Part shown: positions 1-64,000 of the stretch, piece after piece | How the letters are laid out: each line of letters opens with the position of its first letter | Numbering within the stretch: the first letter of the stretch is position 1 | NCBI GenBank assembly: GCA_903901975.1 | Contig: CAIUTB010000096.1 | Location: 1-64,000 of the forward strand | Length of the DNA: 64,000 bases | Direction of reading: 5' to 3' | Origin: an uncultured Bacteroidales bacterium | Lineage (GTDB): Bacteria > Bacteroidota > Bacteroidia > Bacteroidales > Paludibacteraceae | Notes under the pieces: model-generated | The model's input: the letters and a program-made list of their open reading frames with translations, nothing else | Databases searched by the model: none | Told to the model about the DNA's origin: nothing | Position numbers and translations under genes: made by a program

Positions 1-128
1 GGAAATACGGATTTGCATAATGAATACATTGTAACGCACTGATTAGTATAACAAGAGCCGTGTGATGGGAGACTATCAAGCACGGTTCTGTGAGAGGCTT
101 AGGGTGAAACTCCCTTTGCCTACTCGAC
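1..128 (+). mobile_element. Group II intron, 3' end (domains V and VI)
   Basis: Positions 55-89 fold as a textbook domain V: GAGCCGUG pairs with CACGGUUC, with the AGC catalytic triad at 56-58. It is followed by a domain VI hairpin at 91-125, in which GAG/GGC pairs with GCC/CUC and a UA next to CUC holds the probable branch-point A. The intron probably ends with AC at about 128. The pattern resembles bacterial chloroplast-like introns. The rest of the intron, including any reverse-transcriptase ORF, lies before the window. The exact 3' splice site is inferred from the usual AY ending. Confidence 0.85.
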
Positions 129-144
129 GCCTCGGTCGTTATGT
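129..144 (+). repeat. Cassette-boundary-like repeat, copy 1
   Basis: GCCTCGGTCGTTATGT sits immediately after the inferred group II intron end. The same 16-mer with one change recurs at 1333-1348, and a looser relative occurs at 2288-2304. The GTTATGT end recalls the R' core of integron attC sites, but no matching left arm was found. Confidence 0.4.
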
Positions 145-170
145 TTAATTGAAAAAAAACAATTTCGGTA

Positions 171-200
171 TTGCAGTTTCAGTAGAATTGTATATCTTTG
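171..200 (+). promoter_or_regulatory. Promoter of Fic gene (TTG-N19-TATCTTTG)
   Basis: TTG at 171-173 and TATCTTTG at 193-200, separated by 19 nt, match the Bacteroidota -33/-7 consensus. Transcription should begin near 206. The expected start region carries two direct copies of GATACTAT (200-207 and 213-220), which could be an operator. Confidence 0.6.
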
Positions 201-235
201 ATACTATCAAATGATACTATTACAAATCAAGAAGT

Positions 236-1195
236 ATGAAACCACCCTATCAAATAACAAGTGAAATTTTAAAACTGACATCTTCGATTTCAGAAAAAAT
301 AGGCGAAGTTAAGTCGGCAAAACTAATTAAACCACCTACTGAATTACGCAAGAGAAACAGAATAAAATCTATTCAATCATCCCTTGAAATTGAAGGAAAT
401 ACGCTGACTATAGGGCAAATAACAGATTTGTTTAATAACAAAAGAGTGCTTGCACCCCAAAAAGACATCATTGAAGTAAAGAATGCTATCGAGCTCTATT
501 CAAAGCTTAATGAATTGAATGCCTATGAAATAGACTCTTTATGTCGCGCCCATGGAATATTAATGAACACATTAATAGAAAATGCCGGACAATTCCGTAG
601 AACTGCAGTTGGAATTATAAAAGGAAATAATATCACACATGTAGCACCTCCAGGAGATATCGTTTTTCCTTTAATGAAAGACTTGTTTGATTACTTAAAA
701 AACGACAACGATATATTGCTCATAAAAAGTTGTGTATTTCATTATGAGTTAGAATTTATTCACCCATTCATTGACGGGAATGGAAGAATGGGACGATTAT
801 GGCAAACAATGATATTAAAAAACTATTCTCCGGTTTTTGAATACTTACCCATAGAATCATTAATAAAAGAACGTCAACAAGATTATTATGATGTTCTTGG
901 GAAGTCAGACAATCAGGGGAATTCTACCGGATTTATTGAATTCATGCTTGAAATTATTAATATTGCTTTAGAAGATTTATTAAAAACCCAAAACCTGACA
1001 TTAACCGGTTCGGATAGAATAAGACTATTCAAGAATTTTATTGGAAATGAATTATTTACAAGACAAGAATATTTAAGACATAATAAAGAAATCTCCACTG
1101 CAACTGCCAGTCGTGATTTAAAAGAAGCGGTCGACAACGAAATAATTGAAAAAGAAGGAGAAAAGCGTTTGACTAAGTATCGATATAAAAACTAA
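236..1195 (+). CDS. Fic family protein, class II (AMPylase-type)
   Basis: A 319-aa protein with the Fic active-site motif HPFIDGNGRMGR starting at His176, which transfers a nucleotide phosphate (usually AMP) to a target hydroxyl. An inhibitory helix motif S49-L-E-I-E53-G54 lies upstream of the Fic core. This S/TxxxE(G/N) signature marks class II Fic proteins, whose Glu blocks productive ATP binding. The C-terminus (about 265-319) looks like a winged helix (TRQEYLR...TASRDLKEAVDNEIIEK), as in Fic proteins that also bind DNA. The gene stands alone behind its own promoter and directly after a group II intron remnant, with no antitoxin gene beside it. This fits a self-inhibited Fic enzyme on mobile DNA. 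The target is unknown. Confidence 0.88.
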   Translation: MKPPYQITSEILKLTSSISEKIGEVKSAKLIKPPTELRKRNRIKSIQSSLEIEGNTLTIGQITDLFNNKRVLAPQKDIIEVKNAIELYSKLNELNAYEIDSLCRAHGILMNTLIENAGQFRRTAVGIIKGNNITHVAPPGDIVFPLMKDLFDYLKNDNDILLIKSCVFHYELEFIHPFIDGNGRMGRLWQTMILKNYSPVFEYLPIESLIKERQQDYYDVLGKSDNQGNSTGFIEFMLEIINIALEDLLKTQNLTLTGSDRIRLFKNFIGNELFTRQEYLRHNKEISTATASRDLKEAVDNEIIEKEGEKRLTKYRYKN

Positions 1196-1332
1196 ACAAA
1201 ATACACGCTTTGTTCATTGGCTGGCTGATCCCGTATTAGCTTCGCTGATTTTCAATTCAGCTTGTCGTTCCACGACAGCGAATGTTCCCGCAAAATGAAA
1301 CACACCGTGTATCGGTACCGCCTCTGCCCATA

Positions 1333-1348
1333 GCCTCGGTTGTTATGT
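1333..1348 (+). repeat. Cassette-boundary-like repeat, copy 2
   Basis: GCCTCGGTTGTTATGT differs by one base from 129-144. It ends the otherwise featureless 1196-1332 spacer behind the Fic gene. The arrangement ORF, ~140-nt non-coding tail, boundary repeat, next ORF resembles gene-cassette organisation. No clear inverted partner is present at the left end of the spacer (about 1190-1215). Confidence 0.4.
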
Positions 1349-1446
1349 GCAACAGCAAAAAAAATAAAGAGCGACTTTGTTGCTAGAAAAAAGACGAAAA
1401 TAACAACGAAATAAAACAAATGTTTAAACAACAAAACTTATTAATT

Positions 1447-2094
1447 ATGCTACATAGAACTTACTTTTTAAAAACCGTAGCTTTAACTTTAGCTCTTTTG
1501 ACTTTTGTAGCTTGCGACAAGACAAATGTTCTGGAAGTGAAAACTGCTGAATTTTCAGTTAATCATGACTCAATTTACTTAACAAAACCAGTAATTTTCA
1601 CAGCTAATGATTCTTTAGGTGGTAATGAGTACTCTTGGGATTTTGGAGATGGAAGTACTGTAATAGGGAAATATAATGTGACTCACACTTATGAAAAAGG
1701 TGGAATCTATTTAGCTTCAATGACTATAAATGGATTTAAAAGCGAAAAAGCAATAACTGTATATAAAGGCACTCTTAGTTTTAGAATTGTGAACAAAAGC
1801 AGTAAGTTTTTCGAATGCCTAACATATATTGACAACTATAGTAGTAGTGTAACACGTTTTCTTGTTGACTCAAAATCAGAAACTGACACTATTTATGGCT
1901 GGTCATCCACTTATAATCAAAAAATGCACATTTTTGGTGTCTCATTTTTCATTAACAACTCAGAATATACATTTCCTGAGTTCTTGTGGATAGAAGACTT
2001 TAAACACACTGATATAATTGTTTCAGACACAACAAAAATAGTTCCTAGAAGTGGAATTACATTTCCAAACGGAGTCATGATTAAGGATTTATAG
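1447..2094 (+). CDS. PKD-domain lipoprotein, function unknown
   Basis: The N-terminus has a hydrophobic signal ending in LLTFVAC, a plausible lipoprotein box with Cys at residue 23 from this start. The signal fits better from ATG 1447 than from the upstream in-frame ATG 1420. A single PKD-like domain follows, recognised by YSWDFGDGS and HTYEKGGIY, the beta-sandwich signature used in surface carbohydrate or protein binding. The remaining ~110 residues are not recognised. It is probably anchored to the outer membrane. It lies between two boundary-like repeats (1333-1348, 2288-2304) with no recognisable promoter of its own. Confidence 0.7.
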   Translation: MLHRTYFLKTVALTLALLTFVACDKTNVLEVKTAEFSVNHDSIYLTKPVIFTANDSLGGNEYSWDFGDGSTVIGKYNVTHTYEKGGIYLASMTINGFKSEKAITVYKGTLSFRIVNKSSKFFECLTYIDNYSSSVTRFLVDSKSETDTIYGWSSTYNQKMHIFGVSFFINNSEYTFPEFLWIEDFKHTDIIVSDTTKIVPRSGITFPNGVMIKDL

Positions 2095-2287
2095 AGTATT
2101 CCGCATTTCGACAAGACAGAAAAAAAATGGAATTCTCCGCGGTTTGACAAAATTTTACGAATTTCGACAATTTTGTTTAACTCGAATAGAAAGAAGCGGA
2201 AGCTTTTGCGTAAGCGACAACAAATCTGCATTTAGTCACGAATGAAAAAAAAAACGATACACAACCAAGCTGCATGCACATAATACA

Positions 2288-2304
2288 GCCCTCAGTCGTT
2301 AGTT
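2288..2304 (+). repeat. Degenerate cassette-boundary-like repeat, copy 3
   Basis: GCCCTCAGTCGTTAGTT resembles the 129-144 and 1333-1348 sequences (CTCRGTYGTTAK core). It closes the 2095-2287 spacer behind the PKD lipoprotein. That spacer is otherwise AT-rich with loosely repeated TTCGACAA/TTTGACAA words. Weak evidence on its own. Confidence 0.25.
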
Positions 2305-2357
2305 CCATTCTGATAATGTTTCAATAATCAAGAATATAAATTGTAATAATTATTTCT

Positions 2358-3824
2358 ATGAAAACAAAAAAAAATCGCTCCGTTTTGGCAGTCGTGTTGC
2401 TATTGTTAGCTATTACAAATAGTTATGCAACATTTAGTTACAACATTAGCTTTACTGCTTCGGGTGTTAGTACTTCGGTGGGTAGTGTGCAAGTACAAAA
2501 CTTAACCAAAGGTACTAATGCTACTGTATCAAGTGGCAACACATTGACTTTAACTGATCAATCAACAGCTATTGATGTGCTTAGTGTCGGTGAGGCAGGT
2601 ATTCGGATTTCGCAAAACACAAGTACCGGAATATCTACCCTTACATTTTTTGCCGGCGAGGCCGGTAACACACAAGTGGCTGCTTATGCCCTTGATGGCC
2701 GAAAAGTGCTGGGGCAAATTACTCGTTTGGAAGCGGGTGAAAATTCGCTGGAACTTTCATTGCCAGCAGGGATGTATGTTGTTCGGGTATCGGGATCAGG
2801 ATATACCTATTCTGCTAAGTTACAAAGCCAAACAAATAATGTAACCCAAGCCGGAATTAAATATCTGACTCATACAAACGTTGAAGCTTCAACTCCACAG
2901 AAAAGCATAGCGACAAAGACAGCAACAACTACCATGATTTATACCATAGGCGACAAACTACTCTATACTGCTACTTCAGGAACATATATAGCATCTACAC
3001 CCGATGTACCTACAGAAAGCAAGGTCATCAACTTTAATTTCGCCACTATACCCACTTCAGCAATACCTGCCGGTACGTTTAGCATGGGTAGCCCCACAAC
3101 TGAAGTGAGTAGAAGTTACGACGAAACCCAACATTCGGTAACGCTTACAGCTTTTCGAATGAGTAAATACGAGATTAGCAATGCACAGTTTGCCGCATTT
3201 TTAAATGCCAAAGCCATAGGTAGCAATGGTATTTGGAGTACTGCGCCGGTATATAATACCCAAACCTTGTATTATTCCAATTATTCTATGGGTTTAGTTT
3301 ATAACGGTTCACTATGGATAGTAGTAACAAATTACGAAAATATTCCGGTGGATAATGTAACATGGTATGGTGCAGCTGAGTATGCGACTTATATAGGTGG
3401 AACTTTGCCTTCCGAATCACAATGGGAATATGCTTGCCGGGCCGGCACTACCAGTCCTTTTAGTACCGGTAATTTCTTAACTAATCTGCAGGCGAACTAC
3501 AATTGGTCTGCACCTTATAATGGTGGAACGAATACCGTAACTACCTTCTATGGCAAACCTAAAACAGTAGGAACTTATACAGCCAATAACTACGGTTTGT
3601 CTGAAATGCATGGAAATATGTATGAATGGTGTTCCGACTGGTACGGCACTTACCCTGCTTCCGCTCAAACTAACCCCACAGGCACTGCCACGGGCACCTA
3701 CCGTGTAGTTCGTAGTGGCAGTTGGGGGAGCGAGGCTTCGAGTTGCCGCTCTGCTTCACGCAATTGTAACGAACCGAACGTTACTGGAGGGTCGATAGGT
3801 TTTCGGGTAGTTTTAATCCCTTAG
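2358..3824 (+). CDS. Secreted FGE/SUMF1-domain protein with internal sorting-tail-like domain
   Basis: A signal peptide (about 1-24) precedes a 488-aa protein. Residues about 87-157 (TQVAAYALDGRKVLG...LPAGMYVVRVSG) look like the beta-sandwich of a T9SS C-terminal sorting tail, but lie internally. Residues about 229-488 form a formylglycine-generating-enzyme (SUMF1/EgtB/PvdO) fold: IPAGTFSMGSP, MSKYEISNAQFAAFLN, LPSESQWEYACRAGT, GNMYEWCSDWYG, and RVVRSGSWGS...GFRVVLIP. Two Cys in SSCRSASRNC are not spaced like the catalytic pair of true FGEs, and no sulfatase is nearby. Enzymatic formylglycine formation is therefore doubtful. A ligand-binding or other surface role is equally possible. Confidence 0.82.
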   Translation: MKTKKNRSVLAVVLLLLAITNSYATFSYNISFTASGVSTSVGSVQVQNLTKGTNATVSSGNTLTLTDQSTAIDVLSVGEAGIRISQNTSTGISTLTFFAGEAGNTQVAAYALDGRKVLGQITRLEAGENSLELSLPAGMYVVRVSGSGYTYSAKLQSQTNNVTQAGIKYLTHTNVEASTPQKSIATKTATTTMIYTIGDKLLYTATSGTYIASTPDVPTESKVINFNFATIPTSAIPAGTFSMGSPTTEVSRSYDETQHSVTLTAFRMSKYEISNAQFAAFLNAKAIGSNGIWSTAPVYNTQTLYYSNYSMGLVYNGSLWIVVTNYENIPVDNVTWYGAAEYATYIGGTLPSESQWEYACRAGTTSPFSTGNFLTNLQANYNWSAPYNGGTNTVTTFYGKPKTVGTYTANNYGLSEMHGNMYEWCSDWYGTYPASAQTNPTGTATGTYRVVRSGSWGSEASSCRSASRNCNEPNVTGGSIGFRVVLIP

Positions 3825-4045
3825 TTCACTTTATATTATTTTGAGCAGACATAGAAACCTCTGCTCCCGCCCGATTCCTGGCAAGCCTATCGAATATGCC
3901 GGGAAGCGGTAGTGGCAAAGCCGAGCGGTATTGCGTGGGCTACAACTGTTTAAAATATTGTTTTGAAGTTATTTATCAGCAAAATGCCACACGATAGAAT
4001 ACGTGTGACAGGGGAGATTATAAGGCAATTTTGGGCAGAATTTAG

Positions 4046-4075
4046 AGAGTAGTTGTCATGACTGCTCTTTTTTTT
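4046..4075 (+). terminator. Rho-independent terminator after the FGE-like gene
   Basis: AGAGTAGT (4046-4053) pairs with ACTGCTCT (4061-4068) with one G-U pair across a 7-nt loop, and a run of eight T follows. The 3825-4045 stretch before it holds no recognisable gene. Confidence 0.75.
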
Positions 4076-4165
4076 ACACAAACTGCTACAAATGAGGTTA
4101 AGGAAAGTGACTTAATAAATATTGATAATAGTTGTAGTATACATAGTTTATATAAAAATAGTTTT

Positions 4166-4173
4166 TACCTTTG
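4166..4173 (+). promoter_or_regulatory. -7 promoter element (TACCTTTG)
   Basis: TACCTTTG matches TAnnTTTG and lies ~75 nt before the six-PAS kinase start, just after the 4046-4075 terminator. No convincing -33 box was found at the usual spacing. Confidence 0.5.
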
Positions 4174-4249
4174 AGGGCGGAAAAATGGCTCAACCCTCAG
4201 CAAGTGCTGACAAATAATCATTAACTGTTTTAAAAAAATAATTATATGA

Positions 4250-7200
4250 ATGACCAAAACAATAGCCAAAAAAGAACTCTTAACAAAGTTAAATGATTTG
4301 CAGAAGGAATATGATTATATAAAAGCAGCTTTTGAAAAAGACATCACTGAGCGCAAGCTGACGGAAGAACAGTTAAATGAAAGTGAACAAAAATACAAAA
4401 TGCTTTTCGAATCTAATACCGATGGGATAACAATTTTCGCTATGAAGGGTGATGAATTGCCCAGTCAAATACTGGACATGAACCAAAACTCCTATAAGAT
4501 GCTTGGATATTCCAGGGAAGAAATGCTTATGATGAATCCTTCCGAACTGGAAAAGGATGTAACAAGAGAAAAAATTGAAAAGCGGGTTTTAGACTTTAAA
4601 ACAAAAGGTTTTTCAAATTTCGAAACAAGACTCAGGCACAAAAATGGCTTTGATATTTATGTCGAAATAAAAGGAATAATAGTCAATTACAATAATCAAC
4701 TCGCCTTAATGAACATTGTGTGCGACATCACTGAGCGCAAGGCCGTTGAAGAGGCTCTCCGAGAGAGCGAGTTTGAACTGGATAATGCCGAAAGGATGGC
4801 AAAAATGGGGAACTGGATAGTCATTGCCACCAATCCGTCCGCGCCTGAAAAATTGTATTGGTCCAAAGAGATGTATCGAATTGTCAATCGTAATCCTAGC
4901 AGTTTTACTCCTACCCTTGCCGCCCAAATGGATTTACTCGTTTCTGAAGACGCGGGGAAGCTTGCAGAAACAGTTGCACACTCAATGATGACCGGAGAAC
5001 CTTATGATATAGAATTACAGCTTAAAAACGAAGAAGGTCGGGATGCGAAATGGATTCGGTCTCACTCTGAAATGGTTTATGATGAGAATGGGGGGATTAA
5101 TGGCATGCGAGGTACTGCTCAGGATATCACCCAGCGTAAGTTGGCGGAGGAAAAGCTTCGCCTTAAAAATGTCGTTTTCGACGTTTCCATTGCGGCTAAA
5201 AGTATCGCTGATTTCAACGGTATCATCACTGAGGCCAACAGTTCATTCCTCCAGGTTTGGGGTTATCAGGACAAGAATGAGGTTATCGGAAAGCCAATTT
5301 CTTTTTTTCTTGTAGACCCTGCTGTAGCAAATTCTATTGTAACTACTCTCAATAATACCGGAGAGTGGACCGGAGATTACATAGCCCAGAAAAGGGATGG
5401 TTCAACATTCGTAGCTCATGGTCTTGCAACCGTTGTAAAAAATGAGCTGGGGGAAATAATAGCTTACCAATCATCAGTAATCGACATTTCTGAAAGCAGG
5501 AAGAGTGAAGCCGAACTTGAGGAGAGCAGAGAGAAGTACCGTGGATTATCCGAAGCAGCCTTTGAATCTATTTTTATTTCTGAAAATGGTATTTGTATTG
5601 ATCAAAATAAAACTGCGGAAAAAATGTTTGGCTATACTTCAGAAGAGGCGATTGGCAGATACGGTACTGAATGGATTGCTCCCCAGGATAGGGAAATGGT
5701 GATGCAACATATGCTTGAAGGTTATGAAGAAGCCTACGAAGCTATGGCATTAAAAAAAGATGGGACTATATTCCCATGCATTTTGCGGGGGAAGATGATG
5801 CATTATAAAGGAAGAACTGTGAGGGTAACATCCTTATCTGATAACACTTACCGCAAACAGGCAGAAGATAAACTGAAGGTGAGCGAACAACTGTATCGTA
5901 CCCTTTTCGACTTTGCTAACGAAGGTCTCATCTTGCTTACAATGGATGGAAAAATAGCTGAGCTTAACCAATCGTTTGCGGAAATGCATGGCTACACGGT
6001 AGATGAGATGAAGAACATGGATATCAAGGACCTGGATGTTCTCAGGGAAAATGCTTTTGACGGACGAGCTGCGGTTATGCAACGCCTATTCGACGGGGAG
6101 GTCGTTCGTTTTGAGGTAGAGCATTACCATAAGAAAGGACACAGTTTTTTTCTCAGCGATACTGTAAGCTTAATAACTATTGCCGAACAGCAGTATTTTC
6201 TTGCATTCCATCAGGATATAACCGAGCGCAAACAGGCAGCAGAAAAAATTCGTGAAAAAGACTTCCAGTTCAGAAAACTTTCTGCAAATCTGCCCGACTT
6301 GATATTTCAATTTACAAGAAGGCCAGACGGTAGCTATTGTGTTCCGATAGCTTCAGAAGGCATCAGGAACATTTTTGGATGTTCGCCCGAAGATGTAGTT
6401 GACGACTTTACGCCCATTGCGAAAGTAATTTACCCCGACGATGCAGAGCAGGTAATTCGTGATATTGAATACTCAGCCGAACATTTGACCTACTTTACGT
6501 GCGAATTTAGAGTGCAAATACCCGGCAAGCCAATCCAATGGATTTTTTCCAGATCAACACCCGAGAAATTGCCTGATGGAAGTGTAACCTGGTATGGCTT
6601 TAATGCTGATATCACCGAACGCAAGAAGGCTGAACAGAAAGTGCTGGAATCGCAGGAAGAGTTGAAGAAATTTGCCACTCATCTTCTTAGTATTCGCGAA
6701 GAAGAAAGAATTATGCTGGCCCGTGAAATACATGATGATCTGGGTCAGATTTTAGTTGCACTTCAGATTGATATGGGTTTGTTGAAAAAGAACGTTATAA
6801 AAACGATTCCGTTGTCAAACTCCCCGGAAATTGAGCCGAAATTTGATAAAATAGTTGCTCTGATTAAAAATTCAATTAAAAGTGCGAGAAGTATTATGAA
6901 TAACCTTAGACCCGAGTTTCTGGAGTTGCTTGGCTTAGTGGGTGCCGCTAAAGAATATCTTCGTGAATTTGAGGAAAGATATTCAATTAGTTGTAAATTT
7001 GAATGTGATATTTCTGATATAGAAATGAGTATGCAACAATCTCTTGCACTTTTCCGAATACTTCAGGAAGCAATGAATAATATTGTAAAACATGCCAAAG
7101 CTACATTGGTAGTGGTTCAACTTCAAACTACAAACAATAAACTGATTCTGCAAATTAGTGATAATGGGGTTGGATTTGATAAGAATAATAGTGTAAGAAA

Positions 7201-7315
7201 TGATTCATACGGGATGATAGGTATGAAGGAAAGGGTCATCCTGCTGGAAGGTGAATTGGATATTACAAGTGAAATTGGACTTGGAACAACTATACGGGTT
7301 GAAATTCCGCATTAA
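4250..7315 (+). CDS. Cytoplasmic multi-PAS sensor histidine kinase (HisKA_3 type)
   Basis: A 1021-aa protein without membrane segments. Six PAS modules follow in series at roughly 44-165, 176-297, 298-420, 424-540, 545-665 and 670-793. Most end in the PAC signature DITERK/DITQRK. The dimerisation/phosphoacceptor helix is of the NarL-partner type (REIHDDLGQ, His828). The ATPase domain closes the protein (NNIVKHAKA, DNGVGFD, GMIGMKER, GLGTTIRVEIP). Such kinases usually phosphorylate LuxR/NarL-type regulators, but none lies next to it, so it is an orphan. PAS sensors suggest redox, small-ligand or light input from the cytoplasm. ATG 4250 is preceded by an out-of-frame ATG at 4246. Its C-terminal half closely resembles the kinase at 55440-58310. 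Confidence 0.9.
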   Translation: MTKTIAKKELLTKLNDLQKEYDYIKAAFEKDITERKLTEEQLNESEQKYKMLFESNTDGITIFAMKGDELPSQILDMNQNSYKMLGYSREEMLMMNPSELEKDVTREKIEKRVLDFKTKGFSNFETRLRHKNGFDIYVEIKGIIVNYNNQLALMNIVCDITERKAVEEALRESEFELDNAERMAKMGNWIVIATNPSAPEKLYWSKEMYRIVNRNPSSFTPTLAAQMDLLVSEDAGKLAETVAHSMMTGEPYDIELQLKNEEGRDAKWIRSHSEMVYDENGGINGMRGTAQDITQRKLAEEKLRLKNVVFDVSIAAKSIADFNGIITEANSSFLQVWGYQDKNEVIGKPISFFLVDPAVANSIVTTLNNTGEWTGDYIAQKRDGSTFVAHGLATVVKNELGEIIAYQSSVIDISESRKSEAELEESREKYRGLSEAAFESIFISENGICIDQNKTAEKMFGYTSEEAIGRYGTEWIAPQDREMVMQHMLEGYEEAYEAMALKKDGTIFPCILRGKMMHYKGRTVRVTSLSDNTYRKQAEDKLKVSEQLYRTLFDFANEGLILLTMDGKIAELNQSFAEMHGYTVDEMKNMDIKDLDVLRENAFDGRAAVMQRLFDGEVVRFEVEHYHKKGHSFFLSDTVSLITIAEQQYFLAFHQDITERKQAAEKIREKDFQFRKLSANLPDLIFQFTRRPDGSYCVPIASEGIRNIFGCSPEDVVDDFTPIAKVIYPDDAEQVIRDIEYSAEHLTYFTCEFRVQIPGKPIQWIFSRSTPEKLPDGSVTWYGFNADITERKKAEQKVLESQEELKKFATHLLSIREEERIMLAREIHDDLGQILVALQIDMGLLKKNVIKTIPLSNSPEIEPKFDKIVALIKNSIKSARSIMNNLRPEFLELLGLVGAAKEYLREFEERYSISCKFECDISDIEMSMQQSLALFRILQEAMNNIVKHAKATLVVVQLQTTNNKLILQISDNGVGFDKNNSVRNDSYGMIGMKERVILLEGELDITSEIGLGTTIRVEIPH

Positions 7316-7406
7316 GAGTTGAAATAAAATTGCAGGGACAGTCCAAGACCCAAAGTCTCAGTTATTGTTACTAATTTGTTTTATCGTGAACAAAAATAAA
7401 ATAAAA

Positions 7407-7883
7407 ATGAAAAAGAACTTTTTAATTCAATTTGTAGTTGTGTCTTTATTTTCAGTTACAGTAAAACCTATCATGGCACAAAGTGCAAATGATAGTGTGA
7501 AAATTGAAATTACTGAGGCGTTAAATTCATGGAATACTGCCTGTAAAAGCGGAGATGTGGAAAAGCTAATGTCCATGTTTGATGATTCGGATGGTATTAT
7601 GCTTATTGGCTCTGCCAAGGGTGAGATTAATAAAGGGAGGGTTGAGATAAAGAGATGGTTGGGACAGCTTTCAAGTTTTGCCGGTTTCTCCTGGGATATG
7701 AATAGAATTGAGATTGATTGTAACAATACAACCGCCTGGGTATTTGTTGATGGAAAAATGATTGTCAACTTCCTTAAAGGTGGCCAAAAAATAACTCCAT
7801 ATCGGTTTAGCGCTATTCTGATCAAAAAAAATGCTGTATGGAAATGGCGTCTATTTGACGGTTCGGTACCACAATCGGAATAA
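7407..7883 (+). CDS. Secreted SnoaL-like/DUF4440 (NTF2-fold) protein
   Basis: A 158-aa protein starting at ATG 7407. A TTG 42 nt upstream would only lengthen the signal peptide. The signal peptide (about 1-24) ends in MAQ. The mature part has the small alpha+beta cone fold of the SnoaL/DUF4440 group: ITEALNSWNTACKSGDVEKLMSMFDDS, then WVFVDGKMIVNF and WRLFDGS. These proteins bind small molecules or act as isomerase/cyclase-like domains, and the substrate here is unknown. It follows the six-PAS kinase by 91 nt on the same strand and may be cotranscribed. Confidence 0.7.
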   Translation: MKKNFLIQFVVVSLFSVTVKPIMAQSANDSVKIEITEALNSWNTACKSGDVEKLMSMFDDSDGIMLIGSAKGEINKGRVEIKRWLGQLSSFAGFSWDMNRIEIDCNNTTAWVFVDGKMIVNFLKGGQKITPYRFSAILIKKNAVWKWRLFDGSVPQSE

Positions 7884-7952
7884 TCTGAATCAGTTAAAAG
7901 ATTAGCAAGCTTCATTTTCAGATCAATCTTGTTGAAAACGAGGGCGAGAAAG

Positions 7953-7988
7953 AGTTCCACAAAATACGGTGGAACTTTTTCTTTTTTG
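7953..7988 (+). terminator. Rho-independent terminator
   Basis: AGTTCCAC (7953-7960) and GTGGAACT (7969-7976) form a perfect 8-bp stem with an 8-nt loop, followed by a T-rich run to 7987. It ends the kinase/SnoaL-like unit. Confidence 0.85.
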
Positions 7989-8074
7989 TTCAGACTCAAC
8001 TTTCAATGATTCTAAATTAGCCTGTCATAATGAAATAAGATTCACTAATTAGAAATTCTGAAAAATACTTTCTG

Positions 8075-8082
8075 TAACTTTG
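8075..8082 (+). promoter_or_regulatory. -7 promoter element (TAACTTTG) for CDF transporter
   Basis: TAACTTTG fits TAnnTTTG. It lies 32 nt before ATG 8114 and after the 7953-7988 terminator, where a new transcript is expected. Confidence 0.55.
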
Positions 8083-8113
8083 AGCCTGAAATTTTTAATA
8101 ATTTACCTTCAGT

Positions 8114-9007
8114 ATGCAAGAAAAGAAAAGTGTTGCTTTAAGTTCGGTAGTAGCAGCTATGTTTATTACTGCTTTTAAGTTGATAATAGGTCTTAGCACC
8201 ATGAGTTTGGGTATAATATCCGAAGCATTGCACTCTGCACTCGATATGGTTGCAGCCATCATAACCTATTTGTCGGTAAGCGTTTCCGACCGACCTGCCG
8301 ACCGGGAGCATAATTATGGACATGGCAAGGTGGAAAATCTTTCTGCACTGATTGAAACCATTCTATTGCTGGTTACTTGTGTCTGGATAATTTACGAAGC
8401 TATCAAGCGTCTTACCACCGGTAACGTACACATTGATGTGACCTACTGGAGTTATATTGTAGTTATAAGTTCTATTATTATTGATTTTACACGTTCCAGG
8501 GCCTTATCGCGTGTGGCAAAAAAGCATAACAGTCAGGCGCTTGAGGCCGATGCATTGCATTTTTCAACCGATATATGGAGTTCAACAGTTGTATTGTTCG
8601 GTTTAATTGCCTATCAGTTTCTGGGTTGGAAGAATGCGGATTCTATTGCAGCATTATTTGTTGCTGTTATCGTGCTATATGTTTCGTACCAGTTAGGCAA
8701 AAAAGCCATCGATGTATTGCTCGACAAATCGCCGGCCAACACCAAAGAAATTGTACGTGAGGTATTAAAAGAGTTTCCGGAAGCACTGAGATACCATCAT
8801 TTAAAAGCCCGTACAGCAGGTGCCGATACCTTTATCAAGTTTAATGTGCATTTTAATCCCGATTTGAGTTTGCGTGAAGTTCACGAAGTATGCGACAAAA
8901 TGGAATGTAAAATCAAATCAAAGATTCCGCGCAGTGAAGTATATATTCATGCTGAACCGGAAGATGCCAGTCATATTGATACAGAGGCTGATGAAGATAT
9001 AACCTAA
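8114..9007 (+). CDS. Cation diffusion facilitator (CDF) metal efflux transporter
   Basis: A 297-aa inner-membrane protein with the CDF plan: about six transmembrane segments, then a cytoplasmic ferredoxin-like domain (FPEALRYHHLKARTAG...FNVHFNPDLSLREVHEVCDKMECKIK). The transport-site motifs HxxxD are present in TM2 (H40-SAL-D44) and TM5 (H149-FST-D153). This H/D arrangement is usual for zinc-type CDF antiporters, which exchange Zn2+ (or related cations) for protons. The extended C-terminus ends in an acidic stretch (EPEDASHIDTEADED). It is transcribed alone. Substrate metal is an inference. Confidence 0.9.
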   Translation: MQEKKSVALSSVVAAMFITAFKLIIGLSTMSLGIISEALHSALDMVAAIITYLSVSVSDRPADREHNYGHGKVENLSALIETILLLVTCVWIIYEAIKRLTTGNVHIDVTYWSYIVVISSIIIDFTRSRALSRVAKKHNSQALEADALHFSTDIWSSTVVLFGLIAYQFLGWKNADSIAALFVAVIVLYVSYQLGKKAIDVLLDKSPANTKEIVREVLKEFPEALRYHHLKARTAGADTFIKFNVHFNPDLSLREVHEVCDKMECKIKSKIPRSEVYIHAEPEDASHIDTEADEDIT

Positions 9008-9155
9008 ACAATCCCTCCATAAAAATAATTGCCAATTTGACCAACTAAATATCAAAGAAGCTAACATCTCTGACTTTTAGTGGTTTTATAACTGTATTCT
9101 ACTTAAATTTCATGCCTTTTCACTGAAACTATTTTTTTATTAGTTTGTACACGTA

Positions 9156-9163
9156 TATATTTG
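9156..9163 (+). promoter_or_regulatory. -7 promoter element (TATATTTG)
   Basis: TATATTTG matches TAnnTTTG and lies 64 nt before the lipoprotein start at 9228. The 9008-9155 spacer contains no gene or clear hairpin. Confidence 0.45.
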
Positions 9164-9227
9164 CATCACAATTTAAAAGCAACTATTTAAGGTCAAAAGA
9201 AATAACTTATTATTAATTTAAAAAAAC

Positions 9228-10346
9228 ATGTTTATGAAATCGAAAAAAATTTATTTAGGATTAGCTTTGCTAAGTTTCCTTGCCTGGAGTTGTACTACTC
9301 AAGATGAACTGAGCAGCAACAAATCTTTGAAAACATCTATTACTGCAAGTGCGCAGTCATTACAGGCTGCATTGAACACTATCACTTCGTCGGCAGGTTA
9401 TAAACTTCTCTCATCATCGGGTTCTTCAGCTGTATCAGCAAGCAAAACACAGGGAAATTTTATGCCATTCGACACAACTTCTGTAAGTTTTGGTTTAGCC
9501 GACGTTGCAGGAGTTTGGGACTATAAAGCAGCTTTAAACTACCGCAAACATGTTCCGTTGAATTCGTTCTTCCAAATGTCGACAACAGAACCCAGTACCG
9601 ATTTTATTTTGCGTTTACCGGAATCAAAAATCAAGAATCCATGGAATTTATTACATTATTCTGTAGCTGACACTACTCTGACGAATAATTACGTGGTAGA
9701 TGTAAATAATTACAAACGTTGGTATCAGCAATATCGTCCGGGAAGCTACTGGTTTGATTATCAAATGAATTCAAGCATCAAAATCAGCGGAACAGATGTA
9801 GGTAGTTTAGGTATCGTTACTTCAAATCATGAAGCTTCGGGTTATAAATTTGTTTCCAGTTTCGCTTTTGCAAACGGTTATGATGTAAGCACTTCATACA
9901 GTACAGGTGATACCATTATTTCGATTTACAACATCGCTAAAGCCGGTCAGACCCTATATCAGGAAAAATATACTGCAACCCGTACAAGCTCTAGTTCAAG
10001 ATTCCGTGAAAAACTATACGATTTGATTATTGGCAATGTTGAAATTATTCGTACAGCTGGTCCTAACAGCTTAGACAGTGCTAAAGTATTAGTTGGTGGT
10101 GAATTGCAACATAATTCAAAAGTTGAAATTGTAACGGTTGCTTCTACTTCGACAGATGAATCGACTATCACTAAGAATACCCGTACCATTCAAATTACCT
10201 TTGATGATGGAACAACAACTACTATCAAAGACTTATTGGGCAGTACAGTTAATGATATAAGTTCTGTGTTTACAACCATACGTGAAGCATACTTTGCAAC
10301 TGACATCGTAGACAAAGTTTCAGCTTATATCTACAAAAACAAATAG
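9228..10346 (+). CDS. Predicted lipoprotein of unknown function
   Basis: A 372-aa protein. The signal MKSKKIYLGLALLSFLAWSC ends in a lipobox-like SC. ATG 9228 or the in-frame ATG 9234 may start it, and the latter gives the more typical signal. The rest is Ser/Thr-rich with alternating beta-like segments and no recognised domain. It is probably exported and lipid-anchored. It precedes the LytS/LytTR pair but is separated from it by a strong terminator, so it is a single-gene unit. Confidence 0.7.
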   Translation: MFMKSKKIYLGLALLSFLAWSCTTQDELSSNKSLKTSITASAQSLQAALNTITSSAGYKLLSSSGSSAVSASKTQGNFMPFDTTSVSFGLADVAGVWDYKAALNYRKHVPLNSFFQMSTTEPSTDFILRLPESKIKNPWNLLHYSVADTTLTNNYVVDVNNYKRWYQQYRPGSYWFDYQMNSSIKISGTDVGSLGIVTSNHEASGYKFVSSFAFANGYDVSTSYSTGDTIISIYNIAKAGQTLYQEKYTATRTSSSSRFREKLYDLIIGNVEIIRTAGPNSLDSAKVLVGGELQHNSKVEIVTVASTSTDESTITKNTRTIQITFDDGTTTTIKDLLGSTVNDISSVFTTIREAYFATDIVDKVSAYIYKNK

Positions 10347-10409
10347 CAATTCAGATTTATTATTCAGTTTCTGAATTACCCCGATAATCAGAATTAAAGA
10401 ATAAATTAA

Positions 10410-10417
10410 TATCTTTG
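10410..10417 (+). promoter_or_regulatory. -7 promoter element (TATCTTTG) for lytS-like operon
   Basis: TATCTTTG lies ~50 nt before ATG 10468. Its last base is the first base of the terminator stem at 10417-10449. Initiation near 10423 would therefore start inside the hairpin, leaving it unable to form in the new transcript. Confidence 0.55.
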
Positions 10418-10449
10418 TAGGGGAAGCTAACTACTTCCCCTACTTTTTT
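10417..10449 (+). terminator. Rho-independent terminator of the 9228 lipoprotein gene
   Basis: GTAGGGGAAG (10417-10426) pairs perfectly with CTTCCCCTAC (10434-10443) over a 7-nt loop, followed by six T. This is one of the strongest terminators in the window. Confidence 0.9.
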
Positions 10450-10467
10450 GGACTAAAAGCAAGTAAC

Positions 10468-11622
10468 ATGAAATACATTCAGGCAAAATCATCTAATTTT
10501 AAAGTAGTTGAAATCAGTGTAGTTGCAATGATTTGGTTGGGAATTTTTTCCATTCCATTTTTTCAGAACAGAATGTTCAATACCATCGACTGGGGTAAAG
10601 TCGTTGGTGAATGGATTCGTATGTTTTCATTTCTTGTTATTTTCATTCTCAATGCCTATATTTTCGTCCCCCAAATTTTATTCCGCAAAAAATATGTTTC
10701 GTACATAACTGCCACCCTGGCAGCTGTATTGATTATTATTGGAATTATTATAACGATACAGATTTTCATCATTCCGCCACAACCCCTGACGATGCCACGT
10801 ATGGATCTGGGACCGGGTATGCCACCTATGGAATTGGGAAGTAAAATGCCTGCACCCATGGGATTCAGAGCACCGGAACAACCTGAATCGAAATCAATTT
10901 TCATGACTTTCACCGACAACCTGATTATTTCCATTCTCGTTGTAGCAGCCGGAACATCGTTTAAAATGTTGTCACAATGGCTCAAAGAAGAAGACCGACG
11001 TATAGATATGGAAAAAGAGCAGCTTAAAACTGAAATTGCATTGCTCAGACATCAGGTGAGTCCGCACTTCTTTATGAATACCCTGAATAATATTCATGCA
11101 CTGGTGGATATAAACACCGAAACTGCCAAAGATGCTATTATACGGCTATCTACCCTTATGCGATACCTGCTTTATGATACTGCACACGGACAAACCAGCC
11201 TGAAAAAAGAAATTGAATTTATCGAGAGTTACATCACCCTTATGCAATTACGGTTTTCTGAAAAGGTAAAAATATCGATTGATGTTCCAAAAAATATACC
11301 CGACATTCAGATACCTCCCATGTTGTTTATTTCCTTTCTGGAAAATGCGTTTAAGCACGGTGTGAGTTATCAGGCTAATTCTTTTGTTGATTTCAAATTA
11401 GAAGTGGCCGAGGATCATCTGAATTGTGTAATTAAAAACAGCAAACAACGAGTGAAAGAAAATTTCGATAAAAGCTATTCGGGCATTGGGTTAACCAATA
11501 TTCGTAAAAGTCTGGAACTACTGTTTGCTAAAGATTATACACTGAATATTAGTGAGAACGATAAAGCATTTGAAGTATTTCTAACAATTCCGATTTATGA
11601 TAATAAAATGTATAGCCATTGA
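10468..11622 (+). CDS. LytS-family sensor histidine kinase
   Basis: A 384-aa membrane kinase with four predicted transmembrane helices (about 15-32, 50-71, 78-102, 149-166). A loop of ~45 residues between the third and fourth is rich in Met and Pro (Met109, 112, 118, 121, 127, 131). The cytoplasmic part is a His_kinase (PF06580) domain with phosphoacceptor His200 in LRHQVSPHFFMNTLNN, then an ATPase domain (LENAFKHG, SGIGLTNIRKSLELLF). This family signals to LytTR regulators. The next gene encodes one and overlaps this gene by 26 nt, so the two form a pair. The stimulus is unknown. Confidence 0.9.
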   Translation: MKYIQAKSSNFKVVEISVVAMIWLGIFSIPFFQNRMFNTIDWGKVVGEWIRMFSFLVIFILNAYIFVPQILFRKKYVSYITATLAAVLIIIGIIITIQIFIIPPQPLTMPRMDLGPGMPPMELGSKMPAPMGFRAPEQPESKSIFMTFTDNLIISILVVAAGTSFKMLSQWLKEEDRRIDMEKEQLKTEIALLRHQVSPHFFMNTLNNIHALVDINTETAKDAIIRLSTLMRYLLYDTAHGQTSLKKEIEFIESYITLMQLRFSEKVKISIDVPKNIPDIQIPPMLFISFLENAFKHGVSYQANSFVDFKLEVAEDHLNCVIKNSKQRVKENFDKSYSGIGLTNIRKSLELLFAKDYTLNISENDKAFEVFLTIPIYDNKMYSH

Positions 11623-12316
11623 TGACGAACCTTTTGCCTTACAGCAAATCAAGTCATACATTGAAAAAACGCCTTTTTTAGAGTTAGTAGCACTTTGCCA
11701 GAGTGCTTTTGAAGCTATGAGCTTCATTGCCAACAACGAAGTTGACCTTATGTTTGTTGATATCAATATGCCCGATATCAACGGTATGGATTTTGTGAAA
11801 TCACTGGTTAATAAGCCACAAATCATTTTCACAACCGCCTACAGTGAGTATGCTATCGAAGGATTTAAAGTGGATGCGATGGATTATATTCTGAAACCCA
11901 TCAGTTATTCCGTATTTCTGAAAGCAGCCAGCAAAGCCAAAACCTGGTTTGACCTGAATCAAAAACAGAGCGAAACGCTGCAAACCACACAAGATTGCCT
12001 GTTTGTAAAATCGGATTACAAACTGGTGAAAATCCTGTTGTCGGAAATAAAATACATCGAAAGTGCAAACGAATATATTCAAATTCATTTGATTAACGAC
12101 AAACCAATAACCACGCTAATTCGCCTGAAAGTGATTGAAGAACAACTTCCGAAAGATAAATTCATGAGGGTTCACCGCTCATTTATTGTCAATCTGGAAC
12201 GGGTAAAAGTGATAGAACGCAGCCGGATAATCTTTGATCAGAAAGTATATATTCCCATCGGGGATCAATACAAAGACAATTTTCAGGCATTTGTAGATAA
12301 AACATTTTTAGTCTGA
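11597..12316 (+). CDS. LytTR-family response regulator
   Basis: A 239-aa protein. The receiver domain (1-~120) has the acidic pocket D9/D10, phosphoacceptor Asp55 in MFVDINMPDING, and the switch/Lys region ILKPIS. A LytTR DNA-binding domain (about 135-239) follows: LFVKSDYKLVKILLSEIKYIES, MRVHRSFIVNL, and IPIGDQYKDNF. It overlaps the upstream LytS-like kinase by 26 nt, implying translational coupling. The BspA-like gene follows after 25 nt and may be in the same transcript or a target. LytTR proteins typically bind paired ~9-bp direct repeats. None was identified upstream. Confidence 0.93.
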   Translation: MIIKCIAIDDEPFALQQIKSYIEKTPFLELVALCQSAFEAMSFIANNEVDLMFVDINMPDINGMDFVKSLVNKPQIIFTTAYSEYAIEGFKVDAMDYILKPISYSVFLKAASKAKTWFDLNQKQSETLQTTQDCLFVKSDYKLVKILLSEIKYIESANEYIQIHLINDKPITTLIRLKVIEEQLPKDKFMRVHRSFIVNLERVKVIERSRIIFDQKVYIPIGDQYKDNFQAFVDKTFLV

Positions 12317-12341
12317 GTATTTTAACTGAAAATAAATTTTT

Positions 12342-14417
12342 ATGAAGAAAATCAATATATTATTATTCTTTTGCCTTGTTTTTTTAAATATTCAGAGTCA
12401 AATTAAAACAGTTAATGTTGTTACTGCAGGAACATTAAGTACCCTGTTTACTACTGCAGAAACTAGCAGCACTACTACTCTTAGCGTTTCAGGAAGTATC
12501 GATGCACGTGATTTTGTTTTTATGCGCGATAATCTATCGGTTTTAGCCAGCATAGACCTTAGCACGGCATCCATTAAAGCGTATACAGGAACAGTAGGAA
12601 CATATTCAGGTGTATCACTAAGCTACCCGGCCAATGAACTTCCGCTTTGTGCTTTTTATAATGCCAATACCATTACTTATAAATCAACTTTAGCTTCCAT
12701 AAAACTCCCTACTACTTTAAAATCGATTGGTGGTTCGGCATTTTATTATTGTTACGGATTAACCGGAACTTTCACCCTGCCCGCTTCGGTTACCTCTATC
12801 GGAACTTATGCGCTTTATGGCTGTTCCGGATTATCAGCTTATTCGGTGGATGTTGCGAATACACGTTATTCATCAACTAATGGCATACTTTTTAATAAAA
12901 AACAAGATTCACTATTTATTTGTCCAAGTGCAAAAACAGGAGCATTTACGATTCCGACAACTGTCACATATATAGGTGCTTCGGCATTCGATTATTGTAC
13001 AGGATTAACCGGCTCACTGACAATACCTTCGTCGGTAAAAACCATTGACAGTTATGCCTTTTATTATTGCAGCGGGCTAACCGGAGGAATAACAATTCCA
13101 GCCACAGTTACTACAATAGCCGATGGAGCATTTTATGGTTGTAGCGGGCTCAATGGAGCTGTAATTATTCCTAAAGCTACCATTAATATTGGTTCGTATG
13201 CATTCTTTGAATGTAATAAACTGACATCCTTTCAGGTGGACGCATTGAACCCTAAGTTTTCGTCGAATAACGATGCGCTTTATAGTAAAAATCAGGATAC
13301 GCTTCATATTTGCCCTGGAGCAAAGACCGGAGCTTTCACCGTTCCATCCACGGTTAAAGCCATTGGCAGTTATGCTTTCTACAATTGCAGTGCTCTGACA
13401 GGAAGTTTGGTAATTCCGGCTTCGGTAAATTTAATTGGGAGCTATGCTTTTTATGGTTGTATTACGATTTCGGCATACGAAGTGAATGCGGCAAATACAA
13501 AATATCTCTCAAACAGCGGCGTTTTGTTTAATAAAGCACAGGATACCTTACTGGTTTGTCCTGCAGGCAAAACCGGTAGTTACACCCTGCCCACCAGTGT
13601 AAAAGCCATTGGTACCTATGCCTTTTATTACTGTAGCGGATTAACGGGTAGCATTAATATTCCGGCTTCGCTCAACACTATAGGCGATTATGCTTTTTAT
13701 GGTTGCACGAACCTTACAGCACTTAATGTTGATGTTGCAAACACAAAATACGCATCACTCGACGGCGTATTATTTAGTCACGCTATGGATTCAATAAAAA
13801 TTTGTCCGGCAGGCAAAACAGGTCAATATGTAATTCCTTCTACAGTAATAAGTATAAATTACTCAGCTTTTGATGGTTGCACGAACCTGACTTCCATCAA
13901 AATTCCTTCTTCGGTTACAACAATTGGAACCTACGCGTTTGAATACTGCAGCGGACTGACTGAGATACTCATTCCTAAAAATGTAACAAGCATTGGCAGT
14001 ACAGCATTTTACAGTTGCACTAACCTACAAAAAGTTTCCATTGTGAATCCGGTACCACCCACCATTGATGCCTATGTTTTCGGGTTGGTTAACAAAACCA
14101 TTTGCCAGTTAGTTGTTCCTATCGGTTCGCTGATAGCATATCAGATTTCGGCGAACTGGAAAGACTTTAGCCTGATGTCAGAAAGTAATTTTACAGCCGT
14201 TGTAAATCAAAAATCAGATGCTGTAAAAGTGTATGGGGGAAACCAGAATATTATTGTCGAAGGATTAGCTGCGGGTGAAAAACTGATGATTTATTCCACG
14301 AATGGAAAACAACTCTATTCTTCTATTTCCGAAGGAAATAAAATATCTATTCCAGCTGAAAAGGGACAGTGTTATCTGCTAAAAACGAGTGGAAAGATAG
14401 TGAAGGTGATTTTATAA
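12342..14417 (+). CDS. BspA-like leucine-rich repeat surface protein with T9SS-type tail
   Basis: A 691-aa protein with a signal peptide (about 1-19) and a long array of LRR_5 (BspA/Treponema pallidum type) repeats. The repeats follow the pattern SIGTYAFYGCSGLTGSLTIP. Four longer interruptions share NTKYxSxxGxLFxxxxDSLxICPxxKTG. The last ~80 residues (VKVYGGNQNIIVEGLAAGEKLMIYSTNGKQLY...) resemble a T9SS sorting tail that ends in IVKVIL. BspA-type proteins mediate adhesion or binding at the cell surface in Bacteroidota. It lies 25 nt behind the LytTR regulator, which suggests co-expression with that system. Confidence 0.87.
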   Translation: MKKINILLFFCLVFLNIQSQIKTVNVVTAGTLSTLFTTAETSSTTTLSVSGSIDARDFVFMRDNLSVLASIDLSTASIKAYTGTVGTYSGVSLSYPANELPLCAFYNANTITYKSTLASIKLPTTLKSIGGSAFYYCYGLTGTFTLPASVTSIGTYALYGCSGLSAYSVDVANTRYSSTNGILFNKKQDSLFICPSAKTGAFTIPTTVTYIGASAFDYCTGLTGSLTIPSSVKTIDSYAFYYCSGLTGGITIPATVTTIADGAFYGCSGLNGAVIIPKATINIGSYAFFECNKLTSFQVDALNPKFSSNNDALYSKNQDTLHICPGAKTGAFTVPSTVKAIGSYAFYNCSALTGSLVIPASVNLIGSYAFYGCITISAYEVNAANTKYLSNSGVLFNKAQDTLLVCPAGKTGSYTLPTSVKAIGTYAFYYCSGLTGSINIPASLNTIGDYAFYGCTNLTALNVDVANTKYASLDGVLFSHAMDSIKICPAGKTGQYVIPSTVISINYSAFDGCTNLTSIKIPSSVTTIGTYAFEYCSGLTEILIPKNVTSIGSTAFYSCTNLQKVSIVNPVPPTIDAYVFGLVNKTICQLVVPIGSLIAYQISANWKDFSLMSESNFTAVVNQKSDAVKVYGGNQNIIVEGLAAGEKLMIYSTNGKQLYSSISEGNKISIPAEKGQCYLLKTSGKIVKVIL

Positions 14418-14490
14418 GCTTTTCGCACAGGAGCTAAGTCACAATATTATTACCTGAATGATAAAAATCCTCGAAACTATTTTAACAGTA

Positions 14491-17010
14491 TCAGAAATAG
14501 AAATCCAGATTAAATCGCAATCCACTTTTTTCGATATTAGGACAATTCAGGTAATTGAGTCGCCAAATATAATCCAGTCGCAGGAATTTGAATATATTTA
14601 ATATCCCTACTCCCACTTCCATATAAGGTTCATTTCCCATTTGGTTTGTTCCGGCTGGGAATGTGAACAAATTATTACTCGAATTTGGAACATTCTGATT
14701 GCTCAGGCTTCCATAAAATCCACGGAACGTTACAATTTCACGCAATTTCAATGCCTTAAGCAATGGAATCTGATTCAAAATCAAACCGTTGAGGTTGTAA
14801 TTCAAATCCCACGACACATATTGATCGGTAATAAATTCGAGGGGATTCATCATCGAAAATGTTTCAGGCTGCGTAGTGTAAGACAGGTTGGCATTGGGGA
14901 TAATCAAAAGCGGGAACGGTGCTTTAGTCCATACTTTTCCGGCTTTGATAATCACATTCAGATTTCCGAGTGAAGAAAGCCAGAACCTTTGTTGGTAACC
15001 AAATTCGGTACGACTATAATCATAAGCCGAGTTTAATAGGTTTTTAAGTGCTATTGTATGCGACAGAGTAAAAACCGGAACATCTCGTTTAAATGAACGA
15101 CGGCGACCAATACTTTGGTAAAATTTTTCACCCGGAGCATAGCGCAACCGAAGCTGTAGTTCGCTGGTAGAATAAGAATTCAGTGATTGTCCCGAAGTAT
15201 TGTCAACGAAAGAAATATAGGGAGTAGCAAATTCGGTACGGTAGCGAAAATCAATTCCGGCAGAGAAATGCGAATAAAACTCCCGGTTATAGCTCAACTC
15301 GATTTTGCGAAGGAAAGTAATCTTATCATCCGGCAACCTTTTGATTGACAACAGAATATTATCGGCTGTAGTGTATAAATAATTCTGTCCAAGCCGGTTT
15401 AAATCGTAAAAGTACGACGCACGCACCGAATTGACGGGAAACTCATTCACCTGCTTTTCTTTTTTTATGAAAGAGTATTCCAGTTGAGCGAGTCCCTTTA
15501 GTTGGTGGTCATTCACCCCATACGCCAGATACCCGTTTGCAAACCAGTGCTTGTTAAGGTTGGCAGTGGTGAGTCCACCTATTCGAAGTCTTAATCCTTC
15601 CACCGAATTGACACTAACAGTGCTATATACAGGTCCCAACGTAAATTTATTATCGACTGACGTTGTTTGTATATATCCGGTCAGAACTGCCGAAGTGATT
15701 TTCTCAGTGATATTGTAAAACGGATCATTCCGTAGCTCTTTCAGCATTTTTCCCACCGAATTAACAGTTGAAGGAAGCGTGTCGGGGTGGATCTGCTGTG
15801 TTGATTCACTTGATTTGATGATTGTATTTGCGAGTCGGAGAATACTACTATCGGGCGGAGAATCGAATGAGTGATTTGTATAGAGATTTGTTCGTTTGGC
15901 ATAAAAACCGTCCGCTTTGGGAAAAAGCGAAAACTCTAGCGCGATATTATTTTTCATCAACAAGCGTGTACCATCGACAGCACGGTTAAACTCCTGCCCG
16001 ATGGATAAATTCTGAACAAAATTCAGGTTAATCCCTTTTGCTAGATTCAGTATAACTTTTTTCACAAAGTTAGTGGAATCGAGCGTGATAAATAAATGAC
16101 CAACAAATCCTGTTGCTTCAGGCGAAAAGGGTACAAAACCTAAATCCAGGCATTTCTCACCTGCAACCTGTACCGTATCGAGCAAATAATACTTATAAAA
16201 ATCGGGACCGCCTACCGAAAGCGGACTCACAAAAGGCTTGAGAAACAAATTAATATCATTGTCGTAAATATCCACATCTCTGAAAGCCTCCTTCAGGAAC
16301 TGATCCACGCCATCTTCCGAAAGAAAATCATCCAGCCCCGAACTCTTTTTGGTCAGAATAATCCGTTTTTCCAAATGGGACGATTTTTGATAAAAGTATT
16401 TCTCCATCATATCCTTGCCCGAAATGGGAAGAATCGCTTTGCCCGACAACTCTGAAGTGTCGGTATAATTGCTCAGAAAGCCGTACTTACTGAGTAATAT
16501 CTTGTTTTTATCTTTCTGAAAATTATTAAGAGCCACTGTAATCTGTTCGCGATGGTCGAACTGATAAAAGTCTTTGTTGAGCGGATTAAAGCGATTTTTG
16601 GAGTCTATCACTTTTCGCACAAAATCTACAGCCGGATTGCCTTTCTTTCGATATCTCAAGTTTCGTCGTTTAACCACCACTTCCGACATGGAATATGATT
16701 TACGAAAAAGTTGAATCTTTAAGACATTTAACTTGATATTGCTGATCGAAATTGATTTCTCGCGATAGGTGATGGACGAAACAGTCAGTATTTGTTGACC
16801 TGCCGGAACTTTTAGTGTAAACCGCCCGGTATTGTCGGTCATTATTCCCAGAGTTGAGCCCTTTAGTGAAACGGAAACAAAGGGAAGTGGCTCATTACTA
16901 ATTGAATCTGTTACTATCCCTTTGATGATATTCTGAGCTTTCACAGTGGCGAAAAAGCAATTCAGAAACAAGAGCAAAACAGGAAACATTAAATAGTTTT
17001 TCAAAGTCAT
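14491..17010 (-). CDS. DUF5686 outer-membrane protein with carboxypeptidase-regulatory-like domain
   Basis: An 839-aa protein with a signal peptide (about 1-25, ending VKAQ). An N-terminal CarboxypepD_reg-like beta-sandwich (IIKGIVTDSISNEPLPFVSVSLKG, DNTGRFTLKVPAG) is like that found in front of SusC-type receptors. The remaining ~700 residues match the DUF5686 plan: a YRKKGNPAVDFVRKVIDSK segment, then many amphipathic strands ending in LRFNLDFYF, a C-terminal aromatic outer-membrane barrel signature. Function in the family is unclear. It is convergent with the BspA-like gene and separate from the efflux operon upstream of it. Confidence 0.85.
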   Translation of the reverse strand: MTLKNYLMFPVLLLFLNCFFATVKAQNIIKGIVTDSISNEPLPFVSVSLKGSTLGIMTDNTGRFTLKVPAGQQILTVSSITYREKSISISNIKLNVLKIQLFRKSYSMSEVVVKRRNLRYRKKGNPAVDFVRKVIDSKNRFNPLNKDFYQFDHREQITVALNNFQKDKNKILLSKYGFLSNYTDTSELSGKAILPISGKDMMEKYFYQKSSHLEKRIILTKKSSGLDDFLSEDGVDQFLKEAFRDVDIYDNDINLFLKPFVSPLSVGGPDFYKYYLLDTVQVAGEKCLDLGFVPFSPEATGFVGHLFITLDSTNFVKKVILNLAKGINLNFVQNLSIGQEFNRAVDGTRLLMKNNIALEFSLFPKADGFYAKRTNLYTNHSFDSPPDSSILRLANTIIKSSESTQQIHPDTLPSTVNSVGKMLKELRNDPFYNITEKITSAVLTGYIQTTSVDNKFTLGPVYSTVSVNSVEGLRLRIGGLTTANLNKHWFANGYLAYGVNDHQLKGLAQLEYSFIKKEKQVNEFPVNSVRASYFYDLNRLGQNYLYTTADNILLSIKRLPDDKITFLRKIELSYNREFYSHFSAGIDFRYRTEFATPYISFVDNTSGQSLNSYSTSELQLRLRYAPGEKFYQSIGRRRSFKRDVPVFTLSHTIALKNLLNSAYDYSRTEFGYQQRFWLSSLGNLNVIIKAGKVWTKAPFPLLIIPNANLSYTTQPETFSMMNPLEFITDQYVSWDLNYNLNGLILNQIPLLKALKLREIVTFRGFYGSLSNQNVPNSSNNLFTFPAGTNQMGNEPYMEVGVGILNIFKFLRLDYIWRLNYLNCPNIEKSGLRFNLDFYF

Positions 17011-17179
17011 TTGTTAGCAGTAAATAATACTTCGCAAATATAATACAACAAATGATTTAAAAACAAGCTTAAAATAGGATTTGTTCGGAATTAGATATTA
17101 AACTATCAGAAAAGAAAACGGGATTTAATGAAAATGTGAATTTATAACCGAAATTTATGTGAAATGAAAGATTATTATT

Positions 17180-18478
17180 TTACAAATCAGCTACCAATTG
17201 TTTCAGTCGGGTTTCAGCCATTTTCAGGTTGTAACGGAAGTTTATCAGGCGGGTATTGGATTGTACGTAGTTTTCCTGTGCTAAATGCACTTCAGTCGAT
17301 GTAGTCTGACCATGTTTCAGGCGTTCCATACTGATTTGAAGGTTTTCTTTGGCCAACTCATTGTTTTCAGTTTCAATCTTCAATAGTTTTTGCTGATTCT
17401 CAAATTCAGTCAGTGTATTGAGCAAAGCTGTATTTACCTGCAATTTAATGCTTTGCAAATCAATTTCAGCTGTTTCTTTCTGAATTTTGGCTACTTTTTC
17501 TTTTCGTTTGGTTTCACCGGCATTATAAATAGGAATAACCAGCGAACCGCCAAGCTGCGGACCAAAAGCATTATTTTGTAGTATTGTTCCGGCCGAATTG
17601 TTGGTTTGCGACAAATAATATCCGCCTCGTACACTCAGATTTGGAAGATACAAAGTACGATTTTCTTTTAGGGTCAATTGTGCAATATCAATTTGTTTTT
17701 GAAAACTGAGAATGCTCGTATTTGAGTTGTTCAATTTCTGTTGCAATACTGTTTTATCAGGACTATAATTCAATGAAATAGAATCATTTACCTCAATTGG
17801 TTCTTCGCCCTTTTTTCCTAAAAACAAAATCAGGGTTTTCAATGATTCCTCGATTGCAAACTGCTGATTAATCGCATTTTCATTCGTAACATTGAAATCA
17901 ATTTTGGCTTGAAGCAAATCAGTTTTCATCAATGTTCCGGCATTAAATCCAGCCTGAGAAATAGATAATCTGTTTCGGTTGAACTCCAGAATTTCATTGA
18001 TTGAATTCAGTTGTTGTTTCTGCCTAACCACATCGTAATAAGCTGAAATAACATTTGAAAGTGTTTGCAACAGCTTGTCTTTGAACTGAATTTCACCCAA
18101 TGACTGGATTTCATTGAGTTTGCTTTTGGTTACAAACATTTTTCCCCCATCGAAAAGTGTCCAGTTAAGCTGCAAACCTGCAGACAGCGAAGAACTGGTC
18201 AGTGCCGGATAAGTATTGACTACTCCGCTCCCTAATTTCTGAGTCGATTGACTCACCCCATAACTTCCCGTTCCACTAATACCCACTGTTGGCAACATAC
18301 CGGCGTTTCCGGCGGTGTTATTCGCGTTCGAAATCGCCGCATCGTTTTTAGCCACCTGAATATCAAAATTGTTTTTCAATGCTATGCTGATGGCATCATC
18401 AATGCTAAGTTTCTGAGCCATAGCAAAGGAAGTAAGGCAAATAAAAACGAGCATTAAATTTAATTGAATATTTTTCAT
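17180..18478 (-). CDS. TolC-family outer-membrane efflux channel
   Basis: A 432-aa outer-membrane efflux protein. It has a signal peptide (about 1-21, ending AMAQ), then two alternating coiled-coil/strand halves typical of TolC/OprM (LSIDDAISIALKNNFDIQVAKND...; LSVRGGYYLSQTNN; LAQENYVQSNTRLINFRYNLKMAETRLKQL). It forms the outer duct of the tripartite pump. Its ATG overlaps the stop of the upstream RND gene by 4 nt (ATGA), indicating translational coupling as the last gene of the marR-MFP-RND-TolC operon. Confidence 0.93.
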   Translation of the reverse strand: MKNIQLNLMLVFICLTSFAMAQKLSIDDAISIALKNNFDIQVAKNDAAISNANNTAGNAGMLPTVGISGTGSYGVSQSTQKLGSGVVNTYPALTSSSLSAGLQLNWTLFDGGKMFVTKSKLNEIQSLGEIQFKDKLLQTLSNVISAYYDVVRQKQQLNSINEILEFNRNRLSISQAGFNAGTLMKTDLLQAKIDFNVTNENAINQQFAIEESLKTLILFLGKKGEEPIEVNDSISLNYSPDKTVLQQKLNNSNTSILSFQKQIDIAQLTLKENRTLYLPNLSVRGGYYLSQTNNSAGTILQNNAFGPQLGGSLVIPIYNAGETKRKEKVAKIQKETAEIDLQSIKLQVNTALLNTLTEFENQQKLLKIETENNELAKENLQISMERLKHGQTTSTEVHLAQENYVQSNTRLINFRYNLKMAETRLKQLVADL

Positions 18479-21400
18479 TGTCCGACTATTTTTTTAGAAT
18501 TACTCGACATAGTAATGTACATAATAGGAATCACAAACAAAGAGAGAATAAGCGAGAACAATAACCCGCAAACGACTACAATACCCAACGAAACACGGCT
18601 ACTTGCCCCTGCTCCCAATGCAAATGCAATAGGTAAAGCACCAAACATAGTAGCCAGCGAAGTCATCAGTATGGGGCGGAAACGAGCCGATGCAGCTTCG
18701 AATGCAGCCACGCGTTTATTCATACCGAGTTTTCGTTTCTGGTTGGCAAATTCTACAATCAGAATACCGTTTTTGGTCACAATACCAATCAGCAAAATCA
18801 TACCGATTTCGGAGAAGATATTCAATGTCTGATTAAAAATCCAGAGTGAAAGCATTGCCCCGGCTATAGCCATGGGTACGGTAAGCATAATGATAAACGG
18901 ATCGCGGAAACTCTCGAACTGTGCCGCTAAAATAAGATAAATGAGCAATAAAGCCAGAATTAATGCAAACGATATATTGGAATTACTTTCAGCAAAATCG
19001 CGTGAATTTCCGGCCAAAGCAGTTGCATAGGAAGAATCGAGCAATTTTTCGCCAATACGTTGCATTTCAGCAATTCCCTGCCCAAGCGTTTTTCCATCAG
19101 CCATATTGGCCGAAATAGTAGCCGATTTATAGCGGTTGTAATGATACAAAATGGGCGGATTGCTGTTTTCTTTCACTGAAACAATATTATCCAGCTGAAT
19201 CATGTTTCCACTTGCCGACCGTACATAAAGCGATGAAATGTCGGTTGGTGCATTGCGGTCTTCTCGCGCTACCTGACCAATAACATAATACTGTTTATCG
19301 TTTTTGAGAAAATAGCCGTAACGACCACCGGCATACGCCAGATTCAATGCATTGGAAACATCTTTTTCACTGACACCCAAGCTATTGGCTTTCAGGCGAT
19401 CAACAGAGATATTTAATTCCGGTTTATTGAATTTCAAATCCACATCCACATTACTGAATAAGGAACTATTTTGCGCTTCGTCCAGAAACTTCGGTAAAAC
19501 TTCCCGTAATTTTTCGAAATCAATATTTTGAATTACAAACTGAACCGGTAAACTTCTTGAATTACCGGTCGAAATGGTAGGTTCCTGAACTGCAATAACG
19601 CGGGCATCAGCATTTTTAGCATAAAGTTTAGAAAGCTTATCATACACTTTTTGTTGTGAAACATTACGTTCAGAAGCATCAGTCAGAAAATTAAGAACAA
19701 ATCCGGTATTCACAGCAGAACTTCCCTGTCCACCTCCGTAACGCGCCAACACATAACCGGATTGAGGTATAGAATCCATATTCAATTGTGCTAATTTATC
19801 AATTAATGCTGAAGTCGTATTGTATTCAGTTCCCTCAGGCATAGTGATGGTAGTCCGCACATAACTGTGATCTTCCAGTGGAGCTAATTCTGAATTTAGT
19901 GCTTTCGATAGCGTAAAAATCATCAAAATACACATTCCGACTATGGCAAACGAAATCCATTTATTCTGGATAAAGAAAGACAGAAAACGTCGATATTTCT
20001 TTTCCATTCCCACAAAAAATGGCTCGCTGGCAACATAGAATTTGGAATGATGCGTTCCTGAACCACCCAGTATTACGTTCAGAACCGGAGTCAAAGTTAG
20101 GGAAACCACAGCTGAAATTAATACAGCACAAGCCACCACAATACCAAATTCACGGAACAGACGACCGGTAAAGCCCTGCAAAAAGATAACCGGAACAAAC
20201 ACAATTGCCAGTGTCAGCGAAGTGGAAACCACCGCAAAGAAAATCTCTCGCGTTCCTTCGAAAGAAGCTTTCCATTTATCCATGCCCGCCTCAATACGTT
20301 TAAAGATATTTTCGGTCACCACAATACCATCATCCACCACCAATCCGGTGGCAAGCACAATTCCCAGCAAAGTCAACACATTTACCGAGAAACCAAAAAT
20401 GTACATCACAAAGAAAGTCCCGATTAGTGACACCGGAATATCCAGCAACGGACGCAAGGCAATAATCCAGTTTCGGAAAAACAGGAAAATAATAAGTACT
20501 ACCAGAAAAATAGCAATTAGCAATGTTTCAACCACATCGGTTACTGATTGACGAACGAAAATTGATTTATCACGTGCAATATTCAGTTCCACTCCTTTCG
20601 GTAGATTTTTTTTAATCTGATCCAGGCGTTTATAAAACTCATCAGCAATCTGAATATCGTTTGCCCCCGGAAGTGGCACCAGAGCAAGCATTACGCCGTT
20701 TTTTCCATTAATCTTTGCACCCGACTCTTCATTTTGAGGTCCGAGCGTGGCTTCACCAATATCTCTCAACCGTACCACCTGATTTTCGGTTTGCTTGATA
20801 ATCATGTTGTTGAAATCATCTTCTGTAGATAATCGTCCACGTGTTTTGATGGTCAGTTCTGTGTAGTTACCCCGGATTTTACCACCGGGCATTTCCACAT
20901 TTTCTTTGGACAATGCTGCATCAATATCTGAAGCAGTAAGATTGTAAGCAACCATTTTAGCCGGATTAAGCCAAAGGCGCATGGCCGGTTTTTGCTGACC
21001 AAATATCATGATGGAACTTATTCCGGGAATGGTTTGCAGTTTTTCCTGCAACACATTTTCGGCATAATCGCTCATTTCCAGTGGATTCATGGTGTTACTC
21101 TGAACAGCAACCATAATCATTGGATCACTGTTGGCATCGGCTTTTGTTACGGTGGGTGGCGCATCCAAATCCTGAGGCAGACTTCGGGTGGCTTGTGAAG
21201 CTTTATCTCGTACATCATTGGCTGCTTTTTCCAAATCTGAACCCAGCTCAAACTCAACAGTAATGGAACTTATGCCCAAAGCTGATTGTGATGTTATTGA
21301 TTTTACGCCTTCAATACCATTAATGGTAGTTTCAAGCGGTTCGGTAATCTGTGATTCCACCACTTCGGCATTGGCTCCGGTGTAGGATGTCTGAACGGTA

Positions 21401-21534
21401 ATTACCGGCGGATCAATTGCCGGATAGAGTCGCACAGCCAGAAAATTATAACCCACCACACCCAGCAAAATAATCAAAAGGCTGAGCACAATAGAGCCAA
21501 CAGGCCGTTTTAGTGCAATATCGGATATGGTCAT
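18475..21534 (-). CDS. RND-family multidrug efflux permease (AcrB/HAE1 type)
   Basis: A 1019-aa inner-membrane pump, normal length for the HAE1 group. It starts with MTISDIALKRPVGSIVLSLLIILLG and has the twelve-helix layout with two large periplasmic loops. The proton-relay aspartates D401/D402 lie in LVVDDGIVVTEN of TM4, and PPVITVQTSYTGANAEVVE is in the porter domain. It exports amphiphilic drugs or metabolites driven by proton influx. It sits 1 nt after the membrane-fusion gene and overlaps the TolC gene by 4 nt. Confidence 0.95.
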   Translation of the reverse strand: MTISDIALKRPVGSIVLSLLIILLGVVGYNFLAVRLYPAIDPPVITVQTSYTGANAEVVESQITEPLETTINGIEGVKSITSQSALGISSITVEFELGSDLEKAANDVRDKASQATRSLPQDLDAPPTVTKADANSDPMIMVAVQSNTMNPLEMSDYAENVLQEKLQTIPGISSIMIFGQQKPAMRLWLNPAKMVAYNLTASDIDAALSKENVEMPGGKIRGNYTELTIKTRGRLSTEDDFNNMIIKQTENQVVRLRDIGEATLGPQNEESGAKINGKNGVMLALVPLPGANDIQIADEFYKRLDQIKKNLPKGVELNIARDKSIFVRQSVTDVVETLLIAIFLVVLIIFLFFRNWIIALRPLLDIPVSLIGTFFVMYIFGFSVNVLTLLGIVLATGLVVDDGIVVTENIFKRIEAGMDKWKASFEGTREIFFAVVSTSLTLAIVFVPVIFLQGFTGRLFREFGIVVACAVLISAVVSLTLTPVLNVILGGSGTHHSKFYVASEPFFVGMEKKYRRFLSFFIQNKWISFAIVGMCILMIFTLSKALNSELAPLEDHSYVRTTITMPEGTEYNTTSALIDKLAQLNMDSIPQSGYVLARYGGGQGSSAVNTGFVLNFLTDASERNVSQQKVYDKLSKLYAKNADARVIAVQEPTISTGNSRSLPVQFVIQNIDFEKLREVLPKFLDEAQNSSLFSNVDVDLKFNKPELNISVDRLKANSLGVSEKDVSNALNLAYAGGRYGYFLKNDKQYYVIGQVAREDRNAPTDISSLYVRSASGNMIQLDNIVSVKENSNPPILYHYNRYKSATISANMADGKTLGQGIAEMQRIGEKLLDSSYATALAGNSRDFAESNSNISFALILALLLIYLILAAQFESFRDPFIIMLTVPMAIAGAMLSLWIFNQTLNIFSEIGMILLIGIVTKNGILIVEFANQKRKLGMNKRVAAFEAASARFRPILMTSLATMFGALPIAFALGAGASSRVSLGIVVVCGLLFSLILSLFVIPIMYITMSSNSKKIVGQ

Positions 21535-21535
21535 G

Positions 21536-22588
21536 TTATTTTACGGTAGAATAAGATAATCCAGCTCCTTCTTTCAGGAAAAGTAATCCGGAAGTAACAA
21601 TAGTATCACCAACTTCAATCCCTTTCGTAATTTCTACTGATGAAGCTTTTCTGACACCTGTTTTCACCTTTACAAACTTAGCTTTTCCATCATGTGCTAC
21701 AATTACAATTTTATTTTCTTCCTGCGGAATAATGGCCTGAGTTGGAATCATCAATGCATTGTTGTTCTCGCGCATACGAAGCTGAACATTGGTAAAACCA
21801 CCGGCCAGTAATTGGTTGGACTGACCACTCACCAATGCCCTTACTTTCAGGTTTCGGGTGGCATCGTCAATGCCCTGCTCTGTAGCTAAAACGGTGGCAT
21901 CGTACAATTTATCGTTGTTCGACAGAGTGAATTTCACTTTCATGCCCTGATGAATTTCAGAAGAATATTTTTCAGGTACAAAAAAGTCAAGTTTCAACTT
22001 ATTGGCAGTACGAATAGTTGCCAGCATGGTCGAAGGCGTTACTATTGCTCCAACACTCACATTTCGTAAACCGATAACGCCGTCGAAAGGCGCACGAACT
22101 TCGGTTTTACGAATCAGCGTTTTTTCCACTTCAATGTCGGCTTTCAGCGAATTCAACTGCAATCCCGTCAGGTCATAATCGTTCTGACTGATTCCGTTTA
22201 CCTTAATCAGTTCCGACTGACGTTTGTAAATCTGCTGTTGAATAGCCAGTTGCGATTGAAGTTTCTTCAAAGTTGACTGCAAATCCTCGTCGAAAAGCTT
22301 TACCAGCAAAGTACCGCTTTTCACAAACTTGCCTTCAGGTAAATTGATTGAAACCACTCTTCCGGCTACTTCGTTTTTCAAATCCACCGTTTCAAATGCC
22401 TTTAACGAGCCTGAAACCGATATTTCATCAATTAATAACGATGGTTTTACAATGTATGCAGCCACTTTCTTTTGTGGTTTTTCCTTTTTTGCCTTTTCTT
22501 TGTCGGTTTGCTTACTGAATCCCACTTTGATAAATAACGCTGCCAGCAGCACAAAAACTACGGCAATCCAAATCGTTCTTTTTTTCAT
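21536..22588 (-). CDS. RND efflux periplasmic adaptor (membrane fusion protein)
   Basis: A 350-aa adaptor with an N-terminal membrane anchor (about 5-24) and no lipobox. The HlyD/AcrA plan is visible: a lipoyl-like half (VDLKNEVAGRVVSINLPEGKFVKSGTLLVKLFDEDL), a short coiled coil, the returning half (VRAPFDGVIGLRNVSVGAIVTPSTMLATI), a beta-barrel and a membrane-proximal domain. It bridges the RND pump to the TolC channel. It is second in the operon, 16 nt behind marR. Confidence 0.94.
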   Translation of the reverse strand: MKKRTIWIAVVFVLLAALFIKVGFSKQTDKEKAKKEKPQKKVAAYIVKPSLLIDEISVSGSLKAFETVDLKNEVAGRVVSINLPEGKFVKSGTLLVKLFDEDLQSTLKKLQSQLAIQQQIYKRQSELIKVNGISQNDYDLTGLQLNSLKADIEVEKTLIRKTEVRAPFDGVIGLRNVSVGAIVTPSTMLATIRTANKLKLDFFVPEKYSSEIHQGMKVKFTLSNNDKLYDATVLATEQGIDDATRNLKVRALVSGQSNQLLAGGFTNVQLRMRENNNALMIPTQAIIPQEENKIVIVAHDGKAKFVKVKTGVRKASSVEITKGIEVGDTIVTSGLLFLKEGAGLSYSTVK

Positions 22589-22604
22589 CTGAACCTGTTT
22601 ATTT

Positions 22605-23039
22605 TTATAATAAGTTGATTTCTAATACATTGAGAATAGAGTAAAGTTCATCCACTTGCTTTTCCGATAATCCTTTGAAAGCAATAGCTGAAGTATTGTC
22701 AATTACTTTTCTGATTTCGGGAATAAGCAACCTGGCCTTTTCGGTTATGGTCAATTCATATTTTCGCTTATCAGTCTGGTTTTGAATCCGTTGAACGTAG
22801 CTATGCTTGGAAAGATAATCGATAATTCGTACCACCTGAACCTTATCACACGACAATTCACGGGCTAATTCCTGTTGAGTCATGCCATTTCGGGATTCTA
22901 TCAACAAAAGCGGATAAAATGAACGGTCGATATCCAAATGGTTCAATTCGGCACGTAAACTAGCCTGATAAAGCTTGCCAATCTTATCCATAATTCGACC
23001 TACAGGTTCTTTTAATCTATTATTTTGAACGTTTTCCAT
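22605..23039 (-). CDS. MarR-family transcriptional regulator of the efflux operon
   Basis: A 144-aa winged-helix protein with the MarR layout: N-terminal dimerisation helices, a recognition helix in MTQQELARELSCDKVQVVRIIDYLSKHSYVQR, a beta-wing with NQTDKRKYELTITEKA, and C-terminal helices. It is the first gene of the marR-MFP-RND-TolC operon, so autoregulation is likely. An inverted repeat overlapping the -7 box (23057-23070) is the obvious binding site. Ligands would be phenolic or drug-like compounds by family precedent. Confidence 0.92.
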   Translation of the reverse strand: MENVQNNRLKEPVGRIMDKIGKLYQASLRAELNHLDIDRSFYPLLLIESRNGMTQQELARELSCDKVQVVRIIDYLSKHSYVQRIQNQTDKRKYELTITEKARLLIPEIRKVIDNTSAIAFKGLSEKQVDELYSILNVLEINLL

Positions 23040-23056
23040 TTCTATTTCCGGAATTG

Positions 23057-23070
23057 ACTACAAATGTAGT
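23057..23070 (-). promoter_or_regulatory. Promoter and candidate MarR operator of the efflux operon
   Basis: ACTACA-AA-TGTAGT is a perfect 6-bp-arm palindrome 18-31 nt upstream of the marR start. On the minus strand it contains TACATTTG (23068 to 23061), a match to the TAnnTTTG -7 element. A bound dimer would cover the promoter. A -33 box could not be assigned. Confidence 0.65.
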
Positions 23071-23170
23071 TATAAAAACAGAATAGTTATCATTGTTATC
23101 TATTTATTAATGAAGATTTAATGTGGAGATAAAAAAAGATAATCAGTGATGATTCGTTAATCATTTTTAT

Positions 23171-23215
23171 TATTTTTGCATAATAATCAATTCGGAGGGT
23201 GACTTTTAGTCCCCT
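23171..23215 (+). promoter_or_regulatory. Promoter and 5'-leader stem-loop of the REP-associated transposase
   Basis: TATTTTTG (23171-23178) matches the -7 consensus. Just downstream, AGGGTGACT/AGTCCCCT (23196-23215) forms a stem with one bulge and a 3-nt loop, which falls in the expected 5' leader. It may modulate expression or be a relic recognition stem for the transposase. Confidence 0.45.
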
Positions 23216-23234
23216 ATGAATAAATATAAAACAA

Positions 23235-23894
23235 ATGCATTTCGAAACAGATAATTTATATCATATTTATAATCAGGGCAATAACAAAGAAAATGTATTC
23301 TTCTCGAAAGGAAATTATCTTTATTTTTTGGAGAAGATAAGAAAATATCTACTGCCTCATTGCGATATTATTGCCTGGTGTTTAATGCCAAATCATTTTC
23401 ATTTAATGGTTTATGTGCATACTGAAAACATCAATTTATTTGAAAATTCAGAAAGCAATTCTAATAATAGTTGTAGCACATCTTTAAGTTGTACTACAAC
23501 TACTACAACTGAAAGTACAACTCAGAGTATACCCAAAAACCAGATAAGAGATTTGAATAATTCGATTGGGTTGATGCTTACTTCTTACACAAAGGCTGTA
23601 AATAAACAACAAAAACGAAGTGGATCATTATTCAGACAGCATACTAAAGCAGAATGTATTACTAAATTACAGATTTTCAACCCTTTATTTTTTGGCAAAC
23701 ATATAGCTATTTTTCCTGCTGAATATGAATATCCACAGATATGTTTTGACTATATTCATTTCAATCCCGTAAAATCAGGGTTGGTAAATAAACCTGAAGA
23801 TTGGGAATTTTCATCTTATCGGGATTATTATGGTTACAGAAATGGAAAACTGATTAACAGAGAACGAATTAAAGAATTTGCAATTGTATTTTAG
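23235..23894 (+). CDS. REP-associated tyrosine transposase (RAYT, IS200/IS605-like Y1)
   Basis: A 219-aa HUH single-strand nuclease. The metal-binding HUH motif is NHFH (His54, His56) in WCLMPNHFHLM, and the catalytic Tyr118 lies in LTSYTKAVNKQQKRSGSLFRQHTKAECI. The C-terminal FNPVKSGLVNKPEDWEFSSYRDY is typical of RAYTs. Between the two motifs, residues about 76-98 form a Ser/Thr/Cys low-complexity insert (SCSTSLSCTTTTTT). It is encoded by a REP-like palindrome that recurs just after the gene. RAYTs process REP palindromes as single strands. The insert lies in a variable loop, so the enzyme may still work. Confidence 0.88.
   Translation: MHFETDNLYHIYNQGNNKENVFFSKGNYLYFLEKIRKYLLPHCDIIAWCLMPNHFHLMVYVHTENINLFENSESNSNNSCSTSLSCTTTTTTESTTQSIPKNQIRDLNNSIGLMLTSYTKAVNKQQKRSGSLFRQHTKAECITKLQIFNPLFFGKHIAIFPAEYEYPQICFDYIHFNPVKSGLVNKPEDWEFSSYRDYYGYRNGKLINRERIKEFAIVF
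23469..23501 (+). repeat. REP-like palindrome inside the transposase gene
   Basis: A 33-nt unit, identical at 30 of 33 positions to 23911-23943. Its right half AGTTGTACTACAACT is a perfect 7-bp-arm palindrome. The left half (AGTTGTAGCACATCT) is imperfect. It is in frame and encodes codons 79-89. Adjacent ACTACAACT and AGTACAACT words (to 23522) extend it. Confidence 0.8.
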
Positions 23895-23910
23895 CTATTT
23901 TTTTGCAAGC

Positions 23911-23943
23911 AGTTGTAGCACAACTCAAAGTTGTACTACAACT
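23911..23943 (+). repeat. REP-like double hairpin downstream of the transposase
   Basis: AGTTGTAGCACAACT and AGTTGTACTACAACT form two adjacent perfect hairpins separated by CAA. The element begins 17 nt after the transposase stop and lies before the helicase start. It is the likely cognate substrate of the neighbouring RAYT and could also act as a transcription or decay barrier between the two genes. Confidence 0.8.
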
Positions 23944-23989
23944 AAGAATGAATCCATCATTTCAAAAAAAACAAATTGAAACAATTTCC

Positions 23990-26437
23990 ATGCAAGACAC
24001 CACACCATACTATCAGTTAGCTCACGATTTTGCCCTATTTACCAACCGTTCCATCTTTCTGACCGGAAAAGCAGGAACCGGAAAAACCACTTTTCTGCAC
24101 AACCTGAAAAAAGCCACCAAGAAGCAAATGGCAGTGGTGGCACCTACCGGTGTGGCTGCTATTAATGCAGGTGGAACAACGATGCATTCATTTTTCCAAT
24201 TGCCATTTACGCCTTACATACCAACGGTTGAAGGGCGTAAAAACCTGATTGAGAAGATGAAAATGCAGGGAAACCGTCGCAAAGTGTTGCAGGAACTGGA
24301 GTTACTGGTAATTGACGAAATAAGCATGGTTCGGGCGGATGTGCTTGATTCGGTGGATACCATTCTGCGTCACGTCCGGTATCGTAACAACGAACCCTTT
24401 GGCGGTGTGCAGGTTATCTTTATTGGGGATATGTTTCAGCTTTCGCCTGTGGCATCAGATGAAGAATGGCGGTTGCTTAGCCAATACTATTCTAGCCCGT
24501 ATTTCTTTCATAGTCAGGCCATTTTGCAACAACAACCGGTTTATATTGAGCTGGATAAAATTTTCCGCCAAACGAACGGTGATTTTATTCGGGTGCTAAA
24601 CGAAGTGCGAAATAATTGTCTGTCCGATTCTGGTTTGAAACTGCTTCAAAGTCGCTACAATCCACTATTTGTGCCACCTGCCGATGACACATATATCACC
24701 CTCACCACTCACAATTACAAAGCTGATCAGATTAATGCCGAAGAACTTTCGAAGATTAAAGGCAAAATTTACAGCTTTGATGCTGAAATTCAAGGCGAAT
24801 ATCCCGAAAAAAGTTATCCTACTGAAAAAAAGTTGGAACTAAAGATTGGTTCAAAAGTCATGTTTCTGAAAAATGATACAGAAACACCCCGACGTTTTTT
24901 CAATGGAAAAATTGGTGTAGTGGAAAGTGTTGACGAAGATATTATCAGCATAAAATGTCCTGACGATTTTGAAGCAATAGAACTGAGCAAAGCTGTTTGG
25001 GAAAACATTCGATATTCCACCAATCCCACCACCAAACAAATTGAGGAAGAGGAACTTGGAAAATTTATTCAATATCCGTTGCGATTGGCGTGGGCAATTA
25101 CCATTCATAAAAGTCAAGGACTGACCTTCGATAAAGCGGTAATTGATGCCGGAGCGGCTTTTGCTGCCGGACAGGTTTATGTGGCCTTGAGCCGTTGCCG
25201 TTCATTGGAAGGCATGGTTTTGTTGAGCAAAATCAATCCCAACACTATTCAGAACGACCGTCAGATTGTGGAGCATGAGCGAAACAAATTACCGCTTGAA
25301 GAGCTTGAAATACAGTTGGATGAATCGAGAAATACCTATCGGAGTTTTATTTTATTACAACTTTTCGATTTCAAAAATATCGTTGGACAAACATCACGAT
25401 TATTGAATGAAACCAAAGAAGTTGAAACATCGTTCAACGAAGAAACATTGCCGTATTTAAACGATTTATTGCGACAGGGACAATCCTTGCAAGAAGTTGC
25501 CGTAAAATTTCAGGGACAATTGCAACGCTTACTCCAGTCACGACCGGTGAATGAAGGATATTTACAGGAACGTATTGCTGCCGCTATAGATTTTTTTATG
25601 GAAAAAATGCAAAATCTGGCAGAAACACTGCGTCAGTCGCCGGCTATGTCTGATAGCAGGACAAATGGTTCGGATTATACGGAAAATATTAAGATGATTT
25701 TCTCGAATATCACGCAGAAAATCTTCTTAATGAAAGGATTAAAGCTTCAATTTTCAGTAGAAGATTATTTTATTCTGAAAAACACGTTTGCTTTGCCCGA
25801 ATTCAGCGTAAATGCTTATGCAAAAACAAGTTCCACTAAAAAACTAACTACACGACAACCGGAATTGTATCGCAGATTAATGACCGTTCGGAATCAGTTA
25901 TGCGAACCGCGTGATTTGCCGATTTACCTTGTTGCCGGTAGTCAGACTTTGAACGAAATGTCGGATTATCTGCCTCAGAATGAGAATGAACTGTTACAGA
26001 TAAGCGGTTTTGGTCCTGCGAAGGTGGAAAAATACGGTAAAGCTTTTATAGATGTAATTCAGGCTTATTGCAAAGAGCACAATCTTAAATCATTGATGCA
26101 CGAAAAACAAAGCACAAAGCGTGAAAAGAAAGAGAAAAAGCCGGTTGGCGAAACATTCCGCACAACGCTGGAGCAGTACAAAGCAGGTAAATCAATTGAA
26201 GAAATAGCATTCTCTCGAAACCTTGCTAAAACAACCATCATCAGCCATTTAGAACGATATATTGTATCTGGTGAACTCAACATTGAAGGATTTGTTTCGC
26301 TTGAGAAGCGTCAGAAAGCCATGGAAATGATTAAAAACGGAACAGAAACAGGTTCAATTTTCGAAATGCTGAACAGTTTTCTGGATTACGCCGAAGTAAA
26401 AATGATGTTGGCGTGGCTCAGAAGGGGCAAAAAATAG
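23990..26437 (+). CDS. PIF1-like helicase with HRDC and RecQ-type helix-turn-helix C-terminus
   Basis: About 815 aa from ATG 23990 (MQDTTPYYQLAHDF). An in-frame ATG at 23948 and a TTG at 23903 would add residues encoded partly by the REP element, so they are disfavoured. The N-terminal half is a superfamily 1B helicase: Walker A FLTGKAGTGKTTF, MAVVAPTGVAAINAGGTTMHSFF, Walker B ELLVIDEISMVRADVLD, and the C-terminal LAWAITIHKSQGLTFD and VYVALSRCRSLEG. The C-terminal part carries an HRDC-like domain (LYRRLMTVRNQLCEPRDLPI...LLQISGFGPAKVEKYG). A helix-turn-helix of the RecQ-C type follows (TLEQYKAGKSIEEIAFSRNLAKTTIISHL). A role in DNA repair or replication is inferred. Confidence 0.88.
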   Translation: MQDTTPYYQLAHDFALFTNRSIFLTGKAGTGKTTFLHNLKKATKKQMAVVAPTGVAAINAGGTTMHSFFQLPFTPYIPTVEGRKNLIEKMKMQGNRRKVLQELELLVIDEISMVRADVLDSVDTILRHVRYRNNEPFGGVQVIFIGDMFQLSPVASDEEWRLLSQYYSSPYFFHSQAILQQQPVYIELDKIFRQTNGDFIRVLNEVRNNCLSDSGLKLLQSRYNPLFVPPADDTYITLTTHNYKADQINAEELSKIKGKIYSFDAEIQGEYPEKSYPTEKKLELKIGSKVMFLKNDTETPRRFFNGKIGVVESVDEDIISIKCPDDFEAIELSKAVWENIRYSTNPTTKQIEEEELGKFIQYPLRLAWAITIHKSQGLTFDKAVIDAGAAFAAGQVYVALSRCRSLEGMVLLSKINPNTIQNDRQIVEHERNKLPLEELEIQLDESRNTYRSFILLQLFDFKNIVGQTSRLLNETKEVETSFNEETLPYLNDLLRQGQSLQEVAVKFQGQLQRLLQSRPVNEGYLQERIAAAIDFFMEKMQNLAETLRQSPAMSDSRTNGSDYTENIKMIFSNITQKIFLMKGLKLQFSVEDYFILKNTFALPEFSVNAYAKTSSTKKLTTRQPELYRRLMTVRNQLCEPRDLPIYLVAGSQTLNEMSDYLPQNENELLQISGFGPAKVEKYGKAFIDVIQAYCKEHNLKSLMHEKQSTKREKKEKKPVGETFRTTLEQYKAGKSIEEIAFSRNLAKTTIISHLERYIVSGELNIEGFVSLEKRQKAMEMIKNGTETGSIFEMLNSFLDYAEVKMMLAWLRRGKK

Positions 26438-26467
26438 ACTGATAACACTTTATAAATCAGATTGTCG

Positions 26468-26475
26468 TACCTTTG
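26468..26475 (+). promoter_or_regulatory. -7 element immediately before the DEAD-box gene
   Basis: TACCTTTG ends only four bases before ATG 26480. With the usual start 5-8 nt after this box, the mRNA would be leaderless or nearly so. Confidence 0.5.
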
Positions 26476-26479
26476 TAGC

Positions 26480-27775
26480 ATGAACCGACAAACTATTCTC
26501 GAAAAACTGGGCATTGAAACGCTCAATCCCATGCAAAATGAGGCTTTTTCAACCATTCAGTCTCATCCCGAAGTGGTTTTGCTCTCGCCCACCGGAACCG
26601 GAAAAACGGTTGCTTTTCTGTTACCTATAATTGATGAATTAGATGAAAACTGTGCTGAAGTTCAAGTGATGATTGTTGTTCCTTCGCGCGAGTTAGCACT
26701 TCAAATTGAACAGGTTATCCGCCAAATGGGATCGGGTTTTAAAACCAACGCCGTGTATGGTGGTCGGGCAGGTTCGCAGGATAAAATTGATTTAAAACAT
26801 CGACCGGCTATTCTCATTGGCACGCCGGGGCGCATAGCCGACCATTTACGCAAGGAAAGTTTCTCCACCGAATTTATCAAAACACTGGTTCTCGATGAGT
26901 TCGACAAATCACTGGAAGTAGGATTTGAAACTGAAATGACAGAAATTGTTGCTGCATTGCCCACCGTGAAGAAAAAAATACTGACTTCGGCTACACAAGC
27001 CTTGAAAATTCCAGCCTTTGTTGGATTAAAACACCCGAAATATATCAATTATCTTCATGAAGAGATAACACAACTGACTGTCAAAACAATTCTTTCGCCT
27101 TCGAAAGACAAGTTGGAAACCCTGGTGGATGCATTGAGTCATATTGGCAATCAGCCCGGAATTATTTTTTGTAACTTTAAAGAAACTATTCAGCGTGTGA
27201 GCGACCATCTGACTGCCAACAACATAAGTCATGGCACTTTTCATGGCGGCATGGAGCAAATTGACCGGGAACGGGCGTTAGTGAAATTTAGAAACGGTAC
27301 GCATCAACTCATTTTAGCTACCGATTTAGCAGCTCGAGGATTGGACATTCCGGAATTAAAATTTATATTGCATTATCAACTTCCATCAAAAAATCAGGAA
27401 TTTACACATCGAAACGGCCGTACAGCCCGCATGAACAGCGATGGCACAGCCTATATCTTAGCCTGGAAAAACGAAAAATTACCAGACTTTATTGGCAGAA
27501 CTGACATTGAAGAAATTAAGCCAGCCCCTTTACCCCTGCCTTCAATTTGGAAAACTGTGTATATTTCGGGCGGACGGCGTGATAAAATCTCAAAAGGCGA
27601 CCTGGCCGGACTGTTTCAAAAACAGGGAAAATTAAAACAAGACGAACTCGGGATGATTGAAATTAAACAGGATTGTGCATTTGTTGGTATATTAGCTTCC
27701 AAAATAGACGACCTTATCTTTCTAACTAACAACAGTAAACTGAAAACTAAAAAGATTCGGGTAAGCGAAATATAA
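26480..27775 (+). CDS. DEAD-box RNA helicase with DbpA-type RNA-binding domain
   Basis: A 431-aa protein from ATG 26480. Helicase motifs are LSPTGTGKT (I), PSRELALQ (Ia), GTPGRIADHL (Ib), VLDEFDK (II, DEFD rather than DEAD), TSATQ (III), IIFCNFKE (IV), LATDLAARGLDIPEL (V) and HRNGRTAR (VI). The last ~70 residues (KTVYISGGRRDKISKGDLAGLFQKQGKL...CAFVGILASKIDDLI) match the DbpA RNA-recognition fold. In DbpA this domain binds hairpin 92 of 23S rRNA and directs the helicase to 50S assembly. A ribosome-biogenesis role is inferred. Confidence 0.9.
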   Translation: MNRQTILEKLGIETLNPMQNEAFSTIQSHPEVVLLSPTGTGKTVAFLLPIIDELDENCAEVQVMIVVPSRELALQIEQVIRQMGSGFKTNAVYGGRAGSQDKIDLKHRPAILIGTPGRIADHLRKESFSTEFIKTLVLDEFDKSLEVGFETEMTEIVAALPTVKKKILTSATQALKIPAFVGLKHPKYINYLHEEITQLTVKTILSPSKDKLETLVDALSHIGNQPGIIFCNFKETIQRVSDHLTANNISHGTFHGGMEQIDRERALVKFRNGTHQLILATDLAARGLDIPELKFILHYQLPSKNQEFTHRNGRTARMNSDGTAYILAWKNEKLPDFIGRTDIEEIKPAPLPLPSIWKTVYISGGRRDKISKGDLAGLFQKQGKLKQDELGMIEIKQDCAFVGILASKIDDLIFLTNNSKLKTKKIRVSEI

Positions 27776-27794
27776 TTTCTAATTCTTTTCAATT

Positions 27795-28343
27795 ATGTCA
27801 AAACTAATCATTTTCGGCATTATGTTAGTGCTGATTACCTTCATTTCGTGGCGAACACTATTCAACATTAAAAGCCACGGATTTTACCGCTATTTTGCAT
27901 GGCTTGGTATGGCTTGGTTATTTGCCTCTAATTCCAAATACTGGTTTGTGAATCCATTTGAATGGAATCAATTGATTTCCTGGGTTTTGCTCATTTATTC
28001 TGCTTATCTTGTTATTGCAGGTATTTTACTCATCAAATTTATAGGGAAACCAAATTCAAGCCGTAAAGAAGAAAATCTATTTGGTTTTGAAAAAACTACA
28101 AAACTGATTGATAGCGGAGTTTTTAAATATACACGTCATCCTCTTTATGGCTCACTTATTTTTCTGACCTGGGCAATACTTTTAAAAAATCCCACCTTAC
28201 TTTTGACTGTATTTGCAGTGTCATCAACCATCCTACTTTATATCACTTCCCTTTTTGATGAAAAAGAATGTATTATCTATTTTGGTGACCAGTACAAGGA
28301 ATATATGAAGCATACTAAAATGTTTATTCCTTTTATTTTTTAA
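27795..28343 (+). CDS. Membrane isoprenylcysteine/phospholipid methyltransferase-like protein
   Basis: A 182-aa polytopic membrane protein with about five hydrophobic segments. The C-terminal half has the ICMT/PEMT signature: GVFKYTRHPLYGSLI, LFDEKECIIYFGDQYKEYMKHTKMFIP. The RHP and E...Y residues form the S-adenosylmethionine pocket in this superfamily. The substrate is unknown; bacterial homologues methylate lipids or small molecules. It starts 19 nt after the RNA helicase stop and heads a run of membrane/lipid-like genes. Confidence 0.75.
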   Translation: MSKLIIFGIMLVLITFISWRTLFNIKSHGFYRYFAWLGMAWLFASNSKYWFVNPFEWNQLISWVLLIYSAYLVIAGILLIKFIGKPNSSRKEENLFGFEKTTKLIDSGVFKYTRHPLYGSLIFLTWAILLKNPTLLLTVFAVSSTILLYITSLFDEKECIIYFGDQYKEYMKHTKMFIPFIF

Positions 28344-28412
28344 TTTCAGTCAACTTATTGCCAACCAATATTGTTTAAATAATCATTAAACAAATAATCA
28401 AAACTTTCGGCG

Positions 28413-29333
28413 ATGGTTCTACTTTCTACATCAGTGCAATACACTGTTTCACAATTCCTTACAAATGACAATACGGTTTTTGGTCAACTTGCTCACAGTT
28501 TATTTCTAACTCTGATAGTTACTGTTGTGGTTTGTTTTGTGGTCGGTGAATTAACCCGTAATTACAGTCAGGTTGATAAAATATGGAGTATTATACCCAT
28601 AATTTACAGCGGAATTACGCTCTTTGCATTTCCCTATTCTCCACGTATCCTGTTAATGACGATATTAGTCACCGCCTGGGGGCTCAGGTTGACTTTCAAT
28701 TTCAATAGAAAAGGAGGTTATAACAAAATACCCTGGAAAGGGGAAGAAGATTATCGTTGGGAAATTCTTCGACAAGACCCTAAACTTCAAGGATTTCGAA
28801 TGGTGTTGTTTAATTTGTTTTTCATCTCATTTTTTCAGCAATTTCTAATTTTCCTCTTCTCCATGCCACTTTTAATAGCGGCTGCCAATTCCGAAGTAGC
28901 TCTTAACGGACTGGATTATGTAGCGGCAATTGCCCTTTTGACATTTCTTTCGATTGAAACTACTGCTGATAATCAATTATTTAAATTCCATTTACAGAAA
29001 CAAAACAAAATACCGGTGGATGGGAAATTTAAAAATTCACTTGAAAAAGGATTTATGGTAGATGGTTTATGGAAATATGTGCGTCACCCTAATTTCATTT
29101 GTGAACAATTAATTTGGGTTTCATTTTATTTCTTTGGAGTTGCAGCATCTCGTGAATGGATTAACTGGACATTGGCAGGACCAATATTACTGATACTATT
29201 ATTTATTGGAAGTTCCGACTTCACCGAAAGTGTCAGTATGAAAAAATATCCCGAATATATAAGTTATAAAGAATCTGTACCAAGATATTTTCCCTTAAAA
29301 AAAAATAAAACTAATATTTACCCTCAAAATTAA
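28413..29333 (+). CDS. DUF1295 membrane protein (steroid 5-alpha-reductase-like)
   Basis: A 306-aa protein with six or more transmembrane helices. DUF1295 signatures are YSQVDKIWSIIPIIY, TAWGLRLTFNFNRKGGY, EDYRWEILR, ETTADNQLFKF, GLWKYVRHPNFICEQLIW, and the terminal KKYPEYISYKESVPRYFP. The fold is shared with 5-alpha-reductases and ICMT-type enzymes. The activity in bacteria is not established. The RHPNF motif parallels RHPLY of the preceding gene, so the two may act on related lipid substrates. Confidence 0.82.
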   Translation: MVLLSTSVQYTVSQFLTNDNTVFGQLAHSLFLTLIVTVVVCFVVGELTRNYSQVDKIWSIIPIIYSGITLFAFPYSPRILLMTILVTAWGLRLTFNFNRKGGYNKIPWKGEEDYRWEILRQDPKLQGFRMVLFNLFFISFFQQFLIFLFSMPLLIAAANSEVALNGLDYVAAIALLTFLSIETTADNQLFKFHLQKQNKIPVDGKFKNSLEKGFMVDGLWKYVRHPNFICEQLIWVSFYFFGVAASREWINWTLAGPILLILLFIGSSDFTESVSMKKYPEYISYKESVPRYFPLKKNKTNIYPQN

Positions 29334-29339
29334 GAAATT

Positions 29340-30086
29340 ATGAATAAGACACTTAAACGAATATTGATAGGATTTGCAGTTGTAATTGGGCTTTTTATTT
29401 TAATAGCTGTAGGTTTCGGATTAAAAATGAAATCGGAAGTTAAGAATATGCATGTTATTGAAACAAAAGAACTTGTAAAGGATATTTTTGCAGTGAAAAA
29501 CAGTTTTGTAAATATGTTTTTGCTAAAGGACAGCGATAATTACATTGCCATCGATGCAGGAGCTGACGAAAAAGTAATTAAAGAAGAACTAAAAAAACTT
29601 AATATTGATACAGCAAAAGTAGTTGCCGTTTTCCTGACACACGGCGATGGTGACCATACGGCTGCATTATCAGTATTTTCAAAGGCTAAAGTTTACCTCT
29701 CTCGCGACGAGGAACAAATGATTAATGGAAAAACTGCCAAAATGATGTTTATGCATAACAGCATTTCTCGTAAAGACTATACATTATTGGACGATGGGCA
29801 AAAAGTTTTAATTGGTAAATTGCTAATTAGCTGCATTTCGACACCCGGACACACTCCAGGCTCAATGTCCTACCTGTTAAACGACACTTACTTATTTGTG
29901 GGTGATGCCTTTGGGTTTAAGGACGGTAAAGTGGACAAACCCAACTCATTTTTTAGCAAAGATATGCCATTGGCCATCAAATCGTTCCAGAAAATCAATA
30001 ATTTACCGGCAGCCGAATATATTTTCACGGCACATGGTGGATATACAGCTGATTATAAACATGCTGTCAAAACTGAATTGAAATAA
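29340..30086 (+). CDS. Membrane-anchored metallo-beta-lactamase-fold hydrolase
   Basis: A 248-aa protein with an N-terminal transmembrane anchor (about 7-27) and an MBL-fold domain. The metal motif is THGDGDHTAAL, where the second His of HxHxDH is Asp. Further ligands are in STPGHTPGSM and FVGDAFG, and FTAHGG ends the site. Substitution of the second His occurs in some MBL subgroups and may change metal use. It lies 6 nt behind the DUF1295 gene and 1 nt before the TIGR02757 gene, so it is in one operon. Substrate unknown. Confidence 0.82.
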   Translation: MNKTLKRILIGFAVVIGLFILIAVGFGLKMKSEVKNMHVIETKELVKDIFAVKNSFVNMFLLKDSDNYIAIDAGADEKVIKEELKKLNIDTAKVVAVFLTHGDGDHTAALSVFSKAKVYLSRDEEQMINGKTAKMMFMHNSISRKDYTLLDDGQKVLIGKLLISCISTPGHTPGSMSYLLNDTYLFVGDAFGFKDGKVDKPNSFFSKDMPLAIKSFQKINNLPAAEYIFTAHGGYTADYKHAVKTELK

Positions 30087-30087
30087 C

Positions 30088-30885
30088 TTGGAAATAAAAG
30101 CTTTACTTGACAGCCGGGTTATACAGTATAACCGGCTTGATTTTATTGATACTGATCCCATTCAGATTCCGCATCGTTTTTCACGCAAAGAAGACATAGA
30201 AATTGCTGGATTTCTAACCGCCACCATATCGTGGGGACAGCGTGTGAGTATTATCAAAAATGCTAAACGGCTCATGGAATTGATGGATAATTCCCCTTAT
30301 GAATTTCTAATGGAAACGGAATTTGCAACCAATGACAGAATACAATTCGTTCACCGCACTTTCAATGGCAAGGACTGTTTGTTCTTCCTGAAATCTCTGA
30401 AAAACATTTATCTAAATCACGGAGGACTTGAACAGGTTTTTACCGAAGGATATCGGCTTGATAATTCTGTTTTCAGTTCGTTAAAGCACTTTAGGGGAGT
30501 ATTTCTTTCACTGACTCACGATCCTCACGTGACAAAACATCTGTCGGATGTGACCGCTAACTCTTCCGCTAAACGCCTGAATATGTTTCTGCGTTGGATG
30601 GTTCGATTTGACGATAACGAAGTTGATTTCGGGTTGTGGAAAAATATTCCGACGTCGGCGCTTATGCTTCCACTCGATGTACATACGGGCGACGTGGCAC
30701 GAGCTTACGGACTTTTGAACCGAAAACAAAACGACTGGAAAGCGGTGGAAGAAATTACGGGAGTACTTCGGCAATTCGACCGGACTGATCCTATCAAATA
30801 TGATTTTTCACTCTTTGGTATAGGTGCCTTTGAAGGGAAAGAATTTCTGGCAAAGACGCTAAGACATCAAAATTTATTTAGGTAA
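30088..30885 (+). CDS. TIGR02757/DUF2400 family protein
   Basis: A 265-aa protein that apparently starts with TTG 30088, 1 nt after the MBL stop. Family signatures are DTDPIQIPHRFSRKEDIEIAGFLTATISWGQR, KRLNMFLRWMVR, and LDVHTGDVARAYGLLNRKQNDWKAV with FGIGAF near the end. TIGR02757 proteins are common in Bacteroidota. They carry a helix-hairpin-helix-like region reminiscent of DNA glycosylases, but no function is established. The last residues (FLAKTLRHQN) are encoded by one arm of a 20-bp inverted repeat. Confidence 0.85.
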   Translation: MEIKALLDSRVIQYNRLDFIDTDPIQIPHRFSRKEDIEIAGFLTATISWGQRVSIIKNAKRLMELMDNSPYEFLMETEFATNDRIQFVHRTFNGKDCLFFLKSLKNIYLNHGGLEQVFTEGYRLDNSVFSSLKHFRGVFLSLTHDPHVTKHLSDVTANSSAKRLNMFLRWMVRFDDNEVDFGLWKNIPTSALMLPLDVHTGDVARAYGLLNRKQNDWKAVEEITGVLRQFDRTDPIKYDFSLFGIGAFEGKEFLAKTLRHQNLFR

Positions 30886-30914
30886 AATTTGCGACTTAGC
30901 GTCTTTGCCAGAAA
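30844..30914. repeat. 20-bp perfect inverted repeat between convergent genes
   Basis: Positions 30844-30863 and 30895-30914 are exact reverse complements (core GGCAAAGACGCTAAG/CTTAGCGTCTTTGCC) separated by 31 nt. The left arm is coding, covering the end of the TIGR02757 gene. The right arm is non-coding and abuts the stop of the minus-strand gene at 30918. It could act as a bidirectional terminator, although no long T run follows. Confidence 0.8.
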
Positions 30915-30917
30915 ATA

Positions 30918-31574
30918 TTATAACCGTACTCCAAAACGCAAATCGGCATACATAAAATGCAGTGATTTAGCATAACCAAGCTTTGGATAAGACGAATAAC
31001 TACCCTGTAACTTTACAAAATACTGTAATTTAGTAGCTGTGCTAAAATTCACACCACCTTCAAACTGAGTCTGATGCCCCGATACAGATCCCGGAACTCC
31101 ATCGACACTCATATTATTTAAAAACAAACCATAACCGATAAACGGAATAATTTTCTTATCGTTGGTTGCCAGGTTATGTCGTATAGTCCAACCATAGTTT
31201 AACATCGAAATACGCTTTGAAGCCGGATTATCGGGCAGTAATATGCTATAACCCATAGGAATAGAAAGATAAGCAGCAGGTTTTTTATTGTTAAAACCTC
31301 CCAATTGCCAGGCATAGTCAGCTAATATACCGATACCGTTTGTGGCACTATTAAACAATTGACCGGGTATCACTTTGCCGGCTACATCAAACAACGCATA
31401 AGTGCCATTAGCCAACAAGTAGGTGTTTTGATAAAATGAATTACGATAACCAAATTCAACACTTATTTGGTGTGGAATACGTTTGATACAAACCGAATCA
31501 TTCTGAGCAAACAGGATGATTGGACTTAAGAGGAAAAAAGAGATAATGATACATTTAAAAACTATCTTGTACAT
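30918..31574 (-). CDS. Outer-membrane beta-barrel protein, acyloxyacyl-hydrolase-like
   Basis: A 218-aa protein with a signal peptide (about 1-23, ending FAQ). Alternating short beta strands end in FMYADLRFGVRL, as expected of an 8-12-stranded barrel. Overall spacing (ISVEFGYRNSFYQNTY, AYLSIPMGYSILLP, IPFIGYGLFLNNMSVDGVPGS, FEGGVNFSTATKLQYFVKLQGSY) resembles proteins annotated as acyloxyacyl hydrolase/PagL-like. The PagL catalytic His-Ser pair is not clear, so lipid A deacylation is not supported. It is convergent with the TIGR02757 operon. Confidence 0.65.
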   Translation of the reverse strand: MYKIVFKCIIISFFLLSPIILFAQNDSVCIKRIPHQISVEFGYRNSFYQNTYLLANGTYALFDVAGKVIPGQLFNSATNGIGILADYAWQLGGFNNKKPAAYLSIPMGYSILLPDNPASKRISMLNYGWTIRHNLATNDKKIIPFIGYGLFLNNMSVDGVPGSVSGHQTQFEGGVNFSTATKLQYFVKLQGSYSSYPKLGYAKSLHFMYADLRFGVRL

Positions 31575-31659
31575 GATTTTTGAATTTTATATAAATAAAC
31601 AATTATAATTCAGCACACATAATACCACTGAATATCAGAATAGTAAATCAATTATTTAT

Positions 31660-32001
31660 TTAAACAACGGGAGGCGGACGTGAAAAATGAGCTATATTCA
31701 GCCCATTCAATGGAAGTACTGTGTATGTAGGAAAAGGTGTTTGCGTTTCAAACAACCGATACACATGAAAAGTAACTTCCGAATAAATAGCCTGATGTGG
31801 ATTATTAAAATCGTTTTGCGTGACTTGGTACACCGAAGCCATGATTGGTTTCGCCGTTGTAAGCTGAATTATTTTTGGACTGAGTGTTGAAGTTTGTTTT
31901 TCGTTTTTTAAACCAGGTACGAATAAACAAAACAGGTAAGCCAGCACCATGAGGAATTCAGGGATAAACGAAGCAAACAAACCGTTTTCGAACATCAACA
32001 T
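31660..32001 (-). CDS. Small predicted membrane protein
   Basis: A 113-aa ORF starting MLMFENGLF, with one hydrophobic helix near the start (FIPEFLMVLAYLFCLFVPGL). A polar C-terminal half ends in a Pro-rich HFSRPPPVV. No family is recognised. It lies between tRNA-Thr and the beta-barrel gene, all on the minus strand. The conserved-looking hydrophobic start and lack of an alternative gene here support it moderately. Confidence 0.5.
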   Translation of the reverse strand: MLMFENGLFASFIPEFLMVLAYLFCLFVPGLKNEKQTSTLSPKIIQLTTAKPIMASVYQVTQNDFNNPHQAIYSEVTFHVYRLFETQTPFPTYTVLPLNGLNIAHFSRPPPVV

Positions 32002-32031
32002 TGCATTGATTTATTGAATCATTATTAATTG

Positions 32032-32104
32032 AGCCTTTTTGGGGACTCGAACCCCAGACCTATTCATTACGAATGAATTGCTCTACCAACTGAGCTAAAA
32101 AGGC
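32032..32104 (-). tRNA. tRNA-Thr (anticodon CGU)
   Basis: The minus strand folds as a full cloverleaf: acceptor GCCTTTT/AAAAGGC, D arm GCTCAGTTGGTAGAGC, anticodon arm ATTCA-TTCGTAA-TGAAT giving anticodon CGT, and T arm TGGGG-TTCGAGT-CCCCA, with discriminator T. CCA is not encoded. Its 5' 29 nt and upstream DNA are duplicated at 34949-34977 and beyond. Confidence 0.95.
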
Positions 32105-32118
32105 AAAATTTTGAAGTG

Positions 32119-32149
32119 CAAATATACTGAATTTTGCTTTGATGTCAAT
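32119..32149 (-). promoter_or_regulatory. tRNA-Thr promoter
   Basis: On the minus strand, ATTG (32149-32146) and TATATTTG (32126-32119) are 19 nt apart, a good -33/-7 match. In the right repeat copy the -7 has lost its final G and the -33 reads CTTG, so that copy is decayed. Confidence 0.65.
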
Positions 32150-32153
32150 TAAA

Positions 32154-32198
32154 ATAAAAAAATACCCGTCGAATTAATTTTCAATTACGACAGGTATT
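32154..32198 (-). terminator. Terminator (left repeat copy)
   Basis: The arms at 32161-32171 and 32188-32198 pair (AATACCTGTCG with CGACGGGTATT on the minus strand, one mismatch-type bulge). A run of seven T follows on the minus strand. It is the duplicated terminator of the 35095 gene and now follows only a gene fragment. Confidence 0.7.
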
Positions 32199-32220
32199 CT
32201 TTTATCTCAAGATTATTTGT

Positions 32221-32388
32221 TCAAAACAGGTTTTCCTTTTTCAGATTTTTATTGTCACCATGTGTTTGTGAGCGGAATAATGAGTTCAGGTATGTATTCA
32301 TTATCGATTTTGCAATCAGTCGCAAAATATCACTCCTGAAGTTTTCAAGTTCATTTTTATCAACTCCTTTGTTTTTGAGATGGGGAAG
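32221..32388 (-). pseudogene. 3' fragment of the 35095-type gene
   Basis: Corresponds to the C-terminal ~56 codons of the intact protein at 35095-35490, including the TGA at 32223-32221. It has no start or promoter. Homology stops at GGGGAAG (32388), where island DNA begins. Confidence 0.85.
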
Positions 32389-32448
32389 ATATTAATACTC
32401 ATGTAATACAGGCTTGCGTATATCCGACAAATAGGATTGTTCCATTTG

Positions 32449-32504
32449 CTTACTTTTTGTTTCAAGACAAAAAGTAAGTTGGGGTTTTAGGGGCGGAAGC
32501 CCCT
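32449..32504. repeat. Twin hairpins in the island
   Basis: CTTACTTTTTGT/ACAAAAAGTAAG (32449-32460, 32467-32478) is a 12-bp perfect hairpin with a 6-nt loop. AGGGGC-GGAA-GCCCCT (32489-32504) is a 6-bp stem with a GGAA tetraloop. Similar composite palindromes are common in Bacteroidota intergenic DNA. They lie downstream of the minus-strand Fic gene. The rest of 32389-32749 shows no gene. Confidence 0.7.
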
Positions 32505-32749
32505 GTTGTAGATTATTGATATTCTATAAAATAACTGATTCGGATTAATTTTTCTCATGTACTAAGCAGAGTAAATTATACAATTACAATAAGGAAACTC
32601 ATTAGTTTCGGTCAAAAACCGCCTATACAAAGTTATTCCTCATTTTAGGCTGCTGCAATAAAACCCTAAATAAAAAAGATGCAATTTGTCCCAGGAGTCC
32701 CCTATGCCCACTTAAAAACAATCACTCAATATAGTTTCTTGTTCGATTC

Positions 32750-34264
32750 TCAGGGAATCAATGACGCAATAAACAAGGTAAAATCCTTTATATCTCCCTG
32801 CACACTTGCTTTTTCAAGAGCAACCATGTATTCAGCCCGTCTCTCAACAGGTACAATTGTCCATTCATAACCACCCGATATAAATTGTGTATTCATTAAA
32901 AAACGGGCAATTCGTCCGTTTCCGTCCATATAAGGATGTATATATACAAAAAAGAAATGTCCCAACACCCCACGAACACATGCTTCGGGTTCATTCTTTA
33001 AGAGGTCAAACAATATAGGCATGGCATCCCGTAAAGCTTCTTTATTCAAAGGCGTGTGCATTGATCCGCGGATATATACCTGCTGAGTCCGGTAACCGGC
33101 TAAATCGGTCGCTTTTAATATTCCGGCCACAACGCTTGGAGCAAACAATTCCCTGTACCAGGCTCTATGGTCATTATCAACCACTTCGCCTGCTGTTTCA
33201 CCGTTCATAATTTTCAAGATACTTTCTTTTACAGCCTGGAATGCCTGCCAATACCCTCGGGCGGCCATTGCATTTTTTTGCTCCAAATCAGTTGCTATGC
33301 TTTCAGGTTCCCAATTCCCGCTCTTTACCTTCTCTATTAAATCATTGGTGACTTGATAACCTTCTATTGATAACGAATTGTATGCATCCAGTTTATACTG
33401 TTCGTCTATTTGTTTCATGCAAGCGTCAATATCCGTATGAACGTTCATAGTTTTCGGAAAATTGGCTATCACCACCTCACGCATAACACTCCACATAAGC
33501 TTCAACCTCACAACATAAGGAGAAGCAGCACGCGTAAAAACAATGTTGGTTTCATCCGTAAAAGGATCTTCTTCCCGTATATCGTACCCTAAACTTTTCA
33601 TCGTATTGATAATCTCATCCGCAAAGGCTGTATTACCAATATTGCGAAACGCACCGGCAAGTCTTCCGGCCTTTGTTGTCTGACCTTTGTCGATTAGATT
33701 GCGTAAAATATCAGAAACATCGGGTACCAACATCAAACAGGTCCTGGCAGTTATACTATCAAGCCTGAAAGAATCCGGACTACTTTCAATAAGCGCATCG
33801 GCCAAACTATATAAATTTAATCCGAATTGTGTTTCTTTATATACAGGATTTGCAATACTGGATTTAATATCCAGTAAAGAAGTATTATGCAACAAACGAA
33901 TGATATTGTTAGACCCCTTTGGAGAACGAATAATAGTTTGTCCGGGCACAGTTCTGTTACCGCTGAAAATCGACAATGATTGATCAGGACTTAAGCACCA
34001 GTCATCATTAAACCTTGCTTTGGAATATTCAGCAATAAATTGCCAAAAAGAGGTATACCAACTTGTGCTATCTCCCGGTGTGCTATCAGGGCGTGTCGAA
34101 ATATACCAACCTTTCATCACTTCCTGGAGAAAGCCACTATCAACCAACCGTACAATATGAATCCTCGATAAGTCCGAAGACCGGATAATGGTATGACTAT
34201 TTCCTTGTTGATGTCTCTGTAATTCCTGTAGCGAATCCGCTAGTTTATCTTGAATTGTTGCCAT
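32750..34264 (-). CDS. Large Fic family protein with AbiEi/regulator-like N-terminus
   Basis: A 504-aa protein. The C-terminal Fic domain has HPYMDGNGRIAR starting at His443. A class II-type inhibitory motif SLSIEG lies upstream, around residue 300. The N-terminal ~200 residues do not look like a usual Fic_N. SDLSRIHIVRLVDSGFLQEVMKGWYI resembles the winged helix of AbiEi-type antitoxins and related regulators. It is followed by LSPDQSLSIFSGNRTVPGQTIIRSPKG and helical repeats. A fused regulator-Fic enzyme is therefore likely, perhaps a self-contained toxin-antitoxin. It is the only gene in the island at tRNA-Thr. The target is unknown. Confidence 0.85.
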   Translation of the reverse strand: MATIQDKLADSLQELQRHQQGNSHTIIRSSDLSRIHIVRLVDSGFLQEVMKGWYISTRPDSTPGDSTSWYTSFWQFIAEYSKARFNDDWCLSPDQSLSIFSGNRTVPGQTIIRSPKGSNNIIRLLHNTSLLDIKSSIANPVYKETQFGLNLYSLADALIESSPDSFRLDSITARTCLMLVPDVSDILRNLIDKGQTTKAGRLAGAFRNIGNTAFADEIINTMKSLGYDIREEDPFTDETNIVFTRAASPYVVRLKLMWSVMREVVIANFPKTMNVHTDIDACMKQIDEQYKLDAYNSLSIEGYQVTNDLIEKVKSGNWEPESIATDLEQKNAMAARGYWQAFQAVKESILKIMNGETAGEVVDNDHRAWYRELFAPSVVAGILKATDLAGYRTQQVYIRGSMHTPLNKEALRDAMPILFDLLKNEPEACVRGVLGHFFFVYIHPYMDGNGRIARFLMNTQFISGGYEWTIVPVERRAEYMVALEKASVQGDIKDFTLFIASLIP

Positions 34265-34948
34265 AGTATATTCATGTATTTAAGTATCACTATTCACGCC
34301 ACCACAATAACGTTTACTTACTAGTTCAGCATGATGTTCTATTATTAGTTTTTAATAACGTAGTCTTATTAGTATTTCATTTAGCGTAATTATTAGTATT
34401 TTGTGCAAAAATAGCACATTTAATTCAAATATACAAGTACTTACACAATTACAAATATAAGTATAATCTATATAAACAAAAGAATATTAGCAATATAATG
34501 AGCCTATATGCTAATATACGATTAGTCTTTTGTGCAATTTTTACTCTTTAAGATTAAGAATGAAAGGGGTCAGGCATAGCCTGAAAGTAAATTACGGGCA
34601 GCTACATAGAGAAAATGGCTAGTACAGAGCCAGTTCTTGTTCAAGTGAGAAAAATTTAAGCTGATTGGATTATGTTGAATACAGCCCCAATATTATAAAA
34701 ATCTTATTTGAGCTATGCCGGTTGTAGCCATATTCTTGTAAAAAATATTTTGCTACTAAAAATCTAAAACCATTATTTTAGACCGAATTAGACGTATTTT
34801 AGAAAAACATTCATGTTTTGCAATGATATTTTTTCTATTAACTGATAATTCACAAATTATAAAAATATTTCTTCTAAACTGATAATTTGAAAATATAATT
34901 TTTTTTCGTAAATATATTTATCTGATAATGTGTGTTTTAATTGTATCA
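34265..34948. other. AT-rich non-coding part of the island
   Basis: 684 bp without a credible ORF or RNA gene. Much of it is very AT-rich. A short direct repeat AACTGATAATT occurs near 34837 and 34875, with TCTGATAATG at 34921. It presumably contains the Fic promoter at its left end, but no clear -7/-33 pair was found on the minus strand. Confidence 0.5.
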
Positions 34949-34977
34949 AATTGCTCTACCGACTGAGCTAAAAAGGC
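34949..34977 (-). pseudogene. tRNA-Thr 5' half, pseudo copy
   Basis: 29 nt equal to the tRNA acceptor 5' strand, D arm and first bases of the anticodon stem, with one substitution in the D loop. It ends abruptly where the island begins. It cannot form a tRNA. Confidence 0.9.
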
Positions 34978-35027
34978 GATATTTTGAAGTAAAAAATATA
35001 CTGAATTTTGCTTTGAAGTCAAGTAAA

Positions 35028-35072
35028 ATAAAAAAATACCCGTCGAATTAATTTTCAATTACGACAGGTATT
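35028..35072 (-). terminator. Terminator of the 35095 gene
   Basis: The same hairpin as 32154-32198: arms 35035-35045 and 35062-35072, followed by a T run on the minus strand. It is correctly placed ~22 nt after the stop of the intact gene. Confidence 0.75.
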
Positions 35073-35094
35073 CTTTTATCTCAAGATTATTTGT

Positions 35095-35490
35095 TCAAAA
35101 CAGGTTTTCCTTTTTCAGATTTTTATTGTCACCATGTGTTTGTGAGCGAAATAATGAGTTCAGGTATGTATTCATTATCGATTTTGCAATCAGTCGCAAA
35201 ATATCGCTCCTGAAGTTTTCAAGTTCATTTTTATCAACTCCTTTGTTTTTGAGACGGGGAAGCTTAATATGCTCCCTTTTTGATTCAAGCAGATTTTCCA
35301 GTTCATAACAAGCAATAGTCCGTTGACTTAACTGAGTAACCCAGGAATCAATATCCGGCTTTAACTCGGAAATTACCTGCTGAGCATCTTCGCGCGTGGC
35401 ATCACGGTAAATCACAATGGTCGATTGGCTCAACCGTTTGATTTCGTGTTCTAATTCCAGATAAATTTGGATTAAATCAAGTTTTGGCAT
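35095..35490 (-). CDS. Conserved-looking helical protein of unknown function
   Basis: About 131 aa from ATG 35490 (MPKLDLIQIYLELEHEIKRL). An upstream ATG at 35532 adds a hydrophobic 14-residue stretch and is less likely. The sequence is mostly alpha-helical and charged, without signal or membrane segments. A central QLSQRTIACYELENLLESKREHIKLPRLKNKG leads into a C-terminal helix. No family recognised. A 3' fragment of it lies at 32221-32388, which shows it was the ancestral neighbour of tRNA-Thr. Confidence 0.65.
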   Translation of the reverse strand: MPKLDLIQIYLELEHEIKRLSQSTIVIYRDATREDAQQVISELKPDIDSWVTQLSQRTIACYELENLLESKREHIKLPRLKNKGVDKNELENFRSDILRLIAKSIMNTYLNSLFRSQTHGDNKNLKKENLF

Positions 35491-35664
35491 AATAAGTAGA
35501 TTTAATAGGTTAGTAATCAAAGCACTTATCAAGAAAATACGTTAAAATAAAACTCAAAAATACAAAATAGTTTTTAATATATATATAATTTCACCAAAAA
35601 TCACGAATATTTAACCTAAAAAAAATAAGATTGAAAATGTTTTGAAAACTTTAAAAAAACAAAG

Positions 35665-35696
35665 TTGAAATATTTGACACATTTATTGTAATTTTG
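35665..35696 (+). promoter_or_regulatory. Promoter of yigZ-like gene
   Basis: TTG (35665-35667) and TAATTTTG (35689-35696), 21 nt apart, lie 28 nt before ATG 35725. Confidence 0.5.
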
Positions 35697-35724
35697 CTAC
35701 TGATTTTTATCTTTAAAATTACAA

Positions 35725-36324
35725 ATGTCGAATACATTTAAAACCATAACATCAACCGGGGAAGGAATTTACAAAGAGAAAGGGAGCAAATTTCTGTCAT
35801 ATGCCATTCCTGTAATCTCCGCTGACGAAGCAAAAGAAAATGTAAAAGACTATCGGAAGCGTTTTTTCGATGCACGGCATGTTTGTTATGCCTGGATGTT
35901 AGGTGCAGAACGGACTGAATTTCGCGCCAATGATGATGGGGAACCTTCGGGAACTGCCGGTCGACCAATACTTGGTCAAATAAATTCACGTGATTTGACT
36001 AATGTGCTGGTAATTGTAGTACGTTATTTTGGTGGTATTTTGCTGGGTACAGGTGGTTTAGTGGTCGCCTACAAAGAAGCGGCGGCAAATGCACTCAATC
36101 AGACTGAAATTTTGGAGAAAAATGTTGAAGAAAATATTCAAATTAAATTTGATTACCTGCAAATGAACGAAGTAATGAAAATTATTAAAGATTCTGATGC
36201 TCAAATAACAGATCAGTTATTCGATAACGAATGTCTAATCAGCTTTTCAATGAGTAAATCCAACATTGAAAGCATATTGAAAAAACTCAAAAAAATTAAT
36301 TGTGTGATAAATCATGAAAATTAA
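35725..36324 (+). CDS. YigZ/IMPACT family protein
   Basis: A 199-aa protein with the UPF0029/Impact N-terminal domain: GIYKEKGSKFLSYAIPV, FFDARHVCYAWMLG, RANDDGEPSGTAGRPIL, and VIVVRYFGGILLGTGGLVVAYKEAAANAL. A C-terminal DUF1949-like ferredoxin fold follows (IKFDYLQMNEVMKIIKDSD). Full family length. Members bind nucleic acid or ribosome-associated factors and in eukaryotes modulate GCN2. The bacterial role is unsettled. Single gene with its own promoter. Confidence 0.92.
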   Translation: MSNTFKTITSTGEGIYKEKGSKFLSYAIPVISADEAKENVKDYRKRFFDARHVCYAWMLGAERTEFRANDDGEPSGTAGRPILGQINSRDLTNVLVIVVRYFGGILLGTGGLVVAYKEAAANALNQTEILEKNVEENIQIKFDYLQMNEVMKIIKDSDAQITDQLFDNECLISFSMSKSNIESILKKLKKINCVINHEN

Positions 36325-36368
36325 AAATAAACCCTTCTTTTTCATTTCAATATTTGAAATAAAACGAC

Positions 36369-36376
36369 TATCTTTG
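36369..36376 (+). promoter_or_regulatory. -7 element of the pyrB leader transcript
   Basis: TATCTTTG matches TAnnTTTG. It predicts initiation near 36382-36385, giving a ~245-nt leader before pyrB that contains a terminator hairpin. Confidence 0.6.
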
Positions 36377-36386
36377 TGGTCGAAAA

Positions 36387-36485
36387 ATGAGAACGAGAAA
36401 CTGTAAATATTTTTTCGAAGAAAGCAGCTCACAGCAAAATAGTTGCAAGGAAAAGTTGCCCCTTAGAAATTCAAAACCAATATAA
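36387..36485 (+). CDS. Putative pyrB leader peptide (32 codons)
   Basis: An ATG a few bases after the predicted transcription start opens a 32-codon frame (MRTRNCKYFFEE...). Its UAU-UUU-UUC codons form a U-rich tract (36408-36416). The TAA at 36483-36485 lies inside the 5' arm of the terminator hairpin at 36475-36506. In the E. coli pyrBI system a ribosome finishing the leader closely behind RNA polymerase prevents terminator folding when UTP is low. The geometry here is the same. A frame of this length could occur by chance, so translation is inferred rather than shown. Confidence 0.45.
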   Translation: MRTRNCKYFFEESSSQQNSCKEKLPLRNSKPI

Positions 36486-36514
36486 ATCTGTGCAGATTTG
36501 TGTTGGTTTTTTTT
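36474..36514 (+). terminator. Terminator/attenuator hairpin in the pyrB leader
   Basis: AACCAATATAAATCTG (36475-36490) pairs with CAGATTTGTGTTGGTT (36493-36508) over all 16 positions, two as G-U, with only two unpaired bases at the tip. Eight T follow. It lies ~120 nt upstream of the pyrB ATG and downstream of the promoter, so read-through must be regulated for pyrB to be made. Stretch 36515-36627 shows no further gene beyond an 11-codon ATG frame. Confidence 0.85.
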
Positions 36515-36627
36515 CTTAGCCCTAACCCATAAATAGGGAACAAGAGTATTTGAAATGAAAAAATTTAAAGCAACTAAAATAAAAATATAAACTAACTAAA
36601 GCCACTTTTGGGGTTTGAGGTCAACTT

Positions 36628-37557
36628 ATGAGCAATAACTGTTTAGTATCTATTTCCGATTATAGCAAGGACGAGATTTTGTCAATTCTCGATTCGGCAG
36701 CTGAATTTGAAGCCAATCCAAACCGTAAAACCCTGGATGGCAAGGTGATTGCCACTTTATTTTTCGAACCTTCTACCCGTACACGCTTAAGTTTTGAAAC
36801 AGCTGTAATTCGGTTGGGCGGTTCCATTATTGGTTTTTCAGATGCAGCCACGAGTAGTTCGTCGAAAGGTGAAACGCTGAACGACACCATTCATATGGTG
36901 AGTTGTTATGCCGATGCTATCGTGATGCGTCACCCACTCGAAGGTGCTGCACGCTATGCTGCCGAAGTTTCACCTGTGCCTATAATCAACGCCGGAGACG
37001 GAGCGAATCAGCATCCGTCACAAACTTTGCTCGATTTGTATTCAATTCTGAAAACACAGGGAACGCTCGAAAATCTGACCATTTGTCTGGTTGGAGATTT
37101 AAAATATGGTCGCACGGTTCATTCACTCATTATGGCCATGTCGCATTTCAATCCAAGCTTTAAATTTATTGCTCCTGATGAACTCAAAATGCCCGACGAA
37201 TACAAGGTTTTCTGTGAGAAAAATAACATTTCCTACACAGAAGAAAAAGAGCTGACGGATAATTTCAACGATGCCGATATACTTTATATGACTCGCGTTC
37301 AGAAAGAACGGTTTCAGGATTTAATGGAATATGAACGTGTTAAAAATGTTTATACGCTGAAAAATGATATGTTGTCGAATTCGAAACCGAACCTTCGGAT
37401 TTTGCACCCACTACCACGTGTCAACGAAATAGATCCGGATGTTGATAGCAACGAAAAAGCATATTATTTTCGTCAGGCACAAAATGGGCTCTATGTTAGG
37501 CAAGCGATTGTTAGTAAGGTACTTGATAGCAGTAAGCAGCAAGAAAGTAAGCGGTAA
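36628..37557 (+). CDS. pyrB: Aspartate carbamoyltransferase catalytic chain
   Basis: A 309-aa enzyme that joins carbamoyl phosphate and aspartate to carbamoyl aspartate, the first committed pyrimidine step. Visible motifs: [15 protein letters not shown] (carbamoyl-phosphate site), [56 protein letters not shown], and [16 protein letters not shown]. Length is normal. The last ~11 residues ([11 protein letters not shown]) are encoded by an AGTAAGC-type repeat. The regulatory chain gene follows after 41 nt. A leader attenuator precedes it. Confidence 0.97.
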
Positions 37558-37598
37558 GTAATTCGAATAATTCGTTTTAATTCGTTAAATTTGTATAT

Positions 37599-38054
37599 AT
37601 GGGAAAAGAATTAAAAGTAGCGGCACTTAAAAACGGAACAGTGATAGATCATATTCCGGCAGACAAATTATTCCAGGTGGTTTCAATTCTCCATTTAGAT
37701 AAAACTTTGAATCAGATAACATTAGCTAACAATTTAGATAGTGCGAAAATTGGTTCAAAAGGTTTGATCAAAATTTCGGAACGTGCATTGGAAGAAGATG
37801 AAACTAATAAAATTGCTTTGATATGTCCCAATGCAAAAATCAATATTATCCGTGATTTTGTTGTTGTTGAAAAGCGTCCTTTAATTTTACCGGAAGAAAT
37901 TCGTGAAATTGTTCAATGTACCAATCCGGTTTGTATTACTAATAATCAACCGGTTACAACACGTTTTCATGTTCAAAATCAGAATGGACAAATTGTGCTG
38001 AAATGCCATTATTGCGAACGTGAAGTGATTCAGGAAAAGGTAAAAATCAAGTAA
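37599..38054 (+). CDS. pyrI: Aspartate carbamoyltransferase regulatory chain
   Basis: A 151-aa allosteric subunit that binds CTP/ATP and holds catalytic trimers together. The N-terminal domain starts MGKELKVAALKNGTVIDHIPADK. The C-terminal zinc domain has the four Cys in VQCTNPVCITN and LKCHYCEREV. It follows pyrB in the same operon, so ATCase here should be the dodecameric allosteric type. Confidence 0.97.
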   Translation: MGKELKVAALKNGTVIDHIPADKLFQVVSILHLDKTLNQITLANNLDSAKIGSKGLIKISERALEEDETNKIALICPNAKINIIRDFVVVEKRPLILPEEIREIVQCTNPVCITNNQPVTTRFHVQNQNGQIVLKCHYCEREVIQEKVKIK

Positions 38055-38056
38055 AA

Positions 38057-38084
38057 CCTCTCCCGACCCTCTCCAAAGGAGAGG
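38057..38084 (+). repeat. Palindromic intergenic repeat, CTCTCC type (copy 1)
   Basis: CTCTCCAAAGGAGAG palindrome with an ACCTCTCCCGACC arm, starting 2 nt after the pyrI stop. A reverse-complement relative lies at 38161-38193. Both belong to the kind of short REP-like repeat scattered through this region. Confidence 0.75.
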
Positions 38085-38123
38085 AATGAGCATTAAATAA
38101 AATCGAATAAAAATGAATTTTGA

Positions 38124-38762
38124 ATGATTTCAAATAAAGGTAAAATTATTACATCGCAGTCTCCCTCTCCTTTAGAGAGGGTTGGGGTGAGGTCTAAAAT
38201 AAGTTGGAAACCCGGAACATTGATTTATCCTTTACCGGCAGCATTGATTTCGTGTGGAAGTACACCAGAAGATTATAACTTATTCACTGTAAGCTGGATG
38301 GGAACTATTTGTTCCAATCCACCCATGTGCTATATTTCAGTTCGGAAAGAGCGTCATTCCTACAATATTATCAAAGAAAGCGGTGAGTTTGTTATTAATC
38401 TTACCAACGAGGATTTGGCTTTTGCTGCTGACTGGTGTGGTGTGAGAAGCGGAAAAGATTACAACAAATTTGAAGAAATGAAGCTTACAGCTGTACAAGG
38501 AGAAATGGTGAAAGCGCCAATTGTCCAGGAATCACCCTTGTGTATTGAATGTAAAGTAAAAGAAATCATTGAGTTAGGTTCACACGATATGTTCATTTCT
38601 GATGTGATAAATGTGCAGGCCGATAGCCAATACATTGACCCCGAAACTGATACATTTAAATTGACGGATGCCAAACTGATAGCTTATTCGCACGGTCATT
38701 ATTACAAACTGGGTGAGGAAATCGGAAAGTTTGGATGGACGGTGCAAAAGAAGAAAAAGTGA
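38124..38762 (+). CDS. Flavin reductase family protein
   Basis: A 212-aa protein (191 aa if GTG 38187 is the start) with the FMN-binding split-barrel flavin-reductase domain: KISWKPGTLIYPLPAALISCG, NLFTVSWMGTICSNPPMCYISVRKERHSYNIIKESGEFVINL, ADWCGVRSGKDYNKFEEM. It is expected to use FMN with NAD(P)H or bind flavin. Residues about 11-24 from ATG 38124 (SQSPSPLERVGVRS) come from an inserted palindromic repeat. Homologous domains normally begin at KISWKPG, so the repeat seems to have replaced the original start. It follows pyrI on the same strand. Confidence 0.85.
   Translation: MISNKGKIITSQSPSPLERVGVRSKISWKPGTLIYPLPAALISCGSTPEDYNLFTVSWMGTICSNPPMCYISVRKERHSYNIIKESGEFVINLTNEDLAFAADWCGVRSGKDYNKFEEMKLTAVQGEMVKAPIVQESPLCIECKVKEIIELGSHDMFISDVINVQADSQYIDPETDTFKLTDAKLIAYSHGHYYKLGEEIGKFGWTVQKKKK
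38161..38193 (-). repeat. Palindromic intergenic repeat, CTCTCC type (copy 2)
   Basis: The inverted relative of 38057-38084 (CTCTCCTTTAGAGAGG core with GGGTTGGGGTGAGG arm). It is read through in frame by the flavin reductase ORF and supplies a possible GTG start at 38187. Confidence 0.75.
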
Positions 38763-38797
38763 TTGGATAATTGGTTAATTGGTTGATTTAGTTAGAA

Positions 38798-39433
38798 ATG
38801 AAAAGAGAAATAGATATTGTAAACTGGAAACGCAGGGAACATTTCGATGTTTTCAGGAACTATGACGAACCTTTGTTCGGAATAACTGTTCGTGTAGAAT
38901 GTTCGGCAGCTTATCAAAAAGCAAAGAACTTCGGTTGGCCTTTTTCGTTATATTATTTGTATTTATCGATGAAAGTTGCAAACGAAATTGAAGAGTTTCG
39001 TTATCGCATTGAAGGTGATAAAGTGCTTTGCTATGATAGCGTGGGTGCCGGTCCGACTATATTTCGTGAAGATGAAACTTATGGTTATGCTTATATGCCC
39101 TATAACGAGAATATTGAAGTATTTATGAAACAAGCTACTGCCGAAGTTGAACGTGTAAAAGCCGAACGTGGATTGAAATTTCCTCATGCCGGCGAAGATA
39201 TTTTACATTACTCAACGCTACCGTGGGCGGATTTTACATCAACCAGCCATGCACGAAAATTTGATATAAGTCGTAGTATTCCCAAAATTACCTTTGGTAA
39301 AATTACGCGAAATAATGAAGAAATGTGGATGCCTGTTTCGGTTCATGTAAGTCATGCATTGATGGATGGTTTTCATGTAGGGAAATTTGTGGAAAGATTT
39401 CAGGAGCTATTAAGCTGCCCCCTAACCCCCTAA
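38798..39433 (+). CDS. Chloramphenicol-acetyltransferase-like (CatA family) protein
   Basis: A 211-aa protein with the CAT trimer fold: NWKRREHFDVFRNYDEPLFGITVRVE, FSLYYLYLSMKVANEIEEFRYRI, LPWADFTSTSHAR, and the catalytic HALMDG in VSVHVSHALMDGFHVGKFVE, which provides the general-base His. The fold acetylates a hydroxyl from acetyl-CoA. Many chromosomal relatives are not true resistance enzymes, so the acceptor is uncertain. The last residues (CPLTP) and stop codon are supplied by the inverted repeat at 39416-39442. Confidence 0.85.
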   Translation: MKREIDIVNWKRREHFDVFRNYDEPLFGITVRVECSAAYQKAKNFGWPFSLYYLYLSMKVANEIEEFRYRIEGDKVLCYDSVGAGPTIFREDETYGYAYMPYNENIEVFMKQATAEVERVKAERGLKFPHAGEDILHYSTLPWADFTSTSHARKFDISRSIPKITFGKITRNNEEMWMPVSVHVSHALMDGFHVGKFVERFQELLSCPLTP

Positions 39434-39442
39434 AGGGGGAAT
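39416..39442 (+). repeat. 27-nt C5/G5 palindromic repeat, left of unknown gene
   Basis: Contains ACCCCCTAAAGGGGGA. It is an exact reverse complement of 40135-40161 over all 27 positions. The pair brackets the 39502-40095 gene. This copy runs into the 3' end of the CAT-like gene. Confidence 0.9.
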
Positions 39443-39501
39443 TTTAAGAGTTCTATAAATACAATTAAACTTACAAATATGATCGAATTAACCATTGAAA
39501 A

Positions 39502-40095
39502 TTGAATCTGGAGTTTGAAAATTTAAAAAACGACAATAAACGTTTTGAACCAAATCAGTCATATTTAGACTCTTATATTGAGTTTGTGAAATTCTTCAAG
39601 AATAAAGACGAAATTTACAAAGAAGATTTTATTATTGGATGCCATTTTGTTTATGGATGGATGCCAACAATTTTATATTTTGATTTTGCAAAATTTGATA
39701 ATAGATTAAATTTTATTTTATCATATGTATATCAAGCAAAGGGTGGCACTATTCTTAAACCTGAAGAGATTGCTGAATTTATTCCAATTATAAATAACTC
39801 TTTAGTTGGCACATCAAAACTATTACACTTTATAAATCCAGAGAAATATGGAATTTGGGATAGTAATATCTTTCATTACATTTTTCCAAACAAAAAATCT
39901 ATTGCAGGTATTAAAAAACCTGAACTCTACTTGGAATATCTAGAGGCGTTGAGGAAAATCACTTTACATAATGATTTTGATAATTTATATTTCAAAATTA
40001 TTGAGTTTTTCAATTTAGATTATGAGATTTCACGGTTTCGAGCCATTGAATCATTAATTTTTGAAATAATGAAAAACAGAAAAATAAAATCATAA
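39502..40095 (+). CDS. Protein of unknown function boxed by inverted repeats
   Basis: A 197-aa frame opened by TTG 39502, as no ATG is available before residue 53. An ATG at 39480 opens another frame that stops at once, so a frameshift at the start is possible. Soluble, aromatic and acidic (YIEFVKFFKNKDEIYKEDFIIGCHFVYGWMPTILYFDFAKF; LLHFINPEKYGIWDSNIFHYIF). The HFINPEKYGIWDSNIF segment resembles helix-hairpin-helix/glycosylase-like proteins, but this is only an impression. It is more AT-rich than its neighbours and separates genes that usually sit closer in Bacteroidales, so lateral gain is likely. Confidence 0.6.
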   Translation: MNLEFENLKNDNKRFEPNQSYLDSYIEFVKFFKNKDEIYKEDFIIGCHFVYGWMPTILYFDFAKFDNRLNFILSYVYQAKGGTILKPEEIAEFIPIINNSLVGTSKLLHFINPEKYGIWDSNIFHYIFPNKKSIAGIKKPELYLEYLEALRKITLHNDFDNLYFKIIEFFNLDYEISRFRAIESLIFEIMKNRKIKS

Positions 40096-40134
40096 TAACA
40101 AAAAAATAAAATAAATATGAATATCGCCTTCAAT

Positions 40135-40161
40135 ATTCCCCCTTTAGGGGGTTAGGGGGCA
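40135..40161 (-). repeat. 27-nt C5/G5 palindromic repeat, right of unknown gene
   Basis: Exact inverted copy of 39416-39442, ending 13 nt before glyA. Together they delimit a ~745-bp segment. Confidence 0.9.
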
Positions 40162-40174
40162 AATAATTAAAAAA

Positions 40175-41455
40175 ATGAAAAGAGACCAGGTTATTTTTGA
40201 CATCATTGCACGCGAAAAACAGCGTCAATTGAAAGGTATTGAGTTGATTGCATCAGAAAACTTTGTAAGTGAGCAGGTTATGGAAGCTATGGGTTCCGTA
40301 TTAACCAACAAATATGCCGAAGGGTATCCGGGCAAACGTTATTATGGCGGTTGCGAAGTGGTAGACGAAAGCGAGCAAATTGCTATCGATCGTTTGAAAG
40401 AAATTTTCGGGGCTGAATGGACAAATGTTCAGCCACACTCAGGTGCACAAGCTAATGCAGCTGTATTTTTAGCATGCTTGAATCCTGGCGATAAATTTTT
40501 AGGACTAAACTTATCACATGGTGGTCACCTGTCACATGGTTCGTTGGTAAATAGCTCCGGAATACTATACAAACCTTGCGAATATAACGTTGATAGAGAA
40601 ACCGGACGTGTTGATTACGACCAGATGGAAGAAGTTGCAGTTCGTGAACAACCCAAACTAATCGTTGGGGGTGGATCGGCTTATTCGCGTGAATGGGACT
40701 ACAAACGCATGCGTGAAATTGCTGACAAAGTAGGTGCTTTACTGATGATTGACATGGCTCACCCGGCTGGACTTATTGCTGCAGGATTGCTGGAAAATCC
40801 ATTAAAATGGGCACATATCGTAACTTCAACCACTCACAAAACCCTTCGTGGACCTCGTGGTGGTATCATTTTATTGGGTAAAGATTTTCCAAATCCGTGG
40901 GGAAAAACCACTCCCAAAGGCGAAATAAAAATGATGTCTACCCTACTCGACTCAGCCGTTTTTCCGGGAATTCAGGGTGGTCCACTGGAACATGTTATTG
41001 CTGCTAAAGCTGTTTCATTTGGCGAATGTTTAGAACCTGAATATAAAATTTATCAGACTCAGGTACAGAAAAATGCTGCTGCTTTGGCAAATGCATTAAT
41101 TGCACGTGGATTTACTATCGTTTCCGGTGGTACTGATAATCACTCCATGTTGGTGGATTTACGTTCAAAATTCCCAGAATTAACGGGTAAAGTAGCGGAA
41201 AAGGTTCTAGTTGAAGCGGATATTACCGTAAACAAAAACATGGTTCCTTTCGATAGTCGTTCTGCTTTCCAAACTTCTGGTATTCGTTTGGGAACTCCGG
41301 CAATTACAACCAGAGGTGCCAAAGAAGATTTGATGTTGGAAATTGCTGAAATGATTGAAACTGTACTTTCAAATGTTGAAAATGAAGAAGTTATCACTTC
41401 AGTTCGCGAACGCGTGAACAAAACAATGGAAGCTTATCCACTTTTTGCTTATTAA
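40175..41455 (+). CDS. glyA: Serine hydroxymethyltransferase
   Basis: A 426-aa PLP enzyme interconverting serine plus THF with glycine plus 5,10-methylene-THF. The PLP lysine is Lys222 in [15 protein letters not shown]. Other motifs are [40 protein letters not shown], and [13 protein letters not shown]. Full length. It is the main one-carbon source for the purine and thymidylate routes, which fits the nearby purC and pyrBI genes. Confidence 0.98.
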
Positions 41456-41526
41456 AAAAACAGTAAACAGTAAGCGGTAAGCAGTAAAATACTTTCCGCT
41501 TGCAACTTTCTGCGAAAATTACTTCT

Positions 41527-42522
41527 ATGACAGAACACATCTTCGAACTTTCAGAACACACAGACACCACCGTTTATTATGGGGTGAATAATGCCAATAT
41601 TCAGGTTTTGAAAAACCTACATCCAAACTTGCGATTAATGGCTCGTGGACATGTGGTAAAAATTTCGGGAAGTCACGAAGAAGTTGAACGTTTAATAGAT
41701 AATCTCAGTAAAATTGAACGATTTTCATTGGATAACAATTCGTTATCCGAAGAAAACATCATCGAAATCGTAAAAGGAAGTGAGCCGGTTGAAATAAAGT
41801 TTGAAAACCTGATTCTTCACGGCATCAATGGCAAATCCATAATGGCCCGCACTCCAAATCAGCAAAAACTGGTTAAAGATTTTGAGACGAACGATTTACT
41901 TTTTGCCATTGGACCTGCAGGTTCGGGAAAAACGTACACAGCGATTGCTTTGGCAGTTCGCTCGTTGAAAAATCGGGAAGTAAAAAAGATTATTCTCAGT
42001 CGTCCGGCTGTAGAGGCGGGTGAAAAGCTTGGATTCCTTCCCGGCGATATGAAAGAAAAAATTGATCCTTATCTGCAACCACTCTACGATGCTTTGCAGG
42101 ATATGGTCACCCCATTGAAACTGAAAGAATACATGGAAAATGGCACTATTCAGATTGCTCCACTAGCTTTTATGCGTGGGCGAACGCTGAGCGATGCGGT
42201 GGTTATTCTGGACGAAGCACAAAACTCCACTACCATGCAAATAAAGATGTTTCTGACACGTATGGGGTTAAACACAAAAATGATTGTAACAGGTGATATG
42301 ACGCAGATTGACTTGCCATACGCTCAAAAATCTGGATTAATTGACTCGTTAGAAGTACTGAAAAATGTAAAGGGAATAGCCAAAGTAGAATTCGACGTAA
42401 AAGACATTGTACGCCACAAACTCGTTCAACGAATTGTGGAAGCGTATGAGAAAAGAGGAAAAGAACCCCTAGCCCCTAAAGGGGAACAAGAAAAAAACGT
42501 CATAATACTAAAAAAGCCATAA
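41527..42522 (+). CDS. phoH: PhoH-like ATPase
   Basis: A 331-aa protein from ATG 41527 (MTEHIFELSEH); a TTG at 41500 is unlikely. An N-terminal KH-like region (LRLMARGHVVKISGSHEEVERL) precedes the PhoH P-loop domain: Walker A FAIGPAGSGKTYTAIALAVR, LSRPAVEAGEKLGFLPGDMKEK, Walker B VVILDEAQNSTTMQIKMFLTRMG, and VTGDMTQIDLP. PhoH proteins are implicated in RNA metabolism and translation stress. The C-terminal EPLAPKGEQ is encoded by a palindromic repeat (42464-42486). Confidence 0.93.
   Translation: MTEHIFELSEHTDTTVYYGVNNANIQVLKNLHPNLRLMARGHVVKISGSHEEVERLIDNLSKIERFSLDNNSLSEENIIEIVKGSEPVEIKFENLILHGINGKSIMARTPNQQKLVKDFETNDLLFAIGPAGSGKTYTAIALAVRSLKNREVKKIILSRPAVEAGEKLGFLPGDMKEKIDPYLQPLYDALQDMVTPLKLKEYMENGTIQIAPLAFMRGRTLSDAVVILDEAQNSTTMQIKMFLTRMGLNTKMIVTGDMTQIDLPYAQKSGLIDSLEVLKNVKGIAKVEFDVKDIVRHKLVQRIVEAYEKRGKEPLAPKGEQEKNVIILKKP
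42464..42486 (+). repeat. C4/G4 palindromic repeat inside the phoH 3' end
   Basis: CCCCTAGCCCCTAAAGGGGA, a shortened relative of 39416-39442. It is translated in frame as part of the PhoH tail. Confidence 0.75.
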
Positions 42523-42557
42523 AGTCGTTTTATTCTTAACACTAATAATTCGACAAA

Positions 42558-43202
42558 ATGAAACTTCACAAAATATATTATGTTCCGGGAATGATTAGCT
42601 TAATCTTATTGCCGATTTTGTGTATTTGGTATTTGGAGAAAAATAAAAATATTGAAAGATGTTTTGAAGTTTCATATGCTCTGAAATACAATAAAGAAGC
42701 CGAAAGTCATAGATTTGATACAACAATGCTTTCATTACCTGAATATAAAAGACAATATATTGAAGTATTGATAAGCAACATAGATGTCAAGAACAATACC
42801 GCTTTTGAAATTATTCAAAGTAAACTAAACGAAATATTGAGAAGTAAAAATAAACAATTAGGTATTCACATTATATTTTCGGATAATAGCAAATATGATT
42901 CATACATTCGAACAATAGATATTATTGAAAGTAACTTCAAAACACATTCAGCTTTTCATACATACTGTCCATACAATAATAATATATGGGTTCTATATTT
43001 AACACAGAAAAATATAGTAAAACCAAAAGTTTATCCATTAAATTTGGAAGGGGACATAGTTTTTGGGAGAACAATAAAAGATGAGATAAAAGATTTTACA
43101 TATAAAAATTCAAACACAATTAAATTATGGCCTTTCTTTGTCATTTTCGTTATATTTTCAAAAATATCAATTCGCTATATAAAAAACAAAACAACTAAAT
43201 AA
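42558..43202 (+). CDS. Membrane protein of unknown function
   Basis: A 214-aa protein with two terminal transmembrane helices (about 7-25, [20 protein letters not shown]; about 190-206, [16 protein letters not shown]) and a ~160-residue extracytoplasmic or cytoplasmic middle. No family recognised. It is AT-rich and uses AAA/ATA-type codons more than its neighbours. It sits between phoH and purC, which are often adjacent in Bacteroidales, and ends 2 nt before purC. This suggests insertion into an existing operon. Confidence 0.65.
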
Positions 43203-43204
43203 TA

Positions 43205-44152
43205 ATGAACGCTTTAACTAATACTGATTTCCATTTTGATGGACAAAAGAATGTGTATCACGGCAAAGTTCGTGATGTTTACACCGTAAAAAACGATTTG
43301 CTGGTAATGGTTGCCACCGACCGTATTTCTGCTTTCGACGTGGTTTTACCCAAAGGAATTCCGTATAAAGGCCAAATGCTGAATCAGATTGCAGCCAAAT
43401 TTTTGGACGCAACAGCCGATATAGTTCCAAATTGGAAACTTGCCAGTCCAGATCCAATGGTAACAGTAGGTCAACGTTGCGAAGGGTACCCAGTAGAAAT
43501 GATTGTACGTGGTTATTTATGCGGAAGTGCCTGGAGATCTTACAAGAGTGGAGTACATAAAATTTGCGGCGTCCAACTACCTGACGGCATGCACGAAAAC
43601 CAACGTTTTCCACAACCTATCATCACTCCCACTACCAAAGCAGAACTTGGTCGCCACGATGAAGACATAACCCGTGAAGAAATCCTTAGTCAGGGTTTAG
43701 TGTCGGTTGAAGAATATGAAATGTTGGAAAAATACACTATGGCTCTTTTCCTTCGGGGAACTGAAATTGCAGCCAAACGTGGTTTGATTCTGGTTGATAC
43801 CAAATATGAATTTGGTCGTCGTGATGATAAAATTTACCTGATTGACGAAATTCATACGCCGGACTCTTCCCGCTATTTTTATGCCGATAGCTATCAGGAA
43901 CTTTTCGACAAAGGTGAACCACAGAAACAACTTTCCAAAGAATTTGTTCGTGAATGGCTTATGGATAATGGTTTTCAGGGGAAAGATGGGCAACAAGTAC
44001 CTGAAATGACTCCTGAAATTGTAGCCGGAATAAGTGAGCGTTACATTGAATTATTTGAAAAAATAACAGGTGAAACTTTCGATAAGGTAGACCTAAATAA
44101 CATTGTAGACCGCATTGAAAAGAATGTGCTAGATTATTTGAAAAAAACATAA
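43205..44152 (+). CDS. purC: SAICAR synthase
   Basis: A 315-aa enzyme adding aspartate to CAIR in the purine pathway. Motifs: [89 protein letters not shown], and [33 protein letters not shown]. Length and motifs match the longer bacterial/yeast-type form. Followed by ~100 nt of spacer and the tRNA-Ser promoter. Confidence 0.97.
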
Positions 44153-44260
44153 TTTAGCCTTGATTAATTTCCAATTAATTGATTTCTAATTGAATCTATT
44201 CTATTTACTAATTTTTGATAATTGGAAATTGAAAAATTGAAAATTAATGTTCTTCATCTG

Positions 44261-44291
44261 TTTGGTAGTTTCGCGAAAAGCACTATCTTTG
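44261..44291 (+). promoter_or_regulatory. tRNA-Ser promoter (TTTG-N19-TATCTTTG)
   Basis: TTTG 44261-44264 and TATCTTTG 44284-44291 with a 19-nt spacer, the best -33/-7 pair in the window. It predicts initiation ~20 nt before the tRNA. Confidence 0.75.
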
Positions 44292-44320
44292 CACCGCCTT
44301 ACGAAAATAAGACGATCCCT

Positions 44321-44405
44321 GGAGAGATGGCAGAGTGATCGATTGCAGCGGTCTTGAAAACCGCCGTACTGCAAGGTACCGGGGGTTTGAATCCCTCTCT
44401 CTCCG
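44321..44405 (+). tRNA. tRNA-Ser (anticodon UGA)
   Basis: Acceptor GGAGAGA/TCTCTCC, anticodon arm GCGGT-CTTGAAA-ACCGC (anticodon TGA), the long class II variable arm (CGTACTGCAAGGTACCG), T arm GGGGG-TTTGAAT-CCCTC, and discriminator G. CCA is not encoded. 85 nt. Confidence 0.96.
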
Positions 44406-44416
44406 CAATAAATACG

Positions 44417-44463
44417 AATAGAGTGCTGTATATCAATTTGATATAAAGCACTCTATTTTTTTA
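44417..44463 (+). terminator. Terminator after tRNA-Ser
   Basis: AATAGAGTGCT (44417-44427) pairs with AGCACTCTATT (44447-44457). An inner stem TATATC/GATATA extends it, and a T run to 44462 follows. Spacer to 44555 contains nothing else recognisable. Confidence 0.88.
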
Positions 44464-44555
44464 ATTTAATTTTTGGGGACTAATTATTTATCATTTGCAT
44501 CGAGAACTTGAAAATTTGTAGCTTATAATGCTATCGAACCACTACTCTAATTCCT

Positions 44556-46238
44556 TCATTTTCGTATAAACTTCTGAATTCCCTGCATTTCGTTGCTAAG
44601 TACTTTTACAAAATAAATGCCTTTTGAGAGATTAAGCTTGTCTAACTGAATGGTTTCGGTCTGAACTCCTGCATAATCTGACTTTTTCTCCATGTTATAT
44701 AACTCAACTCCTGACAGATTAAACAAAATAATATTAATTTTTCCTGCTGTTGGAACACTGAATTTGAGCGTCACATTAGCTGTGGCAGGATTTGGGGATA
44801 AAGTAAGCGACAAAACAGTATTAAGTAAAGGGTTTTCAATGGCAGTGGAAACATTTGGTGGAGTGAGGTATTGATTAAAAAAATTATAAACTGTGCTTAG
44901 CGAAGCACTGGTTTGAGGAACAGCATGGCCAGTTCCATAGTTTGTTATCAACGATGTTGGAACACCCAATCCATCCAATTTAGCCTTGAATTGAGTAATT
45001 TGATCCTGATAATACAATGCATCATTCGAATTGTAGAAAAAAATAACCGGAGCGGATGCAGCAGTTTCAGCCAAATACGCTGAACCTTGCGATTCCCATA
45101 GTGCAGTATTACTTGCCAACGTTCCCCAGGCCAATGGGCAATTTGTTGTGAGAGCTCCAATGTCACTTTCGGCAGTATTATATATTTTTGTATAATCAAA
45201 AACTCCTGAACCAAGTGCAGCAACCTGGATAGCATCGGAGGTACCAACGTACAAACCTGCATTTTCAAAATTAGTGACTGATCGATCACCTACAGCCATC
45301 GATCCTGCAGTCGAACCACGTGAAAATCCAAAGACAGCTATTTTGCCTGAAAGTCCTAATCCAGTACCCAGAGCACGCACGGTTCGCACTGCAGACTTCA
45401 CCTTTTGAGCTGCATCAGGATTTGTTTCGTACGAAGCAAATACTTTATTCGCTCCAGCAAGCGGTTTTCCATTTCCCCAGTTACAATACTTCGGATGATC
45501 TGCTATAGCCCATGCAATACCGTTAGCCGGAGCACCTTCCAGAAATGAATCATTAAAACCTGCCAGTGTATTTCCCAAATTCAAGCGTTGATCTTTATAA
45601 ATGTCGGTAAGTTTCGCCAATGTACCATCATAGTTTGGGTAGCTGTTGCTGTATGAAAAGGATAAAACCACTGGCAGAGAAACTGAAGCGTTGGCCGGAT
45701 AAATAATGTCCATGTGCAATGAATCACCCACTGTGTAATGCGTATCTACATTATAGACCGTTGGATCGTCTTTAAAATAAGATATGTCGCGTGCAATCCT
45801 ATAGCCTTCGAACAGAATATAGGATTTATATTTAGAACAAGTAGTGATCCCACAAAATGAACCTATGTTTAAGGCAGAATTAATGGAAATAATGTCCGCA
45901 TTAATGGTTGGAGTAACTGCTTTTGAATTGTTAGCGTAATTAAGTTCAATAACCCGATAACCTTTCGAAAGCAACCAAGCTACATCCGTGGCATTGCTGT
46001 TTTGTCCTATTTTTTTTAAGCCCAGATTTTCAAGATAAACAACAGTCAGATAACCGCCGCTAAAATCCTTGACTGGTGTCGAAGAGTCGGTTGTTGTGTA
46101 AACGATGTTTCCTCCTGTCACAGAACTAGACCAGTTGCCAGTTGCAGCAGTAGAAGTAAGGGAAAAGATAAACAGAAGTAATCCTGATATAATGAATCGC
46201 CAGGCTGAATCAAATGCTTTTTTTAATACATACTTCAT
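44556..46238 (-). CDS. Secreted alpha/beta hydrolase with T9SS sorting tail
   Basis: A 560-aa protein with a signal peptide (about 1-31). The body is an alpha/beta hydrolase: nucleophile elbow GFSRGS (Ser306) and a late GTGHAVPQ that supplies the likely catalytic His. The segment LHMDIIYPANASVSLPVVLSFSYSNSYP resembles esterase/BD-FAE-like enzymes. Residues about 478-560 form a T9SS type A sorting domain (LSLTLSPNPATANVTLKFSVPTAGK...GIYFVKVLSNEMQGIQKFIRK). It is therefore exported and surface-bound or released. A polysaccharide or ester substrate is plausible but not shown. The terminal KFIRK is the usual sorting end. Confidence 0.88.
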   Translation of the reverse strand: MKYVLKKAFDSAWRFIISGLLLFIFSLTSTAATGNWSSSVTGGNIVYTTTDSSTPVKDFSGGYLTVVYLENLGLKKIGQNSNATDVAWLLSKGYRVIELNYANNSKAVTPTINADIISINSALNIGSFCGITTCSKYKSYILFEGYRIARDISYFKDDPTVYNVDTHYTVGDSLHMDIIYPANASVSLPVVLSFSYSNSYPNYDGTLAKLTDIYKDQRLNLGNTLAGFNDSFLEGAPANGIAWAIADHPKYCNWGNGKPLAGANKVFASYETNPDAAQKVKSAVRTVRALGTGLGLSGKIAVFGFSRGSTAGSMAVGDRSVTNFENAGLYVGTSDAIQVAALGSGVFDYTKIYNTAESDIGALTTNCPLAWGTLASNTALWESQGSAYLAETAASAPVIFFYNSNDALYYQDQITQFKAKLDGLGVPTSLITNYGTGHAVPQTSASLSTVYNFFNQYLTPPNVSTAIENPLLNTVLSLTLSPNPATANVTLKFSVPTAGKINIILFNLSGVELYNMEKKSDYAGVQTETIQLDKLNLSKGIYFVKVLSNEMQGIQKFIRK

Positions 46239-46444
46239 AATAAAATACTTATTTTCAATGTATCATGACGTGAATTTCAGGCTATCGTACTCGAATTCAT
46301 GCTCATTTTTGTTCTTAATCTTTATCAGCTATTTATTTTATTCATAAAATCCATTTTACTTTACAAACGCTAAACCTTTAGCGCTCAATCTATTGTTGGA
46401 GACTTCCTGCTAAGCAATAAGTATGCAGCAAAAAGGAATATAGG

Positions 46445-46650
46445 CTAAAAAAGCATTATCTTCTGTTCAGAAATCAGGTTTGATAAAGACAGCTTGCAAA
46501 TGTAGATTCCCGGGGAAAGTTGATTGACTCGCAGTAATGTAACCCTATGATATACTGCTATTTGCTTGCCGGACTGTAGGGTTTTAGTTTTCTGACAAGC
46601 CGGAATAAACAAGCTGATATCAACGTTTGCTATATTCCAAGCGAATAACT
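46445..46650 (-). pseudogene. Relic of a T9SS C-terminal sorting tail
   Basis: On the minus strand about 66 codons read as a sorting tail: VDISLFIPACQ, HRVTLLRVNQLSPGIYICKL, and a final SEQKIMLF then TAG (46447-46445). There is no start codon, and an in-frame TAG lies just upstream. It is therefore the 3' remnant of a lost secreted-protein gene. The surrounding 46239-46444 and 46651-46690 hold nothing else recognisable. Confidence 0.7.
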
Positions 46651-46689
46651 AAGGAACTGAAAGCATGAATAATACACTATGATTATATA

Positions 46690-46727
46690 TAAAAATGCCA
46701 CACCTTACTATTGGTGTGGCAAAAAAA
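46690..46727 (-). terminator. Terminator of the 46771 lipoprotein operon
   Basis: GCCACACC (46697-46704) and GGTGTGGC (46713-46720) form an 8-bp stem with an 8-nt loop. A T-rich stretch follows on the minus strand and a run of A/T on the plus strand, so it may work in both directions. Confidence 0.8.
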
Positions 46728-46770
46728 GGTGAAGCAAATTTATTGATGCATTTAATCAACAAAACTATCT

Positions 46771-47382
46771 TTATTTTTTAGATACTGAATGCATAGTAAG
46801 AGGGTCAAAACCTATTCCACTAAAGGCAACCAGACCATAAATTGTTTCACCTTTTTTTACGGTAAGGTTTATGATATCATTGTCTTTCAATTCTTTATAA
46901 AACAGATTATTAGCATTATTAGCAGCCAACATATTCCCGGCAGCCAACAAAGGTCCTAGTGCATATCCAATTGGAAAAACTGTTCCATTTAAATTTAGTT
47001 GAAAACTGGTAAATAGCAAGTACGGTAAATAGGAAGCAACTGTTTGATTTACCAACTTCCTTACTAAAAATGGCTCTTCGGGATATACCTGAGAGTTTCC
47101 GACAAAGAATCCAACATCTTGAGTAATTGTAATACTACTATCGGTATTATTGGTAATTTTAACTGCAATAATCTTTATTCCACGCTTTTGTTCCTTTTTT
47201 GACAATTTTTCGTTCCCTCTGTCATGCAACACGTTGTATCTGTATGAAAAATCTATTCCTTTTTCAGATAAATTATTTGTGTAAGGTAGTCTGGAAGGAT
47301 TTATAGGATAGTAATATGAAGCACAACTAGTCAGAACTATAGTAATAGTCAAAATCAAGGACTTGTTAATATGTTTTTTCAT
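46771..47382 (-). CDS. Predicted lipoprotein of unknown function
   Basis: A 203-aa protein with the lipoprotein signal MKKHINKSLILTITIVLTSC (Cys20). The mature part has a beta-rich section (GIKIIAVKITNNTDSSITITQDVGFFVGN). A hydrophobic middle follows (YLPYLLFTSFQL...FPIGYALGPLLAAGNMLAANNANNLF), ending in GETIYGLVAFSGIGFDPLTM. No family is recognised. It follows the M48 protease gene by 25 nt on the same strand, so it may be its partner in an envelope operon. Confidence 0.72.
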   Translation of the reverse strand: MKKHINKSLILTITIVLTSCASYYYPINPSRLPYTNNLSEKGIDFSYRYNVLHDRGNEKLSKKEQKRGIKIIAVKITNNTDSSITITQDVGFFVGNSQVYPEEPFLVRKLVNQTVASYLPYLLFTSFQLNLNGTVFPIGYALGPLLAAGNMLAANNANNLFYKELKDNDIINLTVKKGETIYGLVAFSGIGFDPLTMHSVSKK

Positions 47383-47407
47383 AAATTGTTTATTGATTTT
47401 AATTAAA

Positions 47408-48283
47408 TTATTCTACTTCCGCTTTTGGAAAAAACCGCGAATGGTCATCCGTTTTTACTTCCGGGGCTTTTTGCTTTTCGACCTGTACTTTTATAGTTGG
47501 AATTTCATTTCGGAATCGGTTTAGCCTTTTTGTGAGGTCAGGATGCGAGGAAGATTTTTCTGAAAACCATTTCCAAAAACTACTTTCGTTCTGAATCTGA
47601 GACAGATATTCATCCAGGTTCACATTTTTGTAAATTGATTTTCCTGAAGCGAGCAGCAACAATCCATTTTTCAATCCAGCAGGACAAAGCGCATAACCAA
47701 TGTTATCACAGGTATTTTCGCAGGCTCTTGAATAAGCTAAACCTAAAAATGGAATAATATACGATGGAAATAATAACAGATTCTTAAACATGTGTTTGCG
47801 TTTAATATGGCCTAATTCATGTCCGATAATAAACCAAAGAATATTTTTATCTTTTTCCAATGCAGTTTCCACAATTTCGGAGTAAAGTACAATATAATTA
47901 TGTCCTAAAAACCTTGATGCAAAAGCATTTAACACTCCACCAGACTGCATAATATATACACTTGGCACATATTTCAATCCCAGCAGTTCAGATTGTCTTA
48001 GCACATTTTCATAAATTTCCGGAAACTGTTTATTGCTGAGTTTAATAGCATTTCCTTTTAAATGTCCGATTAGCAATCCAAAACGAAAAAACAGATAAAC
48101 ACAAAAAAGTATCACATAAATGTAAATCAGATACACCGATGAGGCCAATTGTGGATTTTCAATATCAAATGAGGCCATAATACCCCATACAATTAAAAAA
48201 TACAATCCGGCACTGAAAATTAATCTTAAAACGAAATACACATTTTCTTTCTTGCTAATCTCAAATTCGAATCTAGATTCCAT
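47408..48283 (-). CDS. M48 family membrane zinc metalloprotease
   Basis: A 291-aa protein with two N-terminal transmembrane helices (about 18-39, 50-72). The zinc motif HELGH (His155, Glu156, His159) lies in FIIGHELGHIKRKH, and the third ligand is probably the Glu in SRACENTCDNIG. The domain resembles HtpX-like proteases that degrade damaged membrane proteins. The long C-terminal tail ends in a charged Lys/Glu stretch. It heads a two-gene unit with the lipoprotein at 46771. Confidence 0.9.
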   Translation of the reverse strand: MESRFEFEISKKENVYFVLRLIFSAGLYFLIVWGIMASFDIENPQLASSVYLIYIYVILFCVYLFFRFGLLIGHLKGNAIKLSNKQFPEIYENVLRQSELLGLKYVPSVYIMQSGGVLNAFASRFLGHNYIVLYSEIVETALEKDKNILWFIIGHELGHIKRKHMFKNLLLFPSYIIPFLGLAYSRACENTCDNIGYALCPAGLKNGLLLLASGKSIYKNVNLDEYLSQIQNESSFWKWFSEKSSSHPDLTKRLNRFRNEIPTIKVQVEKQKAPEVKTDDHSRFFPKAEVE

Positions 48284-48421
48284 AATACAAATAAATGAAT
48301 TTTATTGGTTGAACATAATTTTAGATATGCAAATTTATGAAAGAAACTTAACATATACAAGGAATTTTCAAATTGTTTATAAATTTCTTATATTTATCCA
48401 AATATTTAAGCCGAATATCGA

Positions 48422-49825
48422 TTACAAAACAAACTCCTGCCCTGCTTCGGGAATTGATATATTATGGAAACCTGAATTTTCAAGCTCTTTCTGATAAAAT
48501 TGCTGAACTTCAAACTCGCCATGTACAAGAAAAGTTTTCTTTATTTTCGAAGTATCCTGACACAGAAGGAAAGATTTCATTTCGTTATAGTCGCCGTGTC
48601 CTGAAAAAGCTTCAATTTTAGCTATATGAGCATTTACTTCGTGTATTTCACCCAGAATAGAAATAAAGCGTAAACCGGGTTCTTGAAGACGAGCACCAAG
48701 CGATGTAGGTGAGCAATAGCCAACCATCAAAATAGTATTTCGCCAATTAGAAATATTATTGGCTATATGATGCTTTACCCGCCCGGCTTCGGCCATTCCG
48801 GATGAAGAAATAATAATACAAGGATTTTGGTGGTCGTTCAGGGCTTTCGATTCATCCACATTTTTGATATAATGCAGCGAATTGAAACCAAAAGGATCAT
48901 CATCATATTTCAAAACCGCTTTCACATCATCATTCATACACTCAGCATGTAAACGGAAAATTTCAGTCGCATTGACCGAAAGTGGACTGTCAACAAACAC
49001 ATCAATTTTTGGAAGTAATCCTTTATTATACAAATCGTTGAGAACAAAAACTATCTCTTGTGTCCGACCAATCGAGAAGGAAGGAATAATCAGCTTCCCT
49101 TTTTTATCCACACAGGTTTCAATTACAATCTTCAATAAATCAGCCTCGCTTTCTTTTTCTTCGGGATGCAAGCGGTTACCGTATGTTGATTCTGTAATCA
49201 GATAATCGCAGGGTGGAAAAGCAGTTGGAGGATGTATGATGCGGTTATGAGGTCGACCGATATCGCCGGTAAAAGCCAAATGCACTTTATCTCCATTTTC
49301 TATGAGTTCCAGATTCACTACTGCACTTCCCAACATGTGACCCGAGTTTGTGAATTTCACGTTTATCTTATCATTTATCTGAAAACGACGGTTGTATGCT
49401 ACACCGATAAAAAGCTCCATACATTTCTGACAATCCTGTTCACTATAAATAGGTTCTACAGGTTTTAATCCTTGCTTATCTCTTTTCTTATTAAACCATT
49501 TATTATCAAGTTCCTGAATATGTCCGCTATCGGCCAACATAATAGAACATAGGTCACGGGTGGCATTGGTACAGACTACCGACCCACGAAAACCAAGATT
49601 ATATAAATAGGGTATCAGACCCGAATGATCGATATGTGCGTGACTTAAAATGATATAGTCAATCGTTTCGGGTTCAAACATCAGGTTTCGGTTCATGGAG
49701 TCAGTTTCCAATCCTTTTCCCTGAAACATACCGCAATCGAGCAAAATCTTTTTTCCTTCGTTTGTCGTAATTAGATGTTTGCTGCCTGTAACCTCGCGTG
49801 CTGCGCCAATAAATTTGATTTTCAT
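48422..49825 (-). CDS. MBL/beta-CASP RNase-like protein (CPSF/YSH1-related)
   Basis: A 467-aa protein with an MBL domain (KFIGAAREVTGSKHLI, LSHAHIDHSGLIPYL, SGHMLGSAVVNLEL, FTGDIG). A beta-CASP insert follows (STYGNRLHP, PSFSIGRTQEIVFVLNDL, IISSSGMAEAGRVKHH), then a terminal RMMBL region (INAHIAKIEAFSGHGDY-like; FLVHGEFEVQQFYQKEL). All metal ligands of a zinc RNase are present. Bacterial relatives are exo- or endoribonucleases. Single gene, divergent from the AAA ATPase. Confidence 0.92.
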   Translation of the reverse strand: MKIKFIGAAREVTGSKHLITTNEGKKILLDCGMFQGKGLETDSMNRNLMFEPETIDYIILSHAHIDHSGLIPYLYNLGFRGSVVCTNATRDLCSIMLADSGHIQELDNKWFNKKRDKQGLKPVEPIYSEQDCQKCMELFIGVAYNRRFQINDKINVKFTNSGHMLGSAVVNLELIENGDKVHLAFTGDIGRPHNRIIHPPTAFPPCDYLITESTYGNRLHPEEKESEADLLKIVIETCVDKKGKLIIPSFSIGRTQEIVFVLNDLYNKGLLPKIDVFVDSPLSVNATEIFRLHAECMNDDVKAVLKYDDDPFGFNSLHYIKNVDESKALNDHQNPCIIISSSGMAEAGRVKHHIANNISNWRNTILMVGYCSPTSLGARLQEPGLRFISILGEIHEVNAHIAKIEAFSGHGDYNEMKSFLLCQDTSKIKKTFLVHGEFEVQQFYQKELENSGFHNISIPEAGQEFVL

Positions 49826-50041
49826 GGTTTGAATATTTTTATTGTTTTTTCACACCTCAAAACTACATATTCTTTCTCACAAATCCTATTTTGCAGTTAA
49901 ATTATTCAAATAGAGGTTCAGATTTGTTTTTTTAATAAATAATAGTGTATTCTCCGTGATTTTTTCAATTTCAAAAACACCCGTTTCAAGCTGTTTTATA
50001 AGTCTTTGTGTGATATTTATGCTAATTTTGCCATCTCCGCA

Positions 50042-50071
50042 TTGCAAAATGGAAATATTGTACTAATTTTG
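50042..50071 (+). promoter_or_regulatory. Promoter of the AAA ATPase gene
   Basis: TTG (50042-50044) and TAATTTTG (50064-50071) 19 nt apart lie 18 nt before ATG 50090. This argues that translation starts there and not at the upstream GTG 50006. A second TAATTTTG is at about 50023. Confidence 0.6.
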
Positions 50072-50089
50072 TATGCTCAAAAATCAATT

Positions 50090-51268
50090 ATGGAGGCGTT
50101 TTTTACGACACATAAATACTTGGTTGAACACGTTCAATCGCCTGTCAGGCGGGTTTTAATGGACGAAATCGACTGGACGCACCGCCTGATAGGAATAAAA
50201 GGCAGTCGCGGAGTTGGAAAAACTACATTTTTACTTCAATATGCCAAAGATCATTTCGGCACCGATCGAAGCTGTCTGTATGTAAACTTCAACAGCTTTT
50301 ACTTCACCGAACATACCTTAGTTGAATTTGCAGGTGAATTTTGTGCAGCCGGTGGAAAAACTCTTTTACTTGATCAAATTTTTAAATACGAAAACTGGTC
50401 AAAAGAGTTGAGAGAGACCTACGATCTTTATCCCGAGCTTCATATCGTGTTTTCCGGTTCGTCGGTCATGCGCCTTATTGAAGGTAATACCGATATTCAG
50501 GATATTGTTGCTTCCTATAATTTGCGGGGCTTTTCGTTCAGGGAATTTTTAAATTTACAAGCGGGTACCGATCTTCGATTCTACAGCCTGGATGAAATTA
50601 TCCAGAACCACACACAGATAGCAACGGAAATCTGTACTAAAGTTCATCCATTGGAGTATTTTCAGGATTATTTACATCATGGCTTTTATCCTTTTTTTCT
50701 GGAAGATCGAAATTTCTCCGAAAATTTGCTTAAAACTATGAATATGATGCTGGAAGTGGATATTTTGCTGATTAAACAAATTGAGTTAAAATATCTGTCA
50801 AAAATAAGGAAACTGCTTTATCTGATTATGAATGCTGCTCCCGGAGCACCCAACGTGAGCCAGATGAGTAAAGAAATAGAGACTTCGCGTGCAACCATCA
50901 TGAACTACATTAAGTATCTGAAAGATGCCCGTTTATTGAATATGCTCTACCTGGAAGGTGATGAATATCCAAAAAAACCGAATCAGGTTTATGTACAAAA
51001 TACTAATTTGATGCATGCAGTTAATCCCGGCAACGTGGATAAGTCTGCTGAACACAAAACATTCTTTTACAACGCCTTACATGCTCGACATAAGGTAAAT
51101 ATGTGCAAATATCAAATGGATTTCAGCATTGATCAGAAATACCATTTCAAATGCGAAAACAGACCGGATTCCGGAAAACATTATAGCAAAGCATATTATG
51201 CAGCTGATGACATTGAGGTAGGGAATAAAAATGAAATACCCTTGTGGTTGTTTGGATTTCTATACTAA
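50090..51268 (+). CDS. AAA_14-type ATP-binding protein
   Basis: A 392-aa protein from ATG 50090. The N-terminal P-loop domain has Walker A GIKGSRGVGKTTFLLQYA and sensor-like HIVFSGSSVMRLIEG. The C-terminal half is a DUF4143-like winged helix (NVSQMSKEIETSRATIMNYIKYLKDARLLNML). The Walker B region reads LLLDQIFKYENW (Asp95-Gln96), where relatives normally have Asp-Glu. The catalytic Glu therefore appears replaced. The family is widespread in Bacteroidota with no settled function. Monocistronic. Confidence 0.85.
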   Translation: MEAFFTTHKYLVEHVQSPVRRVLMDEIDWTHRLIGIKGSRGVGKTTFLLQYAKDHFGTDRSCLYVNFNSFYFTEHTLVEFAGEFCAAGGKTLLLDQIFKYENWSKELRETYDLYPELHIVFSGSSVMRLIEGNTDIQDIVASYNLRGFSFREFLNLQAGTDLRFYSLDEIIQNHTQIATEICTKVHPLEYFQDYLHHGFYPFFLEDRNFSENLLKTMNMMLEVDILLIKQIELKYLSKIRKLLYLIMNAAPGAPNVSQMSKEIETSRATIMNYIKYLKDARLLNMLYLEGDEYPKKPNQVYVQNTNLMHAVNPGNVDKSAEHKTFFYNALHARHKVNMCKYQMDFSIDQKYHFKCENRPDSGKHYSKAYYAADDIEVGNKNEIPLWLFGFLY

Positions 51269-51373
51269 AAGCGGTAAACGGTAATCAGTAAACAGGAAGA
51301 AAAAAGATAAATAAGCGCCGAAAGGCAAATAAAATAAAACAAAAAAATAAACATTAATAAAATTACTAACAAA

Positions 51374-54300
51374 ATGGCTAAAACAAAGAAATTTTTAACC
51401 TGTGATGGTAATCAGGCTGCAGCACATATAGCATATATGTTCAGCGAAGTAGCAGCAATTTATCCAATCACACCCTCGTCGACTATGGCAGAATATGTTG
51501 ACGAATGGGCAGCCGGTGGACGTAAGAACATCTGGGGTGAAAAGGTTCAGGTACAGGAAATGCAATCGGAAGCCGGTGCTGCTGCAGCAATGCACGGATC
51601 ACTTCAGGCCGGGGCATTGACAACAACCTTTACGGCTTCTCAGGGATTATTACTGATGGTTCCGAATATGTATAAAGTGGCCGGCGAATTACTTCCGGGC
51701 GTTTATCACGTATCGGCACGTGCATTAGCTTCACATGCTCTTTCTATATTTGGTGACCATCAGGACGTTATGGCTGTACGACAGACCGGCTGTGCTATGT
51801 TTGCCACTGGTTCTGTACAGGAAGTAATGGATATGGCGGCTATCGCTCACCTTGCTTCGATCAAAACCCGTGTACCATTTGTGCACTTCTTCGATGGTTT
51901 CCGTACTTCACACGAAATACAAAAAATTGAACAAATAGATCAGGAAGACTTGATTCCATTGTTGGATCAGGAAGCACTAAAAGGTTTTCGTGACCGCGCA
52001 TTGAGCCCAGAACACCCTGTTGTTCGTGGTACTGCTCAAAACGGTGATATTTATTTCCAGGCTCGCGAAGCTTGTAATCCATTCTACGATGCAATACCTG
52101 ATGTTGTTGAAGATTATCTGAATAAACTGGCAGTTATTACCGGTCGACAATATGGTTTGTTCGATTACTACGGTGCTGAAGATGCTGATCGTGTGGTAAT
52201 AGCGATGGGGTCTTCTACACAGGCATTGAAAGAAGGAATCGATTACCTGAACGCTAAAGGTCAGAAAGTTGGTTTAATCTGTGTTCACTTATATCGTCCA
52301 TTCTCTGCAAAACACTTCTTAGCTGCTCTTCCAAAGACTGCTAAACGTATTTGTGTGTTGGATCGTACAAAAGAACCCGGAGCAACCGGCGAACCTTTGT
52401 ACTTAGACGTAAAAGATGTATTGTATGGTTCTGAAAATCAACCAACCGTTGTTGGCGGACGTTACGGTTTGTCTTCTAAAGACTTCACTCCTGCTCAGGT
52501 TATTGCTATTTATGAAAACTTAGCGTTGCCTGAACCAAAAAATCACTTTACTGTAGGTATCGTTGACGATGTTACTTTCACTTCACTTCCATTGAAAGAA
52601 GAAATTTCGTTGGGTGGCGAAGGAACTATCGAAGCTAAATTCTATGGTTTGGGTGCTGATGGAACTGTAGGTGCAAATAAAAACTCCATCAAAATAATTG
52701 GTGACAATACGGATAAATACTGTCAGGCTTATTTTGCTTACGACTCGAAGAAATCAGGTGGTTTTACTTGTTCTCACCTTCGTTTTGGTAACACTCCTAT
52801 CCGTTCAACGTATTTGGTAACTACTCCTGACTTCGTGGCATGTCACGTTCAGGCTTATTTGAACTTGTACGACGTAACTAAAGGGTTGAAGAAAAACGGA
52901 ACATTCCTCTTGAACACCATTTGGAATAAAGACGAAGTATTGAAAAACCTTCCAGTTAAAGTTAAAAAATACCTTGCTGCCAACAATATCAGCCTGTACA
53001 TTATTGATGCTACGAATATTGCAGAACAAATTGGTTTGGGTAACCGTACCAATACGATTCTTCAATCGGCATTTTTCAAAATTACCAACGTAGTTCCTTA
53101 CGAACTGGCTGTTGAGAAATTGAAATATGCTATCAATAAATCCTATGGTAATAAAGGGGAAGCTATAGTAAATAAAAACTATGCAGCTGTTGACCGTGGT
53201 GGTGAATATACTAAAGTGGAAATTCCTGCAGAATGGGCAAACCTGATTGACGGAACTGAAGTTAGTACTGAAATCGTTCCTGCATTTATAAAAGATGTGG
53301 TTCGTGCAGTGAATGCTCAGGATGGTGACAGTCTGCCTGTATCTGCTTTCAAAGGTCGTGAAGACGGAACCTGGGATCAGGGAACTTCGAAATACGAAAA
53401 ACGTGGCGTGGCTGCATTTGTTCCTGTTTGGAATTCTTCAAACTGTATTCAGTGTAACCAGTGTGCGTATGTTTGTCCTCACGCTGCTATTCGTCCGTTT
53501 ATTTTAGATTTGGATGAACAAGCTAATGCTCCTCAATTTGACATGTTGAAAACAAACGGTAAACAATTTGCCGATACTGCTTTCCGCATTCAGGTTGACG
53601 TGTTGGATTGTATGGGATGTAACAATTGTGTAGACGTCTGTCCGGGCAATAAAGGCAACAAAGCACTTTCACTCGTTCCAATCGAAACACAATATCCAAA
53701 CCAGAAAAACTGGGAATACTGTATCGATAACGTGAAATCAAAACAACATTTGGTTGATATTAAATCGAACGTAAAAAACTCACAATTGGCTACTCCACTG
53801 TTCGAGTTCTCGGGCGCTTGTGCCGGTTGTGGTGAAACTCCTTATGTGAAACTGGTTACTCAGTTGTTTGGCGAACGTCAAATGGTTTCCAACGCAACAG
53901 GTTGTAGCTCTATCTACTCTGCTTCTGCTCCTTCTACTCCATATACAACTAATCCTGAAGGTCACGGACCGGCTTGGGCAAACTCTTTGTTCGAAGACAA
54001 TGCTGAGTTTGGCTTGGGTATGGTTTTCGCTAACGATAATATGCGTGAACGTTTGGTTCGTATTATGACTGAAGCACTTGCTGCTGATTGTTGTTCCGAA
54101 GAATTGAAAGGCTTGTTTGCTGAATGGATTGAAAAACGTAACGATGCTGATGAAACTATCATCCTCGAACGTAAAATTACTCCACTTGTAAAAGCAGGAA
54201 CTTGCTCGTATTGCAAAGAAATAGCAGAACTGACCCAATACCTGGTGAAAAAATCACAATGGATTATTGGTGGTGATGGTTGGGCGTATGATATTGGTTT

Positions 54301-54913
54301 TGGTGGATTGGATCACGTGATTGCTTCCGGCAAAAACGTAAATATCCTGGTACTGGATACTGAAATTTATTCCAACACCGGTGGTCAGGCTTCGAAATCT
54401 ACTCCGGTAGGTGCTGTGGCTAAATTCGCTGCTTCGGGTAAACGTGTTCGCAAAAAAGACCTGGGTATGATTGCTGCCACATATGGTTATGTTTACGTGG
54501 CTCAGGTAGCTATGGGAGCTAATCAGGCACAAACGCTGAAAGCTATCCGCGAAGCGGAAGCATTCGACGGACCATCAGTAATTATTGCTTATTCACCATG
54601 TATCAGTCACGGTTTATTGGCCGGTATGGGACAAGCTCAAACCGAACAAAAACGTGCTGTAGAATGTGGATACTGGCATTTGTACCGCTTCAACCCGGAT
54701 TTAGAAGCTGAAGGTAAAAACCCAATGATGCTGGATTCGAAAGAACCTGACTGGGATAAATTCCAGGATTTCTTACGCGGTGAAGTACGTTACACTTCGT
54801 TGTTGAAACAATTCCCTGCAGAAGCAAAAGAACTTTTTGTAGCTGCTGAATCGAATGCAAAATGGCGATATACAGGTTACAAACGTATGGCTGAACAACA
54901 ATTCGGCGAATAG
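51374..54913 (+). CDS. nifJ: Pyruvate:ferredoxin (flavodoxin) oxidoreductase
   Basis: A 1179-aa single-chain PFOR. It oxidatively decarboxylates pyruvate to acetyl-CoA and reduces ferredoxin/flavodoxin. Domains in order: TPP pyrimidine-binding (AAAHIAYMFSEVAAIYPITPSSTMAEYVDEW), the transketolase-C-like and gamma domains, then an EKR region. Two 4Fe-4S clusters follow (CIQCNQCAYVCPHAAIRP and CMGCNNCVDVCPGNKGN). The TPP domain has further cluster cysteines (CAGCGETPYVK, CSYCKEI) and GDGWAYDIGFGGLDHV, and the C-terminus is complete. It indicates anaerobic pyruvate metabolism and can accept pyruvate from the uronate genes downstream. Confidence 0.97.
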   Translation: MAKTKKFLTCDGNQAAAHIAYMFSEVAAIYPITPSSTMAEYVDEWAAGGRKNIWGEKVQVQEMQSEAGAAAAMHGSLQAGALTTTFTASQGLLLMVPNMYKVAGELLPGVYHVSARALASHALSIFGDHQDVMAVRQTGCAMFATGSVQEVMDMAAIAHLASIKTRVPFVHFFDGFRTSHEIQKIEQIDQEDLIPLLDQEALKGFRDRALSPEHPVVRGTAQNGDIYFQAREACNPFYDAIPDVVEDYLNKLAVITGRQYGLFDYYGAEDADRVVIAMGSSTQALKEGIDYLNAKGQKVGLICVHLYRPFSAKHFLAALPKTAKRICVLDRTKEPGATGEPLYLDVKDVLYGSENQPTVVGGRYGLSSKDFTPAQVIAIYENLALPEPKNHFTVGIVDDVTFTSLPLKEEISLGGEGTIEAKFYGLGADGTVGANKNSIKIIGDNTDKYCQAYFAYDSKKSGGFTCSHLRFGNTPIRSTYLVTTPDFVACHVQAYLNLYDVTKGLKKNGTFLLNTIWNKDEVLKNLPVKVKKYLAANNISLYIIDATNIAEQIGLGNRTNTILQSAFFKITNVVPYELAVEKLKYAINKSYGNKGEAIVNKNYAAVDRGGEYTKVEIPAEWANLIDGTEVSTEIVPAFIKDVVRAVNAQDGDSLPVSAFKGREDGTWDQGTSKYEKRGVAAFVPVWNSSNCIQCNQCAYVCPHAAIRPFILDLDEQANAPQFDMLKTNGKQFADTAFRIQVDVLDCMGCNNCVDVCPGNKGNKALSLVPIETQYPNQKNWEYCIDNVKSKQHLVDIKSNVKNSQLATPLFEFSGACAGCGETPYVKLVTQLFGERQMVSNATGCSSIYSASAPSTPYTTNPEGHGPAWANSLFEDNAEFGLGMVFANDNMRERLVRIMTEALAADCCSEELKGLFAEWIEKRNDADETIILERKITPLVKAGTCSYCKEIAELTQYLVKKSQWIIGGDGWAYDIGFGGLDHVIASGKNVNILVLDTEIYSNTGGQASKSTPVGAVAKFAASGKRVRKKDLGMIAATYGYVYVAQVAMGANQAQTLKAIREAEAFDGPSVIIAYSPCISHGLLAGMGQAQTEQKRAVECGYWHLYRFNPDLEAEGKNPMMLDSKEPDWDKFQDFLRGEVRYTSLLKQFPAEAKELFVAAESNAKWRYTGYKRMAEQQFGE

Positions 54914-54946
54914 TTTATAGTTTATAGTTTGTAGTTAATAGTTTAT

Positions 54947-54982
54947 AAGAAGACCGTTCCTTTGGGGGCGGTCTTCTTTTTA
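54947..54982 (+). terminator. Terminator of nifJ
   Basis: AAGAAGACCG (54947-54956) pairs with CGGTCTTCTT (54969-54978) over a 12-nt loop, followed by a T run. The stretch 54983-55439 is AT-rich with no recognisable gene or hairpin. Confidence 0.88.
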
Positions 54983-55439
54983 TACTGAAATCAAAGCTTT
55001 TTCAGTACTGACCCCTTCCCGTTGAATGACTTAAACGATAGTAGAATAAATATCTAAACAAAAAGCCCATTTCTTATCATAACACCATTGAATCAGACAC
55101 TTACAAAAAGAATATGCAATTATCATCTATTTATTAATCAAATAAGAAAATGAATATGTATTATTTACTACTACTCCGTGTAGCATATATTCTGATTTGC
55201 AAACAAAAACAAATGTTTTTAAGAAATAATTTGTTTAATTCAAAATTATGATTTATGTTTGTTCTCAAGTTAAGAATTTTATCTAAGTTCATTTAAACTA
55301 TATATCTGATAATGTTATATCTAAAATATATTTTAACATGTGCTCTCTTCCTTAAAACCTTTGTCAAAAAGTAAAAATACGTACAAGCTTATACTTACAA
55401 CTGAAAAAAATATCTGTTTCTTAAAAAAAACACAAGAAT

Positions 55440-58310
55440 ATGAAGTTTAAATTCTTTTACAAAAAAACATGGATATCTTTTGCAATTTTAATTACTGGAA
55501 TTGCATTAACTATTGCTGCAGCTGTTTACACAAAAAACAATCAGGAAACTGCATTAATGTCTGAATTCAGGTTGGTCTGTAATGATATTAATACTATAAT
55601 TAGCACACGCCTTCACGCGCATGCATTACTTTTACGAAGTGGAGCATCGTATGTTGAAGGATCTGATAAGCCAACAAGAAAAGATTGGCAGACCTATATT
55701 GAAAGTTTAAAAATAAGCAAGAATTTACCGGGAATTGAGGGGGTTGGTTTTGCAGTTATTATAAAAAAAGACTTCTTACAACAACATATTCATCAAATCA
55801 GAAAAGAAGGTTTTGTTGACTATTCTGTCCGTCCGGCAGGTGATAGAGCCATTTATACATCCATTATTTATCTCGAACCCTTTGCAGGCAGAAACTTACG
55901 TGCTTTTGGTTACGATATGTATTCCGAGCCGGTACGACGAAAAGCAATGGATCAGGCCTGCGATCAAAATATTGCAGCCCTTTCAGATAAAGTTGTTTTG
56001 GTGCAGGATAGCGATCAAAATAAGCAGGTAGGTGCGCTGATGTACGTTCCGGTATACCGGAAAGGAATGCCGATAAACACTGTAAAAGAGCGTCGTGCTG
56101 CCATTCGGGGTTGGGTATATAGTCCATATCGTATAGTTGATTTAATGAAAGGGATTTTAGGACGTTGGGATGTAAACAATAGCAGCAAAATTCATTTGCG
56201 GATTTCTGAGAATGACAGCGTTTCACAAAATTCTATATTATTCGATAGTCAACTAATTGATACAACAATTCAGGATGACGAAACAGCTCAAACACTTACT
56301 ATTCCTATCGTTTTTAATGAAAAAGAATGGACCTTGCAGTTTACAAAAACAATTGGCCAATTTCCATATCTTCAAAGCAAAGTACTTCTGGTATTAATTA
56401 GTGGTCTAATAATCAGTTTATTGTTGTTTTATTTATCCCTGTTGTTCATGAATACGCGTAACAGAGCACAACAAATAGCAGATGAATTAACTTCTCAACT
56501 AAAAGAAAGCGAAGCAAGATTTTCCTTGTTTATGGATCAGTTACCTGCCATAGCATTTATAAAAGATAATGAGGGTAAAGCTTTGTTTGTAAATCGTTTT
56601 ATGGACAATGCCCTGGGTGCTTCAAAATGGATGGGAAAAGACATGTTTGAAGTATTTCCCAATGAAATTGGAGCAAAATTCTTAGAAGATGATATGCATG
56701 TATTGAAATTGGGTTATAAAAAATTTGAAGAAAGCATGATGCTGCTAGATGGAAAATTGCATTATTTTGAAACACAAAAATTTACAATTCCACAACAAGG
56801 ACAAAAACCACTTCTTGGTGGAATTGCATTAGACATTACAGATCGTAAATTATCAGAACTGGCTCTGAAGGAAAGTGAAGTTAAATATCATACGCTTGCC
56901 GATAACACCCAGGATATCATTAACCGTTTCGACCGAAATTATAAGCATCTTTATGCTAGCCCCTCTGCTTATAGACTTACAGGAATAAATCATCTGGATT
57001 ATATAGGGAAATCGCATCGCGATCTTGGATTTTCGTCTGAAGAATGCGATTTTTGGGAAAAATCCATTCAAAGGGTTTTTGATACCGGAGAAACATGCAA
57101 CCAACTTATTGAATTTGAAGCAAAAACAGGAAAAGTTTATCTGGACTGGTTGTTAAGTCCTGAATTTGATGATGAAAATAACATTATTTCGGTTTTAGGA
57201 AATGTAAGAGATATTACTGAAATTAAAAATGCTGAAATGACTCTAAAAGTTGAACGAGAAAGGTTATCAGGCATCATAAAAGGAACGAATGTGGCTACCT
57301 GGGAATGGAATGTACAAACAGGAGAAACCATCTTTAATGAACGTTGGGCTGAAATTATGGGATATACACTGGAAGAAATTTCGCCGGTTTCAATTGATAC
57401 CTGGTTAAAATTTGCCCATCCCGACGATATGAAAACCAGTAATGAATTACTTGAAAAACACTTTTGTGGGGAATTGGATTATTATGTATGTGAGTCCCGG
57501 ATGAAGCACAAAAATGGAAACTGGGTTTGGGTTCTGGATACCGGTAAGGTGACTTCCTGGACGGATGACGGAAAACCACTTATGATGATGGGGTCGCATC
57601 TGGATATCACAGATCGCAAGCTCGCTGAAGAAGAATTAATAGTCTCCAGAGAGCAATTGAGAAACTTTGCAGCCCATCTTCAGAAAGTGCGTGAAGATGA
57701 AAGGCTTTCCATCACCCTTGAGATTCACGATAGTTTGGCGCAATTTTTAGTAGCTCAAAAAATGGAAATGGGAATGTATAAGAAAAAAATATCCAAAAGT
57801 TTGGTACCTATTCAATCGGCAGAAGTACTGGCTGAGATGGAACAATTTATCATTCTGACTGATAACGCGATTAAATCGGCACGAAAGATAATGAATGGGT
57901 TGAGACCTGAACAACTTGAACTGCTTGGGTTTATGGAAACAGCAGAAGTCCTTCTCCGGGACTTTGAGGAATCACACCACCTAAAATGTCAGTTTATACA
58001 TGAAATTTCAGAGTTTACAATTCATCCCGAACATGCCTTGGCATTATTCCGGACACTTCAGGAGTCACTTAATAATATTCTTAAACATGCAATGGCTACG
58101 TCGGTTATAGTTCAACTTTCAACGAATACTAACAAATTGATACTTGAAATCATTGATAATGGTATTGGATTTGATATAAATAACTGTGGACGAGCAGATT
58201 CGTTTGGTTTAATTGGGATGAAAGAACTGGCCAAAATCCATAATGGCATTTTTGAGATTAACAGTAAAGTAGGTGAAGGAACGCAAGTGAGAGTTCAACT
58301 ACCTATTTAA
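55440..58310 (+). CDS. Membrane CHASE-PAS sensor histidine kinase (HisKA_3 type)
   Basis: A 956-aa kinase. TM1 (about 11-32) and TM2 (about 317-339) bracket a periplasmic CHASE domain (PGIEGVGFAVIIKKDF; YLEPFAGRNLRAFGYDMYSEPVRRKAM). Three PAS modules follow (about 356-475, 480-600, 603-735). The phosphoacceptor is His763 in LEIHDSLAQF, and the ATPase domain has LNNILKHAMA, DNGIGFD, and GLIGMKELAKIHNG. It senses an extracellular small ligand by family precedent. No response regulator is adjacent, although the uronate cluster follows it. Its kinase core closely matches 4250-7315, so both may share one regulator. Confidence 0.9.
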   Translation: MKFKFFYKKTWISFAILITGIALTIAAAVYTKNNQETALMSEFRLVCNDINTIISTRLHAHALLLRSGASYVEGSDKPTRKDWQTYIESLKISKNLPGIEGVGFAVIIKKDFLQQHIHQIRKEGFVDYSVRPAGDRAIYTSIIYLEPFAGRNLRAFGYDMYSEPVRRKAMDQACDQNIAALSDKVVLVQDSDQNKQVGALMYVPVYRKGMPINTVKERRAAIRGWVYSPYRIVDLMKGILGRWDVNNSSKIHLRISENDSVSQNSILFDSQLIDTTIQDDETAQTLTIPIVFNEKEWTLQFTKTIGQFPYLQSKVLLVLISGLIISLLLFYLSLLFMNTRNRAQQIADELTSQLKESEARFSLFMDQLPAIAFIKDNEGKALFVNRFMDNALGASKWMGKDMFEVFPNEIGAKFLEDDMHVLKLGYKKFEESMMLLDGKLHYFETQKFTIPQQGQKPLLGGIALDITDRKLSELALKESEVKYHTLADNTQDIINRFDRNYKHLYASPSAYRLTGINHLDYIGKSHRDLGFSSEECDFWEKSIQRVFDTGETCNQLIEFEAKTGKVYLDWLLSPEFDDENNIISVLGNVRDITEIKNAEMTLKVERERLSGIIKGTNVATWEWNVQTGETIFNERWAEIMGYTLEEISPVSIDTWLKFAHPDDMKTSNELLEKHFCGELDYYVCESRMKHKNGNWVWVLDTGKVTSWTDDGKPLMMMGSHLDITDRKLAEEELIVSREQLRNFAAHLQKVREDERLSITLEIHDSLAQFLVAQKMEMGMYKKKISKSLVPIQSAEVLAEMEQFIILTDNAIKSARKIMNGLRPEQLELLGFMETAEVLLRDFEESHHLKCQFIHEISEFTIHPEHALALFRTLQESLNNILKHAMATSVIVQLSTNTNKLILEIIDNGIGFDINNCGRADSFGLIGMKELAKIHNGIFEINSKVGEGTQVRVQLPI

Positions 58311-58593
58311 CTGCCGGAGTTGTAAACTATATCGATTAGCCAGAATATTGTCAATGGAATTGAAACTTTATGTTTTGCTCCATCTGCATCTATAATATCC
58401 GGAATATTCAGTTAAACAAATGACACTGTACACTTACTCATCTCATTCAAAAAAACTCTGCAAATTTCGTCTTTCCTTTATTTAATAGTGTGTGTTTTTT
58501 GAGAAAAAATTTTTGAATATTAATTTTTAACATGATTCTATCTCTTGATTTCATATTTATTCATCCCTAAAAACAAAAAAAACAGGTCTATAT

Positions 58594-58623
58594 TTTGTAT
58601 TAATAAAAATTGTTGTATCTTCG
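58594..58623 (+). promoter_or_regulatory. Candidate promoter of the uronate cluster
   Basis: TTTG (58594-58597) and TATCTTCG (58616-58623; one mismatch to the -7 consensus) are 18 nt apart. They would give a ~250-nt 5' leader to uxaC. The spacer 58311-58878 shows no other gene. A 60-codon frame at 58545 has no supporting features. Confidence 0.4.
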
Positions 58624-58878
58624 TGGGCGAACACGGAAACAAAAAAAACCATTATATTTATGCATATATTAATGAAATTCAATGCATTAACCTTATTGTT
58701 AAGTTTTCGACTTGTTGGAATAGCTAAACAACCAATATTACAAATCCTCTCAAATTGAATACAATGTAAGTTCAGTTCTCTGTTTTTTGAAAATTCAATG
58801 ACAAAATTTGTTTAGTTTTCATGTTCAACAGTATAAATTCGCAAGGTTTCAAATCATAACACATTTAATAGCAACAAT

Positions 58879-60285
58879 ATGAAAAACTTTTTAGACAAGA
58901 ATTTTATTCTTCAAACCGAAACGGCTCAAAAATTATATCACGAACATGCTTCAAAACAACCAATTATTGACTATCACTGTCATTTAGTGCCTTCGATGGT
59001 GGCAAATGACCATCAGTTTAAAACACTTACAGAAGCATGGTTGGGTGGTGATCATTATAAATGGCGTGCTATGCGTACCAATGGAATCAAGGAAGAATAT
59101 ATTACAGGGAAAAATACGTCGGACTGGGAAAAATTCGAGAAATGGGCTGAAACAGTGCCCTATACTATGCGCAATCCACTTTATCACTGGACACATTTAG
59201 AATTAAAAACTGCTTTTGGCATCGATAAGTTGCTTTCGCCTGCTACAGCTCGTGAAATTTATGATGAATGTACTGCCAAACTTCAAACTCCGGAATATTC
59301 AGCTCGAAATTTAATGCGTAAATACAATGTTGAAGCCGTTTGTACAACCGACGATCCGATTGATACCCTGGAACATCATATTAAAACCCGTCGGGATGGT
59401 TTTGAAATTAAAATGCTTCCAACCTGGCGTCCTGATAAAGCAATGGCAGTAGAAGTTCCCGCAAACTTCCGTACCTATGTTGAACAATTATCAGATATTT
59501 CCGGAATCCATATCTCAAATTTTGATGATATGATTCAGGCACTTCGCAAACGTCAGGATTTCTTTGCTGAACAAGGTTGTAAGTTGTCCGATCATGGAAT
59601 TGAAGAATTCTATGCCGAAGACTATACAGAAAGCGAAATCAAGGAAATTTTTAATAAAGTTTTTGCTGGACGTGAACTGACTCACAGCGAAATATTGAAA
59701 TTCAAATCGGCTATGATGGTTATTTTTGCGGAAATGGATTGGGAAAAAGGCTGGACACAACAATTCCACTATGGAACCATTCGCAACAATAACTCACGCT
59801 TATTCAATCAATTAGGTCCTGATACTGGATTTGATTCCATTGGAACATTTAATACTGCTAAAGCTTTATCCAAATTTTTGAACCGACTTGATTCTCAAAA
59901 TAAATTGACAAAAACCATATTATATAACCTAAATCCAAGCGATAATGAGATGATTGCTACAATGATTGGGAACTTTCAGGATGGTTCAGTTGCAGGAAAA
60001 ATTCAGTTCGGTTCGGGTTGGTGGTTCTTAGACCAAAAAGACGGTATGGAAAAACAAATGAACTCACTTTCAGTTCTTGGCTTGCTAAGCCGATTCGTAG
60101 GTATGCTCACGGATTCACGTAGCTTTCTTTCCTACCCTCGTCACGAGTATTTTCGACGTACATTGTGTAACCTGATTGGAAATGATGTTGAAAACGGATT
60201 GCTCCCACATCAGGAAATGGAATTTATTGCTAAAATGGTTGACGATATTAGTTATAATAATGCAAAAACATTCTTCAATTTCTAA
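58879..60285 (+). CDS. uxaC: Glucuronate/galacturonate isomerase
   Basis: A 468-aa uronate isomerase of the amidohydrolase superfamily that converts D-glucuronate to fructuronate and D-galacturonate to tagaturonate. The metal-site motif YHCHLVPS is near the N-terminus. Other signatures: WLGGDHYKWRAMRTNG, NPLYHWTHLELKTAFGI, CTTDDPIDTLEHH, PTWRPDK, FHYGTIRNNN, LGPDTGFDSIGT, and FVGMLTDSRSFLSYPRHEYFRR. Full length. First gene of the uronate cluster. Confidence 0.97.
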   Translation: MKNFLDKNFILQTETAQKLYHEHASKQPIIDYHCHLVPSMVANDHQFKTLTEAWLGGDHYKWRAMRTNGIKEEYITGKNTSDWEKFEKWAETVPYTMRNPLYHWTHLELKTAFGIDKLLSPATAREIYDECTAKLQTPEYSARNLMRKYNVEAVCTTDDPIDTLEHHIKTRRDGFEIKMLPTWRPDKAMAVEVPANFRTYVEQLSDISGIHISNFDDMIQALRKRQDFFAEQGCKLSDHGIEEFYAEDYTESEIKEIFNKVFAGRELTHSEILKFKSAMMVIFAEMDWEKGWTQQFHYGTIRNNNSRLFNQLGPDTGFDSIGTFNTAKALSKFLNRLDSQNKLTKTILYNLNPSDNEMIATMIGNFQDGSVAGKIQFGSGWWFLDQKDGMEKQMNSLSVLGLLSRFVGMLTDSRSFLSYPRHEYFRRTLCNLIGNDVENGLLPHQEMEFIAKMVDDISYNNAKTFFNF

Positions 60286-60376
60286 AAAATAATCATTTTA
60301 TATTTAGAGTTGGACTAAATAACAGTAATTTAGCTACAATTTTGAACTAATATTTTATTCATTAAAAAAGAAGCAG

Positions 60377-60384
60377 TATCTTTG
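60377..60384 (+). promoter_or_regulatory. -7 element upstream of kdgK
   Basis: TATCTTTG 46 nt before ATG 60430 suggests a second promoter inside the cluster. It also argues against the TTG at 60382 as a start codon. Confidence 0.55.
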
Positions 60385-60429
60385 GTCAACCAATTAAAAA
60401 CCAATCAATATTACAAAAAAAAGAAAACA

Positions 60430-61455
60430 ATGAGTAAAAAAATTGTAACATTAGGAGAAATTATGCTCCGTCTATCAACTCCAGGCAACACGCGTTTTGT
60501 TCAATCGGATGTATTTAATGTCGTTTATGGAGGAGGAGAAGCAAATGTTGCTGTGAGCTGTGCAAACTACGGCCACGAAGCTTATTTTGTATCAAAATTA
60601 CCTAAACACGAAATTGGACAATCGGCCGTAAATGCTTTGCGCAAATATGGTGTAAAAACTGATTTTATTGCACGTGGTGGCGACCGGGTAGGTATTTATT
60701 ATCTCGAAACCGGAGCTTCCATGCGCCCAAGTAAGGTTATCTACGACCGTGCTCACTCATCAATTGCGGAAGCAACAGCCTCTGATTTCGATTTTGATGC
60801 CATCATGAAAGGAGCCGATTGGTTTCACTGGTCGGGAATTACACCTGCTATTTCGGATAGTGCTGCTGAATTGACCAAATTAGCTTGTGAAGCTGCTAAA
60901 CGAAACGGCGTTACTGTTTCGGTTGACCTGAATTTCCGCAAGAAACTCTGGACAAAGGAAAAAGCACAATTAATTATGCGTCCCTTAATGCAATATGTTG
61001 ACGTTTGTATCGGTAATGAAGAAGATGCTGAACTTTGCTTAGGTTTTAAACCTGATTCGGATGTTGAAGGCGGACATACTGACGCTGAAGGCTACAAAGG
61101 TATTTTTACTCAAATGGCAAAAGAATTTGATTTCAAGTATGTAATTTCAACCTTGCGTGAATCATTCTCTGCAACTCATAATGGTTGGAAAGCAATGATT
61201 TACGACGGAAAAGAATTTTATATGTCAAAACGCTACGATATTGATCCTATTATCGACCGTGTTGGAGGTGGCGACTCATTCTCAGGTGGTGTTATTCACG
61301 GCTTGTTGACTAAACCAAATCAGGGCGAAGCATTGGAATTTGCTGTTGCAGCTTCGGCATTAAAACACACCGTAAACGGAGACTTCAACCTTGTTTCAAT
61401 TGAAGAAGTTGAAGCGTTGTGTGGTGGTGATTCAAGCGGACGGGTACAACGATAG
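60430..61455 (+). CDS. kdgK: 2-dehydro-3-deoxygluconokinase (PfkB family)
   Basis: A 341-aa sugar kinase from ATG 60430 (MSKKIVTLGEIMLRLSTPG). It phosphorylates KDG to KDPG. PfkB signatures: GGGEANVAVSCANYG near the N-terminus and DRVGGGDSFSGGVIHGLL with catalytic Asp282. Also present is WSGITPAIS, typical of KDG kinases. It sits between uxaC and the KDPG aldolase, which fixes its role in the pathway. Confidence 0.95.
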   Translation: MSKKIVTLGEIMLRLSTPGNTRFVQSDVFNVVYGGGEANVAVSCANYGHEAYFVSKLPKHEIGQSAVNALRKYGVKTDFIARGGDRVGIYYLETGASMRPSKVIYDRAHSSIAEATASDFDFDAIMKGADWFHWSGITPAISDSAAELTKLACEAAKRNGVTVSVDLNFRKKLWTKEKAQLIMRPLMQYVDVCIGNEEDAELCLGFKPDSDVEGGHTDAEGYKGIFTQMAKEFDFKYVISTLRESFSATHNGWKAMIYDGKEFYMSKRYDIDPIIDRVGGGDSFSGGVIHGLLTKPNQGEALEFAVAASALKHTVNGDFNLVSIEEVEALCGGDSSGRVQR

Positions 61456-61458
61456 TAA

Positions 61459-61485
61459 CCCCAAACCCCTAAAGGGGCTTATTAA
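61459..61485 (+). repeat. C4/G4 palindromic repeat between kdgK and kdgA
   Basis: CCCCAAACCCCTAAAGGGGC, related to 39416-39442 and 42464-42486. It starts 3 nt after the kdgK stop. An inverted relative follows at 61506-61527. Confidence 0.75.
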
Positions 61486-61505
61486 GAATTAATACTAACA
61501 TCTCT

Positions 61506-61527
61506 AATCCCCCATTAGGGGTTGGGC
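61506..61527 (-). repeat. C5/G4 palindromic repeat, inverted copy
   Basis: AATCCCCCATTAGGGGTTGG, inverted relative of 61459-61485, ending 13 nt before kdgA. It could form a large hairpin with the first copy. Confidence 0.7.
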
Positions 61528-61540
61528 AAATTTTATAATT

Positions 61541-62206
61541 ATGCGTTTCTCAAAAATTCAGGTAATGACAGCTATGAAAGAGACAGGTATGGTACCTGTT
61601 TTCTACAATAGCGATATCGAAGTATCAAAAAAAGTAGTAAAGGCTTGTTACGAGGGAGGAGTACGTGCATTTGAGTTCACCAATCGTGGTGATTTTGCAC
61701 ACGAAGTATTCCGCGACCTTGTGAAATATGCTACCAAAGAATGCCCTGAAATGATAATGGGTATTGGTTCCATCGTTGACGCTCCGACTGCAGCTTTATA
61801 CATTCAAATGGGTGCTAACTTTATTGTTGGTCCGCTGTTCAATCCGGAAGTGGCTAAAGTGGCTAATCGCCGCCTGATTCCGTATGCACCTGGTTGTGGT
61901 TCGGTTACAGAAGTGGGTTTTGCTCAGGAGGCTGGTTGCGACATTTGCAAAGTATTCCCGGGTGATGTATTAGGCACAGGCTTTGTAAAAGGACTTAAAG
62001 CTCCAATGCCCTGGTCAAATCTAATGGTGACCGGTGGTGTAAAACCCGAAGAAGCTAATTTGAAAAGCTGGTTCGATGCTGGAGTAACTTGTGTGGGAAT
62101 GGGTTCTAATCTTTTCCCTGCCGACATGATAAAAGTTGGTGATTGGGCAGGAATTAGCAAACTTTGCAGCGATACGCTCGCAATTATTCAGAAAATAAAA
62201 AAATAG
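61541..62206 (+). CDS. kdgA: KDPG/KHG aldolase
   Basis: A 221-aa class I aldolase cleaving KDPG to pyruvate and glyceraldehyde-3-phosphate (also 4-hydroxy-2-oxoglutarate). The Schiff-base lysine is Lys137 in [10 protein letters not shown]. Other motifs: [61 protein letters not shown], and [29 protein letters not shown]. It completes the lower uronate route next to kdgK. Confidence 0.96.
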
Positions 62207-62308
62207 GTGACAGTGAACAGTTGATAGTTGATAATTTCTACTCAAAAAGAAATTTACCATAATCCATCTATCATTAACCATTTATCATTAATCATTAAAT
62301 AAATAATT

Positions 62309-63850
62309 ATGTCAAAATCAACAGCAGAAAAAATGACGGGTTACCGTTGGACCATCGTCAGTTTACTACTTTTTTCAACGACAATCAATTACATGGACAG
62401 AAATGTAATAGGTTATCTGAAAGATTATTTTTGTTCTACCGATGGTTTTGGATGGTCATCGACTGATTTTTCCATCTTAACCTCTGTTTTTACTGCATTT
62501 TATGCTGGTTTTACTTTGTTTGCCGGATTTATTATTGACAAAATCGGAACAAAAATCGGACTGGCAGCTTCACTTATTATATGGTCGTTGGCCGGTATGG
62601 CAAGTGCATTTATGGGAAAAGGACTTTTCGGTCAGATTGCTGCCAGAGGGGTATTTGGTGGAGGTGAATCAGGCAACTTCCCAGCTTCCATCAAAACTGT
62701 AGCAGAATGGTTTCCAAAGAAAGAACGTGCATTGGCTACCGGAATTTTCAATTCAGGTTCCAATATAGGAGCAATGATTTGTGCCTTGATTATTCCTGTT
62801 ATTCTTGCTGCCTGGAATCCTAACGAAGGAAATGGTTTGTTTCTGGGTATTTTTCACGGATGGCAAATGGCATTTCTTATTACAGGCTTAATTGGTTTTC
62901 TTTGGTTATTCTTCTGGAGTAAATTGTATAACACGCCTAAGTTCATGCTTGAAAAAGGCAAAATAAATAAGGGGGAATACGATTATATTCATGCAGATGA
63001 TGAAGCTGCTCCGATATTGGACGCTACTGCTCCAAAAGTAAAAGTTCCCTGGTACAAAATGCTTACATACAAGCAAACATGGGCTTTTGTTGCGGGTAAA
63101 TTTATGACTGATGGTATCTGGTGGTTCCTGTTGTTCTGGTTACCAACTTATATCAAACAACAATTCTGCGTGGGTATGAGTCCCGTTGAAACCAAGCACA
63201 CCGTAATGATTTCAACCTTTATCGTGTATGGTATTGCAATTATTGGATCAGTTTATGGTGGTTCAATTCCTATGACCTTTATGAATAAAGGCTGGCAAAC
63301 TTATAGAGCCCGTATGACGGCCTTATTAATGATCGCCTTTGCTCCTCTTTTGCTGGTGAGCACTCAGTGGGTTGCTGCCGGATATGGAATTGTAGCGGCT
63401 GTTGCCATTATCAGTATTGCCGGAGCGGCACATCAGGCCTGGTCGGCTAACTTATTTACCACTGTATCAGATATGTTTCCTAAAAAGGCGGTTGGTTCTG
63501 TTACTGGTATTGGAGCTGCTGCCGGAGGTTTAGGTGGTGTTTTAGTTCAGTTACTTGCCGGTGGGTTGGAAGATAAATATCGCATAATGGGAATTATGCA
63601 AGCCAGCAAAGAAGGGTTGATTAAAGCCACTCAGGCTATTCCGCTGGAAAAAGTAAAGATTGACAACCTGAAAGAAGTGATGGTTGATCCGACTAATACA
63701 GCCATGTTTGAGCAAGCCAGACATCTAATTTCAACCAATGTTTCAGTAGCTTATGGCATTATGTTTACTACCTGTGCGTTGGCTTATCTTATAGCGTGGT
63801 CTATTATGAAAGTGTTAGTTCCAAAACATACTGTAATTACCGATTTATAA
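62309..63850 (+). CDS. exuT: MFS hexuronate transporter (ExuT-like)
   Basis: A 513-aa major-facilitator protein with twelve predicted helices and the ACS-family signature early on (TTINYMDRNVIGYLKD). Motif A-like DKIGTKIG lies between TM2 and TM3, RGVFGGGESGNFPASIKTVAEWFPKKERALATGIFNSGSNIGAM follows, and a large cytoplasmic loop is present. This is typical of proton-coupled hexuronate transporters. The location behind uxaC, kdgK and kdgA supports uronate import. It is longer than E. coli ExuT because of an insertion in the C-terminal half (TQAIPLEKVKIDNLKEVMVD). Confidence 0.9.
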   Translation: MSKSTAEKMTGYRWTIVSLLLFSTTINYMDRNVIGYLKDYFCSTDGFGWSSTDFSILTSVFTAFYAGFTLFAGFIIDKIGTKIGLAASLIIWSLAGMASAFMGKGLFGQIAARGVFGGGESGNFPASIKTVAEWFPKKERALATGIFNSGSNIGAMICALIIPVILAAWNPNEGNGLFLGIFHGWQMAFLITGLIGFLWLFFWSKLYNTPKFMLEKGKINKGEYDYIHADDEAAPILDATAPKVKVPWYKMLTYKQTWAFVAGKFMTDGIWWFLLFWLPTYIKQQFCVGMSPVETKHTVMISTFIVYGIAIIGSVYGGSIPMTFMNKGWQTYRARMTALLMIAFAPLLLVSTQWVAAGYGIVAAVAIISIAGAAHQAWSANLFTTVSDMFPKKAVGSVTGIGAAAGGLGGVLVQLLAGGLEDKYRIMGIMQASKEGLIKATQAIPLEKVKIDNLKEVMVDPTNTAMFEQARHLISTNVSVAYGIMFTTCALAYLIAWSIMKVLVPKHTVITDL

Positions 63851-63877
63851 TAGTTTATAGTTTGAATAAATCGATTA

Positions 63878-63912
63878 AAAGTCCCGACTTACAGTTCGGG
63901 GCTTTTTTTTTA
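63878..63912 (+). terminator. Terminator of the uronate cluster
   Basis: AAAGTCCCGA (63878-63887) pairs with TCGGGGCTTT (63896-63905) with one G-U, followed by a long T run. Confidence 0.88.
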
Positions 63913-63933
63913 ATTAAAAATTCAGAACATGAG

Positions 63934-64000
63934 TTATACTTCCCTTTCAAACCGGACATAACGCGGTTCTTTCGGAACATAGTCATCATTATCCCACAAT
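63934..64000 (-). CDS. 3' end of a minus-strand gene (partial)
   Basis: An open minus-strand frame from the window edge ends WDNDDYVPKEPRYVRFEREV and stop TAA at 63936-63934. It is about 21 codons, convergent with the uronate cluster across its terminator. Too short to assign. Confidence 0.45.
   Translation of the reverse strand, partial: LWDNDDYVPKEPRYVRFEREV

Follow-up and report, generated by a model that had tools for sequence, protein, structure and literature searches.

A leader reading frame that runs into an intrinsic terminator suggests translation-coupled attenuation of pyrBI in Bacteroidales

Attenuation of the pyrBI type is, to our knowledge, known only from enteric bacteria. PyrR-dependent pyr attenuators of Bacillus also place a terminator ahead of the pyr genes. 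Bacteroidota initiate translation mostly without Shine-Dalgarno pairing. In the E. coli pyrBI operon, as described in the consulted sections of one report, tight coupling of transcription and translation over the leader prevents formation of the terminator, so that the ribosome is the antiterminator (PMC5021804). For Bacteroidota, leader-peptide attenuation has been described at amino acid operons of Flavobacterium psychrophilum (PMC9723704), and a transcript map of Bacteroides thetaiotaomicron includes small ORFs reminiscent of leader peptides, with no mention of pyrB in the part of that report used here (PMC7366714). Among the matches listed by a literature search that was thin on subscription journals, and is therefore weak on this point, we recognized no report of pyr attenuation in Bacteroidota.

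We analyzed a 64,000-nucleotide stretch of DNA from an uncultured Bacteroidales bacterium of the Paludibacteraceae (the window), in which pyrB and pyrI are preceded by a leader with several distinct elements (Table 1). The best match of its PyrB among named genomes (best 80 of 577 kept) was from a Paludibacter metagenome-assembled genome (MAG) (93%). A first-pass annotation of this DNA had described a promoter element, a 32-codon ORF, a T-rich tract, and a terminator with eight T residues; all were found in the places it had given, and the leader stop codon does lie within the 5′ arm of the terminator. The annotation had also set the ORF at the predicted transcription start. The ORF itself held up, but its placement relative to the transcription start was revised: the ATG is 10 nt past the TATCTTTG box, and with transcription predicted to start 5 nt past the box, the ATG would lie ~6 nt inside the transcript, behind a 5′ UTR of that length. 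In Flavobacterium, the TAnnTTTG box has been placed at −12 to −5 in the sections consulted (PMC9723704). The terminator is real, with 17 pairs counted in its stem, only 3 of them G-C. The two strands of the window hold 28 and 25 terminator-like sites, of which this one alone combines a box, an ATG, and an ORF that reaches the stem.

Table 1. Elements of the pyrB leader and adjacent genes in the window
Feature	Position	Strand	Basis
yigZ, upstream of pyrB	35725-36324	+	Same strand as pyrB/pyrI
Promoter −7 box TATCTTTG, pyrB leader transcript	36369..36376	+	Read from sequence
Predicted leader ORF, pyrL-like, 32 codons plus stop, peptide MRTRNCKYFFEESSSQQNSCKEKLPLRNSKPI	36387..36485	+	ORF statistics, pN/pS 0.48
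AUAU (codons 7-8) then U run, AUAUUUUUUC, candidate promoter-proximal pause tract	36407..36416	+	Position and T-richness
T-rich tract UAUUUUUUC within leader ORF	36408-36416	+	Sequence
Leader hairpin P1, pairing 36424-36429 to 36441-36446, candidate pause hairpin	36424..36446	+	RNAalifold consensus, covariation
UUG codon 24, 10 to 12 nt past P1 end, candidate pause site	36456..36458	+	Inferred from position relative to P1
Intrinsic terminator hairpin (putative attenuator)	36473..36510	+	RNAfold-based scan, −17.6 kcal/mol; in consensus fold
Leader stop TAA, within terminator 5′ arm	36483..36485	+	Sequence
Terminator T8	36507-36514	+	Sequence
pyrB, aspartate carbamoyltransferase catalytic subunit	36628..37557	+	TIGR00670, 381.1 bits
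pyrI, aspartate carbamoyltransferase regulatory subunit	37599..38054	+	TIGR00240, 167.5 bits

Other features of the window were recorded alongside the leader. A REP-like palindrome, CCCCTTTAGGGGTTTGGGG, had 7 matches with at most 3 mismatches (0.12 expected), two pairs of which overlap; the sites are 36602-36620 (degenerate), 39419-39438, 40139-40158, 42466-42484, and 61459-61477, and 9 exact copies were present genome-wide. The degenerate copy stands directly before the pyrB start, and by eye a similar arrangement is seen in several relatives from the genus. A gene for a flavin reductase-like protein (38124-38762) lies between pyrI and a gene for a chloramphenicol acetyltransferase-like protein (PF00302, 38798-39433), which is thus two genes downstream of pyrI. 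A group II intron domain (Rfam RF00029, 65.3 bits) was found at 53-128.

The survey of pyrB upstream regions drew on 80 loci from named genomes (the best 80 of 577) and on others from genus and order genomes, so sampling across the order is uneven. From 132 loci we obtained 122 distinct upstream regions (3 were too short and 7 duplicates were removed), and 88 further regions yielded 84 after removal of 4 duplicates, for a total of 206. Terminators were called with an RNAfold-based scanner. At the cut-off used, 93 regions lacked a terminator, 19 had a terminator without a box, 5 lacked an ATG, and 89 had all three. The ORF beginning at the first ATG past the box reached the stem in 71 of these 89, where dinucleotide shuffles predict 16.5, and in 38 of 52 clusters formed at ~70% similarity, where they predict 9.3; these expectations are a guide and not a probability, because the clusters are related by descent and the thresholds for terminator energy, box score, and distance were fixed after some sequences had been seen. 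In the other 14 of the 52 clusters, gut Paludibacteraceae among them, all three elements were present but no ORF extended to the stem. That a tiny ORF running into a terminator has been kept in so many relatives suggests that a moving ribosome decides pyrB transcription.

Where PyrB was at least 84% identical, 31 of 36 loci passed; of the five failures, L109 and L112 had no terminator, the ORFs of L009 and L102 were too short, and one locus lacked an ATG by the rule applied. The rule misses some leaders: L103 was scored as ATG-less though its ORF reaches the stem, and L009 fails on its first ATG, while by eye the frame of another ATG, 5 nt further on, looks open into the terminator. None of 20 Bacteroides loci had the full leader (18 without a terminator, 1 without a box, and 1 without an ATG). 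Three Bacteroides loci without a leader terminator (L027, L036, and L043) share a near-identical stretch from box to pyrB (CTCCGGTAAAACAAGTTCTATCC...), which may conceal another control.

For leader geometry, we examined the 38 representatives whose ORF extends to the stem. The box, either TATCTTTG itself or a close variant (TACCTTTG, TACTTTTG, TAAATTTG, and others), lies a median of 9 nt before the leader ATG, and the median distance from ATG to stem is 92. The stop codon falls in the 5′ arm in 17 representatives (in 4 of them it starts 1 nt before the arm), in the loop or 3′ arm in 5, and past the terminator in 14, several of these within a few nucleotides of the pyrB start; in 2, no stop was found before pyrB. 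Whether the frame ends in the 5′ arm or beyond it, a ribosome translating it would be brought onto that arm. At L050, L114, L135, and L180, the leader stop and the pyrB start overlap (stop at +1), and translational coupling may there add to attenuation.

Since yigZ ends upstream on the same strand, the hairpin could be the yigZ terminator, with the pyrB promoter downstream of it. We regard this as highly improbable: the promoter box sits between yigZ and the hairpin, and a TAnnTTTG element was found between terminator and pyrB in 3 of 71 cases, which is chance level (2.9 expected). In addition, the stem and the yigZ stop are 148 nt apart, the largest of only 10 gene-end distances in the window, and the relative L097 has tRNA genes and another terminator upstream instead.

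Coding constraint was then estimated for the genus. Twenty-nine genus-level leaders passed; the divergent L105, L106, L107, and L111 were excluded, and removal of near-identical sequences reduced the remaining 25 to 22. In these 22 sequences, pN/pS was 0.48 in frame, whereas the two alternative frames gave 1.10 and 0.88, and 0 of 300 column shuffles gave a value as low (null mean, 0.81). The calculation was repeated for 7 small groups outside the main genus set, with family labels taken from record titles or assigned by us. One group was clear (0.44), three were weakly lower in frame (0.61, 0.62, and 0.80), one gave no signal (1.02), and two had no synonymous changes. The clear group comprised three Barnesiella-like leaders (1.11 and 1.36 in the other frames); Prolixibacteraceae-like leaders gave 0.62 (0.93 and 0.76) and Marinifilaceae-like leaders 0.80 (0.93 and 0.96). 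No coding signal was found in three divergent Paludibacter-like leaders (1.02, with 0.66 in another frame). The remaining three groups are pairs and carry little information. From these patterns, we infer that the leader ORF is translated. The first-pass annotation had allowed that a 32-codon frame might arise by chance and had named loss of the frame with retention of the hairpin as the observation that would count against its reading. When this comparison was made, the frame proved conserved, being open into the stem far above expectation and carrying a coding substitution pattern, and a chance origin is not borne out.

A frame under constraint might also encode a small protein with a function of its own, the terminator serving only to set the level of pyrB. 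The pN/pS values below 1 in the genus and in one other group would fit such a protein, but the constraint is mild, the peptides differ among families while the layout persists, and the frames that reach the stem are anywhere between 12 and 85 codons long. They end within the terminator or past it, often near the pyrB start, and the leader peptide has no Pfam match at an E value of 1. We consider a free-standing small protein extremely unlikely.

To define RNA structures in the leader, we folded 26 leaders with RNAalifold. The consensus consisted of the terminator and the hairpin P1. In P1, 96.2% of cells were paired, and 3 of the 6 pairs had a compensatory change, each in one sequence; 2 to 13 of 500 shuffles reached the observed value of four measures, and 49 reached the pair-type count. 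Leader segments of 36 cluster representatives were more stable than shuffles (mean z, −1.15). Measured from the ATG, the median end of the best leader hairpin is +62.5 (quartiles, 57 and 67), although terminator starts range between +74 and +165, so the hairpin is tied more closely to the start codon than to the terminator. T content peaks 12 nt past the hairpin (0.56), which is suggestive only. The UUG of codon 24 is a candidate pause site by the hairpin-to-3′-end spacing of hairpin-stabilized pauses. At E. coli pyrL, the consulted part of one report places a pause ~24 nt from the one studied previously; it was not NusA dependent and was not rescued by compensatory hairpin mutations (PMC9291695), and P1 thus need not act as a pause hairpin. 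Folding of the 36 representatives for an antiterminator that would compete for the 5′ arm gave a median gain of −1.0 kcal/mol, with a single representative at −6 or below. With no competing antiterminator in 35 of 36, an advancing ribosome would be the simplest antiterminator.

Conserved structures could also mean that the ORF is incidental and that a pyrimidine-binding protein or an RNA switch works the terminator. The terminator and P1 are indeed conserved RNA structures, and in three gut Paludibacteraceae (L016, L017, and L020), the box and terminator are kept with a very short leader and no ORF reaching the stem; these leaders are possibly a decayed or ORF-free form. The ORF statistics and the coding substitution pattern argue against such a switch, as does the lack of an alternative fold of the 5′ arm. 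A search of the genome for PyrR gave nothing above the cut-off and two weak partial matches, and no Rfam family reached its gathering score in the leader, where the 9 sub-threshold matches obtained under a relaxed limit were far below theirs. Control by PyrR in particular was rejected, with no PyrR protein above the cut-off in the genome and no match to a PyrR-binding RNA; the leader differs from the Bacillus attenuators on both counts and also in being coding. An RNA attenuator indifferent to the ORF is, in our judgment, very unlikely.

We next considered the sequence between the start codon and P1. ATAT occurs at ORF nt 20 or 21 in 19 of 36 cluster representatives and at any other position in 2 at most; among the 31 representatives with PyrB below 85% identity, 14 have it at nt 20 or 21. 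Codons 8 to 13 have a T content of 0.358 (95% of shuffles were below 0.335) and a Phe/Tyr fraction of 0.241 (95% below 0.194), and for each measure 0 of 2,000 codon shuffles were as high. Tyr is the most position-locked residue, occupying codon 8 in 15 of 36 representatives. Within the genus, UAUUUUUUC is the prevailing sequence of this region, and all 22 leaders encode Tyr at codon 8 and Phe at codon 10. No long U run is shared across clusters, the U6 being genus specific; outside the genus, AUAU and a loose enrichment in U are partly retained. Given the usual footprints of polymerase and ribosome, a polymerase within the AUAU/U-rich stretch would only just have cleared the start codon for a ribosome.

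The same Tyr and Phe codons, together with the constraint on the leader peptide in the genus, could indicate a translation-coupled attenuator that senses something other than UTP, namely, Tyr- or Phe-tRNA supply, general translation capacity, or arrest by the nascent peptide. We think this rather unlikely. A stalled ribosome would have no antiterminator to free, and an early stall would favor termination, the wrong sign for an amino acid attenuator. The peptides also vary among families in which the layout is constant, and pyrB is no gene of aromatic amino acid synthesis. Attenuators of the trp and his type resemble this leader in having a leader peptide, a terminator, and a hairpin in the leader, but amino acid attenuation of that kind was rejected: the leader peptides contain no run of codons for the pathway, pyrB belongs to pyrimidine synthesis and makes no amino acid, and no competing antiterminator was found.

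The closest counterpart is the pyrL-pyrBI leader of E. coli. The operon is the same (54% identity for PyrB and 43% for PyrI), a leader ORF reaches the terminator in both, and a hairpin is followed by a pyrimidine-rich tract and then the terminator at nearly equal distances. Counted from the ATG, E. coli K-12 pyrL has its best hairpin at +30 to +53 (core, +32 to +50), T5 at +60, the stem at +88, and T8 at +107; in the window, P1 spans +37 to +60, UUG follows at +69 (UU at +69/+70), and the stem begins at +86. These distances, measured with similar scripts, bear out the likeness to E. coli pyrBI that the first-pass annotation had proposed. There are also differences. The predicted UTR in the window is ~6 nt without a Shine-Dalgarno sequence, whereas that of E. 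coli is ~18 nt with GGGAGG if transcription starts at AATTTG, which we take to be the start. The pyrL ORF passes through its terminator, as do the ORFs of 14 of 38 representatives; the frame of the window and those of 17 of 38 clusters end within the 5′ arm. The peptide differs, the main U run precedes the hairpin in the window but follows it in E. coli, and the predicted start site in the window lacks a U run that could serve reiterative transcription. A similar response to UTP is proposed by analogy, from the layout. PyrB matches (E value, 1e-40) were found in 15 of 67 genomes of the class outside Bacteroidales and were 36 to 39% identical; identity to the E. coli proteins is higher, so operon and leader may share inheritance with E. 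coli. The annotation had suggested an independent or unreported version: no earlier report was recognized in our literature search, and the leader may be of independent origin or share ancestry with E. coli pyrL.

Taken together, the pyrBI leader is very probably a translation-coupled attenuator. That it is also of the pyrBI type, with UTP-sensitive pausing as its input, is a joint claim that we consider likely. Directly legible in the DNA are the anatomy, the selection for a frame open into the terminator, the coding constraint in the genus, the covariation of P1, and, by folding, the absence of a competing antiterminator; the start site, occupancy by a ribosome, the pausing, and UTP as its signal are proposed from these. 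We conclude that a leader attenuator of this type, read from near-leaderless leaders, appears to be widespread in Bacteroidales. In the same genome, carA and pyrE had no comparable leader by eye, and the uracil-permease family had no match.

The mechanism we propose is as follows. RNA polymerase would initiate ~5 nt past TATCTTTG and transcribe a near-leaderless 32-codon ORF, slowing in the U-rich stretch 20 to 30 nt past the start codon and again past P1. When pyrimidine nucleotides are scarce, the pauses would lengthen, allowing a ribosome to load and to trail the polymerase closely. On reaching the stop codon in the 5′ arm, the ribosome would cover the arm and block the terminator, and pyrBI would be transcribed. 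With plentiful UTP, the polymerase would outpace the ribosome, the hairpin would form, and transcription would terminate.

A wider reading, which we offer tentatively and hold to be nearly as probable as its opposite, is that Bacteroidales possess an old, order-wide, Shine-Dalgarno-free form of pyrBI attenuation. In it, the position-locked AUAU/U-rich stretch and a hairpin kept at a constant distance from the promoter would delay the polymerase, according to nucleotide supply, at the very moment when the near-leaderless start codon first becomes able to take a ribosome, so that the nucleotide level would set the coupling of transcription to translation.

In Bacillus subtilis, transcription and translation are reported to be uncoupled, according to the consulted part of a review (PMC7819879). 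An attenuator of the pyrL type would need coupling on this leader, and coupling in Bacteroidota thereby becomes testable at a single locus. The proposed attenuator could also account for pyrBI control where no PyrR is recognized (one genome searched). If correct, it would extend a textbook mechanism of enteric bacteria to a phylum that mostly initiates translation without Shine-Dalgarno pairing.
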